Source of the DNA: Rhizobium sp. NXC24
Lineage (GTDB): Bacteria; Pseudomonadota; Alphaproteobacteria; Rhizobiales; Rhizobiaceae
DNA length: 64,000 bases
Assembly: GCF_002944315.1 (NCBI RefSeq)
Contig: NZ_CP024313.1
Location: forward strand, 1 to 64,000
Direction of reading: 5' to 3'
Part shown: positions 1 to 64,000 of the stretch, piece by piece
Layout: every line of letters begins with the position of its first letter
How positions within the stretch are numbered: position 1 is the stretch's first letter
Program-made: the position numbers and the translations under genes
Notes under the pieces: generated by a model
The model's input: the letters and a program-made list of their open reading frames with translations, nothing else
Told to the model about the DNA's origin: nothing
The model's database searches: none

Positions 1-690
1 GCGACACAAAGCTGCTGCGGTTTGGAGACCGCAGCAGGTAAGGTCCTCGCTTGTGGTCTCCCGAGTATCGCCGATAAGCTAGTAATCTAAAATGGGATCG
101 CTGAGAACATGCATAGTCGAAGGGCCGTAAGCTCGGATTCGGAGGAGCTGGGTAGCCTTCTGAACGGAAATCATCCGCGCCGGCGGAACGACGGCGCTGG
201 AGACAACCGCTTTCTCCCGACGAGTTCGCCGATGGTTTGTTAATCGTGAGTTTGCGCTTGCTTTTATGTTGCGGAGCACGATCGGCTGCTTGTCGGCTTT
301 CAGTCGTTGAGCCGTACGGCGATCTACCGTTTTGTTGACATCGCTACATTTGCACGCGCGAACCCAAAGATCGGCAGCGCTCTTTTCCCTGAACCCGGAT
401 AACACCGCAGAACTTGTGTTCGAATTCATCATGTGACCATACGTGCCGATAACATCAGGGGTCTTGCTATCACCAAGATGGGGTTTGAGGATCATGCTAG
501 TCTCATAGACATTCCGCTTCTGGATGGGACACCATTCGACCGGGTGAAAAAGCGCTTCTGGGGCGCTGTGCCACATACGCCCGGGGCGCGTGACTTATCG
601 ATGATTTCGGCGCAGACCGAGATCTCGCTATTTAAGAGCAGGCGGCCCCGAAGGTGCTTTTGAGCCTATTACCGCCTCTCCGATCCAATC
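1..690. other. No confidently identifiable gene; small inverted repeat at left edge
   Basis: Open frames exist on both strands (a 165-codon frame at 79-576 minus, a 76-codon frame at 433-663 plus), but neither product resembles a family I know and they overlap each other. A perfect 10-bp inverted repeat (12-21 and 28-37, loop of six bases) lies at the left edge. It could form a hairpin, but no clear T-run follows on either strand, so I do not call a terminator. Confidence 0.3.
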
Positions 691-693
691 GCG

Positions 694-897
694 TCAGAGG
701 GGTCTGACGTTTTCCGCCTTTAATTTGCCGCTCTTTCTATCCTGACCGAGATCGTAGGAAACGGACTGTCCCTCTCTGAGCAAATCACCATATTGCAGGG
801 CGGTGACATGCACAAAAACGTCGCCTCCTCCGCTTTCCGGCGTGATAAAACCAAAACCTTTATCGGCGTTGAAGAACTTAACCTTGCCTGTTGGCAT
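694..897 (-). CDS. Cold-shock protein, CspA family
   Basis: A 67-residue single OB-fold nucleic-acid-binding protein of the CspA family, the usual full length for alphaproteobacterial Csp proteins. The RNP1-like motif KGFGFI (about residues 14-19) and the RNP2-like motif VFVHV (about 27-31) are both present. These proteins bind single-stranded RNA or DNA and melt structured mRNA in the cytoplasm. A GAGGA ribosome-binding site precedes the ATG by about 7 bases. It lies downstream of the fic gene on the same strand with about 135 bp between, so it probably has its own promoter. Family call is secure; whether it is cold-inducible cannot be seen. Confidence 0.93.
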   Translation of the reverse strand: MPTGKVKFFNADKGFGFITPESGGGDVFVHVTALQYGDLLREGQSVSYDLGQDRKSGKLKAENVRPL

Positions 898-1033
898 AAC
901 AATCCTCGAGTCTTCGCAGTTTAAGCAGCAAACTAATGAACAGCCACAGCAAGAATCAAGCCAGTCTGCTTTCGCGAGTGATGTCGCACTCTTTGATAGA
1001 GTGCGACGAAAGGCCGTGCCCGGCCCGTTGTTT

Positions 1034-2149
1034 CTATCGCTCTGGCTCCGGCAGGTTTATGGTGTAACGCGTATGGCGGCGTTCGCCGGTGCGGTTCATC
1101 GCTCCCTTCTCCACCATATCGTGAAGGTCTCGAGTAGCCGTGGCCCGCGACGCTCCTGTAATCGAGATGTAGTTTTCCGCGCTCAGGCCGCCTTTGAAGC
1201 CCCCAATTCCTTCGCGGAACATGCGGGAGATCGCCTTGTCTTGGCGCTTGTTGAACTGGCCGCGGAACCGTTCATAGAACTTTGCCTTGCGGATATAAAA
1301 CGCAACGCGCGTGAGAGTCGTCTGCTGCGCATCGAGGGTAGTTTGCGAGAAGTAGATGAGCCATTCGGTTATATCGAGCTTGCGCTGATTGTTTTCGAGC
1401 TCTCCGTAATAAGCCTTGCGGCTCTTTTCGATCGTATATGCAAGCGAGATAAGGCTTGGTTGCCCGATGTTTTGCGCGAGCGACTTTTCTGCCAATGCTC
1501 GGCCGATCCTGCCGTTTCCATCCTCGAATGGATGGATGCTTTGGAAGTAAAGGTGACTTATGCCAGCGCGCGTCAGAGCGGGGAGGGGACTTTCGCCCTC
1601 CGGTCCGGATCTGTTGAACCAGGAGACATAACGGTCCATTTCGGACTGTACCTGCCTAGAAGGCGGTGCCTCGAAGTGAATGGTCGGCTTGTCGAAGCGG
1701 CCGGAGACGATTTGCATCGCGTCCTCGTGAATCCGATAGCCACCGATCGTTGCGAGATGGCTGTTGCCTGCCATAAGCATTGAATGCCATCGAAAGAGGA
1801 TTTCATGGTCGAGCGGTTTGGACCACGTCTCGAAGAGGTGGATCATCATCTCGGCGATGCCACGTTCCTGAGGCCTGATCGCCCTGTTGTCGGCATCAAG
1901 GCCGAACTGCCGACGCAGCGACGACTGCACGCTCAGCCGATCCAGCATCTCACCCTCGATCTCTGAGGTTTTCACGGCCTCATCGCTCAAAAGCTCGATC
2001 CGCAGCGACTTGCCGTCCTCCTCATTGAAGTGACGCACGGCCCCGATGACCTCTCCCGAGGACTTGAGAAACTGCCGCTCGAGCGGTTCGAGCGGTTCAC
2101 GATCGTAGCTGAAGTGCGGCCAGCCGAGTTGCGTCCAATTCCAGTGCAT
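1034..2149 (-). CDS. Fic family protein (predicted AMP-transferase, class II)
   Basis: A 371-residue Fic protein. The catalytic signature HPFEDGNGRIGR is intact at about residues 206-217, with the active histidine and the phosphate-binding loop. The N-terminal part carries TSEIEG at about 61-66, which fits the inhibitory (S/T)xxxE(G/N) motif, so this is a class II, self-inhibited Fic protein with its antitoxin helix in the same chain. The last 70 or so residues (SAENYISITGASRATATRDLHDMVEKG) read as a winged helix-turn-helix. Fic enzymes usually transfer AMP from ATP to a hydroxyl of a target protein. The target here is unknown. Repeats at its start codon (2150-2203) suggest autoregulation through the C-terminal DNA-binding domain; that is inference. 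Confidence 0.92.
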   Translation of the reverse strand: MHWNWTQLGWPHFSYDREPLEPLERQFLKSSGEVIGAVRHFNEEDGKSLRIELLSDEAVKTSEIEGEMLDRLSVQSSLRRQFGLDADNRAIRPQERGIAEMMIHLFETWSKPLDHEILFRWHSMLMAGNSHLATIGGYRIHEDAMQIVSGRFDKPTIHFEAPPSRQVQSEMDRYVSWFNRSGPEGESPLPALTRAGISHLYFQSIHPFEDGNGRIGRALAEKSLAQNIGQPSLISLAYTIEKSRKAYYGELENNQRKLDITEWLIYFSQTTLDAQQTTLTRVAFYIRKAKFYERFRGQFNKRQDKAISRMFREGIGGFKGGLSAENYISITGASRATATRDLHDMVEKGAMNRTGERRHTRYTINLPEPER

Positions 2150-2203
2150 GAGTTATAGCCCTTCCTCCTATAACTCAATTATGGCGGAGGTTGTGAGTTA
2201 TAG
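2150..2203 (-). promoter_or_regulatory. Triple 9-bp operator-like boxes at the fic start
   Basis: The 9-mer GAGTTATAG occurs at 2150-2158 and 2195-2203, and its reverse complement CTATAACTC at 2168-2176. Read in the fic direction, the two upstream boxes form an inverted repeat just before a strong Shine-Dalgarno (AGGAGG), and the third box fills the space between the Shine-Dalgarno and the fic ATG. A protein bound here would block both transcription and ribosome loading. The likely binder is the winged-HTH end of Fic itself, but this is inferred from position only. Confidence 0.6.
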
Positions 2204-2452
2204 CAAGCGGAGCTATCGCTCATGCACCCAATGCAGCCTCCAGGCGACCCGAGATATAAGAGCGACTTTGCTACTGTAACTACCTCGGTGGTTGGCAGAA
2301 AATGATAGGACCGCTTGTGCCATTGGGCAGGAAATCCACCGTGGCCGGCTTGGCCGAACAGGTCGTGGCAAGCACGGATTAGAAGGAGATTTCCGCCGGT
2401 CAAGGAAGCTCGCGGGGCAAAAAGCTCGGGCGCTCCCTTATCAATCACCTAC
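2204..2452. other. Gap between fic operator and resolvase pseudogene
   Basis: About 250 bp with only short overlapping frames, none of recognisable family. It is probably flanking DNA left by the insertion of the resolvase-containing element. Confidence 0.4.
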
Positions 2453-3269
2453 TCAAGGACGAACTAAGCCGAAGCGATGTGCATCGTCCAACAGCGCCCT
2501 GACGGAAGAGGGCTGCCACTTCCTACCACCACGCACCGGCCGTTCTCCCATTTGATCCAGTTGCACGGCAATGTCGCGCAGCGACAAACTGGGATCGGCG
2601 ATGGTGATCGCGGCGACAAGTTTCATCAAATGATCCTCGGGCGCGTGACGCGGTGAGCGAGCCAGCAGCTCAGGCTCCGCGAGCTTCTCGCGAACCATCC
2701 GATGCACCGCGCGACGTAGCCGCTCGACCGTCCAATCATGACCGCGGCGATTGAGGATGCGGACGACGTTGTCCCAGCTATGCTGCGGGCGCAACTGCCG
2801 CACCGTCGGTAGCCAGGTCTGGGCCGACGAGATCAGTTCGTCGATATAAAGCTTTTCGCGCGCTTGCGACACCGCCTTGATCGCTTCCGGTCGGCGCTCG
2901 CGCAGACCGGGATTGCCGGGAAGCCTGCCTCTGGCTTTCGCCGCCTTGACGCCGGCTTTGGTTCGTTCGGCAATCAGGGCGCGCTCGAGCTGGGCGACGG
3001 CACCAAGCACCTGCAGCGAAAACATGCCCTGCGGCGTCGACGTATCGATCGGATCGCGGAGCGATCGGAAATGCACTCCGCGCTTTTCAAGGTCCTCGAT
3101 CACTTGCAGCAGATGGGTGACCGATCGGGCCAGGCGATCGAGACGAACGACGACGAGCACGTCGCCGGCAGTGAGATCCTTCAGCAGTTTGGTGAGCACC
3201 GGTCGCGCGCGTGAGATGCCGGATCCATGCTCCTGGTGGATGCGAGCTGGCGCTTGCAACCTGCGGCAT
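2453..3269 (-). pseudogene. Serine resolvase pseudogene (left copy, catalytic region deleted)
   Basis: Near-duplicate of the intact resolvase at 13549-14466. The original ATG context (MPQVASAS, at 3269) is preserved, but 101 bp found in the intact copy are missing after residue 8, and the reading frame shifts there. The lost segment holds the YARVSTDDQ motif with the nucleophilic serine. The remaining in-frame part (from about 3245) keeps the LDRLARS catalytic-domain segment, the AQLERALIAERT helix and the C-terminal DNA-binding region. A short repeat, GATGCGA versus GAGGCGA, brackets the deleted segment in the intact copy, which suggests slippage between short repeats. The product, if made, could bind DNA but not cleave it. 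Confidence 0.88.
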
Positions 3270-3292
3270 CAGTTTTGGCTCGTTTTTGATGG

Positions 3293-3306
3293 CGTTTGTA
3301 CAGATA
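3293..3306. repeat. Palindrome before left resolvase copy (possible res half-site)
   Basis: The sequence around GTTTGTACAGATA matches the palindrome TGTTTGTACAGACA found at the same place before the intact copy (14490-14503). It sits about 24 bp upstream of the start codon and probably belongs to a resolvase binding site or the gene's autoregulated promoter. Confidence 0.4.
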
Positions 3307-3529
3307 ATGAATGCGTGTCTTATGACCAGCTAGAATAACGCCCAGAGCGTTTCCCAACTGTAGATAGGCAAGAGGGCTCTTAAGCAGAGAAAATGCCTTG
3401 GCCGCCTTATGTGCCGGGATATGGTGCAGCTCGTTTCAGCAGAGCTGTTCTTGTGGTGCTCATGTCCAGTGGTAGACAAGCGCTGGATTGCGTCCTCCGG
3501 TCTGGACGAACCGGTGGATGTCAAATTCG

Positions 3530-4696
3530 CTAGGCTAGGTGAGCCAAAGCTCTCCCTAACGCTGACAGTGGCATTGCTTGCACGTCCTGGTTCATCGGGA
3601 AGATCTCCTGTCCGGGATAAACGACGACGCGCCGTATCGGATTCAGGTCCTCGCACGCAAGATAGAAACCTTTCTCGAGCTTTGGCGACAGGCTACGCTT
3701 GATTTCAATGGCCCAGGGACGACCGCCCGGTGGTGTGAGGAGCAGATCGATTTCGGCACCGGCGGACGTCCGATAGAAATTGCTCTCAGTTCCGGCGGGG
3801 GCTGCCGCGATCAACGTCTCGATTACAAAACCTTCCCAACTTGCGCCGGCGACCGGATGACCGAGCAGATCCTCCTGAGTGGTCAGCCCCAAGAGGGTGT
3901 GGGTGATGCCACTGTCGCGAACGTAAACTCGTGGTGACTTTACAAGACGCTTTCCAACGTTTGCATGCCAAGGCTCCAGACGTCGTACAAGCAGCAGATC
4001 AACCAGGAGGTCGAGATAGGACGCAACTGTCTTGCCATCGACGCCAAGTGCACGGGCAAATTCCGCGGCGTTTAGAAGTCCCGATTGGCGATGCGCGAGC
4101 ATAGTCCAGAAGCGCCGTAATGTCTCGGCGGGAATACGAGGGCCGAGCAAAGGAATATCTCGCTCGAGGTACGTGCGGATAAAATCTTGTCGCCAGCGCT
4201 GGCTTACACGATCACTCGCGGCGAGCAGGCTATCCGGGAAACCACCTCGCAGCCAGAGCGTATTCAGCTCGTCAGCCGGCACCTCCATGCCATTGACCGG
4301 CCCCATTTCAAGGTAGGCGATGCGGCCAGCCAGTGTCTCGCCCGACTGTTTCAGCAAGTCAATGGATGCGGATCCGAGCAGCAGGAAATGTCCAGCTTTC
4401 CTCCCGCTTCGACGGCCGCGATCGATAAGTCCGCGCAAATTCTGGAAAAGATCAGGTAGCCGGTGAACCTCGTCCAAGATGATGAGCTTGTCGCTATGCT
4501 GGCTGAGATATAGTTCCGGCTCGGCGAGTTTGGCGCGATCAGCATCTGATTCCAGGTCGAGATAGATCGATGGGCGATGGTCGGCTATGGAGAGTGCCAA
4601 TGTCGTTTTACCAACCTGACGCGGGCCGATGAGTGCGACAGCCGGGCTGGTGTCTAGCAGTTCGTTCAGTTCGGATGATATTCGACGGTCGATCAT
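3530..4696 (-). CDS. ATP-binding protein, AAA_14 plus DUF4143
   Basis: A 388-residue protein of the widespread AAA_14/DUF4143 type. The Walker A motif GPRQVGKTT is at about residues 24-32, and LIILDEVHRLPD is a clear Walker B. A winged-helix segment follows (NAAEFARALGVDGKTVASYLDLL), and the C-terminal DUF4143 part contains AEIDLLL and IEIKRS, which resemble a nuclease-like fold (E-x-K). Length is typical. Function of the family is unsettled; roles in mobile elements, toxin-antitoxin systems or phage defence have been suggested. It lies alone between the resolvase pseudogene and the integrase. Confidence 0.9.
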   Translation of the reverse strand: MIDRRISSELNELLDTSPAVALIGPRQVGKTTLALSIADHRPSIYLDLESDADRAKLAEPELYLSQHSDKLIILDEVHRLPDLFQNLRGLIDRGRRSGRKAGHFLLLGSASIDLLKQSGETLAGRIAYLEMGPVNGMEVPADELNTLWLRGGFPDSLLAASDRVSQRWRQDFIRTYLERDIPLLGPRIPAETLRRFWTMLAHRQSGLLNAAEFARALGVDGKTVASYLDLLVDLLLVRRLEPWHANVGKRLVKSPRVYVRDSGITHTLLGLTTQEDLLGHPVAGASWEGFVIETLIAAAPAGTESNFYRTSAGAEIDLLLTPPGGRPWAIEIKRSLSPKLEKGFYLACEDLNPIRRVVVYPGQEIFPMNQDVQAMPLSALGRALAHLA

Positions 4697-4776
4697 CCTT
4701 GTAGTTATGGAGTTGAATTCCAGAATTGCAAGGAAAAACTCAGGTGAGTCTTCTCGGGGAAACCTTGATGCCGCCG

Positions 4777-5949
4777 CTACATCATCAATCGCGCCGCCCG
4801 GCCGTTCTTCCGCTCGGCGTTGTTGTAATAGCTTGCGGCCTGGGCTACCGACTTATGCAAGGACTGCTGCATCGCTTCTTGCAGGGGCACGCCACGATTG
4901 GCGGCTTCCGTCAGGTAGCCGGAGCGCAGCCCATGCGCCGAAAACATTTCCGGATCCAGACCTGCCTGCTTGCAGCGGCTCTTGACGATCAGATTAACCG
5001 ATTGCGGCGTCAGCGCCCGCCGGTCGACATTGCCCCATTGGTCGATGCGCCGGAACACCGGTCCGCTCTCGATCTTGGCCTCGCCGATCCAGCGCTTCAA
5101 CGCCTCGACCGGTCGGCCGATCAGAATGACATGCGCCCTGTCCTCGGCCGCCGTCGTCTTGGTACGGCCGAGGTTGATGGTGAGACACGGCAGGAGAGGG
5201 GAGGCGGGATTTTTCGGATCGGCATGCACCGGTTCCTCGTCAACCAGATCCTCGATCCGAAGGCTGGCGATCTCGGAGCGCCGGCGGCCGCCGGAGGCGA
5301 AGGCCGTCAGCAACAAGGCGCGATCTCGACTATCGACCAGGCGATCGTTGGAACAGGCAGCCAGCAGCTTTGCCAGCACATCCCCGGTAACCGATCTTTT
5401 GCTTTTACGCTGCCTTGGCCGTCCACCGGCCCGCACAGCGAGCCGCAATGCGGTCTTCAGGGAGGGGGCAGAAAACGAGCCCCTCAGGCCGCGCCAGCGC
5501 GTCAGGATCGACCAGGAGGTCAGGCGCCGGCGCACCGTGTCGGGCGCATGCGGACCGTGGGCGCGCAGCAACCCCTGAGCGCGCAATCCCGTCTCGATCT
5601 CGGCCGGCATGCCGTGGCTTGGATCATCGGCGCGTTCGACGGGATCCCAGAGATGGTGGGCGACAAATTTCAACAGCAGGCTTTCCGGCGCCGGCCAGGG
5701 AAGGGGGAACCCAGTCGCGAGTTCGCACCAGGCCTCCAGATAGCCGAGATCGGAGGCAAGCGCCCGTAAGGTGTTTTCGCCCATGCCTTCCTTGGCCAGA
5801 TGCTTGAGGGTGGCGACGTCCTCGTCCGTCAGCAGGGTGGCGAGCTGATCGCGCCGGGCAAAGGGCAGGATGGCGTCGAGCACATCCAGCTCCTCGGCGC
5901 GTGCCAGCACCGGATCGGCGGGGGAGGGCAGGGTTTTCGGCTCTAGCAT
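4777..5949 (-). CDS. Tyrosine-type site-specific recombinase/integrase
   Basis: A 390-residue phage-integrase-family recombinase. The N-terminal SAM-like core-binding domain spans about residues 20-150 and the catalytic domain about 185-380. Catalytic positions can be read: arginine in SGGRRRSEIASL (about 223), HGLR (339-342), a second histidine in SLHKS (365) and the tyrosine in ASYYNN (374 or 375). It cuts and rejoins DNA through a phosphotyrosine bond. It points away from the tni genes and could belong to the same composite element or to an older integration event. No attachment site could be assigned. Confidence 0.92.
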   Translation of the reverse strand: MLEPKTLPSPADPVLARAEELDVLDAILPFARRDQLATLLTDEDVATLKHLAKEGMGENTLRALASDLGYLEAWCELATGFPLPWPAPESLLLKFVAHHLWDPVERADDPSHGMPAEIETGLRAQGLLRAHGPHAPDTVRRRLTSWSILTRWRGLRGSFSAPSLKTALRLAVRAGGRPRQRKSKRSVTGDVLAKLLAACSNDRLVDSRDRALLLTAFASGGRRRSEIASLRIEDLVDEEPVHADPKNPASPLLPCLTINLGRTKTTAAEDRAHVILIGRPVEALKRWIGEAKIESGPVFRRIDQWGNVDRRALTPQSVNLIVKSRCKQAGLDPEMFSAHGLRSGYLTEAANRGVPLQEAMQQSLHKSVAQAASYYNNAERKNGRAARLMM

Positions 5950-6118
5950 GGGGACTCAGGCGCTGTGATTTGCTCCGACTTTAACGTGTCCGTCTTTTTA
6001 AACGAGCGGATCATATGTCTTTGTCGCGTAATAATAATCGCTCATTCTAATTGAGTGAACTTGAGTAGGTTCGGCGGAATTTTAGCCTGATTTGCAGCTC
6101 GATGTAAGGTGAGCGCTG
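5950..6118. promoter_or_regulatory. Intergenic region before tniA; possible transposon left end
   Basis: AT-rich segment between the divergent integrase and tniA. TGTC-starting motifs occur at 5987 (TGTCCGTCTTTTT) and 6016 (TGTCTTTGTCGCG), and Tn402/Tn5053-type elements begin with TGTC and carry repeated transposase sites near their ends. No matching inverted end was found on the far side, so the boundary is only suggested. Confidence 0.3.
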
Positions 6119-7759
6119 ATGAGCCGGAAGCCAGACAAGTTGAGCGTTGAGGAGGCAGCCTGGCTGAGGGCTGTGTCACGTGAGAAGGTTATTCGTCCCT
6201 TGGCTCTGTTGCCTCGCCTTTCAGCCGCGCATGTGGGCAGGGCATGCCGAGAGCTGAAGTTGGGGCAAACGCGTTTCTACGAGCTGCTGAACCAGTATCG
6301 CGCATCGCCGGTCACGAGCTCGCTGCTGGATGCTATATCGGGACCTTCCAAGGGCAGAACGCTGTTGTCGCCGGACATCGAAGGGATCATTCAGGCGGCA
6401 ATTCGCGATACCTACCGCAAGCGTGAGCGGCCGACGATCACCGATCTTCATGATCGGGTACGGCAAGTTTGCCATGAGCGGGGTGTTCGTGCGCCATCGT
6501 GGACGGCGGTGAGGGCACGGGTCGATTGCATCGATCCCAAGATGCTGATGCGTTGGAGGGAGGGCGCGAAGGCGGCAGCAGAAAAATTCGGCATTGTCGT
6601 GCAAGACTATAACGCCGACTACGCCCTCCAGATCGTTCAGATCGATCACACGCTGGTGGACGTGTTCGTCGTTGATGCTGTTGGCCGCAAGCCGCTGCAG
6701 CGGCCCTGGCTGACGCTGGCGATCGATATTGCCAGCCGAATGGTAGCTGGCTTCTATCTCAGCCTGGAGAGGCCCTCATCGACATCGGTCGCCCTGGCAA
6801 TCCAGAACGTGGTGATGCCGAAAGCACCTCGGCTGCTGGCGATGGGTATTGATACCGAGTGGCCGGTTTTTGGACTGCCCGACGTCATTCATCTCGACAA
6901 CGGAGCAGAATTCCATGGCAAGGCTCTCGTCAGGGGCGCCGCTGAGCACGGGATCGAGCTCATGTACAGGCCTGTAGCGCGGCCGCACTACGGCGGACAT
7001 ATCGAACGGCTGATCGGAACCATGATGGGCGCCGTGCACCTGCTTCCGGGATCCACGTCGAGCAGCATTGCCAAGCGAGGCGCTTACGATCCGCAGAAGC
7101 ACGCAGCAATGACACTGGACGAATTGGAGCGATGGTTGGCCCTGCAGATCGTCGGCCGCTACCATGCTGACGTTCATAGTGCCTTGCTGCTTCCCCCGCG
7201 AACAGCCTGGGACGATGCGATGGCCGCCCGTTCGCACCCCGTGCGCGTGCCGCATGATCCGGAGCGATTCTTGCTCGATTTTCTGCCCTATGAGGAGCGC
7301 TGTATCCGCAGGGATGGCCTGCATCTGTTCGCAATTCGCTATTGGGATGACGTTCTAAGCCCTTTCGCAGGGCGATCATCCCGCCAACTGCGGGTCAAGT
7401 ATGATCCCCGCGATCTTTCCTGTGTTTACTTGGAGCAAGCAGACGGATCGATATGGCCGGTGCGCTTTGCAGCGCTCGATCGTCCGCCGATTACGCTCGG
7501 TGAACACCGCCTGGCCCGTGCTGCTCTAAGAGCGCGGGGCGCCAGCGCTGTTGATGAGCACCTAATTTTCCAAACCATCGCGGAGCAGAGAAGGCTTATG
7601 GAGAGTGCTGTCCAGCAGACCAAATCCATGCGTCGCCATACCGAACGGGCAGAGCGTGGGTTGGCAGCCTCTCATCGAACGACCAATTTGCCGGTCTCAG
7701 ATGACGACGACGATGTCTGCATAGACGTGTCACCATTGTCAGTGGAGGAATGGTCTTGA
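6119..7759 (+). CDS. tniA: TniA-like DDE transposase (Mu/Tn7 TnsB type)
   Basis: A 546-residue integrase-core transposase. The acidic triad is visible: D176 in IDHTLVDVF, D260 in HLDNGAEFHG and E296 in HIERLIGT, giving the DD(35)E spacing of this superfamily. An N-terminal helix-turn-helix region (ELKLGQTRFYELLNQYR) should bind the transposon ends, and a Mu-type C-terminal beta-barrel follows the catalytic core. It overlaps tniB by 10 bp, and tniB overlaps tniQ, so the three are translated from one message. In Tn402/Tn5053-like elements TniA cuts and joins the transposon ends while TniB and TniQ guide target choice. Confidence 0.93.
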   Translation: MSRKPDKLSVEEAAWLRAVSREKVIRPLALLPRLSAAHVGRACRELKLGQTRFYELLNQYRASPVTSSLLDAISGPSKGRTLLSPDIEGIIQAAIRDTYRKRERPTITDLHDRVRQVCHERGVRAPSWTAVRARVDCIDPKMLMRWREGAKAAAEKFGIVVQDYNADYALQIVQIDHTLVDVFVVDAVGRKPLQRPWLTLAIDIASRMVAGFYLSLERPSSTSVALAIQNVVMPKAPRLLAMGIDTEWPVFGLPDVIHLDNGAEFHGKALVRGAAEHGIELMYRPVARPHYGGHIERLIGTMMGAVHLLPGSTSSSIAKRGAYDPQKHAAMTLDELERWLALQIVGRYHADVHSALLLPPRTAWDDAMAARSHPVRVPHDPERFLLDFLPYEERCIRRDGLHLFAIRYWDDVLSPFAGRSSRQLRVKYDPRDLSCVYLEQADGSIWPVRFAALDRPPITLGEHRLARAALRARGASAVDEHLIFQTIAEQRRLMESAVQQTKSMRRHTERAERGLAASHRTTNLPVSDDDDDVCIDVSPLSVEEWS

Positions 7760-8673
7760 GTGACTATGCCCACCTTCTGCCGGCTTATCGAAGCCATGCC
7801 GAATTGAGCGACGATGAGCGTATTGCCTGGATCCGGGCGGATCGCTGGCTGGAAACGGCTCAGGCAAATTCGGCATTGATACGGCTCGAGGATCTGCTTT
7901 CCTATCCTTCACTAGATCGCATGCCTTGCCTCCTCTTGTATGGCGACACCGGCATGGGAAAGACAAAAATCATCCGCAAGTTTCTTCGCGATCATCCGGC
8001 GACGTTCAACAGAGGCACTGGCGAAACCGTCATGCCGGTCGTGGCGATGCAGATGCCCGCGGAACCGCTGGAGCGGGATGTCTATGGCGAGCTCTTGAAT
8101 GCGCTCGGCGCGCCCGGGCCAAGCAGCGACGCGGCATTCCGCCTCAAAGCGGTCTGTCGTAACCTGATGCGCAGGATGGGCGTGCGAATGCTTGTTATCG
8201 ACGAGATCCACGCGATGCTGACCGGTACGTTTCGCCAGCAGCGGATTTTTCTCAATGTGATCCGCTTTCTCGCCAATGATCTCAAGGTGCCGTTGATCTG
8301 TGCGGGCACCGATCTTGCACGGCAAGCTCTGCTTACCGACCCGCAGCTTGCCGAACGGTTCGAAGCATTTCATCTTGAGCGTTGGTCGAACGATCCGCGG
8401 CTGACGCAGCTTCTTTCGAGCCTGGCATCCATTTTTCCGCTACGGCAGCCATCGGCCGTGACATCTCCGGCAGTTCGTCGGCGGGTTCTCGACCTCACGG
8501 ATGGCGTGACGGTGCGCATATTTCGGTTGATGGAGACCGTCGCTGCCGATGCTATTCACAACGGCAGGGAATGTATCACCGCAGACAGCTTCAGCCGCGA
8601 GGACCTTGTGTTGCCGCTCGTCTCTATGGTTCGGCGTTCGGAGAGCTCCCTCCAGCGGCGGTCGGCGCGGTGA
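7750..8673 (+). CDS. tniB: TniB-like AAA ATPase, transposition helper
   Basis: A 307-residue AAA ATPase of the TniB/TnsC type. Walker A GDTGMGKT is at about residues 65-72 and MLVIDEIHAM is the Walker B segment, followed by sensor-like text (LICAGTDLARQALL). Such proteins polymerise on target DNA and activate the transposase. The gene overlaps tniA by 10 bp upstream and tniQ by 4 bp downstream. Length and motif order match the family. Confidence 0.92.
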   Translation: MVLSDYAHLLPAYRSHAELSDDERIAWIRADRWLETAQANSALIRLEDLLSYPSLDRMPCLLLYGDTGMGKTKIIRKFLRDHPATFNRGTGETVMPVVAMQMPAEPLERDVYGELLNALGAPGPSSDAAFRLKAVCRNLMRRMGVRMLVIDEIHAMLTGTFRQQRIFLNVIRFLANDLKVPLICAGTDLARQALLTDPQLAERFEAFHLERWSNDPRLTQLLSSLASIFPLRQPSAVTSPAVRRRVLDLTDGVTVRIFRLMETVAADAIHNGRECITADSFSREDLVLPLVSMVRRSESSLQRRSAR

Positions 8674-9767
8674 GGTCAATCCCCCTCCTGCCGATCGCAC
8701 CGCGGCCTTACGCGGACGAACTAATTTCCTCGTGGCAGGCCAGAGTAGCTTGTCGCTACGGATGCACGCCGGCCGACATCGAACATTGGTTAGGGCATCA
8801 GGATAGGTCGCCGAATTCCAGCAGCTTCGACTTGCGGGATTTTCGTCCGAATCCAACGGTCCTCAAATCGTGGGCGCGGACCGCCAGATTAAAGATCGCC
8901 GATGTCGAAGCAATGATGCTGAGCCGGTTGGCAAGAACGATCGACTGGTATGTTGCCGACCGTCGGGAGCGCGGGATTTGCCCGGATTGCCTGGATGAGG
9001 ACGTGTCGGTGGATCGAGATCATTATTGTCGCCGAGAATGGTCCCACATCGAGGCTGTAGCTTGCCGCAAGCATCGTCGGATGCTGCAAGATTGGTGCAG
9101 CCGCTGTTTCGCGCGTGGCCGATTCCGCTTCGGCGGTATCGAGGAACGGGCGAGACTCGTCTGCGGAGACTGCTCGACCATTGTATCGGGCGGGCAAGCG
9201 AGAATCGAAGAGCCGGCCAAGACGGATTTCCTGCTCGTGCTGACCGCCGCGATAGACGCTGCTGTCGTGAGGAGAGGAGGTAGCGTCGCGCTGAATGAGA
9301 TAACAGCTGCGATCGACACCTTATGGTCGCCGTCGCAGGCAAACGGAAAGCCGTTCATCGCGTGGCTTGACCTGAAACTTCCCTTTGGACGCGTTCCTGT
9401 TTTCACCGCCTGCAACAATCCGCTCGCCCGGCTGTCGTTGTCATGGCGCATCGCGACCTTCGTAGCTGCAGCGCAGTTGCTTGATCTGGCGCAGGCAAGG
9501 CAATGGTTAGGACCGCCACCCTCTTTCCTCAAGCAAGCATTTGCCGACCGAAAGCGTAATCCATTGTCGCTACCCGTCGAAATACTCAATACTGTTGAGG
9601 TTTTCGAGACAGTCCCAAAGCTCGGGCTTCGATCAGACGTCGAGTATCAACGTTTGGCCAGACGGATCTTGGCCAGCCAGGATTGGAAGGCGATTTCCAC
9701 CATGAAAGGAGGCTTGCGCGATAGGAAGCTTGGTCGCCTCATGAACCAGGCACTCAAAAGCAAATGA
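8670..9767 (+). CDS. tniQ: TniQ family protein
   Basis: A 365-residue TniQ protein starting at a GTG that overlaps the tniB stop (GTGA). The N-terminal part (PYADELISSWQARVACRYG) is the conserved TniQ opening. Zinc-finger cysteines and histidines follow (CPDCLDED, CRREW, CRKH, WCSRC, VCGDC). TniQ/TnsD proteins link target recognition to the TniB ATPase. Longer frames starting further upstream lie inside tniB and are not used. Confidence 0.9.
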   Translation: MRSIPLLPIAPRPYADELISSWQARVACRYGCTPADIEHWLGHQDRSPNSSSFDLRDFRPNPTVLKSWARTARLKIADVEAMMLSRLARTIDWYVADRRERGICPDCLDEDVSVDRDHYCRREWSHIEAVACRKHRRMLQDWCSRCFARGRFRFGGIEERARLVCGDCSTIVSGGQARIEEPAKTDFLLVLTAAIDAAVVRRGGSVALNEITAAIDTLWSPSQANGKPFIAWLDLKLPFGRVPVFTACNNPLARLSLSWRIATFVAAAQLLDLAQARQWLGPPPSFLKQAFADRKRNPLSLPVEILNTVEVFETVPKLGLRSDVEYQRLARRILASQDWKAISTMKGGLRDRKLGRLMNQALKSK

Positions 9768-9797
9768 GGCGCTCCTGCCTATCTTCTAACTCAGACA

Positions 9798-10439
9798 CTA
9801 TTTTCTCGATGAGATTTTCGTAGGGTTGCCAGCCTTGCTAGCGGCGTAGCGCAATCCGTCCATGAATAAGCCCACCATTCGCTGCGGATCAGTCGGCTCG
9901 CCGCAAGTAGGTGGCACGCACAACATTCCAACACCGTGCAGGAGTTCATGCGCCTGCACCCCAGGTCGTATTTGACCCTCGACGACTGCTGCATCCAGCA
10001 GATTCTGAACCAGCGGGCCAAGGCGTTCCAGAAAGTAGGCCGGGAGCCCTTCAAGAGCTTGATCGCCGGAATTGAAGGCGGCCGCGAGCCCACGATGCGC
10101 TGCTATGAACTCTACATAGTGCTCGACCCAACGCTCGAGCGCCTCACCCGGTGGGTGCTTAGCAGCCAGCGTCGACGCTGCCTCAACGGATTCATCGACC
10201 TCTTTACGGAAGACGGCCACGACAAGATCGGAACGCGTCGGAAAATGGCGGTAAAGCGTGCCGACGCCGACGCCAGCCCTGTCCGCGATTTCGCGTATCG
10301 GTACGTCCAGTCCCGAATCGGCAAACACCTCTGACGCGGTCTGAATCAGCGAGCCAATGTTGCGCTGCGCATCGGCTCGCCGGCGCCTGCCTACCACCTG
10401 TTTTCCAGCCTCACTGGTCCATTTCGTATCCTCGGACAA
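9798..10439 (-). CDS. TetR/AcrR family transcriptional repressor
   Basis: A 213-residue TetR-type regulator, starting at a TTG at 10439. The N-terminal helix-turn-helix is clear (IREIADRAGVGVGTLYRHFPTRSDLV, about residues 46-71), followed by an all-helical ligand domain. It is divergent from the SDR/alcohol dehydrogenase/lactamase operon, and the 82-108 bp between them holds two tandem copies of a 25-bp operator-like sequence. It most likely represses both itself and that operon until an aldehyde, quinone or other small ligand binds. The ligand is unknown. Confidence 0.92.
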   Translation of the reverse strand: MSEDTKWTSEAGKQVVGRRRRADAQRNIGSLIQTASEVFADSGLDVPIREIADRAGVGVGTLYRHFPTRSDLVVAVFRKEVDESVEAASTLAAKHPPGEALERWVEHYVEFIAAHRGLAAAFNSGDQALEGLPAYFLERLGPLVQNLLDAAVVEGQIRPGVQAHELLHGVGMLCVPPTCGEPTDPQRMVGLFMDGLRYAASKAGNPTKISSRK

Positions 10440-10453
10440 ATTCTACCCCTTGA

Positions 10454-10505
10454 TAAACGGAATCTGATTCCGTATATGAGTAAACGGACGATCGTTCCGT
10501 ATATG
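10454..10505. promoter_or_regulatory. Tandem TetR operators
   Basis: Two 25-bp direct copies, 10454-10478 and 10481-10505, share TAAACGGA at the left and TTCCGTATATG at the right. The first contains the perfect palindrome CGGAATC-T-GATTCCG; the second has arms ACGGA and TCCGT around CGATCG. They are 27 bp apart start to start and lie between the divergent tetR and SDR genes. Confidence 0.8.
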
Positions 10506-10548
10506 GCATGAAGGGTCGTTTTTGCCAAGTCCAAAGGAAGAACCAGAC

Positions 10549-11292
10549 ATGCACAACAAACCCGTCGCGCTCGTCATCGGCGCAAACAAGGGGATTGGCC
10601 TCCAGATCGCGAAAGATCTGGCGCAGCAGGGCTTCACCGTACTTATAGGGTCGCGCCGCTTTGAGGCCGGCGAGGACGTCATTGACAGTGTTGGCTCCGA
10701 CGCCCGGACCATCCAGCTTGATGTCACTGATGAAAGCTCGATCGCCCAGGCGGAGAGGCAGATTCGCCGAACCTATGGCCGGCTCGATGTTCTCGTGAAT
10801 AACGCGGGCGTCGGCCACGGCGGTAATCCCAGCCGAAACAATGCCCAGATTATCGCGGAAACGCGCTTGTCTATCGTCGATCTGGAGGAACTGAAGACGG
10901 TGTTCGCGACCAACGTGTTCGGCGTCGTGGCCGTGACGCAGGCGATGCTGCCGCTTCTGAGGGAAGCATCCGCGGCAAAAATCGTCAACATATCCAGCGC
11001 AACCGGTTCGCTGACGCTGAACAGCGAAAGTTCCAACCCGCTTCGCCAATACGCCGGCACTTACACGGCGTCGAAGAGCGCCTTGAATGCCATCACGCAA
11101 GCGCTCGCGATTGAACTTCAAGGCACCAACATCACGGTCCACGCCGTCTGTCCCGGTCTCACCGCCACGGACATGAGCGAGTATGGCGGCTCCGTCGAGG
11201 ACGCGGCGCGTGAACCGGTGCGGGTCGCACTGCTTGGACCCGATAGCCCCACGGGCACGTTTTCGAATGTACAGGGCGCGCTGCCCTGGTGA
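10549..11292 (+). CDS. Short-chain dehydrogenase/reductase
   Basis: A 247-residue classical SDR. The start at 10549 is chosen because AAAGGAAG precedes it by about 8 bases. The Rossmann motif GANKGIG (about residues 10-16), the NNAGVG motif, the catalytic serine in VNISSATGS and YTASK (Tyr-x-x-x-Lys) are all present. It probably reduces or oxidises an alcohol/ketone with NAD(P). It is the first gene of the TetR-controlled operon with an MDR dehydrogenase and a metallo-beta-lactamase-fold hydrolase, a combination seen in loci that clear reactive carbonyls or quinones. Substrate not known. Confidence 0.93.
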   Translation: MHNKPVALVIGANKGIGLQIAKDLAQQGFTVLIGSRRFEAGEDVIDSVGSDARTIQLDVTDESSIAQAERQIRRTYGRLDVLVNNAGVGHGGNPSRNNAQIIAETRLSIVDLEELKTVFATNVFGVVAVTQAMLPLLREASAAKIVNISSATGSLTLNSESSNPLRQYAGTYTASKSALNAITQALAIELQGTNITVHAVCPGLTATDMSEYGGSVEDAAREPVRVALLGPDSPTGTFSNVQGALPW

Positions 11293-11409
11293 TCCCCTCA
11301 GTGCCCGTTAGGCGCTGATCTCAATCGTCTCGTGACTCCCGAATGGAAGCTCACAATCCCCCCAAACAGTGTCGTGACATTGCCAGATGCAACCCGTCAG
11401 GAGAAGCTA

Positions 11410-12414
11410 GTGTCCAAAGTAGCAAAAATAGTACAGTTCCATAAGCTTGGAGGCCCGGAGGTTCTCCAGGTCGAAGCCTTGCCGATCCCGGAACCCGGAA
11501 AGGATGAGGTCCGCCTTCGCATCAAGGCGTTCGCCCTGAATCGGGCGGAAGCGCTCTTCCGCCAGGGGCACTACATCCTTCAGCCCCAGTTTCCGGCAAA
11601 GCTCGGCTACGAGGCCGCCGGCGTGGTCGAGGCCGTCGGCCCCGGCGTGGACGAAAGCCTGATCGGCAAGACCGTCAACACCATCCCCAATTTCAGCTTC
11701 AGCCACTACGGCGTCTACGGTGAAGTCGCGGTCGTGCCCGTCACCGCGCTCGGCACCTATCCGGACACGCTCACGCCGGAGGAGGGCGCATCCGTCTGGA
11801 TGCAGTACCTCACCGCCTACGGCGCCCTGGTTCATATCGCCAATGTCGGTCCCGGCGATTTCGTCATGCTTCCGGCGGCCAGCAGCAGCACCGCGCTTGC
11901 CGCGATGGAGATCGTGAAGGCCGAGGGTGGCACAGCCATCGGCATCACGCGAACCGCGACGAAGAAGGCCGATCTTCTGGCTCTGGGCTACGACCACGTG
12001 GTCGTCAGCGACGACGAGGACGTCGTCAAACGCGCCGCGGAGATCACCGGCGGCACAGGCGCGCGGATCATTTTCGACCCTGTTCTGGGAAGCGGTATCG
12101 AGGTTCTGGCTCAGAGCGCCGCCTACAAGGGGATCTACTTCGCCTACGGGCTGCTGGACCGAAGCCCCACGCCGTTTCCGGTTTGGTCGGCCTTGTCGAA
12201 AGCCCTCACGCTAAGAGGCTGGGCCTTCCCGGAGCTCTTCCACGACGCCGAGGCGTTGCGGAAGGCGAAGGACTATATTTTCAGGCACCTCAGCACAGGC
12301 GCGTTGAAGCCGAAGGTCGCAAAGATCTTCGCATTGGACCAGATCGTCGAAGCGCACCGCTTCATGGATTCCAACGACCAGATCGGGAAGATCGTCGTCA
12401 AGGTCGAAGAATAG
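11410..12414 (+). CDS. Zinc-independent MDR alcohol dehydrogenase / quinone oxidoreductase
   Basis: A 334-residue medium-chain dehydrogenase. A GTG start at 11410 is favoured by the AGGAGAA site 5 bases upstream; an ATG at 11344 has no such site. The N-terminal GroES-like domain (GGPEVLQVEALPIPEPG, GYEAAGVVEAVGPG) and the nucleotide-binding domain (VMLPAASSSTALAAMEI) fit the NADPH:quinone reductase branch, which lacks zinc ligands. It would transfer hydride from NADPH to a quinone or enone. It is the second gene of the TetR-controlled operon. Confidence 0.9.
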   Translation: MSKVAKIVQFHKLGGPEVLQVEALPIPEPGKDEVRLRIKAFALNRAEALFRQGHYILQPQFPAKLGYEAAGVVEAVGPGVDESLIGKTVNTIPNFSFSHYGVYGEVAVVPVTALGTYPDTLTPEEGASVWMQYLTAYGALVHIANVGPGDFVMLPAASSSTALAAMEIVKAEGGTAIGITRTATKKADLLALGYDHVVVSDDEDVVKRAAEITGGTGARIIFDPVLGSGIEVLAQSAAYKGIYFAYGLLDRSPTPFPVWSALSKALTLRGWAFPELFHDAEALRKAKDYIFRHLSTGALKPKVAKIFALDQIVEAHRFMDSNDQIGKIVVKVEE

Positions 12415-12465
12415 CCGCCGCCAGCAATTCGCGTCGAGAGCGATTAATATCAACAGGAGATCACT

Positions 12466-13359
12466 ATGTGCATCGCATGCTTTATGCAGACCAAGCATCA
12501 AACAAAGGCCGCAAATCTGGGGCGGTCGATCAGTTCGTCCGCCATGGAGGCTTTGATCGACAAGCCTGGGCCAATCGAGGTTGAGACCATCCCCAGCGCG
12601 GATTGGGTGGCTCCTCTTTCCGGATTGCTCAATCTCAAGCACCCCACCGCCATCAAGGCCGGTCTGAAGGATCGGGAGGAATCGATAGAGATTTATACAC
12701 ATCTTCTGCGGCATCCGGTCCACGGCGCATTCATGATCGATACCGGCGTCTCAAAGCGCTTCGTGCAGGATCCAAAGGGGGTCGGAGTGGGCCTGGTGAT
12801 CCGGAAGTTCGCGAAACTTGACCGGATGAAGGTTCGCAACGAACCCCTGTCTGCCGTCCAGTCGAAGGGCGTTCCGCTCAAGGGCGTTTTCATGACGCAT
12901 CTTCATTTCGATCATGTTTCCGGCATGCCGGATATTCCGCTCGACATACCCTTCTATACCGGCTTTGGCGAGGCCAATACCAAACAGTTGCAGAACGTCT
13001 TCGTCCAGGGGATGGAAAACAAGTTCTTTGAAGGCAGGCCCGCCATTCAGGAATTTCAATTCGCCAAGGATCCCAATGAAAAATTCGACGGGGTGATCGA
13101 TGTTTTCGGTGACGAAACGCTCTTCTCCATCTTAACTCCCGGGCATACTGCCGGCCATGTTTCGTTCGTGGCCCGCACAGCTGACGGTCCGGTTCTTTTG
13201 ACCGGTGACGCCTGCCACACACGCTGGGGCTGGGACCACGGCGTCGAACCGGGAACCTATACGTTCGACCGGGCAAAGGAACAAAAGAGTCTGCTCGCCT
13301 TGAAGGCCTTGAGCGAGCGTCACCCCAACATGACAGTCAGACTGGGGCATCAACCATAA
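12466..13359 (+). CDS. Metallo-beta-lactamase-fold hydrolase (lactonase-like)
   Basis: A 297-residue MBL-fold hydrolase. The zinc site HLHFDH (145-150), GHTAGH and LTGDACH are present, in the order seen in N-acyl-homoserine lactonases and related enzymes. CAGGAGATC precedes the ATG. It is the third gene of the TetR-regulated operon. It may hydrolyse a lactone or thioester produced by the two oxidoreductases, or quench acyl-homoserine lactone signals. Sequence alone cannot separate these. Confidence 0.9.
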   Translation: MCIACFMQTKHQTKAANLGRSISSSAMEALIDKPGPIEVETIPSADWVAPLSGLLNLKHPTAIKAGLKDREESIEIYTHLLRHPVHGAFMIDTGVSKRFVQDPKGVGVGLVIRKFAKLDRMKVRNEPLSAVQSKGVPLKGVFMTHLHFDHVSGMPDIPLDIPFYTGFGEANTKQLQNVFVQGMENKFFEGRPAIQEFQFAKDPNEKFDGVIDVFGDETLFSILTPGHTAGHVSFVARTADGPVLLTGDACHTRWGWDHGVEPGTYTFDRAKEQKSLLALKALSERHPNMTVRLGHQP

Positions 13360-13548
13360 CCGAAACTCACGTTGATCATCGAGAGCACAGGCCTACCGCC
13401 CTGTCCTCGACGATGCTCATGGCTTTTGGCGCAACACCCTTATCGCGCCAAACGTCTCATGGAGGCGTCCGAGGGCGTCGACGGCTGCCGTTTATCTCCC
13501 AAGTAGGGAGAATGGGGCAATCGCCTAGTTTGAAAATACACCGAGTAT

Positions 13549-14466
13549 TTAAGAACGAAGGAGGCCAAAGCGCTGCGCCTCGTCCAATAGCGCTCTGATA
13601 GACGAGGGTTGCCACCTTCTGCCGCCACGCGCGGGTCGTTCCCCCATTTGATCGAGTTGCGCAGCGATATTGCGAAGCGACAGACTGGGATCGGCGATGG
13701 TGATCGCGGCGACAAGTTTCATTAAATGGTCCTCTGGCGCGCGGCGCGGAGAGCGGACCAGCAGCTCTGGCTCTGCAAGCTTCTCACGAACCATCCGATG
13801 CACCGCGCGTCGGAGCCGCTCAACAGTCCAGTCGTGGCCGCGGCGATTAAGAACGCGGACGACATTGTCCCAACTATGCTGCGGACGCAGTTGCCTCACC
13901 ATGGGTAACCAAGTCTGTGCTGACGAAATCAGTTCGTCGAGATAGAGTTTTTCGCGTGCTTGCGACACCGCCTTGATCGCTTCCGGCCGGCGCTCGCGCA
14001 AACCGGGATTGCCGGCAAGCCTGCCGCGCGCCTTCGCGGCCTTCATGCCGGCTTTGGTTCGTTCGGCGATCAGAGCGCGCTCAAGCTGGGCGACGGCGCC
14101 GAGCACCTGCAGCGAGAACATGCCCTGCGGCGTCGATGTGTCGATCGGATCGCGCAGCGAGCGAAAATGCACCCCACGCCCTTCGAGGTCTTCGATCACT
14201 TGCAGCAGATGGCTGACCGATCGGGCCAGGCGGTCGAGGCGAACGACGACCAGCACTTCGCCGGCGGTGAGATCCTTTAGCAGTTTGATGAGCACCGGTC
14301 GCGCGCGTGAAATGCCGGATCCATGCTCCTGGTGGATGCGATGGCAGCCGGCGGCGCGCAGCTCGTCGACCTGGGCGTCATTCAGCTGATCGTCTGTCGA
14401 TACCCGCGCGTAGCCGATCAATCGCTGCGGCTGGGGAGGCGAACTGGCGTTTGCAACCTGGGGCAT
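13549..14466 (-). CDS. Serine recombinase/resolvase (intact right copy)
   Basis: A 305-residue resolvase. The catalytic serine is in YARVSTDDQ (S23), and the LDRLARS and AQLERALIAERT segments complete the catalytic domain and its long helix. The C-terminal 150 residues contain more than one helix-turn-helix-like segment, longer than in a minimal Tn3 resolvase. It resolves cointegrates by concerted double-strand exchange at a res site. Its near-duplicate at 2453-3269 has lost the catalytic segment. Both copies point the same way and bracket the tni module, so this is probably the resolvase of the same element. Confidence 0.93.
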   Translation of the reverse strand: MPQVANASSPPQPQRLIGYARVSTDDQLNDAQVDELRAAGCHRIHQEHGSGISRARPVLIKLLKDLTAGEVLVVVRLDRLARSVSHLLQVIEDLEGRGVHFRSLRDPIDTSTPQGMFSLQVLGAVAQLERALIAERTKAGMKAAKARGRLAGNPGLRERRPEAIKAVSQAREKLYLDELISSAQTWLPMVRQLRPQHSWDNVVRVLNRRGHDWTVERLRRAVHRMVREKLAEPELLVRSPRRAPEDHLMKLVAAITIADPSLSLRNIAAQLDQMGERPARGGRRWQPSSIRALLDEAQRFGLLRS

Positions 14467-14489
14467 CAGTTTTGGCTCGTTTTTGATAG

Positions 14490-14503
14490 TGTTTGTACAG
14501 ACA
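14490..14503. repeat. Palindrome before intact resolvase (possible res site part)
   Basis: TGTTTGTACAGACA is palindromic except for one position and lies about 24 bp upstream of the resolvase ATG. A diverged copy sits before the left resolvase pseudogene (3293-3306). Resolvase res sites normally lie next to their gene, so this is a candidate subsite. Confidence 0.45.
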
Positions 14504-14998
14504 ATGAATGTCTGAGAAAAGGGTGGTTTGCAAGCGTGTTTTATGGCTCAAATAGAACGCCATTCAGCGCGTTTTCTCGTGTGAGCTAGGGGTCAACTCA
14601 TCGCGACTCCTAAAAGTGCGCCAGCGGGCATCCATGGCGGAAATGCCGTGAAATCGGCTGTTTCGGAGGGGAACCAAGCTGGACTTGTCATTTTGGGCAA
14701 GCGTTGGCGCTAATAGGCGGTCGGGGGAGGGGAGGCGCTCGCCCGGTTGGCGCGTGTCATTTCCGCTCAATCGGGCAGAATTTTCCACCGATCCTCAACG
14801 AAGAAGCCGCAAAAAGCCTGGATTTGCAGGCTTTCCGCCCATCCTCAATGACTGACATACCGAGTTTGCGCCGCCAAATCCATCACTATCGATACTTGAT
14901 CCTTATCGATGGTTAGAACGCCATCTAGCAATCGTACCATGTGAGGAACCATAATAGTCATATAGAGTTCTTTTAGGAAATCGTTTACCATAATTTCA
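14504..14998. other. Non-coding stretch between resolvase and DUF1612 gene
   Basis: About 500 bp without a convincing gene. It holds two rightward TGTCATTT motifs (14686 and 14755), which resemble the first bases of Tn402-type ends, and a perfect 8-bp stem at 14813-14834. It may be the scar of a former transposon end. Confidence 0.4.
14811..14834 (-). terminator. Stem-loop with T-run on the minus strand
   Basis: AAAGCCTG (14813-14820) pairs perfectly with CAGGCTTT (14827-14834) around a 6-base loop. Read on the minus strand the stem is followed by TTTTT, the form of an intrinsic terminator. No intact minus-strand gene feeds into it now, so its partner may have been lost. Confidence 0.45.
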
Positions 14999-16132
14999 AT
15001 GGCTTACGATCTCGCAAAAACTGGCATTTTAAATTTGATGGGGCCCGCTTTCGACGCGGCCGTCGCATTGACGCGTCTCGACGAGCGCATTGCCCGCTCA
15101 CCGGTCGGCGCAGGCTGGATCGAACGCATGCACTTCGCCGATGCCTGCGCCTCGCTGTGGATTGACGGCGAACTCGTCCACCTCGAAGACCTCGTCCTGC
15201 ACGACGCCACGAAGGATGTTCGCACACCGACCCATGAGCTGACAATCGCCCGCGACGTCCTGCGCACCCGCCGACGCATCGCGGGCCAGTCGCCCGGCTG
15301 GGCGCTTTCCGCAGAGGGTATTCGGATATTGCGACAGACGTCGGACACGGGGGCGATCGGCGCCGAGGTGGGGGAGCCGACCGGCGTCATCCGGCCCGCC
15401 ATCGCTGTGCATGCGGAAGGGGAGGGGAAAAGCAGCGACGAAGCCGAAGGGCTTCCCGGCGTCGATTATGCCGCCATCGACGCGGTGCTCGCGCGATCCG
15501 AGGCTGTGATTGAGGAGGCAAAGCGACCCGGGCGCGTTACTGATACCCGCGAACGAGATCCTCTCGTCTATGATCTCGATTGGGACGAAGACGCGCGCCT
15601 CGACGAATGGCGCGGCGTGCTGCGCCAAGCCGATGAACTGCCGGTCGTGCTACAGGCCATCGTCGCTCTCGACGCCTGGAACGAGCTTTCCGTGCTGCAG
15701 CACGCCCCCTGGCTCGGCCGGCTATTATGTGCCTCAATGCTGCGTCAGGCCGGCATCACCACCGGCGTCCACCTCGCCGCCATCAATCTGGGCCTGAAAA
15801 CCATTCCGGTGGATCGGCGCAGGCATCGCGACCGGGAGACGCGACTGCTGGCCATCGCACAGGGATTGTTGGCGGCCGCCGAGATCGGCACGAAGGAACA
15901 TGACCGGCTGGCGCTGGCGCGAAAAATGTTCGAGCGGAAGCTCAAGGGGCGGCGAACGTCGTCAAAATTGCCGGAGCTGGTTGAGCTTGTGATAGCAAAG
16001 CCACTGGTTTCGGCCGGCATGGTGGGGAAAACGCTCGACGTCACGCCGCAGGCGGCGCGGCGGATCGTTTTGGAACTCGGCCTTAGGGAGATGACGGGGA
16101 GGGGGAGGTTTCGGGCGTGGGGCGTAATCTGA
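14999..16132 (+). CDS. RHE_PE00001 family plasmid protein (DUF1612 plus HTH)
   Basis: A 377-residue protein of a family found mainly on rhizobial and agrobacterial plasmids and usually named after Rhizobium etli RHE_PE00001. The opening MAYDLAKTG, the LARLDER-like and [20 protein letters not shown] segments and the C-terminal helix-turn-helix-like end ([37 protein letters not shown]) are characteristic. The function is unknown; the end resembles a DNA-binding region. No clear Shine-Dalgarno is seen before the ATG. Confidence 0.85.
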
Positions 16133-16338
16133 GATCGTCGACGAACGCGATGAGTCTGGTGGCCACGGTCTGAAACATCTCTAGGCGGGTCAGCTGTCCC
16201 GAGTCGGAGCCGGCTGACCTGTGCTTGTGCCTGCTCTTAGTGTTAGAGCCGCCGCGACCGACAACCCTCGCGGACCAGGTCGAAGGATGACACTACGGGG
16301 AGCGCCTTTAAGCGCAAACTTCGTGCCACGGCAATGTC
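16133..16338. other. Short convergent intergenic region
   Basis: About 200 bp between convergent genes; no gene or clear terminator recognised. Confidence 0.4.
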
Positions 16339-18771
16339 TTATGCCGCGACGGCGTCCACCAAGTATGTGAGAAGGTCGGGATCGACCGTAGTAGGTTCGC
16401 CGGCCGTCCTACGAAGTTCGACTGCAAGGAGCCTGTCTTTCTCGAACGAAGGACTGAGCTCTAGCTTGAGATAATCGAACAACGTCCGCTCATGAACGGC
16501 GATAACCACCTTCGTTCCATGAGCGCGCGAAATCGTTCGCAGCAGCGCTGCAAACTGCGCGACGTGAACCTCGTCCATATTCTGAACCGGATCATCAAGT
16601 ACAAGCCACGGAATTCTCGCGCCAACGGAGAAATGGAGTGCGAGAAACAGCGTTAATGCCGCCGTGTTCAGATTTCCGGCACTCAACATCGATCCTGGCG
16701 TTCCACCCTTCTTGCCATTCCGATGCACGGTTTCGAGTTTGGCGAAATCCTTGGAATCCGAGCCGGGTACCTTGAAGGCTGGAACAAATGGCTCGGTAGG
16801 GGCAAGACGTACAAATAGGTCTCGCCAGAGCGTGTTGAGCGACTCGTTGAAAACGCGTCTAACGATCTTGGTTCGAGCTTCCTGCGCAGTATCGGCGATG
16901 GTCTTTGCTTGCCCTTTCAACTTCTCCAGTTCGGCCACCGCCCCCACTAGGACCGCGCGCGTCTCTCGCGCCTTTTCAAGATTTGCCGCTGCTTGTTTTC
17001 GACGCTTGTCGATCGAGATAACTGTAAGAGCCGACTGTATGGCGGTCCCGCGGTGCGCCTGAAGAGAAGTTGCCTGTTCGACTTCAATCTCGGCCTGGGC
17101 TGTTAGTGCGGAGACTATAATGTGAAAGGGTTCTCGGGCGAGATCGCTTCGTGCCATTTCCCCGGCCATGCGAATGGCAGCATCTAAAAGCTCCGATGCC
17201 CCGCGATCCCTTTCGCGAAAACTTGCCAGCCGACCCTTCAGTTCAGCCTCGTCGGCAAGAAGGATAGTGCCGTTTATTGCCGGCTGCCACAGCCTGGCCA
17301 ATGTGACCTTGCCTTCAGCGAAGTCGGCCTGTGCGTTTATCCAGTCCAATCTTAGCTCGTCGGAAATCCGTTTGGCAGTCTCAGAAGCGAGTTCGCGCCG
17401 AAGCTGAGCAACGCGGCTTGTTGATGTGGTCTTTTCCGACGCGAGGGCCGTTAAGCGGGCTGCGTCGTCAGTTAGCTTCGCGATACTTTTTTGTACATGA
17501 AGAGACAGACGTTCATCCGGTGATACCTGTGAGAAATCCCGCCCACACACGGGGCAATCGTCGGTGTGAATATGAGGTAGAAGCGTTGCAAGGGCGCTCG
17601 CGAACTGACCGGCGTCCTGCGCAAGTCCTGAAATCTGGGAGTCGACGAGCAGCCCCCGCGCTTCCTCCTTCGCGATGTTGTCGCTGAGTTCGTATTCTTT
17701 CTTTTTTGCCGCTTCGTCGTTTTCCAGAAGCGTCTCAATACGGGCTAGTTCGTTTGCGATCCGCCTCTCAGCTTCCTCGGCGGCGGTCATCGGGTCGGTC
17801 GAAGACCAGGAGGGCAGGTCCGGAAAGTGGACGCGGAGAGAGACGATCAGTTCCTCCAATTCGGCGCCCGTCGTGGTTCGCCAGTCGTTTGCGGCCTCTC
17901 GCGCCGTTTGTTCGTTCGCTTCTACCTGGGCGCGCTCTTGAGATCCTGAATCGCTTGGTAGCTTCGACCAGGCACTTGTGAGCGACCGGAGATCGTTCAG
18001 ACGACGGGTTGCCTCCACGGCAACGCCTTCGGTACCCACGTTGCCAAGCAGGGCGGTTAGGTTTTCGAGGTCGAACCCATCTGAGGGTTCATCGGGTAAC
18101 AGTTCATTCAATGCGGCATGAACTTTTCCAAGCTCTTCGGTGCGAGTTTTATCCTGGGTCGCAAGTTCGGCCCTAAGTAGTGCAATTTCCTGGTCTGTTC
18201 GCTCGATCCGGCTCTCAAAAGCTCGATATTCCGGCACTAGATTTTTTGTCCGAGCTTTATGTCCCGCGTCGTGAAGACCATCGATTAGGGCATCGAGCTG
18301 GCTCAGGCCGAGCAGATCTTTCACAAATTGAGTCAGGGCACTCTCGCCATCCTCGACTTTCGATTTCTGATAGATGTCGAGAAGGCGGCCGAGCATCGAT
18401 TGCGCAAGATAGCACCGCTCGCTGAAAAATTTGCCATCGTCGCCGTCAAGGTACGGTGTGCCGGCGATGCGGCCGTTCTCGATCATAAAGCTGCCACGAT
18501 CATCCACGGGACCAAGAGGTCCTTCGATAACGACCTTGGCGTGTTGAGCCCCTTCGTGAACCACATGCCGCGCAAAATTCGCATCGTCTTCTCTCATCGA
18601 CCTGACGTTGCCAGTCAGAGCGAGCTCGAGGGCCGACAGGACACTAGTCTTTCCGGTTCCGTTGGGGCCATGGATCAGGATGATAGGTGCATCGAGTGGA
18701 ACTCGAATTGTCCCCGAGATGCTTCGGAAGTCAGTGATGGACAGGCGATGGACATCGTCGAGGCTGCTCAT
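16339..18771 (-). CDS. SMC/Rad50-like ATPase with zinc hook (LmuB-like, Lamassu defence)
   Basis: An 810-residue SMC-type ATPase. Walker A GPNGTGKTS is at 35-43, a long coiled coil follows, the CPVC zinc hook is at 406-409, almost exactly mid-chain, and the second coil leads to a signature-like LSAGNLNTAALTLFL and the Walker B LVLDDPVQ (D726, D727). This is the Rad50 layout. The gene overlaps the middle gene by ATGA and is last in a three-gene operon whose first gene is a SIR2 protein. The order effector, small protein, zinc-hook ATPase is that of Lamassu systems (LmuA, LmuC, LmuB), where the ATPase senses foreign DNA structures and releases the effector. Confidence 0.85.
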   Translation of the reverse strand: MSSLDDVHRLSITDFRSISGTIRVPLDAPIILIHGPNGTGKTSVLSALELALTGNVRSMREDDANFARHVVHEGAQHAKVVIEGPLGPVDDRGSFMIENGRIAGTPYLDGDDGKFFSERCYLAQSMLGRLLDIYQKSKVEDGESALTQFVKDLLGLSQLDALIDGLHDAGHKARTKNLVPEYRAFESRIERTDQEIALLRAELATQDKTRTEELGKVHAALNELLPDEPSDGFDLENLTALLGNVGTEGVAVEATRRLNDLRSLTSAWSKLPSDSGSQERAQVEANEQTAREAANDWRTTTGAELEELIVSLRVHFPDLPSWSSTDPMTAAEEAERRIANELARIETLLENDEAAKKKEYELSDNIAKEEARGLLVDSQISGLAQDAGQFASALATLLPHIHTDDCPVCGRDFSQVSPDERLSLHVQKSIAKLTDDAARLTALASEKTTSTSRVAQLRRELASETAKRISDELRLDWINAQADFAEGKVTLARLWQPAINGTILLADEAELKGRLASFRERDRGASELLDAAIRMAGEMARSDLAREPFHIIVSALTAQAEIEVEQATSLQAHRGTAIQSALTVISIDKRRKQAAANLEKARETRAVLVGAVAELEKLKGQAKTIADTAQEARTKIVRRVFNESLNTLWRDLFVRLAPTEPFVPAFKVPGSDSKDFAKLETVHRNGKKGGTPGSMLSAGNLNTAALTLFLALHFSVGARIPWLVLDDPVQNMDEVHVAQFAALLRTISRAHGTKVVIAVHERTLFDYLKLELSPSFEKDRLLAVELRRTAGEPTTVDPDLLTYLVDAVAA

Positions 18772-19376
18772 TGGTCACCCTCATCGGTTTCAAGTTTCTT
18801 TTCGGCGGTGTTGAAAGGTGCCGTTAGTTGCCGTTTCAACTCAAATTTGACAGCGGCAGCTCCGCGTGGAGACGCTTCAACGACCGATTTTCTTAACTGG
18901 GGATCTATAGACGCGGGTAGGAGCTGGATCATTTCCCCGAGAGGATCGGCGGCTATCCCTGTCTGCGGAGCTATTGGCAATGGCAAAAGTACGGAAAGCC
19001 AATCACGCAGCAGCTCGTCGTCCTTCGTACCAGTCGGAGTGCCAACTGGTAGAACGCGACAGACTTTCGAAATTGACTCGAGGGCGCTTTCGGCTGGCCG
19101 CGGACCCGTGAGGATTGCGGTAACCGGTCGTCGGGAACCAACCACATCCAGAGCCCGCCCGAGTCCGCCAATTTTCTGACGTGTGCGCTGAATATCCTCA
19201 GCAATAGTATCGATGACGATTACGAGGTCTGGATTCTTGTCCTGCCCGATCAGAACAGCGGAGAACTCAAAAGGGACGTTTCCGATCTTTAGAGGAGCGG
19301 GCACGCGCCGAAATGCTTTCGAGCCTTCGAGGATCGCGACAATCTGCTCAACGGGTGCCAGTGTAGTGGGTGTCAT
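18768..19376 (-). CDS. Small middle protein of Lamassu-like operon (LmuC-like)
   Basis: A 202-residue protein, start taken at the ATG that overlaps the SIR2 stop (ATGA); the end overlaps the ATPase start by another ATGA. The core (PFEFSAVLIGQDKNPDLVIVIDT, then RTRQKIGGLGRALDVV) alternates strands and helices in a way that resembles a degenerate nuclease-like fold, but no certain catalytic set is visible. Size and position match the middle component LmuC of Lamassu or the middle component of ABC-three-component conflict systems. It probably bridges the ATPase and the effector. Confidence 0.7.
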   Translation of the reverse strand: MTPTTLAPVEQIVAILEGSKAFRRVPAPLKIGNVPFEFSAVLIGQDKNPDLVIVIDTIAEDIQRTRQKIGGLGRALDVVGSRRPVTAILTGPRPAESALESISKVCRVLPVGTPTGTKDDELLRDWLSVLLPLPIAPQTGIAADPLGEMIQLLPASIDPQLRKSVVEASPRGAAAVKFELKRQLTAPFNTAEKKLETDEGDQ

Positions 19377-21127
19377 AGCGTTGCCTCTTCCTTGAGCCTC
19401 GCCAATATCTCGTCGGTACTCGTGGCATTGACTATAAGCTCTTTGAAGCTGAACTCGCGATAGCTGCTTTCCGCATCGCCCCGCCCAAACCGTGACGACG
19501 GGCTCGTTTGTCGGCGAGCAATGCGGGCGGAACAAACGGCGACGATTGTGTCGCTATCGGTTTCATTTATGACGCCTTCGCCAATAAGCTTCGACAGCGT
19601 TTCATTGTTCGAGACTACGAACATTTTCTGCTGCTTTCCAGCCGCGCCGGAAATTGAGAAGCTACCCATGTTCGCATCGCCGGTGACCGGTGTGATTTGC
19701 CATCCGTCCACTTCCGTCGCTCGACCAGCGATCCCGAGAAACACTCCCAGTTCCGGCATGTTCGACATCTGGACATAAGGATCGTTGGCCATTTGCCCAA
19801 TAGGCAGCACCCCAACCGGGCCGTAGATGCCTTTGGCTAGGCCGCCGATCTCCCCGCGGAAAATCGAAAGGTTTCGTGTGATCCCGGCGACCAGCGCGTT
19901 CATGAACGCTCGCTTGTCGTCGCTGGTGTCACCCGCCTTGGATGCGACCCGATCTCTCGCGCCGATGACTCCCTCTATGATCTTCGCCCGCTCCCCCGCG
20001 GCCAATTGTGATGCATCGACGAGCTCGATCAACTTAGCAAACTTCTGACCCAGCACGCTCAGAACCAATGCCGTCAGAAGTGGTTTTCCGTAAGCAGGGA
20101 TTTTTGCCGCTTTTTCGATTTCGAACTGGCGATCGTCATAATCGTCCTGATAGACGCTCTTGAGCATAGTCCCCTGCTCGGCGCCGAGCTCATCGCCCGC
20201 AAATACATAAGCGGGTGGATGCGAAGGCCAGCCGCGCTTCAGCATCGCGCGGTCGACCGAAAATATGTCCTTGATGTTGGAATCCTGGGCCGAAAGGCCA
20301 ATCATCAGAGTACGGTGCGTGACGCTCAGTCCTTCCAGCTGATTTTTCATGAGCGCGAATTTTGGATCGTTCGGCCAATCCGTAATCTGCTGGTCCCGAC
20401 CTACGATGTACTCGCGATACTGCGCTTCCTGGCGCTTAGCCTGGATGGCGCATCCATGAAATTTATGAAGTAGGGCTCGCCCGCCTGCGCCCGGGATATC
20501 TTCCGCTCTCACCAGCACGGCAACCAACGTTTCATTGCCATCGGACAGGGTCGCCACCGCTTTTTCTACCAAGCCGTCCCAGTTGGCCGATGCGACTTTC
20601 GGAAACACACCCTCCAGAACCAATACTGCAACCGCTGTATGCTCACAGTCCGGCTCGAGGTTATCGTCAGCGTAAGTTCCTCGGACATCGACGATGTCCC
20701 ACACCAAATGGTCCGATGGATGTCCCTGTATTCGTATGTCGAGTAGTAGTGCGTATTTGCCGACGAGGCGCTCAACAATGATGTCTATATTTGCCCAAGT
20801 TGTCGGATCTGCCTCCTGATCAACCGCAGCTTTTTCGCCAGGGGTCAAAGCGAGGCCTAGCGCTTTGTCCAGTGCGCGTTTGTATGTTCCGTCGCCGGTT
20901 TCACCTCTTGCATTAGCTGACAGGTAATCCAGCACGCGTCTCGCGACCACGCGCAGGTCAGCCACTCTTTCCCTCGAAATTCCCGACCCCAACCAGAGCG
21001 CGTATTCGGCTTTCGCAACGCCAACCGCGACTTCCAGAAACTCTTCGTCGAGAAGTTTCAGGGTCTCCAACACGGAGATATTTATCGCCGTAATCTTCTT
21101 TGGAATTTCCAAGATTTGTGCCCCCAT
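19373..21127 (-). CDS. SIR2-domain effector (LmuA-like, Lamassu-Sir2)
   Basis: A 584-residue protein if started at 21127; an in-frame ATG at about 21199 would add 24 residues and has a weak AAGGCGGG site, so the start is uncertain. YALWLGSGIS at about 43-51 is the SIR2 nucleotide-binding motif (GAGxS form). Anti-phage SIR2 proteins usually destroy NAD+ and stop infected cells. The remaining 500 residues, including YVFAGDELGAEQG, are probably the part that meets the ATPase. It begins a three-gene operon with two 4-base overlaps. The Lamassu-Sir2 assignment rests on gene order and domains. Confidence 0.72.
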   Translation of the reverse strand: MGAQILEIPKKITAINISVLETLKLLDEEFLEVAVGVAKAEYALWLGSGISRERVADLRVVARRVLDYLSANARGETGDGTYKRALDKALGLALTPGEKAAVDQEADPTTWANIDIIVERLVGKYALLLDIRIQGHPSDHLVWDIVDVRGTYADDNLEPDCEHTAVAVLVLEGVFPKVASANWDGLVEKAVATLSDGNETLVAVLVRAEDIPGAGGRALLHKFHGCAIQAKRQEAQYREYIVGRDQQITDWPNDPKFALMKNQLEGLSVTHRTLMIGLSAQDSNIKDIFSVDRAMLKRGWPSHPPAYVFAGDELGAEQGTMLKSVYQDDYDDRQFEIEKAAKIPAYGKPLLTALVLSVLGQKFAKLIELVDASQLAAGERAKIIEGVIGARDRVASKAGDTSDDKRAFMNALVAGITRNLSIFRGEIGGLAKGIYGPVGVLPIGQMANDPYVQMSNMPELGVFLGIAGRATEVDGWQITPVTGDANMGSFSISGAAGKQQKMFVVSNNETLSKLIGEGVINETDSDTIVAVCSARIARRQTSPSSRFGRGDAESSYREFSFKELIVNATSTDEILARLKEEATL

Positions 21128-21260
21128 GCGAAGCACTATAAGCTCAATTCGTGCTAAGATTGCAAGCAATTGATGTTGGCGCGGGCGCATTTCACGTGCC
21201 CCGCCTTTCGGTTCGTTGCACGCTTTCCGCAGTATTTGTGGGTGGCTGAGGAACGGGTGA

Positions 21261-22679
21261 ATGCGCAGGAACATTACGGTTGACCCGCTGGCCTATGCCG
21301 ATCCGGTGCAAAATCCAGAAATCACAGAGATCCTTGATCTTGCTAGCGGCGAAGTCCTCGACGCGGTTCAGTGGATTTCCGGCCGGCGCTACGATCATTT
21401 GATCGCGGACCGCGTCTCGATCCGCGAGAACTTGTCCAGCGTTCCGCGCTTCAGCTGCGCTCTCTGCCCGACCCCTGTGTATCTCGTGTCATCGCCCGAA
21501 AAGCGCTTCTTCTTCCGCCATAAGAGCGAAGACGGATCGTGCCCAGCGAAGACCCGATCAGCCTTGTCGCGGGAAGAAATCCAAGCCCTGAAATACCATG
21601 GACAACGCGAGAGCGAAGCGCACAAAGCCGCCAAATCTCGCATTATCCGGAGCCTTGCTGCGGATCCTACCAACAGCGACATCTACACGGAACGGCAATG
21701 GCGTTCAAGCCTGAAGCCCGGGAGCCGTCGGCAGCCGGATGTGCAGGCGCAGACCGTTTTCGGCCGCGTCGCTTTCGAGGTGCAGCTTTCAACCACGTTT
21801 CTCGATGTCGTGGCCGAGCGCCGTTCCTTTTATCGTCAGGAGGGCGCTTTGCTGATCTGGATGATGGCGGGCTTCAATCCGGAAGATCGTCGTCTGACTA
21901 CTGACGACCTGCTATTCTCAAATAACTCGAACATATTGGTCGTCGATGAGGAGACGGCGCAGCTGTCGGAGCGAGAAGGCTTGTTCCACGTCCGTTGTCA
22001 CTATCGCGTACCGGAAGTGAATGCTGGCAAGCTGAAGGACCGGTGGCGGGATGAGATCGTCGCCTTTAGAGATCTGATAGTAGATTTCGAAAAGCAAACC
22101 GCTTGGGCATTTGATTATGCCGGCCAAGCCAACTTGCTGCTGCGGCAGCGGGAAGCGACCCGGCTGGGAGGCGAGGACGACCTGCGCCAGCGGATTTGTT
22201 CGTTTTGGCTCGCTCGAAATCAAAAGACGCCCGAGACGGTGTCGCAGGTTGAGACGTGGCAAAACCTTATTGGGGAGCTTTCTGCAAGCGGAGTGCCCGC
22301 CCCAATCGGCGATCGCTATGACCGCGCGATTACCGGCCTCATGAATGGGGTTTTGAGCGCGCGTGAGAAGACACCGGTGGGATGGGATTTCAAACATCTT
22401 ATCCAGGTCGTTCACCGCATCTGCGATGGGTACCCAGAACACGCGCTGACAATGGGCGTCGCGCTTCGGGAATATGAATGCGAAGACTTGATCAAAGCCC
22501 AGGATAAAAAGGGAAAATGGGCGAAACGATCGCACGCTATGCGACAAGCGATTCTGAATGGTGATGAGCGCTTTCTGCCCGATTCCGGGACGTTGCCATT
22601 TCTGAAATTCATGTTTCCGGCAATCGGCGCGCGAGTCGAAAGGTTTCTTGCCTCGGGTTTGGGGAGGTCGCAGTTCTAA
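21261..22679 (+). CDS. CoiA/DUF6035-like predicted nuclease
   Basis: A 472-residue protein divergent from the SIR2 operon. Its N-terminal third has paired cysteines (CALCPT and SCPAK) suited to zinc binding around a RFFFRHK segment, and then RRQPDVQAQTVFGRVAFEVQLSTTF, which has the D-x(n)-E-x-Q pattern of PD-(D/E)xK nucleases, as in CoiA-like competence proteins and DUF6035. The C-terminal half has no motif I recognise. It shares the defence island and may be an independent nuclease or an accessory of a neighbouring system. Confidence 0.7.
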   Translation: MRRNITVDPLAYADPVQNPEITEILDLASGEVLDAVQWISGRRYDHLIADRVSIRENLSSVPRFSCALCPTPVYLVSSPEKRFFFRHKSEDGSCPAKTRSALSREEIQALKYHGQRESEAHKAAKSRIIRSLAADPTNSDIYTERQWRSSLKPGSRRQPDVQAQTVFGRVAFEVQLSTTFLDVVAERRSFYRQEGALLIWMMAGFNPEDRRLTTDDLLFSNNSNILVVDEETAQLSEREGLFHVRCHYRVPEVNAGKLKDRWRDEIVAFRDLIVDFEKQTAWAFDYAGQANLLLRQREATRLGGEDDLRQRICSFWLARNQKTPETVSQVETWQNLIGELSASGVPAPIGDRYDRAITGLMNGVLSAREKTPVGWDFKHLIQVVHRICDGYPEHALTMGVALREYECEDLIKAQDKKGKWAKRSHAMRQAILNGDERFLPDSGTLPFLKFMFPAIGARVERFLASGLGRSQF

Positions 22680-22831
22680 ATTTAATTCCCAGGAGCTGGG
22701 AGCCCAATATCACTTGCTTAAACTATTCGCCTCGTATGAGAAACCTGTAAGATTCATCTACGATTGGGTGAATGATAACCCGTGCGCCGGCTTAGAGGCC
22801 GATCGATTTCGGCAAAGTCATTCTTCGTAAT

Positions 22832-23971
22832 TCACCGAAGGGCTCTCGAGGAGAGTCTTACCAGTTGCGCCACCTTTCGCTCGAGCCAGGTCCACAAACC
22901 GCTCCAAGCAATTAGCCAAAGCGCAGCCAGTACTACGCACCAGACGGCGACGGAGCCGCCAAAGCCCCAATATTTTTCGCCCCAATTGCCGAGCACGCCA
23001 CCGATTGCTCCCAGCAAAACTACGCCGATCATGTAGAAAAGTAGGCCAGGCGTGCTGGCCTGGAAGCTGGCAAACGCTGTGAAGTCTCCAATCGGATCGT
23101 CGGGACTGCCTTCTTTCCAATGATAAATCATCAAGCGAGAGAGAAGGCGCTCTTCTTCGGCTGCTTGTTTAGTGGAGATAGCCCTTCCGCGCAGGTATGA
23201 CGCCCAGAGTTTGGCTTCCAGTCGCCGCACCTTGCGCAATGGCGCATGCTGGGTGATTAGGGAGTGTCCGAGTTCCCGGATCAGAAAGTAGTGTACGCGG
23301 GTGATTTTGAAGGGGTTGGCCTGCGCCTTCTTCCTGATCGATGGTGGGTAGCTACGTTGTTCGTTGAGGCGGAGTTCAGTCAGTTCCAGTCGCTGTGTCG
23401 AACTGACAAAGATGCTACCTTGGCCGTCGATCTCCTGTGTAAAAAGGCTCTTGGAAGCGCCGATTAGATGCAGGCGCAGACGAATGTATTGATCTCCTTT
23501 GCCAGCAGATCGCAGGCGTTGGCAAATTTTCTCCGTAAAGACCAGAGTGCAGCCTGGCCCCTTGATACCGTCTTCCACGGGGGCTACTTTGACATCCGTA
23601 CCGACTGCCACCTTGTGGACCGTAACGAAAGGCTCACCATTCGATATGGTGGTGTATTTGAGGTCTGTCTCTTCTCCAATCTCCACGACCGTGTTGAAGA
23701 CGGCGTCGAGCGTTTGAGCGAAGGTCATGACCTCGCTTAGGTCATTGACCTGAGCGATCCCGATAGGTACGGGCAAATAAAAATAGATGCGCTTCAGCAG
23801 ATGAACGTCAGACAGGCGCAATCCCATGTCCAGGAAGTTCGTCTTGGATGGGGTGTCTCGCCACAGGTTGAAGTGGATTTCAAGGCGAGGCTGCTCCGGC
23901 GCGCCATCCTGCGGTGGCTGAGTGCCATGTACCTGCTCAGGCTCATACCAAATCGCCAGGGTGCCATTCAT
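22832..23971 (-). CDS. Unassigned protein with two C-terminal membrane helices
   Basis: A 379-residue protein. The first 300 residues look soluble, with a beta-rich N-terminus. The last 75 hold two strongly hydrophobic segments (LLFYMIGVVLLGAIGGVLG and VAVWCVVLAALWLIAWSGL) followed by a basic tail. It starts 17 bp after the ASCH gene and is last in the operon GNAT-ASCH, ASCH, membrane protein. A C-terminal helical hairpin on a soluble body is a common form of membrane-damaging effectors in abortive infection. That role is inference; no family was recognised. Confidence 0.6.
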   Translation of the reverse strand: MNGTLAIWYEPEQVHGTQPPQDGAPEQPRLEIHFNLWRDTPSKTNFLDMGLRLSDVHLLKRIYFYLPVPIGIAQVNDLSEVMTFAQTLDAVFNTVVEIGEETDLKYTTISNGEPFVTVHKVAVGTDVKVAPVEDGIKGPGCTLVFTEKICQRLRSAGKGDQYIRLRLHLIGASKSLFTQEIDGQGSIFVSSTQRLELTELRLNEQRSYPPSIRKKAQANPFKITRVHYFLIRELGHSLITQHAPLRKVRRLEAKLWASYLRGRAISTKQAAEEERLLSRLMIYHWKEGSPDDPIGDFTAFASFQASTPGLLFYMIGVVLLGAIGGVLGNWGEKYWGFGGSVAVWCVVLAALWLIAWSGLWTWLERKVAQLVRLSSRALR

Positions 23972-23988
23972 CTTGTTTAAAGACCTTC

Positions 23989-24408
23989 TCAGACCGCCAG
24001 GCTGAGCTGACCAGTCGAAGGTCGGCCGAGCTCGTCGCTCACATACATGTAGGACTGGGGTGGGGTGAAGTTCTCGATTACGTCGGAAGGGTCGAGCGGG
24101 CTGTCGTAACGGCGGACATCTCCGACCGCGAGGGCGAAACTCCGTGTCCGCCCCGAGAAGTATTCGTCGAAGAAGTGCTTCGATATTCCGGAGAAGTCAG
24201 AGGTCAGCGCCCAAAGCTCGTCGGGCGTCTCGCAGAGGATTTCCTCGACGTCAAACTCGCCGATGATTTGTCCGATGGGCCGCGTCACGTAAACAACTAC
24301 CGTCTTCACGTCTTTCGAACGGTAGATGCTTTTACGAAATTCGAAGCGCTTGGTGCCTTCAAAGATCTTCTCCGCAAATTCCGGCTTAATTGACAATAAG
24401 ACTTTCAT
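23989..24408 (-). CDS. ASCH/PUA-like domain protein
   Basis: A 139-residue protein that starts at the ATG of MKVLLSIKPEFAEKIFEGTKRFEFRK. This opening is the ASCH signature (substrate-binding lysines and arginines in GTKRFEFRK), as in RNA-binding ASCH and YqfB-type proteins. PUA-like folds of this group bind RNA or modified nucleotides. The gene overlaps the upstream GNAT-ASCH gene by 23 bp and is followed 17 bp later by the membrane protein. It could sense a modified base or nucleotide. Confidence 0.78.
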   Translation of the reverse strand: MKVLLSIKPEFAEKIFEGTKRFEFRKSIYRSKDVKTVVVYVTRPIGQIIGEFDVEEILCETPDELWALTSDFSGISKHFFDEYFSGRTRSFALAVGDVRRYDSPLDPSDVIENFTPPQSYMYVSDELGRPSTGQLSLAV

Positions 24409-25441
24409 CGACCTCACCCAGTTGAAGAATGGTAGCAAATTGGTCATCGGTCAGAGGCCTAAGGTCCCACCGAGGAAACTCGCTGACGCCTACAACATTC
24501 ATCAAAGCACCGCGAGTGGGACGCTTCGCGAAAGCGGCGTTGTATGTCATTTTGGCGACATAAAGGGGCTTGCCGTCCGCATAGCGATCCAGGAGCTCTT
24601 TCTCGCTGAAAACGCTATGGTCCTTCGCAAAGGCTACGAACTCGTTGCCGTCCTTAAAGTCCCTGCGGGAGTAGGTCTCTTCGATTACGCAAACGGACGT
24701 TGCGACAGACCTGTAGAAGGCCTTCCCTGAAATATCGGTCGTTCTATAGAAAACGACGAGATCGCCTTTCTTCATCCGCGTGAGGATCAAGCCCGCGATG
24801 TATACCTTGTGGATGGTGTTCGTGTGAGGGACGTCTTCCTCTGAGTTGGGATCTTCCGTTTTCAGGATGGAATCAGGCAGAAGGGCAGTGTGGTATGCCG
24901 GCTTTATCGCCAACAGCCATTTAGCTTTCCCTTCGGTCTGCATGAAGGGATAGTCCTTGACGATGTCTCCGACCGTGGTTTCGAGCGACCGCAGCAGCAC
25001 GAGCTCCTCCCCGTTCGGGGTCGTCTTTATGCCTTTTTGCTCGAAGCCATAGCGTTGGAACAGCTTTATCAGCGAGGTGTGCGTATCGAATACGGTAACG
25101 TAGACTTCAGCAACGTCTTCGAGGATAGCATGGTCGAAAATGCGCTTGATGATCCGCTCGCCGAGCTTAGTGCCCTTGGCGTTCACCTTGAGTGTGCCAA
25201 CCTTGAGCCTTTTCTTGGCAGGTAGGGGAGGCTGCACGTCAGTGATCTTGCCGGTCTCGACCTTGATGTACAGAAAGCCCCGAATTCCGTTCCCATTTTC
25301 CTCGTCGATAACGTAAACCGGCTCCTGTGCCTTCTTCTTAAACCAATTGGAAAACTCACTGTATTGAGCTTTCAGGCTATCAAAGAATTTGTCGTTAAGG
25401 TCGACGTCTTTAAACTTAGTTGGGCGTAACGTTTGGCCCAT
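24386..25441 (-). CDS. GNAT acetyltransferase fused to an ASCH/EVE-like domain
   Basis: A 351-residue two-domain protein. Residues 1-155 are GNAT-like: LKVNAKGTKLGERIIKRIFDHA is an acetyl-CoA loop and helix, and HTSLIKLFQRYGFEQKGI is the closing GNAT strand-helix. Residues 165-345 are PUA-like (KWLLAIKPAYHTALLPDSILK, KKGDLVVFYRTTD, FRSV-type strands), in the ASCH/EVE superfamily. It opens a tight operon with a stand-alone ASCH protein and a two-helix membrane protein, divergent from the Argonaute pair. An acylating toxin or modifier controlled by nucleotide sensing is possible. Substrate unknown. Confidence 0.75.
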   Translation of the reverse strand: MGQTLRPTKFKDVDLNDKFFDSLKAQYSEFSNWFKKKAQEPVYVIDEENGNGIRGFLYIKVETGKITDVQPPLPAKKRLKVGTLKVNAKGTKLGERIIKRIFDHAILEDVAEVYVTVFDTHTSLIKLFQRYGFEQKGIKTTPNGEELVLLRSLETTVGDIVKDYPFMQTEGKAKWLLAIKPAYHTALLPDSILKTEDPNSEEDVPHTNTIHKVYIAGLILTRMKKGDLVVFYRTTDISGKAFYRSVATSVCVIEETYSRRDFKDGNEFVAFAKDHSVFSEKELLDRYADGKPLYVAKMTYNAAFAKRPTRGALMNVVGVSEFPRWDLRPLTDDQFATILQLGEVDESLIVN

Positions 25442-25718
25442 GCGTCTCTCCCCGATTCGCTTCCACCAACCATATCAAGCCGCTGCGAAACACAATATGC
25501 TCATGCAATTTGAAGTCGTTATTTTCCCCGAGGCTTTTAGATAGGCCTTTCGGAATTGGCGATGCTGTAGCAAATTGGCTAAATGCACTTCTAATCCCTG
25601 TCTGATCTGCATCTTGGCCTAAGAAAACTGGGCAAGGCTGCGGCAACGCTCTGGTTTTTGCCGACGGTTCCTCCTATGTTCTCGTTCGGGGATCTGCTCG
25701 GGCTTAACAGGGAAAATC
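25442..25718. promoter_or_regulatory. Divergent promoter region between two defence operons
   Basis: About 277 bp between the divergent GNAT-ASCH operon and the nuclease-Argonaute operon. Promoters for both must lie here, but no box stands out. Confidence 0.4.
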
Positions 25719-27041
25719 GTGAAAAAGCTGCATCGGAATCAGCTAGCGGGAGAGGAAGGCGTCCACCGGTTCTCCGCTCGTGTTCTGAATGTCGGCATTG
25801 CTTTTCATCCGACCGGGGCTTTGGATGCCGGTATCGACGGCTTTCTCGAACTGCGCGATGCCGAGACCGGTGAGGTTAGGGCGCAGTACATTGCCGCTCA
25901 GCTCAAGACAGTCGATCAACTCGCGGAGGACAACGGCGAGACTTTTGCCTACCGGCCAGAGCAGCGAGACTTGGACTACTGGCTCAATTCGAACGTCCCG
26001 GTCATCTTGGTCGTTATTCATCGAACGAGCGACCTCATCTGCTGGAAGTCTGTCCAGAGCTACTTCCAAGTTCCGGAAAACACGCAATCCCGAAAGATCG
26101 TCTTCGATCGGGAGAAGGATTCGCTGACGGAAACGACTGCACCTCGCTTGGCTGCACTTGTTGCTGAGTTCGCCCGTCCAGGAATGGTGGTGCCGTCCCT
26201 TCGTTCTGTAGAGCTGCTCGAAACTAACCTCCTGAAGGCAAGCTTTCCGTTTAGGATCCAACTTGCATCGACCGACCTTGACATGACGGATGTCAGGAAG
26301 GCCCTCCTAATTAAAGAGGAGCGACCGCCCATCGACTGGATCGTCCACAACGGACACATTGTTTCCTTTCGCGACCTGGGAGGTCCCCTTTTCGAACGGG
26401 CCTGTGATCAAGGAAGCGTGGACATCGTTGAGACGGAGGAATGGTTCAGTTCCGACGATGAGGTTACGAAACGGCTTTTCGTCCAATTGCTTAACCGATG
26501 CCTTGGCGAGCGCTTGCGGGAGCGGCTAGTCTTTGACCGACCAAAAAAATACTACTTTTTCAAAGGTCATCTGAAGAAGCGCGATAAGGTCGTTTACACC
26601 TTCCGAGATCGGCACGGCGACGGCAAGCGGGCCGTAGTAACCCAGCATGGAAGGAAGTTGGATGGCACAGGCGCCGCATACGTCCGGCACGCAGCGTTCT
26701 TTCCCCGGTTTTTAGAGATCGATGGAGAATGGTACCTCGCAGTCGATCCGACCTATCACTTCACGCGCGACGGCTTGATCGAATACGAATATGGCGCCGA
26801 ACGACTCACAACGATCAAGATGTTCGAGACGAACTCAAATGTTCGCGGCCATCTTCGCGTGTGGCGGGCCCTACTGACAGAGCAGGGTGATCTGCTCCAC
26901 TACGAGTACCCTTATCTCAGCTTCGACCCCGTGGAGCCTCTTTCCCACGAGTTTGGGGTGCCCGACGAGCTCTGGGGCAGCCGCGAAGATTCTGATCTGA
27001 TAAAGGCAAGGAAGGCGGGCCAGATTGAGTTCGATCTTTAA
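25719..27041 (+). CDS. DUF4365 nuclease-APAZ protein (SPARDA effector, DREN-APAZ-like)
   Basis: A 440-residue protein with a GTG start. Residues 1-150 are the DUF4365 nuclease: ALDAGIDGFLEL (D36, D40) and QLKT (Q61, K63) form the D...Q-x-K active-site pattern, followed by DYWLNSNVPVILVVI. The remaining 290 residues fit the APAZ region that clamps a short Argonaute. The downstream gene, overlapping by 17 bp, encodes a short Argonaute. Together they match the SPARDA layout, in which guide-directed DNA recognition unleashes indiscriminate DNase and RNase activity and kills the infected or plasmid-invaded cell. Confidence 0.85.
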   Translation: MKKLHRNQLAGEEGVHRFSARVLNVGIAFHPTGALDAGIDGFLELRDAETGEVRAQYIAAQLKTVDQLAEDNGETFAYRPEQRDLDYWLNSNVPVILVVIHRTSDLICWKSVQSYFQVPENTQSRKIVFDREKDSLTETTAPRLAALVAEFARPGMVVPSLRSVELLETNLLKASFPFRIQLASTDLDMTDVRKALLIKEERPPIDWIVHNGHIVSFRDLGGPLFERACDQGSVDIVETEEWFSSDDEVTKRLFVQLLNRCLGERLRERLVFDRPKKYYFFKGHLKKRDKVVYTFRDRHGDGKRAVVTQHGRKLDGTGAAYVRHAAFFPRFLEIDGEWYLAVDPTYHFTRDGLIEYEYGAERLTTIKMFETNSNVRGHLRVWRALLTEQGDLLHYEYPYLSFDPVEPLSHEFGVPDELWGSREDSDLIKARKAGQIEFDL

Positions 27042-28521
27042 ACTGCAGCACATCGGCGAGCCGCTGCTGGAGTTCGGCAGTGAAGGGCGGCACATGGACG
27101 TGCGCTTTGGTCTGATCGACCATGGGCCAGTTGATTTCAGCCTGGATCGGACGAAGACAGTAAAGGTCGGAGTGATCGGGAGCTCCCGCACCGTCGATGG
27201 TCTGCGTGAATGGTTCCGGCGCTGCGAAAGCATAGTCCCGGCCAAACAAAGCCGCCAGCCAAACTTATTCCCGGCTTTTCCTGGCAGCGGCATCGGAGGC
27301 CCCTTCCGTTGCTGGTTCGAAATTGATGATCAGCACCAGCGCATTCTGGCCACTTCCAGTATCTCGGACGTGGTGAGGGAAATTGCCGATGAGACCGCGA
27401 TCAAGAAGGCGGTGGACCTTTTCATAGAGGAAATCCGCGACTTATCGCAGCTGGATCGACCACCGCACGTCATCGTTTGCGCCTTGCCTATAGAAATCAT
27501 CGAGCGCGTGAAAAACCTTAGAATTGCGGAGGAAGAGGCTCTTGGAAGCGGAGGTACTGGCGACAGCGAAGATGCGGACGACCCGGAAAACGGTCTTTAC
27601 GAGGACTTTCGGGGTGCCCTGAAGGCAGCATCGATGCCGATGAAGATTCCGATTCAGCTTATCTGGCCATCGACATACGACAACAGCGCGATCATCAAGC
27701 GAAAGCTCGCTCGCCTGTCCGATCGCCGGGTCCAGGATGAAGCCACGAGAGCGTGGAACTTCTTCTGCGCCCTCTACTACAAGGCCGGTGGCACCCCTTG
27801 GCGAATGATTAGAGATCGTAAGAGCTACGACACGACCTATCTCGGCATAAGCTTTTTCCAGGACCTTTCGCGCGGTTCGTTGCGGACGAGCTCCGCACAG
27901 CTGTTTGATGAACGCGGAGAGGGCCTCATTCTTAAGGGAGGCACTGCTCTTGAGGACAAGCACGACCGTAACCCGTATCTCAGCCGGGATGACGCCCACT
28001 CCCTGTTGAAAAGATCGTTGGGGGCTTACAAGCGCGAGCACGCCAACTACCCCGCGCGATTGGTGATCCATAAGAGCTCGAGATTCCACGATGATGAGCT
28101 TGAAGGACTGAATGCGGCCCTGGATGAAGCTGGGGTGACCATGGCAGACTTCATTTGGATGCCGCGACGGTCGCCAATAAAGCTGGTAAGGCAGGGGGAC
28201 TACCCGCCATTGCGGGGAACCGCGATGCGCGTCGATCAAGATTCCTCGCTTCTTTATACGCGGGGTAGCGTGGATTTCTTCGCCACGTATCCCGGAATGT
28301 ACGTGCCGAACCCTTTAATACTGCGCTGCCAACGCCGAGATCGGACCGAATGGGATGCCCTTCTCCATGAGACAATGGCTCTCACGAAGATGAACTGGAA
28401 CAATACCCAGTTCGATGGAGCGCTGCCGATAACCATGCGGGCTGCCCGTCAGGTGGGAGAAATCCTGAAGTACATTCCGGATGGAGTAGAAGCCGATCCG
28501 CGCTATCGGTTCTATATGTGA
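27025..28521 (+). CDS. Short prokaryotic Argonaute (MID-PIWI)
   Basis: A 498-residue short Argonaute with a TTG start (AGGAAGGCGGG upstream), overlapping the nuclease-APAZ gene by 17 bp. PIWI landmarks are readable: YYKAGGTPWRM, YLGISFFQD, ARLVIHKSSRFHDDEL and the C-terminal LTKMNWNNTQFDG...ITMRAARQVGEIL. In LGISFF the first catalytic aspartate of active PIWI domains is absent, as in all short Argonautes, so it should bind guide and target without slicing. It would load a small guide and signal to the DUF4365 nuclease. Confidence 0.9.
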   Translation: MSSIFKLQHIGEPLLEFGSEGRHMDVRFGLIDHGPVDFSLDRTKTVKVGVIGSSRTVDGLREWFRRCESIVPAKQSRQPNLFPAFPGSGIGGPFRCWFEIDDQHQRILATSSISDVVREIADETAIKKAVDLFIEEIRDLSQLDRPPHVIVCALPIEIIERVKNLRIAEEEALGSGGTGDSEDADDPENGLYEDFRGALKAASMPMKIPIQLIWPSTYDNSAIIKRKLARLSDRRVQDEATRAWNFFCALYYKAGGTPWRMIRDRKSYDTTYLGISFFQDLSRGSLRTSSAQLFDERGEGLILKGGTALEDKHDRNPYLSRDDAHSLLKRSLGAYKREHANYPARLVIHKSSRFHDDELEGLNAALDEAGVTMADFIWMPRRSPIKLVRQGDYPPLRGTAMRVDQDSSLLYTRGSVDFFATYPGMYVPNPLILRCQRRDRTEWDALLHETMALTKMNWNNTQFDGALPITMRAARQVGEILKYIPDGVEADPRYRFYM

Positions 28522-29369
28522 TGGCCAACTTGACCTGAAGGATCCCTTCGACTTCTAGGCAAATTCGGAACTCGTTGAAATATCAACGGGTCATGGGTAT
28601 CGCCGAGCGTCAATAGGAGGGTCAGAGGTTCGTATCCGTTCAAGGCGGCAGAAATGGACATCTATTCTGGCGGTGGAGGTCGTCGACACCGGTTCATTCA
28701 TTCTGCCAAGATCAGCAGCTTCGCCAACATGGCATTCCCCATCTCATCATCGTCGGCTGCTGAAAATACCTGCATCGGATCCACGGCCCGCTACGGCGTG
28801 GAACTCGGCTATCACGTGACCTCTTTCGCAACGCGACCCCGGACCTGCACACACGAGATGATGCAGCCGCCCATCGTCGATCGGGTACAGATCCATCGCC
28901 GAGGCAGCTTAGCGGGTGCGGCGTTGTCGTGCCGGAGCGCTGGCGATAGCATCTTCTGATAGAATGGGTTTAACAGATCTTGCCATCCGGCCACACCATG
29001 ATTTCCAGCACTCTCCGGCAATCTTCTTCATTTCGGAAGCCAGCTCATTTCTTCAACGGTCCGGATGTTGGAAAGCGTTGCGAGCAGCGTCCAAACATTC
29101 CCATCCTTCGGATCCCAGAGATACCCGTGGGAGGCCCTTGACCGCGATCAATTGCTGTTTGTTTGTTATAAGGGCCGCGTTTGATAACACGCTCTTGTTG
29201 CTCAAAATGCAAGAAATCTATCCTGCCCGTTGTTTTTTGCAGCAGGAAAAGCAGAGAGGATCTCACGTTCAATTTCGTATTCAAGCTCACTGAAAATGGT
29301 CTTGGCGCTCTTGGCATTAGGGACGTTCGCTACTCCGATTTTCGCAACGTGCTCAGGTTCGGACCTGAT
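28522..29369. other. Degraded region with an isochorismatase-family remnant
   Basis: No intact gene. On the plus strand, about 28725-28850, the frames piece together as LIIVGC then NTCIGSTARYGVELGYHVT, the conserved core of isochorismatase-like cysteine hydrolases (usually NTCIESTARYGVELGYHVT). The catalytic cysteine remains, but a stop and a frameshift lie just before it and the rest is missing. The remainder of the stretch holds nothing I can identify. Confidence 0.55.
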
Positions 29370-30113
29370 TCATAGTTTCTCGAAGGCGATGACAAGGACG
29401 TCACGATATGCGAACGGCATTTTCGGATTGTCGGTCACGATCGATGATACATCATGAAACGTCTTGCGGTCGTTGCAGATCACAAAATCATTTGGAAGGT
29501 TCATTTCGACATCGCCGAGTAACCGCTTTGAGGCATCAGTAATCGTGCTCATACCGCCGGTCACGTTAACTCGCGCGATCATGTAAGAAACGATGAAATC
29601 CACCCCGTCCTGGTGAAGGCCTTCGGGTGCTGGTTTGCCGTTTACACCGTCGCGTGCAACAATCCGGTAGGGATGAAGCTTAATATTCCAACGATCATGT
29701 CCTGCGGTTTCACATAGAATTCTGCAGAAACCTGTCAGAATCTTGTTTAAGATGGGATGATCTATAAAGGATTGTTCAAAGGGCTCGAAGTAGCGCTTGA
29801 AGCCGCCATTCAAGTGGTTGATGGCTTTCGATTGCTCGTAAGGGGCATGCGGAAGGAGCCGGAAAATTCCCTCCACTGCGTCATATTCAAACGCACCATA
29901 GCGCCGGTAGCGATAGGTCCCACCGTCACGCATGTATTCATCGAGAAGCAGTCGATTCCAATGGTCAGCCAAGTTGTTCCAGCCAGCATCAATTTCGATG
30001 CCGAAGCCGGCTTCGCTGCGCTCACCTCTCGAAAACCACCATCCATTTGTCGCCAGATGATCAGTGCATTCTTGACGGAAGCTGCATAGCCCCTGGGGTG
30101 CGACCTTTTTCAT
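29370..30113 (-). CDS. 2-oxoglutarate/Fe(II) dioxygenase (PF10014-like)
   Basis: A 247-residue non-heme iron oxygenase. The HQD motif in [14 protein letters not shown] and the distal histidine in [10 protein letters not shown] give the two-His-one-carboxylate iron site. The family includes free amino-acid hydroxylases such as bacterial isoleucine 4-hydroxylase. The gene overlaps the argininosuccinate-synthase-like gene by ATGA and is last in a three-gene operon with an exporter. It probably hydroxylates a free or ligated amino acid; substrate unknown. Confidence 0.85.
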
Positions 30114-31348
30114 GGATGTCTCCCGTCTTGGCGATGGCGAGGGGGAAGTTTAGAGGACGCTTGATGCCTCGCGGCTTGATGTTCCCAAAGGTGGCGGTTC
30201 GTAATGTATTTCGGTGTGCTGGCTATGATGGACCGAGGCAAAAAGCGCGTGTTGTCGACTATGTAGCTGACGCTTCCGCTGACGCCCTCGAGTGCGGACG
30301 CTATGGCCCGATCGCACATCCTGTGAATAGTACTGCCCCATGCACCTGAAACCGCCTCCTGGGACCAGGCTTGCTCAAGCCCTTGCTTCAACACGATTGA
30401 TCCGACACCAAGGGAAGCGGTCTCGAGGTGCCGCAGCGCGTCCATGATGATGGCCGCCGCGGGCGCCTCGCGAACCTCGAGAACCTTTTCACCGGTTGAG
30501 ATGTGTTCGAGCCCGACAAAGCGGCCGTGTCCGAATTTACCAACTGTTTTATTCAGGAGCGGGATTGTGTCGATCAGTGCAATGTCACGGTCGTCAATTG
30601 AGACGAGATTTCCGTCAATAAACCCCAGTTTGATCTCTACCGGCTGCTGCGCGGCAATGTTACGCGTCCACTCAAATGCCTCTTCCGGGATAGAAAAGTT
30701 TTCGGGATCGTCCAAAGGTCCAGATTCGAATTCCCGGCACCAGAGGTTTTCGTCCCCGCTCCACGTGCGGTCCGTCACAAAGGTCAGTCCGAACTTGGAG
30801 AGGGCGGCGGCCTTCTGCTGCCGGGAAATCACCGAGTATTCATACGGACTGCCGAAGTTACCGGAAAATCCCGAGCGCTTGATGCTATTGTTAAGGCGGG
30901 GAAGGCTATTCTGCGAAAGATTTGCTGTATGAAGAAGTAGCCGTGAGCCGATTGACGTTGCATAAGCAACAATCAACGAGGCGATTATAGGACGGCTCAA
31001 AGAACTGCTTAACGGATAGCTGGCAAGGTACTTGGCGTGGGCCCGAATGGCGGGTTTCACGCCTTGTTCGACAAAAGCTTCCCGCCCTTCGAGACAGACA
31101 AAGCGCGCGCCGAACCTTGCTGCCGTCTGTTCCAGCAAAGGCTTGTCGATGGACGTTCCGACATCTGCGGCGACAGCTTCAACATTTGCAAAGCCAAGGC
31201 TTTGCAGCTTGTAGAGAAGGTAGGTGCTGTCGAGACCGCCGCTGAACATGGTTGCAACTGGTGCGTTTCGGTCAGGAAAAGCCTCCAGATCTTCGAAACT
31301 CAAAATGCCGCCGACAGATGGTTTGATCGAAATTGAGACAAGGTTCAT
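30110..31348 (-). CDS. Argininosuccinate-synthase-like ligase
   Basis: A 412-residue PP-loop ATPase. [13 protein letters not shown] (about residues 36-48) is the pyrophosphatase loop, and [22 protein letters not shown] and [20 protein letters not shown] match argininosuccinate synthase blocks. Normal synthases join citrulline and aspartate for arginine synthesis, but this copy is diverged and sits between an exporter (3 bp away) and an amino-acid-type dioxygenase (4-bp overlap). It more likely makes a specialised conjugate than serves housekeeping arginine synthesis. That is inference from context. Confidence 0.82.
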
Positions 31349-31351
31349 TTG

Positions 31352-32338
31352 TCAGGTCCTACTTTCAAAAAAGATGCCGGCAGAGGTTCCGGCGAGGATG
31401 AGGCCGGCACCTATCAAGCCCGTTGCGGTCAATGATTCTGTCAGGAGAAGGTGGGCGAGGACGAAACCAAAAAAGGGTTCTGTTCCCATCAACAAACCAA
31501 CCCGTGTCGGCGTCGATTTTCTGACCGCGGCGTTTTGAATGTAGAATGCAGCGATGGTGCAGAAGAGTGAAAGGAAAGCGACAGCGCCCCAAAACTGAAG
31601 GGTGGCCTTCACAATAAGGCCGTGGATTCCGAATTGATCGACGGCCAAAACGAAAGTGAGTGTTGCCACCGCCGATCCCTGAATGGCCGTCAGTGCCGCA
31701 GACGAAATCTGCCGGCCGACCAGAAGGCGTTTGGTGGAAACGGCCATAATCGCTCGCAGTATCGCAGCCCCCAGCACGAGCGCGTCACCCGGACTGAACT
31801 TGCCGATCCCACCAGTGAGAATGCCGACACCGATGCAGGATATGGCAGCACTTGCCAATATGCCCGTAGGTGGAAGTCGCCCTGATAGCCCATAGTCAAT
31901 GATCGGCGTGAAAATTACACAAAGCGAAATGATCAAGGCCGTGTTCATGGCGCTTGTTGATGCAACACCGTAAGTTTCAGCAATAAAAATCGAAAAAAGT
32001 ATTGTTCCCAGTATGATGCCACGGATGCAATCGCCCCAAGAGATCAATGCGATCTCATGTCTTGCCACCACTGTCATAAAGATCGTGGTAATCAGAAAAC
32101 GATAAAGAATGAGGATCAAAACCGGCGCATAGAATAGTGCGCCTTTCGCGACCGGATAGCTCGCACCCCAAACGAATGCGACACCCAGTACGGCCACGTC
32201 GGCCAAGAAGGATGAGGTCGGTGACCTCCAGGCACTTTCGAAAACGTTCACGTTCAAGTAGCCTTTGTGCTGGCCATCATCCATCCTACTGTGCAGAACG
32301 AGTGCAAACAGATTAGGCGATCCACCTAACGTCGGCAT
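31352..32338 (-). CDS. EamA/DMT family transporter
   Basis: A 328-residue integral membrane protein with about ten hydrophobic segments and the internal repeat of EamA (drug/metabolite transporter) proteins: VAFVWGASYPVAKGALFYAP opens the first half and ALVLGAAILRAIMAVSTKRLL the second. Such carriers export amino acids and small metabolites through the inner membrane. It is the first gene of the operon with the argininosuccinate-synthase-like and dioxygenase genes, so it probably exports their product. The start used is the first ATG; one at about 32260 is also possible. Confidence 0.85.
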   Translation of the reverse strand: MPTLGGSPNLFALVLHSRMDDGQHKGYLNVNVFESAWRSPTSSFLADVAVLGVAFVWGASYPVAKGALFYAPVLILILYRFLITTIFMTVVARHEIALISWGDCIRGIILGTILFSIFIAETYGVASTSAMNTALIISLCVIFTPIIDYGLSGRLPPTGILASAAISCIGVGILTGGIGKFSPGDALVLGAAILRAIMAVSTKRLLVGRQISSAALTAIQGSAVATLTFVLAVDQFGIHGLIVKATLQFWGAVAFLSLFCTIAAFYIQNAAVRKSTPTRVGLLMGTEPFFGFVLAHLLLTESLTATGLIGAGLILAGTSAGIFFESRT

Positions 32339-32919
32339 CGCGGAACCGTCAGGCCTTGCTCGAGGCGCTCATCGATGTCCACCCTTGGACCTCATTAAGC
32401 GGCGGGACGATCGAGCGACTTGTTGTCCAGTCGTTGCCCGCGTCGCGAGATTTTGGCGTCTCCATATGCAGTAGGGGGATTGTCTGGTTACAAGCTCGGC
32501 CATTCCGCTTGCAGCCGAGGGGCGGATTCGCATGCGCAGATCTTGCAGTAGCGACTGCCGGAAGCTGTTCATGGAGGAACTCCTGCAGGTTCGTGCCATA
32601 CGGTATTTGTGATTCGACGAGGCAAATGCCGTGCCATCCAGAAAACCCCTTTTGGACAACATGATCGCTTTGATGGGCAGTGTTTCATACCCAACATTGT
32701 CAGAAGGCCGACAATGAGTCCGACTGCCCGGCATGCAACCGAACGCTGTGATCCTGTTATCCGGACGGGTTTCCCGCTGCAGCCCGGCTTGGCAATTCAT
32801 TAGGGACCTGTCGAAAATGAGAAGTCGAAGGCAAGAAAGCTTCCGGCTCGCAGAGCGGTCCGAACGAGGTCGGCGCGGTCTCTAAGCCTCGCCCATGACT
32901 TCCAAGAGCTTCACTCAGA
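32339..32919. other. No identifiable gene
   Basis: About 580 bp with only short frames of unrecognised product on both strands. Probably decayed mobile DNA continuous with the transposase remnant to its right. Confidence 0.4.
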
Positions 32920-33169
32920 CGGAGGTCCTCGTCGCAGATTCTCACATTGCCGTACGCGGTCCTTGCGTCGGCAAACCATCCCACCTCAGCAGAAGCGAAA
33001 TCAATTCAACCTGTATGTTATCGTCAATAATGCGCTCATTCCGGAATTCTCCAACACGTCGGACAGCACGTTGCCTGTGATGGCAAGGGCATATTCAATG
33101 TTGGTCAAGGCGCAGGAGCGGGATTCTCTGATGGTCTTATACGGCTACGCCCGTCGGACTGAAGCCAAG

Positions 33170-33690
33170 CGGGACTGGGAAAAACGTGGGGTATCCTTGA
33201 CTGGTTTCATCTATCGATGCGGCTGCGGCACATTGAACAGGCCTTGGAGGGCATCAAGTATCTCCAGGATCTGAACGTCTATCTCCGAGACGTTGCGGTG
33301 CATGTGCCAAGGCTTCGACATCTCCTACGGAGTGGATATGTCCGAGAGGCAACCGAGGCCGTAAAGCAGATGCTTGCCCAATTGGATCAGCACGCCGGGC
33401 TGCGCGATGCGAACGGCAAAGTCAGGCGACTATATGAACTGATCACAATTTTCGCACCTACGTGATCCAGAACGAAGCTTCGATCGTCAACTACTGCCAG
33501 CGGTACTGGTCGGGCTTGCCGATTCTAGCTCACCTGCTGAAAGTGCTGCCAACAGCCTCGTCAATGCCCGCATGCACAAAAAGCGTCAGATGCGTTGGTC
33601 GCCGATTGGCGCTCATCGCGTTCTTCAAGTCTGAGCCGCCGTTGCGGATGGTCGACTTAAGCAGGCAAAATCTTGCGGCGTGACCCCCAG
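33170..33690 (+). pseudogene. ISKra4-like transposase remnant
   Basis: Pieces in different frames align in order with the C-terminal half of ISKra4-type transposases: ILDWFHLSMRLRHIEQALEGI (about 33189-33251), then KVRRLYELI, a stop, YVIQNEASIVNYCQRYWSGLPI (33458 on), and AESAANSLVNARMHKKRQMRWSPIGAHRVLQV in another frame. Stops and frameshifts separate them, so it is inactive. The N-terminal part and the terminal repeats were not found; a few hundred bp to the left may also belong to it. Confidence 0.7.
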
Positions 33691-33986
33691 TTTTCCCGCT
33701 CCCTGGATTGGCTGTCTTGGCAGATCACTCAGCCATTTGCTCGTGTCATCGAACGGCTCGGCGGCTGCCAATGCCGTTGTACTGGAGTTTATCGCCCGTG
33801 CTTTCCCATTTGGTCATTATGGGAACGCAGCCATGGCAGGAGTGTTTTCATGCTTGCCGATGGCGACGAGGACCGATTCGCAGAGGACGGTTTTGAAGAA
33901 TGGCGCTCTGGCTGTTGGCCTGATTTGTCGCGCTACGCCAAGGACAGGAGTGAAACTGCCCGCGAAGACCTTAATACGCATTCTAC

Positions 33987-34035
33987 CATCCATTGCTTAG
34001 ATCATTGCGATCCAACCAATCAATTTTACCGATCT
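33987..34035 (+). promoter_or_regulatory. nod box (NodD binding site)
   Basis: A 49-bp match to the rhizobial nod box. It starts with CATCCAT, contains ATC-N9-GAT (ATC at 33988, GAT at 34000) and ends with CAATCAATTTTACCGATCT, the most conserved part. Orientation is rightward, toward the membrane acyltransferase at 34446. NodD proteins bind such sites and activate transcription with plant flavonoids. Confidence 0.88.
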
Positions 34036-34445
34036 TTCGGAGATGCTTATTAGAGAGGTCAAAACTGAAAATCACCGCTTAGAAAAGAACTGGAGCTTTG
34101 CGTGTCTACTGGAGTGCGGTGAGAATATCTTGGGAAATTCATCTCGAACCGTCGGAGCCATAGGTCGCTCAAAAAATCAGCGCATGGTTGGCGGTTTGAT
34201 TTCTGCCTTTGGTGCATTCGATCGATCATACGCCCGTTAATGCTCGGTCACCCGTCGTCGACGTCTGCCTACATGTCGGCGCACTTTGCATCTCATCGTC
34301 ATTCCATTCCTTTTGTCGACAGCATTGCTTCGGCGCAGACTATTGCCCTGACGATCATTGGTAGAGCGCAAGCGGACTGGGGTTGTCGGTCTGGCTTTGT
34401 GAGTAGGCAAGCCCTTTTGCTTATCCATAGGAGAATTGCCGGAGC
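34036..34445. other. Leader between nod box and acyltransferase gene
   Basis: About 410 bp, long for a nod box leader. Short frames here (for example 34043-34240) have no recognisable product. A lost gene or a long untranslated leader are both possible. Confidence 0.4.
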
Positions 34446-35639
34446 ATGACAGTAAATATGAAGATAGATCGGATAGTTGGGATCGATGTGGCCCGGTCAT
34501 GTGCGATTTTCCTGGCCATGGGCAGTCACGTCTTGGCGGTGTCCAAATTAGCAGACTTTCTTAAGGAGCCCTATGTTGATGGTCTTAAATTATTGATGGC
34601 GCTTTCAACGCCAACCTTCATTGTTCTTTTCGGAACGATGCTTGAAGTCGTATACAGGCCACGATTTGATACCGACAAGCGCAGTATATCGATCGCTCCT
34701 CTGTGGTCGCGGGCCATTCAATGCTGGCTGCTATACAGTCTTTCCGTCGTCGTTCTTTTTTTTGCCAAGTCGGAATACTCGTTATTCTTTTCCATATCGA
34801 CGATCTTCATGCTGGGGGTAACCCCGTTCACTGACATTCTGAAGTTTTACGCAATCGCGCTGACTGTGGCTCCCGCCCTATTATGGACGCGCAATCGCCT
34901 GGGCCTCGTTCCGCTTCTGATCCTGGGCGTCGCCATTCACATTCTTCATCCGGTCTTGCGCGGGCTGCCAAGTCCCGTAGTATTTGGCTTGCCAACGGAA
35001 GTGGACCGCCTCGCGATGTTCCTGTTCGGAATAGGGGGAGCCAAGCTCGGCGGCCCCTCCGTCCTGCATGGCATGACGCTTGTCATATCCGGAATGGCGC
35101 TCGGGAAAATCCTGATGGGCTCGGCTTCGGGTGTGGCCGCAGGGATGACTCGGCGCGCTTGGCTTGTGCTCCTTGGCACCGGGCTGTCGCTCATCGCGGG
35201 CGCGTGGATACTCGATAGCGAAACGAAGAGAGGCCTTGGGAACATGGCCATGCGACTCGACAGCCATCCGCTTTACTTCGCCGCCGGCGTTGTCGGTGCT
35301 TTTGCCATTACGGCCGCCGCTGTCCTGCTTACCTTGCGCCAGTCGGTTGCGCCGACCTCGCTGTGGAGGTCGCTGACGTTCTTCGGTCGCACGAGCCTCT
35401 TCACCTTCGCCTTTGGCAACATGCTGCTCTATTGCGTGCAATTTGAACCAACCACCATAACCCAGTCGGCTCTGCTCACAGTGCTCCTGATGGTGGCGAT
35501 TACGTTGCTGAGCTTCTGTTTCGACAGAGCATCGCAGCAGGACGGCCGGGTGGCGAAGACCGTTTCCGGCGTCCAAACCTCCATCCACCGACTGGCGACG
35601 ATGTTGTCAGACCAAGGATCGCGTTTGATTGCCAGATGA
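34446..35639 (+). CDS. OpgC/acyltransferase-3-like membrane protein under nod box
   Basis: A 397-residue integral membrane protein with about ten hydrophobic segments. The opening RIVGIDVARSCAIFLAMGSHVLA resembles the first helix of OpgC and related membrane acyltransferases (R-x-x-x-ID-x-R...H). OpgC-type enzymes succinylate periplasmic glucans, and other acyltransferase-3 relatives in rhizobia (NolL, NodX) acetylate sugars on Nod factors. A strong nod box 410 bp upstream on the same strand points to flavonoid control. It is therefore a candidate Nod factor or surface glycan modifying enzyme. The exact family is not certain. Confidence 0.75.
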   Translation: MTVNMKIDRIVGIDVARSCAIFLAMGSHVLAVSKLADFLKEPYVDGLKLLMALSTPTFIVLFGTMLEVVYRPRFDTDKRSISIAPLWSRAIQCWLLYSLSVVVLFFAKSEYSLFFSISTIFMLGVTPFTDILKFYAIALTVAPALLWTRNRLGLVPLLILGVAIHILHPVLRGLPSPVVFGLPTEVDRLAMFLFGIGGAKLGGPSVLHGMTLVISGMALGKILMGSASGVAAGMTRRAWLVLLGTGLSLIAGAWILDSETKRGLGNMAMRLDSHPLYFAAGVVGAFAITAAAVLLTLRQSVAPTSLWRSLTFFGRTSLFTFAFGNMLLYCVQFEPTTITQSALLTVLLMVAITLLSFCFDRASQQDGRVAKTVSGVQTSIHRLATMLSDQGSRLIAR

Positions 35640-35655
35640 AAACGCTGTCGCTGGT

Positions 35656-36207
35656 TCATGGCGCGCTTGGGTCGGTAGGCGGGTCGTCAGGTTGGATGTT
35701 TTCGGCTTCACGCCAGACCTTCAGCAAGCGCTCCAGATTGGAGCGGTTGCCCGTGTAACTGCAGCCGATGGAGCGCGCCGCTCCCACAGCATGCTCGATC
35801 ATGCCCTTTCGCAGCATCTCAAGACCGGTGCGACCGCCGAGGCTATCGCTTTCCTGAAGGAGAAACCGGTAAACCGTTAAAAGCTTCGAACAGTTGCGCG
35901 AGACCGCCAAGCAGCTGACCATCATCGCCGATTTGCCATTTTGGAAAGCGCACATCTCGCTTTGCTCCTTCGAGCCCGAGAATTTCATAACGCTTGCGCT
36001 TTCTGTTCACCGTCTCACGAGTGGCGCTGATCTCATCGGCGAACTCGTCCGCAGACAACATCTCGGGCCCCTGAGGATTTCAGCGACACGCTCGGCGCCG
36101 CGCTGCTTTGCGGCCGCGAGGGCAATGTTCAGCGCGTCCTTCTGAGGGGCGATCTCTTCAATCTGAATTTCAGGCTCTTCGTCCGCCGATCGTATGACAT
36201 ATGTCAT
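35656..36207 (-). pseudogene. Frameshifted Xre/ParS-antitoxin-like gene
   Basis: Three frames read in order as one protein: [24 protein letters not shown]...[11 protein letters not shown], then [32 protein letters not shown] (helix-turn-helix) up to AQLFEAFNG, then [25 protein letters not shown], a segment like the toxin-binding end of Xre/MbcA/ParS proteins. Frameshifts lie near 36063 and 35872. The ATG at 36207 lies inside a perfect 14-bp palindrome, ATGACATATGTCAT (36194-36207). No intact partner toxin is beside it. Confidence 0.7.
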
Positions 36208-36393
36208 GAACGGTGCCGCCCGTGTTTTTGGTGCGCTTGACACCTTCGGACACGCCAGAAAGCACGCGCGCTGCGGTCGCGCGGGCCTCCGCTTTTTCTC
36301 AAAGAGCGGCTCCCATCTGCCTGCATATCCGGTGATAAGATACCTACGGCGCTCGTTGCGCTTGCGGGAACCGCCTTTTTTCAGCATAGCCAT

Positions 36394-36952
36394 AGGGCAC
36401 CTCCAACGGAAATATGCGCTATCTCGTCAACTTCGTCAGCTTGAGGCTTGAGGGCGCCGCGACGACCACTGGTGTAGGAGGTAAGGATGGAAGTGTGGCG
36501 AACAAGTTGGAATGTCCGCCTATATGCCCTTTTGGTTCCCCTCGGGATGACAATCAGCCCGATCTGACTGGCTGATCTGAACACAAGATCAGATCGGGGT
36601 CGGGTGAGGCGCACCCCTTCGGCATTAGATTACATGAGGTGTGAACAGCGACGGACGCTCTGGCAGAGTGAGGCTGCACCAAAGCACCCGCTCAGGAGGG
36701 GCAGATTATGGACACCCACCCATCAGCCAACTGCTGTCAGCACTGATCTTGGCGCAATTTTTGTGTCATTGGAACCGGGTTCCAGCGCCTCGGGGACAGC
36801 AATCAAACGCTCTATGAGCAATCTCGACCTCTTTGGGGTCGATCCTGACTTCAACGCCGCTGTCGATGGCTTCCTCTCCGAACTCCTCGCCCAACCCGTC
36901 TAATTCCATCCGGTTCGACGAAGGTGGCGAGCCAAATACCAAGGAGACCAGT
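36394..36952. other. Non-coding stretch with GATCTGA repeat cluster
   Basis: No convincing gene. GATCTGA occurs at 36561 and 36574 and inverted at 36589; CCCGATCTGA (36558-36567) and TCAGATCGGG (36589-36598) are a perfect 10-bp inverted repeat. It may be an operator or an old element end. A short frame ending at 36903 (MSNLDLFGVDPDF...) just before the methyltransferase could be a gene remnant. Confidence 0.4.
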
Positions 36953-37609
36953 ATGACCCAAGTTGATCAGCGCCCAGACATCGATCCATATCCCTTGAGC
37001 CCCTATGTCGCGTGGGCCGGCAATCGTAACAAAGATCCCATCCTAACAGCATTCAAGGAAATCTTCCCAGCGTCGGGCAAGGTTCTTGAATTAGCGAGCG
37101 GCGCGGGCCTTCACATCAATTATTTCGCTCCGCATTTCTCCGGCGTGCATTTCCTGCCGTCCGACTATGATACTGATGTTTTCGATACGATCGAATCGAA
37201 GCGCGCGGACGCTGGCAACAGCAATGTCGCCGATCCTATTTGCATAGATCTCACCGATCCATCTACCTTTCCCGACCCGAAGGACCAGACCTTCGACGTG
37301 ATCTTCGTGATCAACCTCTTTCAAGTGGCCCGGGTGTCGATCCAGGAAGGCATTGCTCGCCTCGCGTCGTCGGTCCTCGCGGCGGATGGCTTTGTGGCAA
37401 TCTATGGCCCGTTCAAGCGCGACGGCCACTATACGACAGGCTCGAACGAAGCTTTCGATAAGGAAATCCTAGCCGCTGGTGTGACCGAATGGGGTCTCAA
37501 GGACATCGGCGAACTGGAAAAGGCCGCGGCTCCGCACGGCCTGAAGCTCGCCCGCACGCTTGACCTGCCAGCGAATAATTTCATCCTGATCTTCGATCGT
37601 GTCTGCTGA
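36953..37609 (+). CDS. DUF938 family SAM-dependent methyltransferase
   Basis: A 218-residue protein starting at 36953, with AAGGAGA 6 bases upstream. PYVAWAGNRNKDPIL at the start and KVLELASGAGLHINYFAP (motif I, SAM binding) are typical of DUF938; a later FDVIFVINLFQV is motif IV-like. The substrate is unknown for the family. The next gene, a decayed SDR, starts 16 bp downstream with its own ribosome-binding site, so the two were once an operon. Confidence 0.9.
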   Translation: MTQVDQRPDIDPYPLSPYVAWAGNRNKDPILTAFKEIFPASGKVLELASGAGLHINYFAPHFSGVHFLPSDYDTDVFDTIESKRADAGNSNVADPICIDLTDPSTFPDPKDQTFDVIFVINLFQVARVSIQEGIARLASSVLAADGFVAIYGPFKRDGHYTTGSNEAFDKEILAAGVTEWGLKDIGELEKAAAPHGLKLARTLDLPANNFILIFDRVC

Positions 37610-37624
37610 CCGAGGAGACTTCTT

Positions 37625-38130
37625 GTGGCGAAGGCCCCCGGTGTTCGGAGCCAAACAGGGGCTTGGTGCCGCGCTTGCGCGGCGCTTTGCCGCTGAAGGA
37701 CTCGCAATCGTAATCGCCGCGCCCCAGGAGTTGCAAAGCTGCAAGAAGGCCTACTGGCTGATGTCAACGGTTGAGGTGATTGTTGCCGACCCGACCCAGC
37801 CTGATGAGGTTGAGTACGTGCTGAACGACTCGGTGCAATCGAACTCATCGCGTTTAATGTCGGCGAAAACCGGGCTGCATCGACCTTGCAACTTGACGAA
37901 CAGACATTCGAGGACTTTTGGCGGCAAAATCCCAAAGCCGGTTGTGTCGTGGCAAGAGCTAGCGTTAAGCGTTTCATCCCGAAAGGCGGCGGTGCGCTTC
38001 TGTTCACAGGCGCGACCGCGTCACTGAAAGCTAGGCCGCCCTGACACTGTCGCGGTGGCCAAGGCAGGATTGCGTGCGGTAGCGCAAGGCTTGGCCTGTG
38101 AGTTCGGGCCTACTGCCGCTCGAGAGCCGG
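37625..38130 (+). pseudogene. Short-chain dehydrogenase pseudogene
   Basis: An SDR reading frame broken several times. From the GTG at 37625 (GAGGAGA upstream): VAKAP, frameshift, VFGAKQGLGAALARRFAAEGLAIVIAA (cofactor motif), later ELIAFNVGENRAA...FEDFWRQNPKAGCVVARA, GGGALLFTGATASLKARPP, stop, then AKAGLRAVAQGLACEFGP in another frame. The order is that of a normal SDR but the active-site tyrosine region is damaged. It follows the DUF938 gene directly. Confidence 0.8.
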
Positions 38131-38457
38131 GAAGACGCACGGCTGACGGAGGTTTCTGTCAGTTCCTGGGTGGTTTGACAAAAATCGAGATCGAAAACGA
38201 GTTTCCAAGAATGCTCGACGGCTCCGACGCCTTCGACTCGCAATTTTCGGTCACCAGACGGAGTGGGGGCTTTGGAGTTACCTGTTCCTCAGGACGGATT
38301 CTCCCGCCTTAGCAATGGTGGGTTTAGCCTTATAACTGGCTCAGTAGCCAGCCTCCTCGCGTAGAAGAACAGTCTCTCGTCGATTTTCCTCCAATTTTTC
38401 GCGATTGGCCGAACCATCCGATGTCGCCATCGTTAGGACCTGAGAAGGAGAACTGTC
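38131..38457. other. Intergenic region, nothing recognised
   Basis: About 330 bp of probable pseudogene tail and promoter region for the small gene at 38458. A good Shine-Dalgarno (GAAGGAGA) lies at its right end. Confidence 0.4.
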
Positions 38458-38679
38458 ATGAACAAGTTCACAGAAGGCCTGAACGACCGCCCTAAGAGTT
38501 CCACCATCGCCCAGAGCGGCGCGGGCCTTCCGGAGGGTTCTGGCCAGCCTGTGCAGGCGACCGAAGAGGAAGCGCTACGCATCCGAGCAAAGTTGACAAA
38601 GGAAAGGGATCTCGATCGGAGGAATGATGCCGACGATCTGGTCGAGCAGCTCGCTCGTCCGAAGCACGGCACCGCCTGA
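38458..38679 (+). CDS. Small hydrophilic protein, unknown
   Basis: A 73-residue highly charged protein with a clear ribosome-binding site (GAAGGAGA, 7 bases before the ATG). No cysteines, signal peptide or membrane segment; the last third (EEEALRIRAKLTKERDLDRRNDADDLVEQLARP) is probably helical. No family recognised. Good translation signals in otherwise decayed DNA suggest it is real. Confidence 0.6.
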   Translation: MNKFTEGLNDRPKSSTIAQSGAGLPEGSGQPVQATEEEALRIRAKLTKERDLDRRNDADDLVEQLARPKHGTA

Positions 38680-39222
38680 TGCCAGGAGCTTTCACCTCGA
38701 TCAGCATATTTACTTCGACCTCGATAGCGGGCACCAATCCTTGTTCGGCACAACGGATATCCGATGAGAACGAGTTTCGTATCCCTTCTGAAAACACCCC
38801 GAACTTGGAAAAGAATGTCGAAGCGAGTTTGTTGCTCATGTGGCGGCTGGTGCTCTGCGATAGCGCAATCGTAAAGAACGGGTTCCGCGGCCGAGCCTCA
38901 GTGTATCGTAGCGGACGAAGGCGCGTTGACCCGCGTCGCCTACTTCCCGACATATGTGCCGATGAGCATGGTAGACACCTCTTCCGTTGTACGGTAGCCG
39001 CCGAAACGGACGTTGGGCGTTCCGAAGGGCCATGTCGAAAGTCGCGAGCCAAGCGGCGTCGCCGCATAGAGAGGCCTTCGGGGAGGCAGGCATTATGGGC
39101 ATCGTCACTGAGACGTCGTTCGGAATCTTTACCTAGCGCTGGTTTGCCCTCAACGAAGCGGTGCGCGAAGCCGCCCAGCTGGGCCTTCGAGCACTCCTCG
39201 CGCGGTTGGAGCGCGAGAACTC
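38680..39222. other. Decayed coding DNA before the esterase
   Basis: Overlapping frames on both strands, none convincing. At 39094-39225 a plus-strand frame reads MGIVTETSFGIFT, a stop, then RWFALNEAVREAAQLGLRALLARLERENS before a stop beside the esterase ATG, so a small gene may have been broken by a nonsense change. Confidence 0.35.
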
Positions 39223-40242
39223 ATGAGGTTTAGTTTCAGCCGATCCCTTTCGAAAGCGTTCAGAACGCAGAAACAGATGACCCGCCTGGTCGAGACGGCT
39301 TTGAAACCGGCACTCAAACGGCGGAAACCAAGCAAATCACCTTCCCCTCGCGCAACAGCTGGGCTGCTGGAGGTCATTGCTTTCGGAAGCAATCCAGGCC
39401 GCCTTCTGATGAAGTCCTTCGTTCCGGCGCGTTTGCCGAAGAGGCCGGCACTCGTCGTTGTTCTCCATGGATGCCTCCAGTCTCCCGAAAGTCTGCATGC
39501 GGCCAGCGGTTTCTCGAAGCTCGCGAGGGATCGTGGTTTCGTTCTCCTATACCCGCAACAGCGGCGCACCAACAACGCGCAAACCTGTTTCAACTGGTAC
39601 CGGCCGAGCGCCGTTGCCAGGGACCGGGGCGAGGTGATGTCCATCAGGCAAATGATCGAGTATGCGTGCGAGCGGCATCGGATCGACGTTTCCAGAATAT
39701 TCATCGTGGGATTGTCGGCCGGTGGCGCGATGGTGAGCGCGGTGGTGGCGAACTACCCGGAGATATTTGCGGGAGCGGCGATTGTTGCCGGCATGCCTTT
39801 CGGATCCGCCCGTGATGCCGTGTCCGCCTTGCGGGCGATGAAGGATGGGGCAGCTCCTCCGTCCGGCGGATGGGGACGCCCGATTGCGCAAATTAATGAC
39901 GGACCGAGACCCTCGCCTCCGATAACGATCTGGCAAGGTGCAAATGATCGTGTCGTCAATCCCCTAAACGCGCGTGCATGTGTCACTCAATGGCTCCAAG
40001 CCAAAGGCATTGGTGAGTACAGCGGGCGAACGGCTGAAAAGTCCTGGGGTAGCCTGACGTCATGGACCGTGGCGGGCGAGCAGAAAGTTGCCCTCTATTT
40101 CGTCAACGACCTCAGCCATGGACTCCCTATCAAGAAGCGCGGCAGCCAAGCGCCACGAAGTCGCGCCGATCCCTATGTGATATCGACAGGTATCTCGGCG
40201 CCAGCAGAGCTCATGCGATTATGGCGTCTGGCAAGACTTTGA
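39223..40242 (+). CDS. PHB-depolymerase-family esterase
   Basis: A 339-residue alpha/beta hydrolase of the short-chain polyhydroxyalkanoate depolymerase/feruloyl esterase type. The oxyanion segment VVLHGCLQSPESLH is typical, the lipase box GLSAGG places the nucleophile at S165, and GANDRVVNPLN carries the probable acid and DLSHGLP the probable histidine. No Sec signal peptide is obvious, only a basic N-terminus, so the site of action is unclear. In rhizobia such enzymes may mobilise stored PHB or hydrolyse plant esters. Confidence 0.88.
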   Translation: MRFSFSRSLSKAFRTQKQMTRLVETALKPALKRRKPSKSPSPRATAGLLEVIAFGSNPGRLLMKSFVPARLPKRPALVVVLHGCLQSPESLHAASGFSKLARDRGFVLLYPQQRRTNNAQTCFNWYRPSAVARDRGEVMSIRQMIEYACERHRIDVSRIFIVGLSAGGAMVSAVVANYPEIFAGAAIVAGMPFGSARDAVSALRAMKDGAAPPSGGWGRPIAQINDGPRPSPPITIWQGANDRVVNPLNARACVTQWLQAKGIGEYSGRTAEKSWGSLTSWTVAGEQKVALYFVNDLSHGLPIKKRGSQAPRSRADPYVISTGISAPAELMRLWRLARL

Positions 40243-40689
40243 ACGCTGCCGGTCCATAGGAGGGTCAATGCGCCGCCGCCAGCCTTTGCGGGTATACTTG
40301 AATGACGACCAGGGGCGCAATTGCCGGAGCTGAAATCGGCCCCAACATGATGGGAAACGGGAGCGTGATCCCCTATTGTGTACATTTTTCGGTGCGATGC
40401 TTGTTCGATAAGGGACGACCCGGCTGGAACACGTCGATCTTCAAACTGACCGACGGTCTGACAAAACGATACCGACTCGCGTCGCTACGCTTTGAACCGC
40501 GCAATAGTCGCGGCGCAGCGGTCGGGCAGCATCGCTCCCAAAGCTGGCCCCGGTCGGTGACGTGCTTTGCGGCAAAACTCGCCGAAATCGTGAATTTCGC
40601 ATCAAGAATATGTAATCGCATCACAAATATGAAAGTCGAGATGCCTGGTTGCCCCTATCATGCCTTTTTGCGACCTTAGAGGAGCCGGC
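40243..40689. other. Intergenic region, nothing recognised
   Basis: About 450 bp between the esterase and the XRE gene. Short frames on both strands have no recognisable product. Confidence 0.4.
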
Positions 40690-41163
40690 ATGAGTTATAT
40701 GACAGACATCGAAGCAAGTTTCACGCGGCGGGGGGCGTCGCCATCGGAGAGGTTCCATCCCGTCGATCGCCACGTCGGACAACAGATCCGCATTCTCCGA
40801 ATTCAAGCCGATTTATCGCAGAGCGAGTTGGGCAAGGGCGTCGGCGTCAGCTTCCAACAGATGCAGAAATACGAAAGCGGCAAAAACCGCGTCAGTGCTT
40901 CGATGCTCTATGAAATAGCAAGTTGCCTGCATGTGCCAGTGGCGCGGTTTTTCGAAGGCCTGCCGGAACCCGGCAGCGGAGTTCCCCACCCAGAAGGCGC
41001 GGAGATTGACGAACGCATTGCATACCTGGCGACGGCTGACGGTCGCCGACTGATCGAGGGCATTTTGCGGCTGTCGCCCCGAATCAGGAACCGGGTTCTT
41101 TCGATTGTCGGCATTCTGGCCGAGGAACATGAACAGGCCGGCGAGCAGACGGCCGAAGCGTGA
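40690..41163 (+). CDS. XRE-family transcriptional regulator
   Basis: A 157-residue regulator. The ATG at 40690 is preferred because GAGGAG lies 6 bases upstream; an ATG at 40660 lacks a site. Residues 25-85 form an XRE helix-turn-helix (RILRIQADLSQSELGKGVGVSFQQMQKYESGKNRV), followed by a short C-terminal region. This is the common rhizobial form of 130-160 residues. It is convergent with the gibberellin operon and there is no direct sign that it controls it. Confidence 0.9.
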   Translation: MSYMTDIEASFTRRGASPSERFHPVDRHVGQQIRILRIQADLSQSELGKGVGVSFQQMQKYESGKNRVSASMLYEIASCLHVPVARFFEGLPEPGSGVPHPEGAEIDERIAYLATADGRRLIEGILRLSPRIRNRVLSIVGILAEEHEQAGEQTAEA

Positions 41164-41322
41164 CATCAAGCGGGTACAGTGCGAGCAAAGATTTTTTTCA
41201 CATGGTTGTATGATATAACTCTTTTTGTCCGTCGCCGTCGCATCATGCTACCCGCGCCAGCGACGTGCCCGGCCACCACCTGCCACGCGTGGTAGCAGGG
41301 CAGTGCGCGCGCACGCCGCCGT
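41164..41322. other. Convergent spacer downstream of gibberellin operon
   Basis: Contains a 16-bp near-palindrome (41280-41295, CTGCCACG/CGTGGTAG) that could stop transcription from either side, but no T-run follows it. No idi (IPP isomerase) gene, present here in some rhizobial operons, is found. Confidence 0.35.
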
Positions 41323-43772
<2,450 letters not shown>

Positions 43773-43993
43773 GCGGGATGTTCCTTCTGCAGACGGTTGA
43801 CGAGCACCACGATCGGGACGCGCACGTCGCCGCGTGCCCGTCGCGGTCCACCGCATAGTGCTTGCGCGTAGCGCGCCGGCAGTGCTGGGCAACCGCTGCG
43901 ATCGGCGACGTGGATTTGGACACAGTAAAGCCTGCAACCGCTGCCGCCACTGATCGCAGCGGCACAGGGGTGACCCCACGCGGCCGGGCGCGC

Positions 43994-45001
43994 TCATGCG
44001 CATGGCGCGTGCTTCAACAGATACGCGTTGGCGCGCTGCAGGATCTGGGCCAACCGTTCCGCACGCGGCCCCAGGGGGGCGATGGCATCCCCCGCGTCGC
44101 GAAATAGATCCACCACGAGCTGGCGCGCTGCCTGTAGTCCCATGATCGACGCGCAGGTCGGCTTTTGCGCCGCCGCGTCCTTGCCGGGGGTCTTGCCCAG
44201 CGTCGCTTTATCCGCTGTCGCGTCGAGAATGTCGTCGACCACCTGCAACGCCAGGCCGAAACAGGTGCTGTATTGATCGAGCGCACAGTACAGCTCAGCG
44301 TGCGCGGCATCCTCCATGATGGTGCATAGCGCGCCCATGCGAACGGACGCGCGCACTAGCGCTCCGGTCTTCATGCGGTGCATCGCCAAGATCCTGCCGA
44401 CCTCAACGTGCTTTCCAACCAGCGACAGGTCCATGGCCTGCCCGCCTGCAGCACCCTCGGCGGACACCGCTTGCGCCAATTCACGCACGAGCGCGATACG
44501 GATGTCGCCCGGCGCATCCAGGCTCGCCAGGGTCAGGAAGGCATGCGCCTGTAGCGCATCCCCGACCAGGATCGCAGTGGCTTCGCCGAACTTGACGTGC
44601 ACGGTCGGAAGGCCGCGGCGAAGCACGTCGTCGTCCATTGCGGGCAGGTCGTCGTGGACCAGGGTACAGGCGTGCATCATCTCGATGGCGGCGCCGACGA
44701 GGTCGAGCATGTACGCCGGGGTGTCGGTCAGTGCGCCGGCAGCCAGACAGAGCAAGGCGCGGGTGCGCTTCCCGCCATGTAAGGTGGCGTAGCGCATCGC
44801 CGCCATCAGCTCGGCCTCACCGTCGTCTTCGGCGCAGAGAAGACGCGCCAGTGCCTGTTCGACCCGCTTTGTGCCGTCCAGCATCCAGATTTCCGGCAGC
44901 AGCCTGCCGGATGCGCCGGGCGCCTGCGCGCCCAATCCGTCGAGCGCGGAAACGCCAGTTTGGTCGTCGTGTAGCGTGGAACCGGTCTGCATCTTGGTCA
45001 T
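43994..45001 (-). CDS. ggps: Geranylgeranyl diphosphate synthase
   Basis: A 335-residue trans-prenyltransferase. The first aspartate-rich motif DDLPAMDD (117-124) and the second, VVDDILD (254-260), are intact, and GGKRTRALLC matches the chain-length region. It makes the C20 precursor GGPP from IPP and FPP for the CPS next door. There are 221 bp between its stop and the CPS GTG, the longest gap in the operon. The first 35 residues look disordered. Confidence 0.94.
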   Translation of the reverse strand: MTKMQTGSTLHDDQTGVSALDGLGAQAPGASGRLLPEIWMLDGTKRVEQALARLLCAEDDGEAELMAAMRYATLHGGKRTRALLCLAAGALTDTPAYMLDLVGAAIEMMHACTLVHDDLPAMDDDVLRRGLPTVHVKFGEATAILVGDALQAHAFLTLASLDAPGDIRIALVRELAQAVSAEGAAGGQAMDLSLVGKHVEVGRILAMHRMKTGALVRASVRMGALCTIMEDAAHAELYCALDQYSTCFGLALQVVDDILDATADKATLGKTPGKDAAAQKPTCASIMGLQAARQLVVDLFRDAGDAIAPLGPRAERLAQILQRANAYLLKHAPCA

Positions 45002-45085
45002 GTCCTTGTACCGGAGAGGGCGAGCGGAGAGCCGCCGCAGTGTTGCCGGCGTCGCTGCCGCGCCAGCCGGCTATGCGATGCCAGC

Positions 45086-46429
45086 TCATGAGAATCCGAT
45101 GCGGATTTTCATGGAGGGCTGTGCTGTCGGGTAATAGCGCCGGCCTTTTTCGGCGTCGCTCAGCAACCGCGGCCGCACCCCGGCCTTGTGCATGGTCAGC
45201 GCCAAGGCGATGCTGAACTGCACCAGTTCCAGCCATACCAGGTGGTAGCCGATGCAGACGTGTGGGCCGCTGCCGAACTGCAGCATGTCCACCGGCCGGA
45301 TCGGCTCCGTGCGTTGCAGCCACCGCGCCAGGCGGAACTGATCAGGCGCCTCGTGCAGCAGCGGTGACGTCGAGAAATGCAGCAGCGGGATGCCCAGACT
45401 GGTGCCCGCGGGAATGCGCCGCTGGCCGAGTTGCAATTCCTGCGTCGCGCGACGCGGTAAGAGCGAGGACGCCGGATGCATGCGCAGCGTCTCTCGGAAC
45501 AGCGCCTCGGCGACCGGGCACTGCGACAGGTCCGCGTGCCGGGTCGGCACTGCGCCCACGCGTTGCGCCTCCTCGACCAGGGCGTCCCACAGCTCAGGCT
45601 GCCGCGCCAGCTCGATCACCATCCAGGCCATCGTCGAGGCGGTGGTCTCGTGACCGGCAAGCAGCAGCAAGCGAACGTTGGCGACAAGGACGTCATCGGA
45701 GAGCGCGTCTTCGCTGAGATCGAACGCGCTCACCATGTCGTTGATCAACCCGGTGCGCACCGCATGCGCGCGCGCATCGCGGATGAATTGGCGCGACTGC
45801 GCGTCGATCCAGTCGCGGGCGGCGCGGCCGCGCCGAAAGGGCGTTCCGGGCAGGTCGAGCGGCGGCGCAAGCATCAATTGCAGCAGTTGCCGGTACTTGC
45901 GATGCCACTCCGGCAGGTCTTTGGCGGGGATGCCCATGAGATAAAAGGTGAGCTTCAGCATCAAGTCGCCGGTTTCGGGCAGGATAGTTACTTCGCCGCG
46001 GTCGCGCCACGCCTGCACCCGGGCCCGGATGACGGGCTGGAACAGCTCGCCAATGCCGGCCTCGGTCAGGCCTCTCGGCAGGAATGCCGCCTTGATCCCA
46101 TCGCGTGCCTGCCGGTGCGCGCTACCGTTCAGAGTAACCAACGTTCCGCCAAGGATTTCGGGCGCGATCTCTTCAATCAGTGCCGAGGACACGTCCTTGT
46201 GCCGGAGCAATGCGAACGCATCCGGATCGAGGCATGTCATCAGTTGTCCCGCAGGGCCAAAATCAAGCCAGAAATGGCTGCCCAGGGTCCGTTCCGCGCG
46301 CCGCAGCAGGCGCGGCAGGTCACAAACGATGGCCGGAAGGTGCCCGACCAGGGGGAAAGCGCCGGGCATGACCGGGATGTCGTCCCGCAGCCGGTGCCGG
46401 CGGTTCAGCGGATTGAGCAGCATGTCCAT
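45086..46429 (-). CDS. cyp117: Cytochrome P450 CYP117 (ent-kaurene oxidase)
   Basis: A 447-residue P450. The heme-binding loop FGSGPHVCIG places the cysteine ligand at C392; the I-helix LLAGHETTAST and ExxR in ETLR are present. In the rhizobial pathway it oxidises ent-kaurene in three steps to ent-kaurenoic acid. The ATG overlaps the upstream SDR stop by one base (TAATG). The GGPP synthase follows after about 85 bp. Confidence 0.93.
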   Translation of the reverse strand: MDMLLNPLNRRHRLRDDIPVMPGAFPLVGHLPAIVCDLPRLLRRAERTLGSHFWLDFGPAGQLMTCLDPDAFALLRHKDVSSALIEEIAPEILGGTLVTLNGSAHRQARDGIKAAFLPRGLTEAGIGELFQPVIRARVQAWRDRGEVTILPETGDLMLKLTFYLMGIPAKDLPEWHRKYRQLLQLMLAPPLDLPGTPFRRGRAARDWIDAQSRQFIRDARAHAVRTGLINDMVSAFDLSEDALSDDVLVANVRLLLLAGHETTASTMAWMVIELARQPELWDALVEEAQRVGAVPTRHADLSQCPVAEALFRETLRMHPASSLLPRRATQELQLGQRRIPAGTSLGIPLLHFSTSPLLHEAPDQFRLARWLQRTEPIRPVDMLQFGSGPHVCIGYHLVWLELVQFSIALALTMHKAGVRPRLLSDAEKGRRYYPTAQPSMKIRIGFS

Positions 46430-47274
46430 TACCTCTCTGGCGCCGCGGCCGCTTTGGTAGTGTCATCGGCCGGTCGCCCGGCGCGACTGTTGCCACCATC
46501 GGCGTATGTCGGCACATGCGTCAGCATGCCGCCGTCGATGCACACGACCTGACCGGTGATAAATGCAGCATCGTCGGAGAGCAGGAAAGCCACCAGCGCG
46601 GCCACGTCCTCGGGGCGGCCGACGTGCGGCAGGAGCTGATGGCGGCGCAGATGCCTTTGCATGCACTCGTCCAACTTGGCGAGGAGACGTTCGGTCATGA
46701 TAAGACCCGGCGCAACCGCGTTGCAGCGGATCTGCGCGTGACCGTACTGGGTGGCGAGCGAGGCCGACAGCATGTTCATCGCAGCCTTCGATGCGGCATA
46801 GGAGGTCAGCGCGGTGTCACCGCTGAGCCCCTGGCATGAAGACATGTTGACGATCGCGCCACCGCCACGGGCGATCATTCGCGGAACGGCCTGGCGGCAG
46901 CAGAGCAGCGTGCCACGCAGATTGGTCGCCATCGTCTCATCCCAAATGGCCAGGTCCAGATCGACGATCGCGCGGTCGCATGGGGTCAGATGCATGGCGC
47001 TCGCATTGTTCACCAGCAGGTCAACCCCGCCGAAGTGCTGCTCAGCCGCCTCAAACAGCGCGGCCACCGCCTGCGCATCGGCGATGTCCATGGCCAGGGC
47101 CAGCGCGTTGCCCGCTTCGGCCGCGATCTGCGCCGTGCAGGCGGCCGCCGCTGGGCCATCAATGTCGGCCACTACCACTCTGCCGCCCTCGCGCGCGATG
47201 GCGAGCGCGCATGCCTTGCCGATGCCGGCGCCGGCGCCGGTCACCACGGCCACCTTGCCCTCAAACCGTACCAT
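46429..47274 (-). CDS. sdrGA: Short-chain dehydrogenase of the gibberellin operon
   Basis: A 281-residue classical SDR. TGAGAGIGKA is the cofactor loop, NNASAM, INMSS and YAASK (catalytic Tyr and Lys) follow in order. In this pathway it oxidises GA12-aldehyde to GA12. The start at 47274 (MVRFEGKVAVVTG) is chosen over an ATG at 47382 because the Rossmann strand must be at the N-terminus. It overlaps the ferredoxin gene by 14 bp. Confidence 0.92.
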   Translation of the reverse strand: MVRFEGKVAVVTGAGAGIGKACALAIAREGGRVVVADIDGPAAAACTAQIAAEAGNALALAMDIADAQAVAALFEAAEQHFGGVDLLVNNASAMHLTPCDRAIVDLDLAIWDETMATNLRGTLLCCRQAVPRMIARGGGAIVNMSSCQGLSGDTALTSYAASKAAMNMLSASLATQYGHAQIRCNAVAPGLIMTERLLAKLDECMQRHLRRHQLLPHVGRPEDVAALVAFLLSDDAAFITGQVVCIDGGMLTHVPTYADGGNSRAGRPADDTTKAAAAPER

Positions 47275-47569
47275 CGTGTCCTCCTGGATTGCGTTGGTCT
47301 TTCGTGGCATGCCGCTCGGCCTCTGCCGAAAAAGGCGCAGGGTCGGCCCGGGCGCGCTCGCGATCGCCTGCGTCGCTTTCAATGACCCGAATGGCGGCGA
47401 CCGGGCATTGGCTGGCCGCGAGCCGCACGGCGGCGTGCAGCGCCTGCGGGACCGTCGCCACGCACACTTGGGCGACGCCGTCGGGTTCGCGCTGACGAAA
47501 GGTAACGGGCAGCATCAGCGCGCACTGCCCTGTGGTTCCGCACAGATCCTGGTCGACCACCACGCGCAT
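47261..47569 (-). CDS. fdGA: 3Fe-4S ferredoxin of the gibberellin operon
   Basis: A 102-residue ferredoxin. C10-x5-C16 and the later CP (C55, ASQCPVAAI) are the three ligands of a P450-type 3Fe-4S ferredoxin. It delivers electrons to the operon's P450s. The C-terminal 35 residues after the fold are extra and run into the SDR start. The ATG follows the CYP114 stop by one base, which implies coupled translation. Confidence 0.92.
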   Translation of the reverse strand: MRVVVDQDLCGTTGQCALMLPVTFRQREPDGVAQVCVATVPQALHAAVRLAASQCPVAAIRVIESDAGDRERARADPAPFSAEAERHATKDQRNPGGHDGTV

Positions 47570-47570
47570 C

Positions 47571-48863
47571 TCAGCCCCCTACCTGCGCATGCAGCCGCAC
47601 GGGCAGGGCGCGGAACGTCCTGAGGAACGCGGATGGCTCTCGGGTCGGCTTCTTGGCGAGTACGAGCGTGGGGAAGCGCGCCTCAATCCGCGGCAGGCTC
47701 TCGGCCAACTGCACCCGGGCCAGTTGCGCGCCGAGGCAGAAGTGGATGCCGTGGCCGAAGCTCAGCATGATCTTCCCGTCGGTCGACATGCCAGGACTTG
47801 TGCCGTAGAACCGTGCGGGGTCGAAGCGGTCGGGATCGGCAAACGCGTCCGGGTCACGATTGCCGGCGGCGATCAGCACGCGCACATCCGCATTTTTCGG
47901 GATGACCACGCCGCCCAGTTCGATGTCGCGCTGCGCGATGCGCGGTATGGAGCTGAACATGGCGGGCGCGTTGCAGCGCAGGACTTCTTCGACGAATGCC
48001 TCGACCCCCATGGCGTCTCCCCGCAGCCAGTGCCGCTGTTCGGGATACGCCAGCATCGCCAGGACCGCATGGTCGATGGTCGCAGCAGTGGTGGCGAAGC
48101 CGCCCAGCAGCATGCCCCATAGCATGCTGATCAACTCGGCGTCCGACAGCATGTCGGCATCATCGCCGTGTGCGCGGACCAGCATCGACACGATGTCTTC
48201 GCGGGGGTCGGTGCGCCTGCGCTGTATGAGGTCGCTGAAGTAGGCCTTAACTTTGGCGCTGGCCGCGTCCGCCGCGGCGAGCTGGGGATCGCTGGCGTGC
48301 GGGCTCAGGCCTTCCAGGATGGCGCCGATGATGGCGGCGAGCCCGAACATGTCCTCCTGGGGCATGCCGAACAGTTCGGCAAAGACCAGCATTGGCAAGG
48401 CAAGCGCGAATTCGCGATGCAGGTCCACTGCCTCCCCGCGCTCCAGCGCGTGCGCCATGCCATCTAGGCGCGCTGTGACGATGCGCACCATGCTCGGCCG
48501 CAGGTTGTCGATCTCGCACATGGTGAAATCGCGCGAGATCAGCCGGCGCAGACGCGTATGCGTCGGTGGATCCTTCATTGCTAAAGTGGACGCCAGCAGA
48601 TTGAGCGATAGGCTGGTCGCCGCACGCGGAAAATAGCGGGCCAGTTCGCCCGGCGCCGGTCCTCGGAACGCATCGCCCGTGGCCTTGAGCGCCCAGTATA
48701 TGTCGGCGTGGCGGCTCAACAGAAAGAGGCCCGACGTCGCGCGATGCACCGGATCGTGCTCGCGCAACCACCGCATGAACGGATAGGGGTCATGGATGCA
48801 CGCTGGCGACGCCAGTTCGGCGAAGGCGTCCCGGCATGCTGCCGTTGTTTCTTTCACGTCCAT
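47571..48863 (-). CDS. cyp114: Cytochrome P450 CYP114
   Basis: A 430-residue P450. The heme loop [10 protein letters not shown] has its cysteine at C376; GGFATTAAT is an I-helix variant and EEVLR contains ExxR. CYP114 performs the 7-beta-hydroxylation of ent-kaurenoic acid and the ring contraction to GA12-aldehyde, with the operon ferredoxin. It sits between CYP112 (about 86 bp) and the ferredoxin (1 bp). Confidence 0.94.
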
Positions 48864-48949
48864 CTTGGTTACCTGTTGGTTGGCCGATCTGACCGGCGCG
48901 CGTCAGGCGCGCCGGCAAATTGCGCAGAAGATCGCGATCCCCGGCTGCA

Positions 48950-50152
48950 TCACCAGAACACCGGGAACTCCTCGAACCCGCCGGTGATGATCTCCTTGCG
49001 CAACTTCAGTTCTTCGGGCGCCACGGCGAGGCGCAGCCGGGGAAAGCGCTGGAAGATCGAACCAAACACCACCTTGAGTTCCAGCCTGGCCAGCGCCACA
49101 CCGATGCAATAGTGCGGCCCATGGGAGAACGCCAAGTGGGGCTTTCCTTCGCGTTCGATGTCGAAGGTTTCCGGGTCGTCGAAATGGCGCGGATCGAACG
49201 AGGTCGCCGGCAGGCCGACCAACACCTTGCTCTCCGCGGGAATATGCACGCCCGCTATGGTCACGTCGGTCCTCGGGTAGCGCATGACGCCGTCCCAGCC
49301 CGCACCCGGCGGGTACATGCGCAGGATTTCCTCCACTGCCTTGTCCACAAGGGATGGATCGCCGACCAGGCGCTCGCGCTGTTGCGGATGACGGAACATC
49401 GCCAGCAGGCCGAATTCGATCTGCGCGACGGTGCTCTCGTGCCCCGCCACAAGCATGCCCGCCGCCAAGCCGATCGCCTCTTCCTCGGTCACCTTGTCCT
49501 GGTCGACAGCCGCGAGCAGATCCGTCAGCAGGTTGTCGCCGGGATCCTGGCGCTTGTCCCGCATCTTGCCGCGAATGTAGGCGCGCAGTTCTTCCCAGGC
49601 CAGGCGCGACGCGCTGCGCGGGCCGCTTTGATGCTGATGCGTCATCACCTCGTCGGACAGCCCGGCGAAAAAGGCGTGATCCTCGTAAGGCACGCCCATC
49701 AGCGCGCTGATGACCATCGCCGGAAGCGGAAAGGAGAGGTGGAGCCGCAGGTCGGCGGGCTGGGGCTGGGCCGCAAGCGTCTCAAACAACTGCGTGGCGA
49801 TCGCCTCGACCTGCTGAGCGAGCAGCTTCATATTGCGCTCGCTGAAGGCCGGCCCCACGATCGTGCGTAATCGGGCATGCTCGTCCCCCTCGTGCGAGAC
49901 CAGCCACCCCGGCGAACCGAGAATCACCGAATCCGGCGTGAATGCCGCCGGCGGTATCCCCGCGGGCCGGAATGCCGTGTCGGACAGCACCGCCTTGGCC
50001 TCGTCGTAGCCTGTCACCCACCAGCCTTCGTGCCCGGACGGGAAGCGCACGCGATGGATCGGACCGTTGGCGCGTAGCGTTAGCATCTCGGGCGAGGGCT
50101 CGATGTGATTGAGGCGCCACATCGGCAGCGTCGGCAAGGGGTGTTCGGACAT
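48950..50152 (-). CDS. cyp112: Cytochrome P450 CYP112
   Basis: A 400-residue P450. FSHGPHYCIG places the heme cysteine at C349; LVAGHEST is the I-helix motif and EEILR holds ExxR. CYP112 is the C-20 oxidase of the rhizobial pathway, turning GA12 into the C19 product GA9 through several oxidations. It is the first intact gene of the operon; the decayed CYP115 lies immediately upstream. Confidence 0.94.
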   Translation of the reverse strand: MSEHPLPTLPMWRLNHIEPSPEMLTLRANGPIHRVRFPSGHEGWWVTGYDEAKAVLSDTAFRPAGIPPAAFTPDSVILGSPGWLVSHEGDEHARLRTIVGPAFSERNMKLLAQQVEAIATQLFETLAAQPQPADLRLHLSFPLPAMVISALMGVPYEDHAFFAGLSDEVMTHQHQSGPRSASRLAWEELRAYIRGKMRDKRQDPGDNLLTDLLAAVDQDKVTEEEAIGLAAGMLVAGHESTVAQIEFGLLAMFRHPQQRERLVGDPSLVDKAVEEILRMYPPGAGWDGVMRYPRTDVTIAGVHIPAESKVLVGLPATSFDPRHFDDPETFDIEREGKPHLAFSHGPHYCIGVALARLELKVVFGSIFQRFPRLRLAVAPEELKLRKEIITGGFEEFPVFW

Positions 50153-50202
50153 GGTGGCGCTTCACTCTCTAAGCGATGGAAGGGCGGAAGGTGACCGGTA
50201 GG

Positions 50203-50493
50203 CTACGGGCAGCGAATGATGTAGGACGGCATGGAGGCGATGCCCTCCACGGCGATTGTCAGCGCCAGATCCTCCAGTGGCACGAACGGCGCAGGGAAGG
50301 CGCATCGCAATTCTAGGCGCGCCGGCGCAGCGCTCAGGTAGAATTGCGGCCCTTTGCCGAGCGACAGGTGCGGGTTGTGCCATCGGGTGACGTCGAACCT
50401 GTCGGACTCGGCATAGATTGACTGATCGTAGGAATTGGTGAAGGAGGTTCGACCGTACCCGCCAGCGACGTCTCCGCCAACACCTCCTCCGGA
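50203..50493 (-). pseudogene. cyp115: CYP115 remnant, heme cysteine lost
   Basis: An open stretch of about 97 codons ending at 50203 without a start. From TSFTNSYDQS it reads as the end of a P450: RFDVTRWHNPHLSLGKGP, then QFYLSAAPARLELRCAFP. Aligned to the heme loop G-x-G-x-H-x-C-L-G, the cysteine is tyrosine and the histidine and following glycine are also changed. An upstream part appears in a different frame (PEEVLAETSLAGTV). In most rhizobial gibberellin operons CYP115, which makes bioactive GA4 from GA9, is reduced to such a fragment at this place. Confidence 0.85.
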
Positions 50494-51487
50494 TCAGTCC
50501 CACACCGCCGGTGGCAGTTAAACTAGATCGCATCCAACACGTCCCTGCATTTTCTCGGGTCCACAACCGCGCACCAAGTCATTGCCACAGCAAAACCGTC
50601 GGACCAGAAGCGGACAGGGCGCGGCTCCGTGTTCGTCCCAAAGACCGTCCATGCGATTGGTGATGATGCGGCGAACAGAGCAAAACGCGTGCCGAAGTGA
50701 ATTTGCAGGCTCATCAAGCACTTCCCAGCGGCGGGTAGTGTCTGGTTTCTGACATTCAGTCTCAAAGCCGACAACCGGCGAAGCAAGTGCCGGACAAAGG
50801 CCTGGTCTTGCGCTGAATGTGCGAGGCAGTCCTTGCGCGATATTTCAAGCATAAGGATTGCCTGGAGCGGGCGTGGTTCGCTGGAAACCAATCCGATGTC
50901 GGCGGCAATAATCAGGAAAATGAAGCGCGCTCTCCGACATCTCGCTGGATCGGATGAGCGTGCGAGGCGGTAGCCGCAGGGTCGGAGTGTCGGGCCGTCA
51001 AACTTGGTAACCTACCTGCCTTGGTAGTTCGCGCACGCGAAATGCGTCTGTATATTCATATCGTGCATACGCTCCAACTAGCGACATGCTACCCGACCGT
51101 TTGCCCTGTCGAAGTAGGTAGTCGCGGGAAAAGCCGGACGATCTGCAAGGGGGCGTTCGGTTTTTTCTTTTTTAGGTTTTCACTCAAATTATGCGGTGAA
51201 CGGACAGTTGGCGCGCGTATTGCTATCTGCTGGATGCGAACGAACTAGAAAGGGACACCCGACACACGGGTCAGAGTTCCGGGTATCACCCTTCAAGATG
51301 AAGGAAATTGGGTTGTTTGCGGGGCCGCCGAAGGCGATGAATGGAATACTTCTCGCTTTGTCATGAATATTACATCCTCTCTACTTTAGATGTTTCTAAA
51401 GTATCATCTTGACGATTGTCGTTCGAGGCGTGACAGGAGAGAGCGAATCTGCTTCTTCCTAATCAAAGCATTTTGGAAGGCGCCAAT
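50494..51487. other. Upstream region of gibberellin operon, no gene recognised
   Basis: About 1 kb with several short frames but no recognisable product (the longest, 50523-50891 minus, matches nothing I know). The operon promoter should lie here. I searched by eye for a nod box and a sigma-54 (GG-N10-GC) site and saw none. An 8-bp inverted repeat lies at 51383-51402. Confidence 0.4.
51383..51402. repeat. Perfect 8-bp inverted repeat upstream of small gene
   Basis: ACTTTAGA (51383-51390) and TCTAAAGT (51395-51402) flank a 4-base spacer, about 85 bp before the small gene at 51488. The size fits a dimeric repressor site. Confidence 0.45.
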
Positions 51488-51763
51488 ATGGATGAAGCGG
51501 AAAACGACCTGCGTTTGATCGCCGTTATGCGGCGCTACTTCGCTGTTAAGGAGGAACTCGCAGGGTTGAAGACCTCGCTTGAGGACAAGCGAAAAGCGGC
51601 GGGAATTGCGGTCGGAGAATTTTATCACGTGCGCGCCGAAAACGAGCACGCACACGATGTCAGTCGGACCGTCGCTCTGAGAAAAGAGATGGAGTTTCTA
51701 ATGCACCTTGCCGAAGGCTGGTCGAGGGGAGACATTATTCATCTCGCCCCATCAGCCGAATGA
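51488..51763 (+). CDS. Small unknown protein
   Basis: A 91-residue acidic, largely helical protein. The ATG at 51488 follows a GGAAGG site by about 9 bases; an in-frame TTG lies 15 bases earlier. No signal peptide, membrane helix or known motif. The heptad-like middle (VKEELAGLKTSLEDKRKAAG) could form a short coiled coil. Family not recognised. Confidence 0.6.
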   Translation: MDEAENDLRLIAVMRRYFAVKEELAGLKTSLEDKRKAAGIAVGEFYHVRAENEHAHDVSRTVALRKEMEFLMHLAEGWSRGDIIHLAPSAE

Positions 51764-51848
51764 CCTGGAAAGCGCCGAGAATATTGATAAGGCAGAACCT
51801 ATCCAGCGCCCCAACAACGGCACAGATGTGAATCCAGAAAGGACAGCA

Positions 51849-51869
51849 GCCCCGCTCGACTGAGCGAGG
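51849..51869. terminator. Stem-loop after HU fragment
   Basis: CCCCGCTC (51850-51857) pairs with GAGCGAGG (51862-51869), one wobble, loop of four. It lies 12 bp past the HU stop codon, in the right place for a terminator, but the T-run is weak on either strand. Confidence 0.4.
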
Positions 51870-51880
51870 CTTTCCGTTGG

Positions 51881-52000
51881 TCACTTGTTGAGTGCATCTT
51901 TCAGCGCTTTGGCCGGCTGGAAGGTGAGCTTCTTTGCAGCTGCGACTTTGACCGTTGCGCCGGTGCCCGGAATGCGCGCTTCACGCTCGGGCGTATCCTG
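51881..52000 (-). pseudogene. 3' end of an HU-type DNA-binding protein gene
   Basis: About 39 codons ending at 51881 read DTPEREARIPGTGATVKVAAAKKL, then TFQPAKALKDALNK. This is the C-terminal beta-arm and tail of HU proteins, with the conserved R-x-P-x-TG turn. The gene is cut at about 52000 by the 3' end of a group II intron. The N-terminal 50 or so codons are not found beyond the intron remnant. Confidence 0.8.
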
Positions 52001-52560
52001 TCGGGTAGGGACGACCCGTCGCCGGGCCGGCCCTCCCTAAGAACTGTACGTGCAAGTTTCCCTGCATACAGCTCAAGCCTCCGCCAAGCCCTGTTTGACC
52101 AGAACCGCCAGTTCCTGTTGGTCGGCAGAGTGTGCGGTCTCATCGAGCCGATCCGTCTTCACCGATGGTAGGCCTCGCCTCGCAGCGAAGTAGCTATTCC
52201 ATAGAGGATCGAACGGATTCGCTTCGACTCGGATTTTGCAATGGCGACGAATAGGAACGTCGGATGCATGGATCAGCCGCCAGAACCTAGTTCTTCCGGC
52301 TTTGCCTTTATCGCTGCGCGGAACACCCAGTCACGCACGCCTTCGCGGACGAAGTAACGTCCTTTCACCCATCGGCGTGGTTTATCTGGATGTCTGCGAC
52401 ATGCCCACTTCCAGAGACATTTCCAGGTAGGAATTCTGTCGCAGCTCAGTCGGGACGTGAACGATCGCGTCTTGAGACGCGGGTTCACATAAGCGAACGG
52501 ACTGGAGGAAATGACATTGTCCCATGCCACAGCAGTCTGGAGGCGGTGGCATGCGTGCAA
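52001..52560 (-). mobile_element. Group II intron remnant with maturase fragment
   Basis: The minus strand carries the 3' end of a bacterial group II intron. TACAGTTCTTAGGGAGGG leads into a GC hairpin and the terminal CCCTACCCGAC, a common intron 3' end, after which the HU sequence resumes. Further upstream, 52273-52560 encodes part of the intron protein: WACRRHPDKPRRWVKGRYF is the conserved maturase (domain X) block. The reverse transcriptase half and intron 5' end are missing, so it cannot splice or move by itself. Confidence 0.75.
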
Positions 52561-52962
52561 AGTCCAGCCGCAAAAAAACGCGACCTGGACAACAATCTCT
52601 TATGCGGCGTTGTCGATGCTTCGATGGTCAGCGTCGGATGCGCGACCATCATAAGGTAGGTGGAGACCATGAAGATTGCTCCACATTATGGCACGCGAGA
52701 TCGAGTGCGGCAGATTTACCGCATCGAAAGAGTTGTGATCGCATCCGAATCCAAGCAAGGAATAGCAAGCAACCGCGGCTCCGGAGCGCCACCGGCCCGT
52801 TATGCAATGTGATGCTGTGGGGCCAACGTCTCCTGCCTGCAGCAGCGAAGGCATCTTCAATCAGGTTCCAAGGCGCTGACGTCAATCCAAGTCTGATCCA
52901 GGTCGAGGTCCACCCGAGCGCCTTCTGTGCGGTAGCGAAGGAAGTGGTGCGAGGAATCAGTT
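52561..52962. other. Unrecognised segment beyond truncated intron
   Basis: About 400 bp with overlapping short frames; no family recognised. The intron's lost 5' half should have been here, so this is DNA brought in by a later rearrangement. Confidence 0.4.
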
Positions 52963-53505
52963 TCAGTCCAAAACTTGTGCTGTGACAGGAGGTTTGGAGG
53001 CCTCTTGAAGTGGAAGTTCCATGCACAGGAGGTCGAGCCATCGCCCAAATTTCTGGCCGACTTGACCAAATCGCCCGACGGTTTTGAAGCCTAATTTTTC
53101 GTGCAGTTTAATTGAACCCAGGTTCTCGGCTTCGATGCAAGCGACGAGAACGTGGATATGGCGAGCCCGCGCTTCGGAAATGAGTGCCTGCATGAGCGCG
53201 GCCCCGATTCCTCCACCCTTGCGATCGCTCCTGACATAGACCGAATGCTCCATCGTCTGCCGGAAGCCTTCAATCACGCGCCAGACGCCGTAGGTGGCAT
53301 AGCCAAAAACCTCGCCCTGCCTCTCGGCAACCAGAACCGGGTGGTTCTTGGACATACGGTCGGCAAACCACTCTCTTCGATTAGGCAGATCCACAAGCGT
53401 CTCGTTCCATATCGCAGTGGTGTTTCGCACCGCGTCATTGTAGATGTCGAGAATGGCTGGTAGGTCCGCTTCAACCGCCGGACGGATTCCGATAGCATTT
53501 TCCAT
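52963..53505 (-). CDS. Phosphinothricin-type GNAT N-acetyltransferase
   Basis: A 180-residue GNAT protein. IRPAVEADLPAILDIYNDAVRNTTAIWNE at the start and YVRSDRKGGGIGAALMQALI (acetyl-CoA loop R/Q-x-x-G-x-G/A) are the marks of the PAT/Bar and methionine sulfoximine acetyltransferase group; LHEKLGFKTVGRFGQVGQKFGRWLDLLCME closes the fold. Relatives acetylate glutamate analogues that inhibit glutamine synthetase. It is divergent from the XRE-cupin regulator. Confidence 0.9.
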   Translation of the reverse strand: MENAIGIRPAVEADLPAILDIYNDAVRNTTAIWNETLVDLPNRREWFADRMSKNHPVLVAERQGEVFGYATYGVWRVIEGFRQTMEHSVYVRSDRKGGGIGAALMQALISEARARHIHVLVACIEAENLGSIKLHEKLGFKTVGRFGQVGQKFGRWLDLLCMELPLQEASKPPVTAQVLD

Positions 53506-53676
53506 GACGCGAGGCTGTCCAATATATTTGATGATTGGTGCCGATCCGCAGATTAGGGCAGAGTGGCTGTCGTGATCGATAATCGATTGAAACTAACCTT
53601 ACAAGTCAAAAAGTCGGCGTGTTGACGCTGAAGCCACTTCGGGACCCTTTAAAAAACCAGGTCAAGACTGTCTATT

Positions 53677-54237
53677 ATGTTGGATAACGTTGATGAGCGC
53701 CTCGGCGCACGAATAAAAATTGAGCGCGAACTCCGGGGCTGGTCGCTAACAGAGCTAGCAAAGCGGTCCGGCGTATCGCGTGCGATGATCCATAAAGTTG
53801 AGCGCGGCGGCGCTAGCCCAACAGCAATGTTACTGGCTCGCCTTTCCGGTGCCTTTGAGATCAGCATGTCTACGCTGATGGTTCGAGCGGAGATGCAGGA
53901 AGGAATGTTGCTGCGGAAATGCAATCAGCCCACCTGGATAGATCCCGTCACGGGCTACGTGCGTACCCATGTTTCTCCTCGTTCTTCCACGCCGGTCGAT
54001 GTAATCGACGTCACTTTTCCTGCCGGAAAGCAATCATCTTTTCCAGCTTCCTCATACGCGCATCGCAAACACCTCGTATGGATTTTGCAGGGTGAACTCG
54101 TCTTCATCGAAGGCGGCATCAGGCATGAGATGAAAGAGGGAGACTGCCTGGAACTCGGCCCTCCCAATGATTGCACCTTCAAGAATGAGACAGGTGAAGA
54201 GTGCCGATATGTGGTGATTGTACTCCGGGAGGCATGA
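53677..54237 (+). CDS. XRE regulator with C-terminal cupin
   Basis: A 186-residue two-domain regulator: helix-turn-helix at about residues 8-62 (IERELRGWSLTELAKRSGVSRAMIHKVERGGASPT) and a cupin barrel from about 100 (VTFPAGKQSSFPAS, VWILQGELVFIEGGIRHEMKEGDCLELG). Such proteins sense small molecules through the cupin. It precedes the flavin monooxygenase, flavin reductase and MFS genes on the same strand and probably controls them. The 170 bp before it are shared with the divergent acetyltransferase. Confidence 0.9.
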   Translation: MLDNVDERLGARIKIERELRGWSLTELAKRSGVSRAMIHKVERGGASPTAMLLARLSGAFEISMSTLMVRAEMQEGMLLRKCNQPTWIDPVTGYVRTHVSPRSSTPVDVIDVTFPAGKQSSFPASSYAHRKHLVWILQGELVFIEGGIRHEMKEGDCLELGPPNDCTFKNETGEECRYVVIVLREA

Positions 54238-54528
54238 AAAGGATGTAGGGCGATCCTTCGTATGAAGGGGCGCGCCGAATGACATTAGAGGCAAGAATCG
54301 CCGATGCGATCCTTGCCTTTTCTGTTCGGGGGAGAAGAGCTGCCAGCGCATCGGAGTGGGGTCGTAATCAGCTAATGAGGTTTTAACGAGGGCGGCGATC
54401 ACTCAGTGCAGTTTTCAACTCGGTGATGCTGAGTATGAAACTCTCTTGACATCGCGCAGTTGTCCAATTTAGTGATATAATTATGATATTAAGATGGACA
54501 TTAGCCTTCGAATTAGCAAGGGACACCT
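54238..54528. promoter_or_regulatory. Promoter region of the monooxygenase operon
   Basis: About 290 bp, AT-rich near the right end. TTGTCC (54460) and TATGAT (54482) with 16 bp between could be a promoter; TTGACA at 54446 is another possible -35. Assignment is tentative. Confidence 0.35.
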
Positions 54529-55899
54529 ATGGCTCGCCAAATACATCTGAACGCGTTTGATATGTTTTGCCCAGGTCACATCCAGCAAGGGCTGTGGGCT
54601 CACCCCCGGGATCAATCGTATCGGTTCAACGATCTTCAATATTGGACAGATTATGCCCTTAAACTCGAACAAGGCCTGTTCGACGGTGTTTTCTTCGCTG
54701 ATGTCGTTGGCGTGTACGATGTTTATGGCGGCAGCCCGAACGCTGCTGTCCGCGGCGCAGTCCAGATCCCAGCCAACGATCCGACGATCGTCATCCCCGC
54801 AATGGCGGCCGTTACCAAGAACCTTGGATTTGGTGTTACCTGCAACCTGACCTATGAGCAGCCGTTCCTATTTGCCCGCCGTATGTCCACGCTAGACCAT
54901 TTGACCGGCGGGCGCATCGGCTGGAACATTGTAACCGGGTATCTAGACAGTGCCGCGCGAGCAATCGGCCTTCAGGGGCAAATTGCCCATGACGACCGTT
55001 ATGATCTCGCCGACGAATACATGTCGCTTGTCTACAAGCTGTGGGAAGGTTCGTGGGATGATGAGGCCATCATTGTCGACAAAGACAATGCTGTCTTCGC
55101 CGATCCGAGCAAAGTGCGCGTCATTCACCACGAAGGTCCGCAGTACAAGGTCGATGCGATGCATCTTTGCTCACCGTCGCCACAGCGCACACCGGTTTTG
55201 TATCAAGCAGGTTCGTCCGCCCGGGGTCGGGAGTTCGCCGCCACCCATGCGGAGTGTGTCTTCGTCAATGGCCAGAAGAAGGAAGATGTCAAAGGCATCA
55301 CCACCGACATCAAGGCCCGCGCGGAAGCAAAGGGCCGATCCACGGAAGACGTAAAGGTCTTTCTTGGCGCAACGCTCATCATTGGCAAAACGGCCACTGA
55401 GGCTCGGGAAAAATTCGAGGAATACCGCCGATATGTCAACTCGGAGGCGGCGCTCGCACATGCAGCGGCTTCGCTCGGCATCGATTTCGCAAAATACGAC
55501 CTCGACGAGCCCATCGAAACCGGAAAGAGCCAGGCAATCGTCTCCAACGTTGAGATCATGAACAAGACTGCTGGCCCCAAATGGACGCGCCGCAAGCTCT
55601 TGGAACAGATGGTGCTCGGCAGCCGGCAAGCCCCGTGGGTCGGCTCCGCCGAGGAAATCTCGGATATGCTGATCGGCTGGAGCGAGGAAACTGGTATTGC
55701 CGGATTCAACCTGTCCCGCACCGTCACGCCGGAAAGCATCGACGACGTGGTCACCTATTTGGTCCCGCTGCTGCAGGAAAAGGGTGTCTATAAGACGTCC
55801 TACGCCGAGGGCACCTACCGGGAAAAGTTGTTCGGTCATCCCCGTTTGCCCGCGACGCATGCGGCCGCGAAGTATCGCGGCGGTGCGGCTGCCAAGTGA
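54529..55899 (+). CDS. FMN-dependent monooxygenase (LLM class, NtaA/DszA type)
   Basis: A 456-residue flavin-dependent oxygenase of the NtaA/SnaA/DszA branch of the luciferase-like family. IHLNAFDMFCPGHIQQGLWAHPRD at the start and LDHLTGGRIGWNIVTGYLDSAARAIGL are characteristic. It needs reduced FMN from a partner; the flavin reductase 27 bp downstream supplies it. Relatives oxidise nitrilotriacetate, sulfones, and N- or S-heterocycles. The substrate here is unknown. The MFS carrier in the same operon may import it. Confidence 0.92.
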   Translation: MARQIHLNAFDMFCPGHIQQGLWAHPRDQSYRFNDLQYWTDYALKLEQGLFDGVFFADVVGVYDVYGGSPNAAVRGAVQIPANDPTIVIPAMAAVTKNLGFGVTCNLTYEQPFLFARRMSTLDHLTGGRIGWNIVTGYLDSAARAIGLQGQIAHDDRYDLADEYMSLVYKLWEGSWDDEAIIVDKDNAVFADPSKVRVIHHEGPQYKVDAMHLCSPSPQRTPVLYQAGSSARGREFAATHAECVFVNGQKKEDVKGITTDIKARAEAKGRSTEDVKVFLGATLIIGKTATEAREKFEEYRRYVNSEAALAHAAASLGIDFAKYDLDEPIETGKSQAIVSNVEIMNKTAGPKWTRRKLLEQMVLGSRQAPWVGSAEEISDMLIGWSEETGIAGFNLSRTVTPESIDDVVTYLVPLLQEKGVYKTSYAEGTYREKLFGHPRLPATHAAAKYRGGAAAK

Positions 55900-55926
55900 C
55901 TTCACTCGTGAGATGGAGGATTTCAC

Positions 55927-56439
55927 ATGGTGGATAAGTCCAACTACCGAGACGCTATGGCAGGTCTTGCCGCGGCAGTTAATATCGTCACATCGGACGG
56001 GGTCGCGGGGCTGGCAGGATGCACAATCTCCGCAGTCTGCTCTGTGACCGACGAGCCGCCGACGCTCCTCGTCTGCATAAATCGCTCGAGCGCCAACAAC
56101 GAAATCATTCGGAAGAATGGAAATCTTTGTGTCAACGTTCTATCGGCCGACCAACGCGACGTGGCGATGCAGTTCGCTACGAAGGGCCTGTCGGTCGGCA
56201 AGCGCCTCACCTGCGCAAAGTGGAGCGTTCTTGAAACGGGCGCTCCGGTGCTCGAAGGGGCTGTTTGTGCTATCGATTGTGATGTCGATTCCGTCTCGGA
56301 GGTGGGTACCCACACCGTTTTTTATTGCCGAGTGATGGCCGTTCGAAATCAGCCCGGTTGCGATGGGCTCATCTATTTCGGGCGAGACTTCCACCGCGTT
56401 GGCGTCAGTGCCGCGCGTCCTGCCGATATCCGAGCCTGA
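55927..56439 (+). CDS. Flavin reductase
   Basis: A 170-residue NAD(P)H:flavin oxidoreductase of the HpaC/NtaB-like family. MAGLAAAVNIVTSDGVAGLAGCTISAVCSVTDEPPTLLVCINR is the flavin-binding core, and GRDFHRVG closes the fold. AGATGGAGGA precedes the ATG. It reduces free FMN for the monooxygenase encoded just upstream. Confidence 0.92.
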   Translation: MVDKSNYRDAMAGLAAAVNIVTSDGVAGLAGCTISAVCSVTDEPPTLLVCINRSSANNEIIRKNGNLCVNVLSADQRDVAMQFATKGLSVGKRLTCAKWSVLETGAPVLEGAVCAIDCDVDSVSEVGTHTVFYCRVMAVRNQPGCDGLIYFGRDFHRVGVSAARPADIRA

Positions 56440-56443
56440 AGAA

Positions 56444-57709
56444 ATGGGCAAGCAGGTTAAATCGGATCGTTTGCATTCGCATGCCGCCCTACGTGGAACC
56501 CATTTGACCGATGGCAAGTGGCGTTCCTTGGCGCTGATCCTCGCGGCCCAGGTGTCGGCGATGAGCGTGTGGTTTTCGTCCAGCGCCGCGATTGCTAGCA
56601 TAAAGCAGCAACAGCCGATCACCTCGGCCGAGGAGGCGTTGCTTACGAGTGCCGTTCAAATAGGCTTTGTCGTAGGAACGATTTTTTCCGCACTGTTTTC
56701 TCTCGCCGATCGATACGATCCGCGTCGACTGTTTGCAGGATGCGCTGTCACGGCAGCGCTGGCCACTCTGAGCCTCGTGGTCAATTCGCCGACTGGAATA
56801 AGCGTGATCCTGCTGCGCTTCGTTACTGGGCTATGTATGGCTGGCGTCTATCCCGTCGGCATGCGCATAACGGCGACCTGGGCAAACCGGGATCTAGGCC
56901 TTCTGATAGGACTGCTGGTTGGGGCCCTTTCGCTCGGTTCGGCAAGTCCACATCTCCTGGCTGCGACTGTCGAGGTGCGGTGGCAAAGCATCTACCTCGC
57001 TGCATCCGGTTCAGCATTTCTTGCAGCCATTCTGATCTGCTTCGTCCAATTGGGACCGAACATACGCCGAGCCACGGCAGTGGACTTCTCGCAAGTCGCC
57101 CAAAGCTGGCGCCGCGCGTCGGTCCGTAAGGCGAACCTCGGATACCTTGGCCATATGTGGGAGCTCTACGCAATGTGGGCCTGGTTGACGGTATTCCTTC
57201 ATCAGTCATTCGCTGACCGAGGTCTCGACTCTTCCAATACGAAAGCGGCTTGGTTGACCTTTGCGGCTGTCGCTTCCGGTGCGATCGGATCGTGGCTGGG
57301 AGGCATACTTGCCGACCGCTACGGGCGGACGTTTGTGACGATCGCCGCTATGGCTGTTAGCGGAACCTGTGCCGCTCTCGTTGGATGGCTCTATGGCGCG
57401 CCGCTCATTGTCCTAGCGCCCGTGGTTATATTGTGGGGTGTTAGCGTGATCGCGGACTCCGCCCAGTTTTCGGCAACTGTCGCAGAACTCGCCGAGCCGA
57501 GTTCCGTTGGTACCTTGCTGACTGCGCAAACCTGCGCCGGTTTTCTGTTGACGCTTTTCAGCATCCAGATCCTGCCGGTCGTGCAGATCGCTCTGGGATG
57601 GCCAGGTGCGTTTATGATGCTTGCTATCGGCCCACTGATCGGATGCGGCGCCATGTGGCGGCTGCGTCAGGATCCCGAGGCAAGATTGATTGCTGGCGGG
57701 AAGCGCTAG
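56444..57709 (+). CDS. MFS transporter
   Basis: A 421-residue major-facilitator carrier with about twelve hydrophobic segments, including LADRYDPRRLFAGC (the loop 2-3 motif) and its counterpart LADRYGRTF between helices 8 and 9. The start at 56444, 5 bp after the flavin reductase stop, is preferred; an earlier in-frame ATG lies inside that gene. It probably moves the substrate or product of the monooxygenase pair. Confidence 0.9.
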   Translation: MGKQVKSDRLHSHAALRGTHLTDGKWRSLALILAAQVSAMSVWFSSSAAIASIKQQQPITSAEEALLTSAVQIGFVVGTIFSALFSLADRYDPRRLFAGCAVTAALATLSLVVNSPTGISVILLRFVTGLCMAGVYPVGMRITATWANRDLGLLIGLLVGALSLGSASPHLLAATVEVRWQSIYLAASGSAFLAAILICFVQLGPNIRRATAVDFSQVAQSWRRASVRKANLGYLGHMWELYAMWAWLTVFLHQSFADRGLDSSNTKAAWLTFAAVASGAIGSWLGGILADRYGRTFVTIAAMAVSGTCAALVGWLYGAPLIVLAPVVILWGVSVIADSAQFSATVAELAEPSSVGTLLTAQTCAGFLLTLFSIQILPVVQIALGWPGAFMMLAIGPLIGCGAMWRLRQDPEARLIAGGKR

Positions 57710-58722
57710 CGGTTCAACTCGAAAAATAATCGCCATCCGAGTTCGCGAGCTTTCGGAAAGACGGGTGAAGGAATCCGCCGGGATGAAAATGGGCCCTGCG
57801 CTTCCTGCGGGAAGCGCCTTCGTCCTTGCACCCTCGGAACTGACGCCGTTCTCCATGCTCTGCATCGCCCGACTCGCTGTCAGAGCCGGTATTCAGGCTT
57901 AATTTAATGTTGTGCTAGGCGATGGACACACTACTAGGGCCAGCGTTGAAAACGATCGCATCGACCCAAATAACACTGATGACGCTCGAGCAAGAGTCCC
58001 AGATCGTCTTTTCTTCCGCGGGCTTGAAGGTCGCGGCGCGCTGCGTTGCCCGCTTCGGCAGGCGTTGCGACCGTCGCCGACATTGCTCGTCAAGATGATT
58101 TAAGGCCGCAGCGGATTTACACTGGGCGGCGCCAGTTTGCGAAAAAGGCGGAAGCGGGGGTGGCCGGTGACGATTGCGCTTGGGCAGCGAGTTTGATGAA
58201 CGCGCAGAGACATGCCGGCCGCGGATTGTACTCATTCAAACAATCAATTTTACGCAGCGCCTCAAACGACTTAAAAATTGCAGGACAGATGGAGTTGAAC
58301 GAAATTTGAGCGGGTAAGTCATTGAGTTCGCTGGCCGCGAGCTGAAGATGATCGGGGATTCGTCGGATCCTCAGTGCGACGGACGTAAGTTCGCAAGACG
58401 ATATCGCCTTTGTCGAGGTCGGCTAAGCAGCTAGACCTTTCCGGCCGATTGCGTCAGCTCTCGAGCAGGTTGAGCTGTGGGCAATTGGGAAATCCTTTCG
58501 GTTTTAAGGCACCTGCAAGAACGTCTGCGATGGCCGCAAGGGAGCGTCATCTTTCTAACCGGAAAGGTCCCGCTGAGGGAAGTTACTTAAAGTATGTTGT
58601 ATCGCCGCGCCTCCGATTGTGACGGCGGCAGACCTCGACATGACGTCCCCATTATCGATCACTTATTTTTGGCAGCCTGCGATTGCGACGAAATTTGGTT
58701 TCAACCACGATTGAGGTGAGGC
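57710..58722. other. Decayed region with IS66-like remnant and nod box
   Basis: No intact gene. At about 58060-58180 the plus strand reads VATVADIARQDDLRPQRIYTGRRQFAKKAEA, close to the helix-turn-helix of IS66-type OrfA transposition proteins (usually IYTWRRQ). The nod box at 58211-58259 follows, then about 460 bp leader to the glycosyltransferase gene. Confidence 0.5.
58211..58259 (+). promoter_or_regulatory. nod box (NodD binding site), second copy
   Basis: A 49-bp nod-box-like sequence. The conserved right half AAACAATCAATTTTAC is exact; the left half has ATG-N9-GAT in place of ATC-N9-GAT, and the last bases GCAGC differ from the common CCAATC. It faces the glycosyltransferase gene at 58723. 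Confidence 0.82.
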
Positions 58723-59988
58723 GTGATGTATAGCTTCCTGCTTGCGTCCTGGGGGACGTCGGGTAATCTGGGCCCGTTGCTGACTGCAGCTCGGCAACTG
58801 CAACGGCGCGGCCATAGCGTCCGCATTATGGCTGATCCAGAGATGCAGCATGAAGTGGTTGCGGCGGGTTTCGACTTCGTGTGCTGGCGCCGTGCCCCGA
58901 CGGGTACCGACGCGGATCCGACTTGCTTTTCAGACATGCACGACTGGTTCCAAAAGGCGGTGTTCGGCCCCGCGCCAGCCTATGCAGCCGACGTCCAGGA
59001 TGAGATCGGCCGCATACCGACGGATGCTGTCATTGCCATCGATATGTTGTTCGGTGCCGTTTTGGGCGCCGAAGCCGCTGACGTGCCCATCGCAATGTTG
59101 TCACCCCATGTGAGCCTTCGCCCTTTGCCAGGAATTCCGCCGGCCACCAGCGGATTGGCGCAGCCGCAGACGCCAGAAGAGCGGCTCGCGATCGCGGCGG
59201 CAAACGAAAATTGGGCTTGCTTCCTAAACCAATTCCTTTCGCTTCTAAACGGGGCGCGTGCCCGCCTCGGCCTTTCCGGTTTGGCCAGGACGGTGGATTT
59301 ATTTGAGTGTGCCGATCGGTACTTGCTGGCGATCAGCCGGACCTTCGATTTTGAGGCCGACCTCCTACCGGACAACGTTCGTTATGTTGGGCCGCTGCTG
59401 GAGCAACCAAATTGGTCAAAGAGCTGGAAGGCCCCTTGGCCGGTGGACGCCAATCGACCTCGTGTGCTCGTCGCCTGCAGCTCCGGCGCTCAGGGTCAAG
59501 ACGACTTGGTCCAACGGATCATTTGCGCATTGGGTACGCTGGACGTGTACGCCGTGGCGACCATCGGGCCTCATGTCGATGCGGGGAAGCTGGTCGCCCC
59601 CGCGAACGTGCATCTGTTGCACGGCGCACCGCATGACACAGTGATGAAGGAAGTCTGCCTTTTGATAACTCAGGGCGGCCACGGCACCGTCAGCCGGGGG
59701 CTGATAAACGGTCTACCGCAACTGGTGCTGCCGAACGGGCGCGACCAAGGAGATAATGCTGCACGAGTTGTGTCGAAGGGAGCTGGTCTTCGACTACCCC
59801 CGAGTGCTAGTGAAGCCGAAATCGCCTATGCCGTCAGTCGGCTGCTACAGGAGCCGCGCTATCGCGATGCAGCGCGCCGCTTGGGCGATGGCATCAAAGC
59901 TGAAATCGCCGCCTCCGGTCTCGTTGCCGAATTGGAGGCTATGGTGGCAAATAGACATTGTCGGATCGGCGACCTGCGGCCGGTTTGA
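58723..59988 (+). CDS. UGT-like glycosyltransferase (GT1) downstream of nod box
   Basis: A 421-residue GT-B glycosyltransferase. The N-terminal FLLASWGTSGNLGPLLTAARQLQRRGHSVRIM is the acceptor domain opening of MGT/UGT enzymes; TQGGHGTVSRGLINGLPQLV followed by RDQGDNAARV is the nucleotide-sugar donor signature. GTG at 58723 or ATG at 58726 can serve as start, both after TTGAGGTGAGG. The nod box about 460 bp upstream on the same strand implies flavonoid-induced expression. It may glycosylate a Nod factor, a flavonoid or a hopanoid; none can be chosen from sequence. Confidence 0.87.
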   Translation: MMYSFLLASWGTSGNLGPLLTAARQLQRRGHSVRIMADPEMQHEVVAAGFDFVCWRRAPTGTDADPTCFSDMHDWFQKAVFGPAPAYAADVQDEIGRIPTDAVIAIDMLFGAVLGAEAADVPIAMLSPHVSLRPLPGIPPATSGLAQPQTPEERLAIAAANENWACFLNQFLSLLNGARARLGLSGLARTVDLFECADRYLLAISRTFDFEADLLPDNVRYVGPLLEQPNWSKSWKAPWPVDANRPRVLVACSSGAQGQDDLVQRIICALGTLDVYAVATIGPHVDAGKLVAPANVHLLHGAPHDTVMKEVCLLITQGGHGTVSRGLINGLPQLVLPNGRDQGDNAARVVSKGAGLRLPPSASEAEIAYAVSRLLQEPRYRDAARRLGDGIKAEIAASGLVAELEAMVANRHCRIGDLRPV

Positions 59989-60312
<324 letters not shown>

Positions 60313-61173
60313 ATGAATGCAGCCGAATCGAGCCCCATACTGATGAACCGCGCCGGGGTGTGCCTTGCGCACTTCGAAGCAATATCGCCTTCGCCCCTAA
60401 GTCCGCCGCTCGTCTTGATTCACGGCTGGACCGGCGATCACAGGATATTCACGCCGCAGATTGACTATTTTGCTAAAAGTCGGCACGTCATGGCGGTAAA
60501 CCTCCGCGGTCACGGAGACAGCGATGCGCCGAAGCAGGAGTACACGATTGAGGGTTTTGCTGACGACGTAGCGTGGCAATGCCGCGAGCGCAACCTGGAG
60601 AAACCGTTGATCATCGGCCACAGCATGGGTGGGTCGGTCGCGCTCGAGCTGTGCGGTCGCCATCCGGAGCTGGCCTCGGGTGTGGTGTTGATCGATTCTA
60701 TTGTCACGCCCCGGTTTGCGCTACGCGATAGCCCCGAAATTGAGCAGTTCCTGGATGAAATTTCGACCCCAAACTATCGGGAGGTTTTGCGAAAAAACGC
60801 GTGGTCCATGGCCCTCGACTACGACACTCCTTCCAGGCGCGAGACCATCCACAACACTTATATCCGCGCCTCGTGCGAGAAGACACCGCAGCATGTGGCG
60901 TATTCTGCAATGCGCAATTTCATGCTCAACTATGATGCGTCTCCTGCGGCAATGCGTTGCAGGGTCCCGATGGCCTACATCGCTGCCGATGTGCCGCTGG
61001 TAAGGGCTGCATGTGATCTCGACTGGCTAAAGGTTCGCTGCTCCCAGCTCGTTCTGGCCAAGACGCTGTTGGCTGGCCATTTCAACACCATCGAGGTGGC
61101 TGACCAAGTGAATGCAATGCTCGACCGCTTCTTAGCAGTCGGCATTGGGCCGCGCCCCACGAGCCGGATCTAA
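60313..61173 (+). CDS. Alpha/beta hydrolase
   Basis: A 286-residue alpha/beta hydrolase. The oxyanion segment LIHGWTGDHRIF, the nucleophile elbow GHSMGG (S104) and AGHFNTIE (catalytic histidine) are clear; the acid is probably in the ADVPLVRAACDLDW region. Full-length for the family. It follows the nod-box-preceded glycosyltransferase and may be in the same transcription unit, read through the CT tract. Substrate unknown. Confidence 0.9.
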   Translation: MNAAESSPILMNRAGVCLAHFEAISPSPLSPPLVLIHGWTGDHRIFTPQIDYFAKSRHVMAVNLRGHGDSDAPKQEYTIEGFADDVAWQCRERNLEKPLIIGHSMGGSVALELCGRHPELASGVVLIDSIVTPRFALRDSPEIEQFLDEISTPNYREVLRKNAWSMALDYDTPSRRETIHNTYIRASCEKTPQHVAYSAMRNFMLNYDASPAAMRCRVPMAYIAADVPLVRAACDLDWLKVRCSQLVLAKTLLAGHFNTIEVADQVNAMLDRFLAVGIGPRPTSRI

Positions 61174-61952
61174 CGGATGTGCCTAATAGACTAGTTTACG
61201 ATGCTATGCCCACCGGGGCCAGCCGAATTCGAGTAGGATCCGCTGTCGCGACCGACATCAAATCTGGCGGGGTGTGTAAAGGGTTTCAAGGGAAGCGGCG
61301 CTTGACCGTCGTTAATTGGTCGTGGTGCGGCTTGCCGGCGGGACCCTCACCAATCGCCATGAAACTTTCGCCTCGTTCCTCGCCAAGCGGGCATCATACG
61401 TGATCGATGTTTCGATGATGCCTCTATACCCCGGGTCGAAAGGGCGGTTACGACCGCCGAACGCGCGTCGCCCACAGCGCACCGCCTTCTTGTCATTTGA
61501 CCGCTAACCTACCGGCGCATCGGACTTTTGCGCCTCCTTCAGGCGTGGATTGTCCGCACGTTTTTTGGGAGGCTAGCGAGACGAAAATGGTCGTCTCCGC
61601 TTCGCGACGAAATATGTGCTCGCTCGCCCCCATCACCTGAGGACGCAATCCCATTCGTCAGGTCGTGGCCGACCACTCCCGAGTGCCTCGGCGGGGCCTG
61701 CCCGTGCACTCCGTTCGGAGACCACACCAAGGATATCAGTACGCCGATGATCGTCTCAGAGCCATCTGGAAGTGACAAGCCTGGAGCGCTTGCGACATTT
61801 TTGTGGCACTTATCCTACACGGCCTGCCTGCTCCCAATCGTTGATTCCAAAGGTTCTATTCATACGCATTTGATTGGCACAGCTCTTGCGAAGACGAGAG
61901 GCGGAGCGGTTCGTTTCAACCGCTTAGACTTTGGATTTCGGCGAGGCAAATC
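61174..61952. other. No identifiable gene
   Basis: About 780 bp with short frames on both strands (for example 61528-61971 plus), none recognisable and with composition unlike the genes beside it. Probably remnant DNA and the promoter for the peptidase gene. Confidence 0.4.
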
Positions 61953-64000
61953 ATGCGCGGTAAATTTCTGAATAGATTGTTAATAACTACGGCTTTGGCG
62001 ATGGCATTCACCATGGCGGCTTCTGCCAAGACCCCGATGACCACTGTTGCCAAGCCGATCGATTCCAACCCTAACAACGCTCCCAACGACGCCGCCGACC
62101 CTCGCGCCTATCTGAATGAGATCGACGGCGAAAAGGCGGTTGTCTGGGTCAAGGCGCATAACCAATCAACCGTCAACAAACTGTCGAAAGATCCACGCTA
62201 TGGCGAATATCAGGCTGACATTCTGAAGATCCTGCACGCCACCGATCGCATTGTTCCGCCCGGCTTCGTGCATGGCGGCATGATCGACAACTTTTGGCAG
62301 GACGGCACGCACGTGCAGGGTCTATGGCGGCGTACGAGCTGGGAAGCCTACAGGTCTGGAAGCCCGCAATGGCACGTCGTTCTTGACGTCGAGGCGCTGT
62401 CCAAACTCGAGGATAAGACCTGGGTGCTCAGAAGCGAGAACTGCCTGCCGCCCGTCGACAATCTGTGCCTGCTCAGCCTGTCTGATGGCGGCAAGGATGC
62501 AGATGTGGTGCGCGAATTCGACATCGCCAAGGGCGAGTTCGTTAAGGAAGGCTTCGTCCTGCCCGAGGGCAAGCAGTCGGCAACTTGGGTGGACGAGAAC
62601 ACCATCTACGTGACCCGGGAATGGAGGCCGGGCGAAGTGACGACTTCCGGCTACGGCTACGTTACCAAGGTGCTAAAGCGGGGCCAGAGCCTGGATCAGG
62701 CGGTCGAGATTTTTCGCGGCGACAAGAAAGACGTCTCGTCTGGACGCAGCGTGATGCGCGACATTGATGGCAAGTATGTGATGGACATCTCCTATCGGGG
62801 CCTCGACTCCTTCAACACAGAACTAGCCTTTTATCCGAACGGTCACACCGATAACCACAAGGTTGTTCTGCCATTCCCGACCACAGCTGCTTTAAGTCGC
62901 TACTTCAAGGGCCAGGCAATCTACACTTTGAAGTCGGACTGGGTCTCGGCCAAGGGCACCGTCTTCCACAACGGAGCGATTATCGCTTTCGATCTCCGCG
63001 CGGCACTCGCCGATCCGGCACATGTCGAACCACTTGTGCTGTTCATGCCCAACGACCACCAGTCTGTTCAAGGGATTACCCAGACCAAGAACCGCCTCGT
63101 GCTGTCGATCCAGACGGATGTCAGCAGCGAGCTACGTAGCTTCGATTTCGGCGAGAATGGCTGGACATCCTTTAAGTTGGCACTGCCGGAAAATGCGACT
63201 TTGTCCGTGACCTCCAGCGACAATGAGAGCGATCACCTGTTCATCTTCTCGGAAAGTTTTCTTGAACCTTCAACCCTTTTTTACGCCGATGCTGCAAGCG
63301 GCAATGTCGAGAAGCTCAAGTCGAGCCCGGAACGCTTCGATGCTGAAGACTTGCAAGTACAGCAGTTCTGGGCGACCTCGGAGGATGGAACGAAGGTTCC
63401 GTACTTCCTTGTGGCGCGCAAGGACATTAAGCTCGACGGCACGAACCCGACCATTCTTTATGCTTATGGCGGTTTTGAAATTTCAATGCGTCCCACCTAT
63501 TTGGCAGCGCTTGGCAAGTTGTGGCTGGAAAAGGGGGGTGCCTACGCGCTGGCCAATATACGAGGGGGTGGCGAATTCGGACCAAAATGGCACGAGGCCG
63601 GTTTGAAAACCCATCGTCAGCGCGTCTATGACGACTTCCAGGCTGTGGCCCAGGACCTGATCGCGAAGAAGGTTACCTCGGCACCGCATCTCGGGATCAT
63701 GGGTGGTTCGAACGGCGGCCTGCTGATGGGCGTGCAACTGACCGAGCGCCCTGATCTATGGAACGCGGCCGTGATCCAGGTGCCGCTTCTCGACATGGTC
63801 AACTTCACCCACATGTCGGCAGGAGCCTCGTGGCAGGGCGAATATGGCAATCCGGACGATCCGGTCGAAGGCGCCTTCCTGCGCTCAATCTCGCCTTATC
63901 ATAACGTCAGGGCGGGTGTGGCCTATCCGGAACCTTTCTTCGAAACTTCGACCAAAGATGACCGCGTCGGTCCGGTGCACGCGCGCAAAATGGCCGCCCT
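61953..64000 (+). CDS. Secreted prolyl oligopeptidase (S9A), cut by window end
   Basis: At least 682 residues, open at the right edge. A Sec signal peptide (MRGKFLNRLLITTALAMAF, cleavage likely after ASA) directs it to the periplasm. Then the prolyl-oligopeptidase N-terminal segment (DPRAYLNEIDGEKAVVWVKAHN), the beta-propeller, and the catalytic domain: YGGFEISMRPTY, ANIRGGGEFGPKWH, MGGSNGG (S586) and DDRVGPVHARKM with the acid. The catalytic histidine lies just beyond the window. It cleaves short proline-containing peptides. Similar genes occur on symbiotic plasmids. Confidence 0.93.
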   Translation, partial: MRGKFLNRLLITTALAMAFTMAASAKTPMTTVAKPIDSNPNNAPNDAADPRAYLNEIDGEKAVVWVKAHNQSTVNKLSKDPRYGEYQADILKILHATDRIVPPGFVHGGMIDNFWQDGTHVQGLWRRTSWEAYRSGSPQWHVVLDVEALSKLEDKTWVLRSENCLPPVDNLCLLSLSDGGKDADVVREFDIAKGEFVKEGFVLPEGKQSATWVDENTIYVTREWRPGEVTTSGYGYVTKVLKRGQSLDQAVEIFRGDKKDVSSGRSVMRDIDGKYVMDISYRGLDSFNTELAFYPNGHTDNHKVVLPFPTTAALSRYFKGQAIYTLKSDWVSAKGTVFHNGAIIAFDLRAALADPAHVEPLVLFMPNDHQSVQGITQTKNRLVLSIQTDVSSELRSFDFGENGWTSFKLALPENATLSVTSSDNESDHLFIFSESFLEPSTLFYADAASGNVEKLKSSPERFDAEDLQVQQFWATSEDGTKVPYFLVARKDIKLDGTNPTILYAYGGFEISMRPTYLAALGKLWLEKGGAYALANIRGGGEFGPKWHEAGLKTHRQRVYDDFQAVAQDLIAKKVTSAPHLGIMGGSNGGLLMGVQLTERPDLWNAAVIQVPLLDMVNFTHMSAGASWQGEYGNPDDPVEGAFLRSISPYHNVRAGVAYPEPFFETSTKDDRVGPVHARKMAA

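Follow-up and report, generated by a model that had tools for sequence, protein, structure and literature searches.

Is the group of three genes at 22832..25441 (- strand) in the DNA examined here a defence system in its own right, and has it been described before? The DNA, hereafter the window, is a stretch of 64,000 nucleotides from Rhizobium sp. NXC24, and the group encodes a GNAT protein fused to an EVE domain (GNAT-EVE), a stand-alone ASCH protein and a membrane protein. A sequence-only reading had taken it as an undescribed candidate and knew of no named system with this set, which holds for the third gene; the other two match PDC-M11 and a toxin-antitoxin family whose prediction has been published, and a wholly undescribed system is rejected for GNAT-EVE and ASCH on the PADLOC matches, a GenBank label and Bell et al. 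(2020). We read the group as a member of the toxin-antitoxin-like defence family GNAT-EVE/ASCH, in a form with three genes to which a conserved membrane-anchored partner has been added; we infer a tether or sensor mechanism and predict a role in defence, and we give this reading a probability of about 0.45. Membership of the GNAT-EVE/ASCH family (PDC-M11; "GevT/GevA") is in itself close to certain.

The acetyltransferase and ASCH genes and their surroundings

All three open reading frames are real and correctly placed. The GNAT-EVE gene (24386..25441, - strand; 351 aa; PDC-M11A family) is assigned by PADLOC and by structural alignment of its model, the ASCH gene (23989..24408, - strand; 139 aa; PDC-M11B family) by PADLOC and Pfam ASCH, and the membrane gene (22832..23971, - strand; 379 aa; unnamed family) by hydropathy, AlphaFold and an alignment of homologues. 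ASCH ends at 23989 and may begin at 24408 (MKVLLSIKP) or at the first ATG, 24447, which gives an overlap with GNAT-EVE of 23 bp or 62 bp, respectively. With the former start, the GNAT fusion to a PUA-like domain, the 23-bp overlap and the 17-bp gap before the membrane gene are all as originally described. According to the ORF coordinates, this gap (23972..23988, - strand) separates the ASCH stop from the membrane gene start, and it is consistent with a single transcript for the two genes, as we infer from their spacing. A promoter scan detected 0 promoters, and shuffled sequences gave 2.1 on average. As for the flanks, the Lamassu-like and nuclease-Argonaute operons reported there are both present, but on the first side a DUF6035/CoiA-nuclease-like gene (21261-22679, + strand) intervenes. 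The first operon encodes Sir2 and an SMC-type ATPase, the ATPase being LmuB-like (E=1e-33, PADLOC) and the Sir2 protein having no PADLOC match, and the other is a DUF4365-nuclease/pAgo operon.

GNAT-EVE matches PADLOC PDLC04419 over residues 4-351 (E=7.8e-132). In Pfam, its EVE match (residues 219-340) scores 23.0 bits, exactly at the cut-off, and its Acetyltransf_1 match 17.0 bits, under the cut-off of 20.7; in the predicted structure, residues ~1-154 align with GNAT folds and 172-343 with an ASCH/PUA fold. GNAT toxins of the AtaT/TacT kind, which act on aminoacyl-tRNA, carry the acetyl-CoA motif R/Q-x-x-G-x-G/A. The corresponding region in the window is K-G-T-K-L-G, and catalysis by this copy is not assured because the usual middle Gly is replaced by Lys; the last Gly, G94, is present in 103/103 alignment rows. 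Same-strand GNAT-EVE/ASCH pairs in related loci overlap in 91 of 92 cases, a count made without dereplication and with the first in-frame start codon, which may lengthen the overlap. Proteins counted as "PIN type" are those with an ORF longer than 440 aa, a class to which L039 (654 aa) is likely misassigned, since it is probably a GNAT-EVE whose start was misplaced; the PIN domain itself is taken from a sub-cut-off Pfam match in one protein and from Bell et al. (2020).

The ASCH protein matches PADLOC PDLC04425 (E=4.4e-49, residues 14-139 of the longer reading) and Pfam ASCH (26.1 bits, over the cut-off). A Pfam/family search of the 139-aa protein gave no HTH match; an HTH-ASCH is present in the PIN-type relative L003. 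The closest solved relative of the family is ZmASCH (profile E=5e-34), described as a weak single-stranded-RNA nuclease of Zymomonas mobilis (PMC5615036). Its Tyr47 and Ser128 correspond to Tyr40 (119/120 rows, one gap) and Ser119 (120/120 rows) of the ASCH family, and the equivalent of its Lys53 is Gly in 96/120 rows. Since two of the three functional residues of ZmASCH are invariant, nucleic-acid binding by ASCH is plausible; since ZmASCH is a weak RNase, ASCH could itself be an effector. YqfB-type N4-acetylcytidine amidohydrolases are described as using Thr24 as nucleophile together with Lys21 and Arg26 (PMC6972931). Such an activity, by which ASCH would undo the action of the GNAT, is disfavoured: the Thr24 position is Glu23 in 119/120 rows (one gap), with Lys20 and Arg25 present, in a register set by the K-x-x-[T/E]-x-R spacing and not by alignment to YqfB.

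The membrane protein and its partners across genomes

The third protein consists of a conserved body that is beta-rich and Arg-rich (residues 1-305), followed by hydrophobic segments at 309-327 and 341-359. The two C-terminal membrane helices first proposed thus survive as two hydrophobic segments, but a hairpin is a hydropathy reading only, because AlphaFold predicts residues 310-357 as a single helix. Searches of Pfam, NCBIfam, PADLOC (E<=0.01), PHROGs and PDB sequences returned no match; the protein belongs to no recognised family in the libraries searched. Comparison with predicted viral structures gave nothing at E<=0.001, and the E. coli-type membrane protein had no match in a collection of phage records. 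Among the folds nearest to the model, an oligosaccharyltransferase chain comes first and M1 aminopeptidases are among the next. M1 aminopeptidases carry an HExxH zinc catalytic domain. An aminopeptidase function was rejected, as the resemblance covers part of the fold only and the protein has no HExxH.

The three genes recur together elsewhere, as the neighbourhood check found, and the membrane protein is very likely a true component of the system. Counted with profiles iterated on these same loci, GNAT-EVE or a related second GNAT lies within 4 kb in 31/31 loci retrieved by the membrane protein alone (places taken without dereplication, one match at E=6e-4 being dismissed) and in 38/38 of all membrane-protein loci; of the loci retrieved via GNAT-EVE alone, 17/94 have the membrane protein and 77/94 do not, so it is not essential to the GNAT-EVE/ASCH pair. 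The dismissed match, in G133, is to an ORF that is transporter-like by eye and gives E=2.6 with profile A3. With the starting membrane profile, prophage-type members scored E=3e-36 to 9e-52, and L058 just 7e-10. Across 397 genomes of the same order, 4 contain a strong match to the membrane protein (E ~1e-22 or better) and 12 contain GNAT-EVE at E<1e-30, counting fusions to PIN. Four places where the GNAT match was partial (E ~1e-4) were left out of the count, and the family search that gave them also matched in the Bacillus subtilis control genome. In three of the 4 genomes with the membrane protein, GNAT-EVE lies no more than 2 kb away; the fourth carries ASCH, a kinase and the second GNAT. 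Together with the neighbourhood counts, these figures reject chance adjacency of the three genes.

A five-gene set comprising the membrane protein, the second GNAT, an adenylate-kinase-like enzyme, ASCH and GNAT-EVE is found in Alphaproteobacteria, Pseudomonas and Paenibacillus. The second GNAT is related to GNAT-EVE, its weak PADLOC match being to PDC-M11A itself. The kinase is assigned as an adenylate kinase by its match to 1ki9 (E=2e-16), the top-ranked row being a designed particle, and the PADLOC name VakA was rejected for it, the matches being weak (E 1.5e-3 and 1.6e-5). A search of viral contigs with the second GNAT yielded 4 loci. Two of them have the membrane protein; the other 2, 28% identical and nearly the same, lack it. 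Distances among membrane proteins correlate with those of the second GNAT (Mantel r=0.90, 17 loci), GNAT-EVE (r=0.75, 25 loci), the kinase (r=0.66, 20 loci) and ASCH (r=0.57, 28 loci), with 0/2000 permutations as high for each partner, and these correlations may partly reflect shared host lineages.

Roles considered for the membrane protein

In the reading that we prefer, GNAT-EVE is probably a toxin and ASCH its antitoxin. As the toxic effector, GNAT-EVE would most likely acetylate an RNA-borne amino group, for example that of aminoacyl-tRNA, with the EVE domain guiding the GNAT to modified RNA, and ASCH would silence it by binding GNAT-EVE or its RNA. The membrane protein, its body cytosolic, would dock the GNAT at the inner membrane and release or trigger it when infection disturbs the membrane or, alternatively, when an anionic ligand leaves or enters its Arg-rich pocket; growth arrest would be the outcome. 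In related loci, the GNAT-EVE/ASCH pair is joined or replaced by the second GNAT and the adenylate-kinase-like enzyme. We propose only tentatively, at slightly under even odds, that the membrane protein tethers the GNAT or acts as its sensor and is not itself the killer. A bolder version, which we consider doubtful, holds that behind the known GNAT-EVE/ASCH pair, its core and the part recognised so far, there is an undescribed defence system of modular build with five genes, of which the window would have a reduced three-gene form. The parts of this system, a sensor rich in Arg and tethered to the membrane, two acetyltransferases related to each other, an adenylate kinase of archaeal type and an ASCH reader, would act as an acetylation switch docked at the membrane, rather than as a pore or nuclease, and would detect infection and stop growth.

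A killer role, close to what the sequence-only reading had imagined, would make the ASCH and EVE domains sensors of a nucleotide or of a modified base, with the GNAT as relay or modifier and the membrane protein as the agent that permeabilises the inner membrane in abortive infection. At least one hydrophobic segment does lie within the last 40% of the sequence in 38/38 homologues, and gene order in E. coli prophages would suit such a role: in a P2-like prophage (MB20) the genes stand between CI and integrase, in the order CI - membrane protein - GNAT-EVE - ASCH - integrase, and in two other prophages a 260-aa RxxxxH-motif protein, with no Pfam match over the cut-off, occupies the membrane-protein slot. 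This motif is typical of HEPN RNase effectors, and the slot could be one for effectors or for unrelated cargo. However, the pattern of conservation points away from a pore, since mean pairwise identity among homologues is 0.32 in the body versus 0.22 in the membrane part, and all 22 positions conserved at >=90% in 37 sequences, including H33, D77, R164, R166, R201, R206, R249 and E252, fall within the soluble body, so that the C-terminal membrane part has no such position. In addition, at least 17/38 homologues have a single hydrophobic segment by the hydropathy measure, and most GNAT-EVE/ASCH pairs come without the membrane protein. A tethered sensor or partner suits the protein at least as well as a pore and, with the conserved positions all in the body, rather better; we regard a pore as unlikely.

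One may argue that the genes form a selfish toxin-antitoxin cassette whose role is to keep prophages, plasmids and islands stable; the membrane protein would then be an anchor that silences the toxin, and phage defence would be incidental. GNAT-EVE is found in temperate phages, viral contigs, prophages and plasmids, and GenBank labels pair a toxin with an antitoxin, but some related chromosomal loci adjoin type I and type II restriction-modification and similar genes, in keeping with the defence setting first suggested, the window copy adjoins the LmuB-like and pAgo operons, and a five-gene elaboration would be large for a simple cassette; we hold this account to be quite improbable. In six loci (L009-L011, L013, L036 and L057) the membrane protein stands beside the second GNAT and the kinase while GNAT-EVE is absent, and it may thus have a main partner other than GNAT-EVE. 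Taken further, its primary pairing could be with those two proteins, as a separate acetylation/nucleotide system, GNAT-EVE having replaced the second GNAT in the window and its rhizobial relatives. The six loci and the second GNAT's distance correlation, the highest of the four, speak for such a mosaic, as does a search of the window's genome, run without a positive control, that found no second GNAT. Yet the membrane protein stays with GNAT-EVE/ASCH in the five-gene loci and in enterobacterial-type prophage loci, and the two GNATs are related to each other; we consider a mosaic very improbable.

Significance and relation to known systems

GNAT-EVE and ASCH are already known as predicted phage-related toxin-antitoxin/defence genes. 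What looks new is the third gene: its membrane-anchored product accompanies GNAT-EVE/ASCH again and again, in prophages and in distantly related bacteria, and seems to be a part of the system that has been overlooked. Temperate phages and bacterial genomes commonly carry GNAT-EVE/ASCH genes, and a membrane-anchored partner whose conservation extends from rhizobia to Paenibacillus and to an E. coli prophage offers a handle on infection sensing, a question that the compact three-gene prophage version makes testable in E. coli.

Both the A-type and the B-type component of PDC-M11 (PADLOC-DB 2.0.0) are matched by overlapping genes, the assignment being made on component matches and gene adjacency; GNAT-EVE (A) and ASCH (B) are thus common to both, whereas the membrane protein has no PADLOC counterpart. 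Bell, Wolf and Koonin predicted (PIN)-GNAT-EVE/ASCH as toxin-antitoxin systems, with a frequent AAA_17 protein, HTH-ASCH variants and prophage location, and credited Iyer et al. with having noticed such proteins earlier; as of the 2020 paper, no component was experimentally characterised (Bell et al. 2020, PMC7641849). The window locus shares with these systems a GNAT fused to a C-terminal EVE and an adjoining ASCH gene in the same predicted operon; in the available main text of that paper, "transmembrane" and "second GNAT" occur 0 times and "membrane" 5 times, on other topics (PMC7641849). Among the literature matches listed there was no further paper on the system and none on GevT/GevA, and the available text of PMC10853773 and PMC12839542 describes the gene set in neither case. 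The names GevT toxin and GevA antitoxin come from GenBank PV340567 (Escherichia phage PhiR47_2), a lambdoid phage in which the pair directly follows cI. GevT is a GNAT-EVE 45% identical to that of the window and overlaps its ASCH gene, whereas the stretch of PV340567 examined has no membrane gene of the window's family.

ZmASCH shares the equivalents of its Tyr47 and Ser128 with the ASCH family, but its Lys53 is mostly Gly there, and the PDB lists it as a helix-turn-helix domain protein, whereas the window's ASCH gave no HTH match. Toxins of the AtaT/TacT kind come with a gene for a DNA-binding (RHH/HTH) antitoxin, whereas the place of the antitoxin is taken in the window by ASCH (139 aa), which lacks an HTH match. 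In phage lambda, the RexA/RexB exclusion genes combine a gene beside the repressor with a membrane partner, and the position of GevT/GevA right after cI suggests a likeness to Rex in position only.

The GNAT-EVE/ASCH pair and its variants

The three genes all lie on the minus strand of the window: GNAT-EVE (25441..24386, 351 aa), in which an acetyltransferase fold is fused to a PUA-like EVE/ASCH fold, the stand-alone ASCH (24408..23989, 139 aa counted from MKVLL), and a membrane protein with two C-terminal hydrophobic segments (23971..22832, 379 aa). The GNAT-EVE and ASCH genes overlap by 23 bp and a gap of 17 bp separates ASCH from the membrane gene; an overlap is also present in 91 of 92 same-strand GNAT-EVE/ASCH pairs of related loci, near-identical loci included. 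GNAT-EVE and ASCH are matched by the PADLOC models PDC-M11A (E=7.8e-132) and PDC-M11B (E=4.4e-49), respectively. In passages of Bell, Wolf and Koonin (2020, PMC7641849), (PIN)-GNAT-EVE fusions accompanied by ASCH, and often by an AAA_17 protein, are presented as predicted toxin-antitoxin systems; the authors report GNAT-EVE to be common in prophages of β- and γ-proteobacteria and state that none of these modules had been characterized experimentally. In addition, the GenBank record of Escherichia phage PhiR47_2 labels homologs located immediately after cI as ‘GevT toxin’ and ‘GevA antitoxin’, and no publication on them was found among the literature matches listed. Given the PADLOC models, the 2020 paper and the GenBank labels, the GNAT-EVE/ASCH pair is therefore already known and no discovery.

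GNAT-EVE is common, with 1104 GNAT-EVE-like database proteins at E<=0.001 (of 4072 candidates), 87 confirmed places on viral contigs (at least 79 distinct loci in the contig scan), and a near relative in 35 of 5426 E. coli genomes. In related loci L117, L121-L129, L131-L134, L136 and L140, GNAT-EVE is represented by two separate ORFs of ~156-173 and 193-198 aa, a possible natural split between GNAT and EVE, and the gene for an adenylate-kinase-like enzyme (hereafter kinase) is convergent. In phage SopEPhi, phosphoribosyltransferase-like and DprA-like genes (L149, 6685-8233; DprA-like by eye) follow GNAT-EVE/ASCH and are possibly another accessory pair.

A conserved membrane partner

Searches of Pfam, NCBIfam, PADLOC and PHROGs gave no match for the membrane protein of the window, its family profile matches no PDB sequence, and five divergent relatives gave nothing above a cut-off in Pfam. 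Nevertheless, a sequence search scoring 7997 candidates identified at least 49 relatives. GNAT-EVE or a related second GNAT lies within 4 kb of the membrane protein in all 38 membrane-protein loci, including 31/31 retrieved by the membrane protein alone (near-identical loci included; 12 + 3 + 2 + 1 + 3 + 10 from six scans, the last 10 being contigs equated by contig name with viral-contig GNAT-EVE loci). In the other direction, the membrane protein is found within 4 kb in 17 of 94 loci retrieved by GNAT-EVE: 16/82 with the short form and 1/12 with the long form (>440 aa, treated as PIN type, an assignment that is probably wrong for L039 through a misplaced start). Removing near-duplicates (85% identity) leaves 11/63, namely 10/51 short and 1/12 long. 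Of the 77 loci in a wider dereplicated set, some fetched by the membrane protein, 71 contain ASCH, 36 the kinase, 20 the membrane protein (19 by BLAST cluster) and 11 the second GNAT; further recurrent clusters (3 to 14 loci each) are, by eye, mostly phage-like genes.

Gene content varies among the 12 membrane-protein loci of one scan of a genome collection. GNAT-EVE is immediately upstream of the membrane gene in L003-L007, and L008 has the order GNAT-EVE, ASCH, membrane protein. The membrane protein is accompanied by the second GNAT and kinase in L009-L011, by these and ASCH in L013, and by these, ASCH and a PIN-type GNAT-EVE in L012 and L014. L003-L007 also carry an adjoining divergent HTH-ASCH/PIN-GNAT-EVE pair, making two systems, which an HNH gene separates in L003. 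The five-gene set of membrane protein, second GNAT, kinase, ASCH and GNAT-EVE occurs on 11 separate contigs, among which are Pseudomonas sp. CIP-10 and Paenibacillus cellulosilyticus plasmids. Among 397 genomes of the order, 4 have a strong membrane-protein match, three of them with GNAT-EVE within 2 kb, and 12 have GNAT-EVE, including PIN-fused forms (E<1e-30). Among 337 genomes of the class, GNAT-EVE adjoins a very divergent membrane protein (E=2e-5 and 7e-10) in G617, and the membrane protein is accompanied by the second GNAT, kinase and ASCH in G564. In the window's own genome, searches run without a positive control detected no second GNAT, and for the kinase they gave nothing beyond weak P-loop matches.

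Membrane-protein distances are correlated with second-GNAT distances (r=0.90) and with the distances of GNAT-EVE (r=0.75), the kinase (r=0.66) and ASCH (r=0.57); each coefficient lies above all 2000 permutations, and common host lineages may contribute to these correlations.

Prophage loci and gene neighborhoods

In an E. coli MB20 prophage, assigned as P2-like from its annotated genes, the order is CI, membrane protein (354 aa), GNAT-EVE, ASCH, integrase. At least 80% of this query is covered in 7 of the 35 E. coli genomes with a near relative. In two of the other 28 that were inspected, the slot preceding GNAT-EVE is filled by a 260-aa RxxxxH protein (L146 and L147, both 4219-5001), a putative HEPN protein; it gave nothing above a cut-off in Pfam. 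This protein or a relative is present in 10 loci, these two included, all with RNKVIH.

The window also contains an LmuB-like/Sir2 operon and a pAgo operon. The former, encoding a Sir2 protein and an SMC-type ATPase (16339-21274), is 96.4% identical over 16339-21197 to part of the Agrobacterium fabrum conjugative plasmid NZ_CP132056.1; since the match does not extend into the right-hand genes, the side examined, the operon may be an independent cassette. A gene with DUF6035, DUF7830, DUF7829 and CoiA-nuclease-like domains (21261-22679) separates it from the three-gene set. The DUF4365 nuclease and Argonaute pair (25719-28521) matches Aga_REase-PNTD1-PNTD2 and pAgo_I. A DUF1612/HTH_13 protein is encoded at 14999-16132, and L004 and L006 have similar genes (by eye) near their membrane genes; they perhaps mark one mobile-element family. 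Elsewhere, related loci adjoin type I restriction-modification (L036), an MvaI/BcnI-type restriction pair (L011) or a DUF4011/helicase/nuclease gene (L057), and multiubiquitin and ThiF genes neighbor the set with membrane protein and second GNAT in L013 (7308-9797) and GNAT-EVE/ASCH in L150 (9214-11333). Four of ten neighboring proteins picked by eye have PADLOC matches at E<=1e-8.

Relation to known systems

We favor a role for the membrane protein as a predicted membrane-tethered GNAT partner or sensor over a pore, the membrane-damaging role proposed in the sequence-only reading. The three-gene set, which that reading took for a candidate undescribed system, is a variant of a known predicted toxin-antitoxin/defense family, and the membrane protein is a widely conserved partner of this GNAT-EVE/ASCH family that has been overlooked until now.
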